In this document: piece after piece, positions 1 to 6,092 of the stretch
Numbering within the stretch: the stretch's first letter is position 1
Layout: every line of letters begins with the position of its first letter
NCBI GenBank assembly: GCA_003155465.1
Contig: PMCR01000237.1
Location: 1-6,092 of the forward strand
Source: Myxococcales bacterium
GTDB lineage: Bacteria > Myxococcota > Polyangia > Fen-1088
Length of the DNA stretch: 6,092 nt
Direction: 5' to 3'
The notes under the pieces: generated by a model
The model's database searches: none
Seen by the model: only the letters and a program-made list of their open reading frames with translations
What the model was told of the DNA's origin: nothing
Program-made: the position numbers and the translations under genes

Positions 1-308
1 ACTCTATCAAACCAGCTCCCCCTACCGCGACCCCGGCCGGGCCGCGGGGACTGGCCCCAATTGACGGCGGGCTAGGCCGAGACGCGGCTTGCGGCTAGCG
101 GGTCGCGTGGGCGAGGGCGTGTGCGAGTTCGTGAGCGATCCGCGGAAGGCGGACCGCGCGCCGCGCGCCGCGTTCCGCGTTCCGCGTTCTGCTCACGCTC
201 ACGCACACGGGAGTCGCCCACGCAGGCCGCAGTTCGCCGGCCGCTCACGCTACCGCTACCGCCCACGCTCGCCGACCGGCGCTGGACTGAGTGGGAGGGA
301 GTGAGACT
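1..308. other. Gene-free, repeat-rich GC region
   Basis: No convincing gene is seen here on either strand. Open frames exist, but they translate to Arg/Ala/Pro-dominated low-complexity peptides, as expected from GC-rich DNA. The stretch is dominated by short direct repeats: five heptamers at 154-188, CTCACG-type hexamers near 192-209 and CGCTAC-type hexamers near 248-259. It lies immediately downstream of the short PhaR-like gene, whose stop codon is at 309-311. No hairpin followed by a T tract is visible, so I could not place a terminator for that gene. Confidence 0.6.
154..188. repeat. Heptanucleotide tandem repeat, five copies
   Basis: Five head-to-tail 7-base units are read directly: CCGCGCG at 154-160 and 161-167, then CCGCGTT at 168-174, 175-181 and 182-188. 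The unit length is not a multiple of three and no gene covers it, so this is a noncoding microsatellite-like tract. Related hexamer repeats follow within 100 bases. Confidence 0.85.
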
Positions 309-557
309 TTACTCGACCTTCAGGCCGTTCTGGATGATGCGGCGAAGACCCTCGGCCCCGAGGCGCGAGCTTCGCTTCTCTTCTTCGAAGATGATCTGCG
401 CGAGGGTTGCTGACGTGAGGTCAGCCCCGCTAACGTGATCGGTCACCTTGACATCGTCGCCGTTGCGCACGAACCCGGCCACATCAGCCAGCGTTACGTA
501 GTGCTTGTCGAAGGTGTCGTAGAGCTTTCGATTCGAATAGCGCTTTATTGTTCGCAT
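309..557 (-). CDS. Short PhaR-type DNA-binding protein (PHA regulator domain only)
   Basis: The 82-residue product begins MRTIKRYSNRKLYDT and continues with YVTLADVAGFV and LAQIIFEEE. This is the signature of the polyhydroxyalkanoate synthesis regulator DNA-binding domain (PhaR N-terminal domain, about 60 residues). In family members this domain binds DNA, and in classical PhaR also PHA granules, to control phasin and PHA genes. The ATG at 555-557 was chosen because family members start directly before the IKRY motif. An in-frame TTG at 585-587 would add ten unconserved residues. The protein is much shorter than usual PhaR proteins (roughly 150-250 residues) because it stops about 20 residues after the domain, with no C-terminal accessory region. 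No PHA synthase or phasin gene is in the window, so a PHA role is family inference. The DNA-binding domain assignment is firm. Confidence 0.85.
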   Translation of the reverse strand: MRTIKRYSNRKLYDTFDKHYVTLADVAGFVRNGDDVKVTDHVSGADLTSATLAQIIFEEEKRSSRLGAEGLRRIIQNGLKVE

Positions 558-558
558 G

Positions 559-598
559 GTGTCACAAGAGAATGACACATCTTGCAACCAAGTGACAC
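559..598. promoter_or_regulatory. GTGTCA/TGACAC half-sites upstream of the PhaR-like gene
   Basis: A perfect inverted repeat, GTGTCA (559-564) and TGACAC (573-578) with an 8-base spacer, starts one base upstream of the PhaR-like ATG. A third TGACAC lies at 593-598, exactly 20 bases (about two helical turns) from the second. On the minus strand a possible -10 hexamer TAGAAT lies at 600-605, with no good -35. If that is the promoter, the sites cover the transcription start and leader, as an autorepressor operator would. The repeats are observed directly; the operator role and the identity of the binding protein are inferred. Confidence 0.4.
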
Positions 599-646
599 AA
601 TTCTAACGAAGGAAATACTGCGAGAAGTCAGCGGCAGCGCCGTACC

Positions 647-1876
647 CTACCCGCCGGCGTCCCCACGACTGACGCTGGCGTCAACTTCCCCACCGGCGAG
701 GCCAGCCGAACCCTTGCCCGAACCCGCTCCCGGCTCCACGCCCGAGATGAGCTTGCCATTCCCGTAGAGGGTGATCTTCTTCTCATAGGCTCCCGTTGCT
801 CCACCGTCGTAGCTGTAATCGTTGGCTACGTCGACCGCGCCCGCGTAGTTCGCGGTGTGGAGGCTGACTTGAATGTTGAACTGGTCGTTCATGGTGGGCT
901 GGCCGCTGGTGGTCTTGTCACCCTGTACCGCAAGCGTTCCGCTGAACGAAAGCTCCAGGTAGTGGTCAGCGCCTGGGGATGACGGCGAGACGACGACGGA
1001 CTTGGCGGCCGTCACCTTGCCCAGATTCGTGTTCGAGTAGCCAATGCTCACATAGTTGGCGGCCAGCACCACTGCCGTGCCCAATCCTTCGTCCTGGTAC
1101 CAGTAGCGAAGCGTGACCGTCGACATGTCCACCGTCTTGGGGGTCTTGTTGTCAATTCGGAGATCGAAACTGATCTGACCTGTGCTGCCGCTGGTCTTGT
1201 TCTTGAGCCACACCGCCAAGCCGTCGGTCGGTGGCGGGTCCACCGAAGCAGCGTCGCTAGAACTACCCGCGTCGCCGGAATCCCCGGTCCCGCCGGTCGA
1301 AGTAGCGGACGTGCCCCCGATGTCACCCCCGAAGGGATTGCTGGAGGTGTCGGCTCCGCCCACGCCGCCTGCGCTCGACCCGCCGGCGCCGCCCCTGCCA
1401 CCCGTGCCGGTACCACTCCTGCCGCCCGTGGCGCTGCCACCCCTACCGCCTGTGGCGCTGATCCCGCCGGTGCCACTCCTCCCGCCGCTCGTGCTCCCTC
1501 CACCCACGCTGGACGAGCCGCCTGGGCCGCCAGAACTGCCGGCGCTGCCCGGGTTGGATGTGCCGCCCTCGGGTGGCGTGGACGTGGTGGAGCCTGCAGC
1601 GCCAGCCGTTCCGTCACCGCTTGAGGTGACGGACTCGCCACCGCTGCCGCCGGTGTTGCCACCCGTGGGCTGCACCTTGGGCGCGCGCCTCACCTCGTCG
1701 GGTGCGCCGCAAGTGGCTCCCAACATCAAACCAGTAACCAGGACCGGGAGGAGCAAGCCGAGCGAGACTTCGCCGAGTCCGCCTCCTCTTGCGGCCAGCC
1801 ATCGCCGCAAGCTAATCCAACCGGTTGCAACCATCCGAGGATAGTGTCGTCTCACGGTAGGTCTATGTTCGAACAT
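647..1876 (-). CDS. Exported protein with Gly/Ser/Thr-rich linker and C-terminal CBM3
   Basis: This 409-residue protein has three parts. Residues 1-60 carry a basic stretch (RRWLAAR) and then a hydrophobic segment, LGLLLPVLVTGLMLGATC, which looks like a Sec signal or lipoprotein signal. Cys56 is a possible lipid-attachment site, but GATC is not a good lipobox. Residues about 60-218 are a low-complexity Gly/Ser/Thr/Ala linker with repeated GGRSGTGG-like blocks. Residues about 219-382 match a family 3 carbohydrate-binding module: LRYWYQDEG, HYLELSF, QFNIQVSLH and NDYSYDG near ITLYGNGKLISGVEP are characteristic CBM3 positions. CBM3 binds crystalline cellulose or related glycans. A 27-residue low-complexity tail follows, and no catalytic domain is present. 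The protein is probably surface-exposed. The start is uncertain: GTG at 1877-1879, ATG at 1874-1876 and ATG at 1832-1834 are all possible and none has a clear ribosome-binding site. Confidence 0.85.
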   Translation of the reverse strand: MFEHRPTVRRHYPRMVATGWISLRRWLAARGGGLGEVSLGLLLPVLVTGLMLGATCGAPDEVRRAPKVQPTGGNTGGSGGESVTSSGDGTAGAAGSTTSTPPEGGTSNPGSAGSSGGPGGSSSVGGGSTSGGRSGTGGISATGGRGGSATGGRSGTGTGGRGGAGGSSAGGVGGADTSSNPFGGDIGGTSATSTGGTGDSGDAGSSSDAASVDPPPTDGLAVWLKNKTSGSTGQISFDLRIDNKTPKTVDMSTVTLRYWYQDEGLGTAVVLAANYVSIGYSNTNLGKVTAAKSVVVSPSSPGADHYLELSFSGTLAVQGDKTTSGQPTMNDQFNIQVSLHTANYAGAVDVANDYSYDGGATGAYEKKITLYGNGKLISGVEPGAGSGKGSAGLAGGEVDASVSRGDAGG

Positions 1877-2089
1877 CACTTATAGAGTACCCGCAGAAGG
1901 CCTCGAAACGGAAATGCGAAGAGCACAAGACGTCAGATTTGTGTGTGCTTGACTACATTGTCCTACTCGCCGTCGCCCAGCGTGAGCGCCCAGCGGAAAG
2001 CGGCTTGCGTGAGCAGCCCGCGGCCAGCTAGCCGCGCCCCGGCCTATCCCGCGGTCCCGAATTCCACGTCAGACTTCAGCAGGCCCGTA
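1877..2089. other. Gap between caspase gene and CBM3 gene
   Basis: These 213 bases separate two minus-strand genes. They hold the GC hairpin at 2019-2036 and the unassigned promoter region of the CBM3 gene. No -35/-10 pair stood out in the region upstream of the CBM3 gene. The gap size and the hairpin suggest that the CBM3 gene is a separate transcription unit from the sigma operon, although read-through cannot be excluded. Confidence 0.4.
2019..2036. terminator. Possible hairpin after the caspase gene
   Basis: A perfect 6-base GC stem, CGCGGC (2019-2024) paired with GCCGCG (2031-2036), with a 6-base loop lies about 55 bases downstream of the caspase gene stop. It is placed as expected for a 3' end structure of the minus-strand operon. 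It has no T tract on either side, so it is at best a weak or Rho-assisted terminator. Confidence 0.25.
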
Positions 2090-3655
2090 CTAGAACGCCA
2101 CCATTCCGCCCAAAGACACGCCCACCGTCGCCCGTTGCACGCGCTGGTTGTTCAAGCGGAAGTACTCACCGCCTCCTTGCGCCGAAAGCACGAGCCATGT
2201 GCTGCGGGAGGAACGCAACATAGCTGAGGCCGTCCCACCATAGGTCAGCCCGACGGAATACGTGCTGTCGTGCCAGACATCGTGCTGGCGCACGACCGGA
2301 ACGCCGACCGTTGGCCCCAGCAACAGCGCGAACCGCTCTGCCCGGTAGAGTGGCCAGAGGGCGTCGAGCGAGAGCCCGGCGCGCAGGAACGACGATCGAT
2401 AGTCCTGAATCTGGGCATCGGAGTACGAGAACTCCGCGCGCGCACGCAACGCGAGCCTGCCTATCTGGCGCATGTAGGAAAGCGCCGCCATTCCCACCAA
2501 TGATCCGGTTCCGGAAACCGGACTGCTCTGCAGTCCAAGTTCAATGCCCAAAGAATTGGGCTGCCACAGTCCGCCCTTGTCGCGATGGTTGTCAGCATCG
2601 GCCAGGACCGGGGCCATGGACGCCGTCTCAATGACTGTCGAACTGCCTGCCGAGAGAGAGAAAGTCGTCTCGCTGACGCTGGCCAGGACCCGCCGCACGA
2701 CCCGATACTCACCGGCGGGTAGCGCCAGGTACACGTCTTCGCCCGAGGTCGATCCCAACTCCGCGATCACCTCGCCGCGTCCCTTGTGCACAACCGTATA
2801 GGTGGCGCCGGTTTCGCGTGGGAACACGATGCGAGCATCGTTGGGCCGCGTGCGAGCCAGAATCACGTCGCCCGCGCCCGACATGCGATAGTCGTAGGTC
2901 GGGTGCTGGCCGCCGACCAGGCTGGCCGCCGTGCTGGCCAGGGTGCGCCTGAACGCGAATTGATAGATCTCACCCAAGGTGACTTGCCCGTCATGTGACG
3001 AGTCAGCGGCTCCGCGCAAGCCGGCCATGATGTTGTGGGTAAAAAACGAGCCGCCGAGGTCGTCGGACTCTTGCGACAACTCGTTGGCGGTCGAAGAGGT
3101 CACGATGGCCATGCCCTTGACGCTTCCGGGATCCGCGAGATGGATCTCGTATCCCGGCGCGCGCCGGCCGCCTTTCACGCCGGTAAGCGCTCCCGACTGG
3201 CAGGCGTCGACAAAGGCCACGCGCACGTCTGCCCCGGAGAGCTGTTCGAGATACGAACGCAGATCGCGCAGGGGTAGGCGCGACGAGCCCAGCTCAAGCG
3301 CCTCCTGGTCGCCGTGGCCCGAGTAGTAGAAGAGGAACAGGGTCCGTTTGCCCTGGGCGTGCGCGCGATCGAGCTGCGTCCGCGCAGCGGCCAACGCCTC
3401 TTCCACCGCCTCGCGCTGCGCACCCTTGACAGTGATCACGCTCTCAAATTCACCCGCGCCGCGAAGCAAGCTGGCGAGCCGGCCGGCCTCTTCCTCGGCA
3501 TAGTGAAGGATCCGACCGGGGTCACGCCCCAGATTGTTGCCGATCACAACTGCGATTCGGGCTTGCTGGCTCTGCGCGCGGGCAGCCCCCTGCCCCAACG
3601 CCAAGATCAGGCAAACGCCTAACAAGCGAAGGGACATGGCTCTAGCGTACCTCAT
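2090..3655 (-). CDS. Exported caspase-like (peptidase C14) protease with C-terminal beta-barrel-like region
   Basis: The 521-residue product is a caspase-fold cysteine protease. Residues 1-27 form a Sec signal peptide (hydrophobic LLGVCLILAL, cleavage likely at ARA-QS). The caspase domain spans about 33-265: RIAVVIGNN opens it, the catalytic His is His114 in FYYSGHGD and the catalytic Cys is Cys152 in VDACQSG. GSFFTHNIMAGLRGAAD lies further on, followed by an EF-hand-like loop, DSSHDGQVTLGE (218-229). Residues about 275-350 look like a small beta-sandwich, possibly PEGA-like. Residues 367-521 show alternating strands and end in Phe, as in outer-membrane barrels of about eight strands. The enzyme therefore probably faces the periplasm or cell surface while held in the outer membrane (inference). 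The substrate is unknown; bacterial relatives often cleave after basic residues. ATG 3653-3655 was chosen because it gives a normal signal peptide. GTG at 3713-3715 overlaps the upstream stop and has GAGG five bases before it, so a 541-residue form is a real alternative. Confidence 0.88.
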   Translation of the reverse strand: MRYARAMSLRLLGVCLILALGQGAARAQSQQARIAVVIGNNLGRDPGRILHYAEEEAGRLASLLRGAGEFESVITVKGAQREAVEEALAAARTQLDRAHAQGKRTLFLFYYSGHGDQEALELGSSRLPLRDLRSYLEQLSGADVRVAFVDACQSGALTGVKGGRRAPGYEIHLADPGSVKGMAIVTSSTANELSQESDDLGGSFFTHNIMAGLRGAADSSHDGQVTLGEIYQFAFRRTLASTAASLVGGQHPTYDYRMSGAGDVILARTRPNDARIVFPRETGATYTVVHKGRGEVIAELGSTSGEDVYLALPAGEYRVVRRVLASVSETTFSLSAGSSTVIETASMAPVLADADNHRDKGGLWQPNSLGIELGLQSSPVSGTGSLVGMAALSYMRQIGRLALRARAEFSYSDAQIQDYRSSFLRAGLSLDALWPLYRAERFALLLGPTVGVPVVRQHDVWHDSTYSVGLTYGGTASAMLRSSRSTWLVLSAQGGGEYFRLNNQRVQRATVGVSLGGMVAF

Positions 3656-3710
3656 TCTTTCACAGCCATGACCCCGATAGTGACAGACCACCGCGCCACG
3701 GGTGACCACG

Positions 3711-3715
3711 GTCAC
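3711..3715 (-). promoter_or_regulatory. GTGA overlap and GAGG motif linking anti-sigma and caspase genes
   Basis: The TGA stop of the anti-sigma gene (3712-3714) overlaps an in-frame GTG of the caspase frame (3713-3715). A GAGG sequence lies five bases upstream of the GTG, within the last anti-sigma codons. This favours translational coupling. It leaves open whether the caspase gene really starts here or 60 bases later at the ATG. Confidence 0.45.
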
Positions 3716-4509
3716 GGCCGCCTCAGCAGAAATGATGTTTGCTCAGCCTCGACAGGCAAACGTGCCGCCTGCTGGATGTCACCGCTGACCGCGGCCAGCG
3801 CCTCGGCCACGGCCGTCCGAATGACTTCGTCGCCAAGTGGGGCCGGCGTCCACAGGCAGAAAACCCTTTCCCAACCGTGGTGGTCATCCAGTTCCACAGA
3901 ATCCGGCAACATGACCTCCGCCCCGGGCGGGGCATTCACCCCGGCCAACGCGTCGTCGCGGTAGTAGGGGAACAGGCGGCCAGTGTCGTCAACGCCGAAC
4001 ACCAGCAACACGCCCGACTGGTCCTTGGTGTAGGCGAAGCGCAAGCGGTCGCCTGCCAGGAAATCGTCGCCGTCCTTGACCGGAAACACGCTGTCACCGC
4101 GTTTGCAGAACGCCTCGACCAGAAGGGCGCCCTTGCTACGCACAGCGCCCGCGACGTGCTTCGCGGCACCAGATATTTTGTCCGACACCGACGGTGCCGG
4201 AGAAAATGCGCCGCGTGACATCACGAGCAAGACCGCAGCCGCAGCCGCCACTGGGGCAAGCGGCATGACAAAGCGCCACCAGGTCTTGCGGCGCCGTTCG
4301 GCCACCCTGGCCAGGATCGCGAGAGCTGCGAAGCGACTCTGGGCCTCGGGATCGGATCCCAGCAGCTCCTGGCGGGCCGCGACCAACTCCGCCAATGCAG
4401 CGGCACATCGATCACATGTGCGCAGGTGGGCGCCTGCATCCGGGGATCGCTCAGCCTCTGGGCTCGCCTCCCATCGCGCTAGCTCCAACCGCCGAACACA
4501 ATCGGTCAT
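3712..4509 (-). CDS. Zinc-finger membrane anti-sigma factor with periplasmic DUF4384-like domain
   Basis: The 265-residue product has the layout of a single-pass anti-sigma factor. The N-terminal cytosolic part has Cys4 and then His28-x3-Cys32-x2-Cys35 (HLRTCDRC), the zinc anti-sigma motif that grips the sigma factor. A transmembrane helix covers about residues 80-97, preceded by the basic ERRRKTWWR, which predicts the N-terminus in the cytoplasm. The outer part, about 125-245, with GDSVFPVKDGDDFLAGDRLRF split by charged turns, LLVFGVDDTGRLFPYY and LPDSVELDD, resembles DUF4384, a domain often found in or beside bacterial caspase-like proteins. It probably senses an envelope signal and releases the sigma factor encoded just upstream. 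Its ATG overlaps the sigma stop by four bases and its stop overlaps a GTG of the caspase frame, so the three genes are co-translated. The sensor role of the outer domain is inferred. Confidence 0.82.
   Translation of the reverse strand: MTDCVRRLELARWEASPEAERSPDAGAHLRTCDRCAAALAELVAARQELLGSDPEAQSRFAALAILARVAERRRKTWWRFVMPLAPVAAAAAVLLVMSRGAFSPAPSVSDKISGAAKHVAGAVRSKGALLVEAFCKRGDSVFPVKDGDDFLAGDRLRFAYTKDQSGVLLVFGVDDTGRLFPYYRDDALAGVNAPPGAEVMLPDSVELDDHHGWERVFCLWTPAPLGDEVIRTAVAEALAAVSGDIQQAARLPVEAEQTSFLLRRP
4506..4509 (-). promoter_or_regulatory. ATGA stop/start overlap between sigma and anti-sigma genes
   Basis: The sigma gene TGA (4506-4508) and the anti-sigma ATG (4507-4509) share bases. This overlap is typical of sigma/anti-sigma pairs, where coupling keeps the two proteins near equal amounts. 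Confidence 0.8.
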
Positions 4510-5072
4510 GAATTCCCCTCCCTCCTGGTCGTTCCCCCCTCGGGCTCCGCTGCTCCTAGCAAGTCCCGAGCGATTCTCGCAACTTTGCGCAGTCGATTGA
4601 AAACCGTTCGCCGCGTGATACCCAGGGATTCTGCAATCTCGACCTGCGACATCCCATCGACGTAGTGCAGAACCGCCACGGTCGCGCCAGCCTCACCGCA
4701 GCGGTCCAGCACGGCAGCCGCGAAATCGCGGTCCACGTGTCGCCCCTCCATCGATCCTGACGACGACGGCCGCATCCGCAAAGACGCTGCAGCGCGTGTG
4801 TGAACCTTGATCTCCCGGATCTGGTTCAAGCAAACATTTGTGGATACGCGATAGAGATAGCGAAGGGCATCCTCGTCGTTTGGAAAAGATGGCCCCCGCG
4901 TAAGCACGCGAACAAACGCCTCCTGGGTCGCGTCCCGGGCCGCCGCCTGCGATTGCAGCATACGCCGACAGTGGGCGTAGATCGCCGGCGCGTACTTCTG
5001 GTACAACGCGGCAAGGGCGGTCTCGCTTATTCTTTCCACGACTTGTCGGCTCGCCTCTCGACCGACGTTCAT
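4506..5072 (-). CDS. ECF-type RNA polymerase sigma factor
   Basis: The 188-residue protein has the two domains of an extracytoplasmic-function sigma-70 factor. Region 2 runs from about residue 17 to 88 (LYQKYAPAIYAHCRRML, DATQEAFVRVL, LYRVSTNVCLNQIR); it binds core polymerase and melts the -10 element. Region 4 runs from about 127 to 172 (VLHYVDGMSQVEIAESLGITRRTVFNRLRK); it is a helix-turn-helix that reads the -35 element. There is no region 1 or 3, as expected for ECF factors. It heads the operon with its anti-sigma factor and the caspase gene, and ECF factors commonly activate their own promoter. The ATG at 5070-5072 was chosen because it leaves a normal-length N-terminus before region 2. 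The frame stays open upstream to about 5276, which would add up to 68 residues containing five Cys and no recognisable domain. No strong ribosome-binding site marks the chosen ATG, so the start is uncertain. Confidence 0.88.
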   Translation of the reverse strand: MNVGREASRQVVERISETALAALYQKYAPAIYAHCRRMLQSQAAARDATQEAFVRVLTRGPSFPNDEDALRYLYRVSTNVCLNQIREIKVHTRAAASLRMRPSSSGSMEGRHVDRDFAAAVLDRCGEAGATVAVLHYVDGMSQVEIAESLGITRRTVFNRLRKVARIARDLLGAAEPEGGTTRREGNS

Positions 5073-5253
5073 CAAAGCATAGTCGGGCGAGCCGCTGGAA
5101 AAAAACGGTCCCGCGCATCCCCCGGCCCTCGCTGACGCCCAAGCCGCGTCCCCGCCGCACAAAGTCACCTGCCCCAGTTCGTCGAGCAGACCAAGGCCAC
5201 AGGCCGATCTGGCCTCCGCGCAAACAGTGATCCTGAACGTGGCGGGCCGCGTG

Positions 5254-5283
5254 CCAAGCATCGATTCTCCAAGCATCGATTCT
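5254..5283. repeat. 15-base tandem duplication
   Basis: The unit CCAAGCATCGATTCT occurs twice head to tail (5254-5268 and 5269-5283) without mismatch. It lies about 180 bases upstream of the chosen sigma start. If the sigma frame began at its farthest upstream start, the repeat would encode a duplicated five-residue block. A recent replication-slippage duplication is the simplest explanation; a paired regulatory site is possible. Confidence 0.85.
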
Positions 5284-5423
5284 CAATGAGAGAGAGCCCC
5301 GCGAATTCCGCGGAGCAAATCACCCTCCTCCGCCGCTTGAACACGCGAGCTCGGCCTGGTGGGAACGGTGGGTGCAGCGCCGCAGGGGGGCGAAGGCCAC
5401 GGGCACCAATCGGCAGGTCCCGC

Positions 5424-5452
5424 GTAGGGGCGGGTTCCAAACCCGCCTCTGC
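5424..5452. repeat. 29-base GC-rich palindrome, REP-like dispersed element
   Basis: GTAGGGGCGGGTT (5424-5436) can pair with AACCCGCCTCTGC (5440-5452) across a 3-base loop. This gives a 13-pair stem with two G-U pairs and no mismatch. The core GTAGGGGCGGGTT/AACCCGCC resembles extragenic palindromes scattered in several high-GC bacterial phyla, whose spurious translations read like GFETRPYA or GFKPAPT; similar peptides (GFGTRPYA) appear in the shadow frames here. Only one copy is in the window, so dispersion is not shown here. It could act as a bidirectional hairpin between the divergent genes. Confidence 0.65.
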
Positions 5453-5604
5453 ATCCGGCCATGACGACGAAGGCCCCATCTCCGTCAAGAACCTCGGAGA
5501 GGCGGGTGCCTTGCCGGCGGAGTGTGAGTTGGTGTACAACCACCTCCTCCTTTGCTGCTTCCCACTTGTCCATTCTTGGTGGTTGGGGAGCGCGGACAAC
5601 CAAC

Positions 5605-5608
5605 GAGG
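5605..5608 (+). promoter_or_regulatory. Candidate ribosome-binding site for the divergent outer-membrane gene
   Basis: GAGG at 5605-5608 lies 11 bases before the ATG at 5620, slightly farther than ideal. It supports the ATG as the start of the signal-peptide protein. Confidence 0.4.
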
Positions 5609-5619
5609 CTCTCCCCCCA

Positions 5620-6092
5620 ATGACCACAACCCCCCCCCCAAGAAACCGAGTCGCCCTTCGCCTCCTCTCCACGGCCTTCTTGGCCACGGCTGTGCTGACT
5701 TTCGGCGGGACCGCGTCAGCCCGAGGCAAGGCCAAACCCAAGGCTGAAGCCGCTGCCAGCAATGAAACGCCTGCAGCCCCGGCGGCAGAGGCCCCGGCAG
5801 CGGCAGCTCCGGCAGCGGCAGCCCCGGCAGCGGCAGCTCCGGCAGCGGCAGCCCCGGCAGCGGCAGCCCCGGCAGCGGCAGCCCCGGCAGCGGAGACTCC
5901 GGCTCCCACCGCGGATGAGCCGTCCGCCCCAGCCGCTGCCGCCAAGGCCCAACGCAAGATCGGGGGAAACGCCACGCAGCTTGGAATATCCCCGCAAGAT
6001 ACCCTGGCGGGTGGTGCCTCGGGACCACCCGCAGTGACCGAGGCGGCACCCGTCGAGGATTGGGGTTTCAAGTTCCACGGCTTCTTCCGCGG
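5620..6092 (+). CDS. Partial outer-membrane barrel (porin-like) protein with signal peptide and Ala/Pro repeat spacer
   Basis: This frame is open from the ATG at 5620 to the window edge (157 codons plus two bases), so the gene is cut at its 3' end. Residues 1-34 are a clear Sec signal peptide: RNRVALRLL, hydrophobic AFLATAVLTF, cleavage at ASA-R. A Lys/Ala stretch follows, then residues 53-92 are eight tandem Ala-Pro-Ala-Ala-Ala-type pentapeptides encoded by 15-base DNA repeats. Residues 93-145 are more varied and Ala/Pro-rich. The visible end, EDWGFKFHGFFR, resembles the first strand of outer-membrane porins, notably maltoporin-like or carbohydrate-porin proteins that begin with FxFHGYxR. 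The spacer would lie in the periplasm, perhaps reaching the peptidoglycan. The barrel family is a tentative call from about ten residues; export is firm. Codons 4-7 contain ten consecutive C bases, and losing or gaining one base would end translation early. The antisense and other-frame readings of this region are repeat artefacts. Confidence 0.78.
   Translation, partial: MTTTPPPRNRVALRLLSTAFLATAVLTFGGTASARGKAKPKAEAAASNETPAAPAAEAPAAAAPAAAAPAAAAPAAAAPAAAAPAAAAPAAETPAPTADEPSAPAAAAKAQRKIGGNATQLGISPQDTLAGGASGPPAVTEAAPVEDWGFKFHGFFR
5630..5639 (+). repeat. C10 homopolymer inside the coding start of the outer-membrane gene
   Basis: Ten consecutive C bases run through codons 4-7, directly after the start, with another six C bases just upstream at 5613-5618. 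Loss of one C gives a stop at 5696-5698 (old coordinates), and gain of one gives a stop around 5745-5747. Either change would therefore abolish the protein. Confidence 0.85.
5776..5895 (+). repeat. Eight-unit 15-base tandem repeat (Ala/Pro pentapeptide)
   Basis: Six units at 5791-5880 are GCNCCGGCAGCGGCA-type and differ only at the third base (C or T). They are flanked by a degenerate first unit (5776-5790) and last unit (5881-5895, ending GAG). The unit length is divisible by three, so copy-number change would lengthen or shorten the periplasmic spacer without breaking the frame. Confidence 0.92.

Follow-up and report, generated by a model that had tools for sequence, protein, structure and literature searches.

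A conserved sigma factor, anti-sigma factor and caspase homologue operon of Myxococcota as a candidate envelope-signalling circuit

The window analysed here, a stretch of 6,092 nucleotides from a Myxococcales bacterium (contig PMCR01000237.1), carries three minus-strand genes for an ECF sigma factor, a DUF4384-type anti-sigma factor and a caspase homologue, and computation shows this gene content together with a conserved gene order, intact catalytic residues and recurring promoter motifs. These genes probably constitute an autoregulated envelope-signalling operon, the main product of which would be a caspase homologue tethered to the outer membrane. According to this model, the anti-sigma factor, with its single transmembrane (TM) helix, would hold the sigma factor at the inner membrane and expose its DUF4384 domain to the periplasm, into which the caspase domain, suspended from a predicted eight-stranded barrel in the outer membrane, would also face. 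As the signal, we infer a change in the state of the envelope that would inactivate the anti-sigma factor, upon which the sigma factor would transcribe its own operon, yielding more caspase and, in some lineages, also the products of a few lipoprotein and outer-membrane protein genes. The DUF4384 and caspase domains may touch, and the caspase might feed back to the anti-sigma factor, with a cut at a conserved basic-Gly site after the TM helix as the likeliest means.

Complex bacteria carry many caspase homologues, the roles of which are, to our knowledge, largely unknown. The present analysis ties one caspase family across Myxococcota to a signalling pair, a predicted periplasm-facing location at the outer membrane, promoter motifs that recur, and what may be a substrate site.

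Gene content and coding boundaries

The preliminary description of this DNA was right that three genes exist as open reading frames; all of them lie on the minus strand. The features are as follows, in the direction of transcription.

5076..5105, minus strand: conserved promoter-like block just upstream of the sigma gene, composed of a T-run, a 17-nt spacer and TATGCT (aligned window and 7 close loci)
4506..5039, minus strand: ECF sigma factor (Pfam Sigma70_r2/r4_2; codon-position test on the window and 5 relatives)
3712..4509, minus strand: 265-aa anti-sigma factor of class I; one TM helix predicted, DUF4384-type domain at the C-terminus (PF14326 homologues; relatives' profile; AF2 model)
4405..4428, minus strand: zinc motif Hx3Cx2C, anti-sigma residues 28-35 (invariant in close homologues)
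4129..4140, minus strand: RSKG, candidate protease site, anti-sigma residues 124-127, between TM and DUF4384 (conserved basic-Gly; inferred)
3724..4131, minus strand: DUF4384-type periplasmic beta domain, anti-sigma residues 127-262 (PF14326 homologues; AF2 model)
3702..3715, no strand assigned: palindrome GTGACC-N2-GGTCAC at the border of the anti-sigma stop and the intergenic region (the 7 relatives share both arms with the window)
2090..3637, minus strand: caspase homologue of 515 aa, exported, with a barrel at the C-terminus and ATG 3637 as first codon (PF00656; codon-position test; AF2 model)
3314..3316, minus strand: catalytic His108 (invariant in 39/39 close and 110/110 wider homologues)
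3200..3202, minus strand: catalytic Cys146 (invariant in 39/39 close and 110/110 wider homologues)
2096..2557, minus strand: predicted eight-stranded OmpA-like beta-barrel, residues 361-514, terminal residue Phe (secondary structure; Foldseek)

The sigma gene matches Sigma70_r2 (1.4e-13) and r4_2 (1.1e-07) in a Pfam scan, and its protein scores 76.1 bits with TIGR02937 against a cut-off of 42.9. It thus shows the ECF arrangement of regions 2 and 4 only, with no region 3 among the Pfam matches listed (the best 25 of 31). Its start is most likely GTG 5039 (177 aa), which replaces the ATG 5072 (188 aa) given earlier: in the window and 5 relatives, third-position bias begins at codon 12 of the longer form, the invariant GTG 5039, while codons 1-11 show 17/37/28 mismatches by codon position without such bias, and the position of the ATG reads AAC in one relative (L006). 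A 63-aa N-terminal extension (ORF from 5261) was also rejected, its mismatches being even over codon positions (224/248/266, a count that excludes L001 and L003, the loci with the indels), although the lengths of both indels seen in close relatives are divisible by three.

The anti-sigma factor is predicted to inhibit its cognate sigma factor in the manner of class I. A profile of 40 relatives (A3) matches ChrR at 8.5e-05 and, more weakly, 3hug_B (0.027), DdvA (0.12) and RsiW (0.48), the N-terminal domain being through this profile homologous to solved class I anti-sigma factors, as in an ASDI. The Hx3Cx2C motif that characterizes a ZAS is present in the window protein and kept in 39/39 close homologues, but in just 25/82 wider relatives, and zf-HC2 matches 7 of the 40 relatives scanned. 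PF14326 (DUF4384) has no Pfam match on the window protein itself, but is a precomputed domain on 14 of the 120 homologues listed (of 156 found) and, in a scan of 40 wider relatives, matches 17 at E<=0.1, the best at 4.9e-05, so that the earlier assignment of a DUF4384-like domain probably holds in kind, by way of homologues. A PDB sequence search with the window anti-sigma alone gave no match, nor did Foldseek with its AF2 model (mean pLDDT 78) at E<=0.001. The calls of signal peptide and TM helix draw on visual reading, hydropathy and the structure models.

The caspase gene matches Peptidase_C14 (PF00656) at 1.2e-12 in the Pfam scan; a PDB sequence search with the window caspase alone found no match, and Foldseek with its AF2 model (mean pLDDT 75) retrieved caspase-3/7/8. 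The protein has the p20 fold with His-Cys dyad of an orthocaspase (C14). The catalytic Cys had been numbered 152; its number is 146 in the 515-aa form and 172 in a 541-aa form. Asp144, two residues before it, is likewise found in 110/110 wider homologues, which is compatible, and only compatible, with proteolytic activity and a basic P1. ATG 3637 is the most likely start, as the window and 7 relatives show third-position bias only after it. The upstream GTG 3715 was discarded: the stretch up to ATG 3637 lacks codon-position bias (144/121/128 mismatches in the same alignment); L004, L006 and L007 have single-base gaps there that break the frame, and L001 has a TAG. Of the two 4-base overlaps reported before, the ATGA shared by the sigma and anti-sigma genes (4506-4509) therefore stands, while that between the anti-sigma and caspase genes, which needs GTG 3715, gives way to a gap of 74 nt. 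The palindrome at this border differs by one central base between the window and the 7 relatives.

At the C-terminus, the eight strands and aromatic final residue of an OmpA-type barrel are predicted for this one protein, and Foldseek gives OmpA, OmpX and NspA (best E 2.3e-08); among the 107 wider caspases that are complete, 56 have a final Phe. Because the predicted structure ends in such a barrel, the caspase is likely to be anchored in the outer membrane with its domain facing the periplasm. The preliminary description's exported caspase-like enzyme is supported by a signal-peptide-like start, with a probable outer-membrane location added by the predicted barrel.

Gene order and promoter motifs

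Conservation of the gene order had been set beforehand as the check by which the circuit could be refuted, and the order is kept far beyond the clade: in 10/10 close loci and, in a census of Myxococcota, in 83 of 93 caspase-centred loci with sufficient upstream sequence. Nine census caspases have neither partner upstream; three of them have sigma and anti-sigma genes following the caspase in the same orientation, two more a sigma gene there, and four (L071, L073, L077 and L079, where short loci were read) have neither on either side, which makes 4/93. The association also appears when approached from the other genes, with a caspase adjoining the anti-sigma gene in 26/29 loci found by the anti-sigma alone, an anti-sigma gene directly behind 87 of 90 distinct sigma genes, and a caspase behind 122 of the 127 anti-sigma genes that have a sigma gene in front (a set enriched for caspase loci). 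As the phylum searches scored the best 7 or best 3 candidates per genome, genome counts are lower bounds. The 4-base sigma/anti-sigma overlap recurs in 60 of 86 related operons; four of these 86 loci gave absurd anti-sigma-to-caspase distances, and that measure was not used.

Upstream of the sigma genes, an initial k-mer dyad search did not rise above shuffles (observed maximum 14, shuffle maxima 12-16). Two motifs were chosen by eye from its list and then tested separately, with shuffle values obtained post hoc. Each occurs at a single spacing in 11 of the 90 distinct regions upstream of sigma genes: GGTGACA-N15-KGTGTY (shuffle mean 0.00) and CTTTC-N17-GGGTC (0.02). Together they account for 22/90, and neither is present in 68/90. 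Of 11 genomes searched with the strict form of the latter, 7 have a single match each, always at the operon, and the remaining 4 have none (backward control, 1 match over all 11). A sole match at the operon does not imply a one-operon regulon, since the genomes were picked for carrying the motif at their operon (two of the 12 searched with GGTGACA-N15-KGTGTY, for a variant) and the strict pattern misses degenerate targets. In 12 genomes, GGTGACA-N15-KGTGTY is matched 38 times, against 3 times in the backward control; 11 of the 38 lie at caspase operons, and the ORFs behind the others include DUF2807, OMP barrel, TonB_C and MMPL proteins. In the clade of the window, the promoter-like block resembles a housekeeping promoter; TTTTTCC-N12-16-CTATGC occurs at the operon in 5/7 related genomes (not G001 or G004), with one further match elsewhere (G005) and two in the backward control (G007).

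Taken as DNA signals, the two recurring motifs suggest that, in these myxobacteria-like soil bacteria, the sigma switch turns on the caspase. The envelope-signalling circuit proposed in the preliminary description is in this way upheld in part, by the conserved order, the class I N-domain of the anti-sigma factor, the probable outer-membrane protease and the sigma-type promoters at 22/90.

A candidate cleavage site and competing explanations

The position aligned with anti-sigma residue 126 is K or R in 78/82 anti-sigma factors, and the full [RK]x[KR]G in 61/82. In a survey of 141 anti-sigma factors that leaves out 9 without a sigma gene and 5 with short downstream sequence, [KR]G lies within 55 residues after the TM helix in 118/122 of those with a caspase behind and in 4/5 of those without (strict form, 86/122 and 3/5). 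Judged by eye, the site is absent from most DUF4384 proteins outside the module. Orthocaspases are described as preferring a basic P1 (PMC8283722), and the site is compatible with cleavage of the anti-sigma factor by the caspase; because four of the five anti-sigma factors without a caspase behind also have it, its role may be structural, or it may be the target of another protease. As a caspase-specific mark the site is weakened, not being tied to a neighbouring caspase.

That occurrence also favours a serious competitor, which we nonetheless hold short of probable: the caspase would be a pure effector acting on other envelope proteins and leaving the anti-sigma factor alone, the DUF4384 domain would sense something else, and a separate site-1 protease or a conformational change would free the sigma factor. 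Where the operon is the sole strict promoter match (7/11 genomes), the caspase would be the only non-regulatory product, and several other promoter targets are envelope proteins, as a pure effector would have it; this reading leaves unexplained how rarely the DUF4384-type anti-sigma factor and the caspase are separated (122/127 in the caspase-enriched set). It is possible, if rather doubtful, that DUF4384 on the anti-sigma factor instead serves in trans to dock or inhibit the caspase, or that the barrel protein shields the anti-sigma factor from another protease, like a receptor signalling domain. For 23 cyanobacterial orthocaspases (19 true and 4 pseudo), DUF4384 is given as an accessory domain (PMC8283722), the FoxA signalling domain is reported to protect FoxR from proteolysis (PMC11637429), and the layout of sigma factor, anti-sigma factor and outer-membrane barrel with an N-terminal periplasmic domain matches that of cell-surface signalling, but catalytic residues intact in 110/110 homologues exceed what pure docking needs.

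An executioner of programmed cell death, turned on by the sigma switch to kill the cell in development, is a role that Asplund-Samuelsson et al. 2012 (PMC3501461) regarded as conceivable for the metacaspases of Myxococcus; here it is improbable, as the signal-peptide-like start and predicted barrel imply action outside the cytoplasm. Least credible of all is a chance neighbourhood without functional link, already contradicted by the census, with the order in 83/93 loci across the phylum and the 4-base overlap in 60/86.

Relation to known systems

Predicted operons joining a sigma-70 gene to a caspase-homologue gene were described by Asplund-Samuelsson et al. 2012 (PMC3501461), four of them in M. 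xanthus DK 1622 and others in Anaeromyxobacter, Haliangium, Sorangium, Ralstonia and Fibrobacter; the likeness to the window lies in this gene pairing. The term 'anti-sigma' occurs 0 times in the main text of that paper, and its section 13 does not speak of DUF4384, a barrel tether, promoters or a regulon. A literature search on these aspects of sigma–metacaspase operons (DUF4384 anti-sigma factor, barrel tether, promoters) found no description; PMC8929069, as far as consulted, names 'anti-sigma factor' and 'caspase family protein' in unrelated places.

The layout resembles that of cell-surface signalling as outlined in PMC11637429, an autoregulated system composed of an ECF sigma factor, a FecR/FoxR-type membrane anti-sigma factor with a periplasmic C-domain, and a TonB-dependent transducer whose outer-membrane barrel carries an N-terminal periplasmic domain. 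The window differs in its small eight-stranded barrel and in having a caspase where the signalling domain stands. The Pfam scan of the window, which can miss divergent domains and did miss DUF4384, found no STN, plug, TonB-dependent receptor or FecR domain, and thus neither the STN transducer nor the FecR-type anti-sigma factor of that system. More tentatively than either of the first two competing readings, the operon could be a caspase analogue of cell-surface signalling, in which the barrel-borne caspase would replace the signalling domain and cut the DUF4384 anti-sigma factor at the basic-Gly site. Transcription would then register the barrel's state or its assembly in the outer membrane, and the caspase would raise its own expression by positive feedback. 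If true, a caspase would serve as the site-1 protease in bacterial transmembrane signalling.

Sigma-E/RseA/DegS, as presented in PMC8103513, also has an anti-sigma factor with a periplasmic domain that a periplasmic protease may cut, but the candidate protease here is a caspase homologue encoded in one operon with the anti-sigma factor, and its predicted tether is in the outer membrane, not the inner one. ECF54, in the account of PMC8999054, shares a caspase-superfamily neighbour (CHAT, beside subtilase and carboxypeptidase) and a proposed proteolytic action; it is described there without an anti-sigma factor, whereas the window has one and its caspase is exported. The long-noticed and unexplained pairing of sigma and caspase genes becomes testable in a tractable myxobacterium.

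Gene starts and layout of the operon

The minus strand of the window encodes, in the same direction, an ECF sigma factor, an anti-sigma-like protein and a caspase homologue. ORF reading, together with Pfam matches of the window proteins for the sigma factor (Sigma70_r2, 1.4e-13; r4_2, 1.1e-07) and the caspase (Peptidase_C14, 1.2e-12), bears out the three-gene set of the preliminary description. The features are as follows:

5620-6092, divergent: gene cut by the window, with a signal-peptide-like start and Ala/Pro repeats
4506-5039, minus strand: ECF sigma factor
3712-4509, minus strand: DUF4384-type anti-sigma factor
3702-3715: palindrome GTGACC-N2-GGTCAC across the anti-sigma stop
2090-3637, minus strand: caspase homologue
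647-1879, downstream of the operon: Gly/Ser-rich, lipoprotein-like protein that carries CBM3 at its C terminus (Pfam)
309-587: short PhaR-type DNA-binding protein (PHB_acc_N, Pfam)

Gene starts were assessed by counting mismatches at each codon position, a third-position excess being the sign of coding. For the sigma gene, compared with 5 relatives, this excess begins at GTG 5039, invariant in all six sequences, and not at the ATG 5072 previously proposed, whose first 11 codons give 17/37/28 without third-position excess and whose position reads AAC in L006, a close-relative locus. A longer N-terminal extension lacks the excess as well (224/248/266). For the caspase, compared with 7 relatives, coding bias sets in after ATG 3637; the stretch from GTG 3715 to this ATG gives 144/121/128 without excess, with frame-breaking gaps in 3 relatives and a TAG in 1. 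Therefore, of the two 4-base overlaps described earlier, the second, which relied on GTG 3715, is unsupported and gives way to a 74-nt gap between anti-sigma and caspase genes. The sigma/anti-sigma ATGA overlap is unaffected by the start tests and thus stands, a 4-base overlap being present in 60 of 86 related operons. The palindrome, with arms that do not differ between the window and 7 relatives, is a possible regulatory site ahead of the caspase.

Conservation of gene order

The closest relatives of the window are metagenome-assembled Myxococcales/Deltaproteobacteria, plus one Proteobacteria, and one close caspase homologue comes from a Polyangia bacterium. Conservation of the three-gene order in Myxococcota, expected from the preliminary description, was confirmed in 10/10 close loci located via the anti-sigma factor (the contig of L009 ends within the caspase gene, and in L001 the sigma match stops at an undetermined stretch) and in 83 of 93 caspase loci with at least 1400 bases upstream; one of the others has only the anti-sigma factor and 9 neither partner. 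The caspase search matched at least 129 of 377 genomes of the phylum (E<=1e-15), and the 110 loci examined comprise the best listed match from 98 genomes and 12 more from the same genomes; the 17 excluded for short upstream sequence divide into 5 with both partners, 7 with anti-sigma only and 5 with neither. Among the 9 loci with neither partner upstream, three (L106, L123, L147) carry sigma and anti-sigma genes downstream of the caspase in the same orientation, two (L059, L066) have a sigma gene at that place, truncated where the locus stops, and four short loci (L071, L073, L077, L079) show no partner. Sigma behind caspase on the same strand also occurs in L146 and, with an anti-sigma gene, in L152.

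The anti-sigma search matched at least 72/377 genomes; the 29 new loci read from it contain a caspase in 26 and a sigma gene in 27, the two without sigma being close to contig ends. Of the anti-sigma factors with a sigma gene in front, 122/127 have a caspase behind, in a set that required either a caspase match or over 900 bases of following sequence and that is enriched for caspase loci. In L175 and L184, sigma and DUF4384 anti-sigma-like genes have no caspase match within the short locus.

Neighbouring genes also recur. A relative of the CBM3 gene follows the caspase in L001-L007, and one of the PhaR-type gene lies behind the operon in L002, L003, L004, L006 and L007. For the gene at 5620-6092, tblastn matches lie upstream, in divergent orientation, in L001-L007; those in L008 and L010 are found downstream of the caspase. 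The full ORFs in L004 and L010 encode outer-membrane-protein-like products of ~700 aa.

Promoter motifs

Among 90 distinct sigma upstreams (an anti-sigma gene directly follows 87 of these sigmas), two motifs picked post hoc, after inspection, each occur in 11 at a single spacing only: GGTGACA-N15-KGTGTY (shuffle mean 0.00) and CTTTC-N17-GGGTC (0.02). Neither is present in 68/90. In the 11 genomes whose operons bear the CTTTC form, the longer TTNCTTTC-N17-GGGTC has one match each in 7, always ahead of the caspase operon, and none in 4, against 1 backward-control match over all 11. As its ~12 fixed bases leave few matches expected by chance, the result means that the sequence searched holds no second close copy, and degenerate targets may exist. 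GGTGACA-N15-KGTGTY has 38 matches versus 3 backward in 12 genomes (10 with the motif at the operon, 2 with a variant), and 11 of the 38 precede caspase genes by coordinates. Taking at 30 loci the longest ORF beginning within 260 bases, Pfam on 18 hand-picked ORFs found DUF2807 (3), an OMP barrel, a weak autotransporter barrel, TonB_C and MMPL (1 each), TSP3 repeats, an AAA protein, DUF3881 and one operon sigma gene, with 7 lacking a family.

Upstream of sigma, the window clade conserves a block of its own, T-run-N17-TATGCT, closer in appearance to a housekeeping promoter. Its pattern TTTTTCC-N12-16-CTATGC lies at the operon in 5/7 genomes, with one other match (genome G005) and 2 backward-control matches.

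An envelope switch and its relation to known systems

The window anti-sigma factor has no Pfam match of note, and support for the DUF4384-like domain formerly ascribed to it comes from its homologues: PF14326 is carried by 14 of 120 listed homologues and, at E<=0.1, by 17 of 40 wider relatives taken from 82 full-length ones. In its N-terminal region, the wider profile hits the solved anti-sigma factor ChrR (8.5e-05) and, more weakly, 3hug_B, DdvA and RsiW. Hx3Cx2C is invariant in 39/39 close sequences and present in just 25/82 wider ones, and zinc is therefore not a defining trait. The model predicts four N-terminal helices, of which the fourth crosses the hydrophobic stretch; a linker modelled with low confidence (97-120) leads on to a beta domain.

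The caspase keeps His108, Cys146 and Asp144 in every sequence compared (39/39 close, 110/110 wide). Its model runs from a signal-peptide-like helix through a caspase domain (Foldseek: caspase-8, -3, -7) and a small beta domain to eight long strands that Foldseek matches to OmpA, OmpX and NspA (best 2.3e-08), this barrel being predicted for a single protein. As both termini of an 8-strand barrel normally lie on the periplasmic side, the caspase domain would share the compartment of DUF4384. The C-terminal part is variable, since 56/107 complete wide-set caspases end in Phe and many are longer.

Most cautiously, the operon is read as an autoregulated envelope switch with the outer-membrane caspase as its main product. 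The preferred further step, in which the caspase would act back on the anti-sigma factor, is tentative and, on balance, rather unlikely. In its favour are the shared predicted compartment, the intact His/Cys dyad, the basic P1 preference reported for orthocaspases (PMC8283722), and a conserved basic-Gly site between TM and DUF4384 (RSKG, residues 124-127). [RK]x[KR]G follows the TM in 61/82 anti-sigma factors and position 126 is Lys/Arg in 78/82. Against it, the site also occurs in 4/5 anti-sigma factors without an adjoining caspase. By eye, the site is absent from L175 and L184.

The sigma/caspase pairing itself is already known: Asplund-Samuelsson et al. 2012 (PMC3501461) reported metacaspase operons that include sigma-70 genes, four of them in M. 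xanthus and others in further genera. Listings of literature combining DUF4384, anti-sigma, sigma and caspase, together with passages of PMC8999054, PMC6426788, PMC7475262, PMC8283722, PMC8103513, PMC7406223 and PMC8929069, yielded no description of the DUF4384 anti-sigma factor, barrel tether or promoters; the main ECF classification could have an entry. Although Pfam found none of the defining domains of cell-surface signalling in the window proteins, the operon layout resembles that of such systems (PMC11637429).
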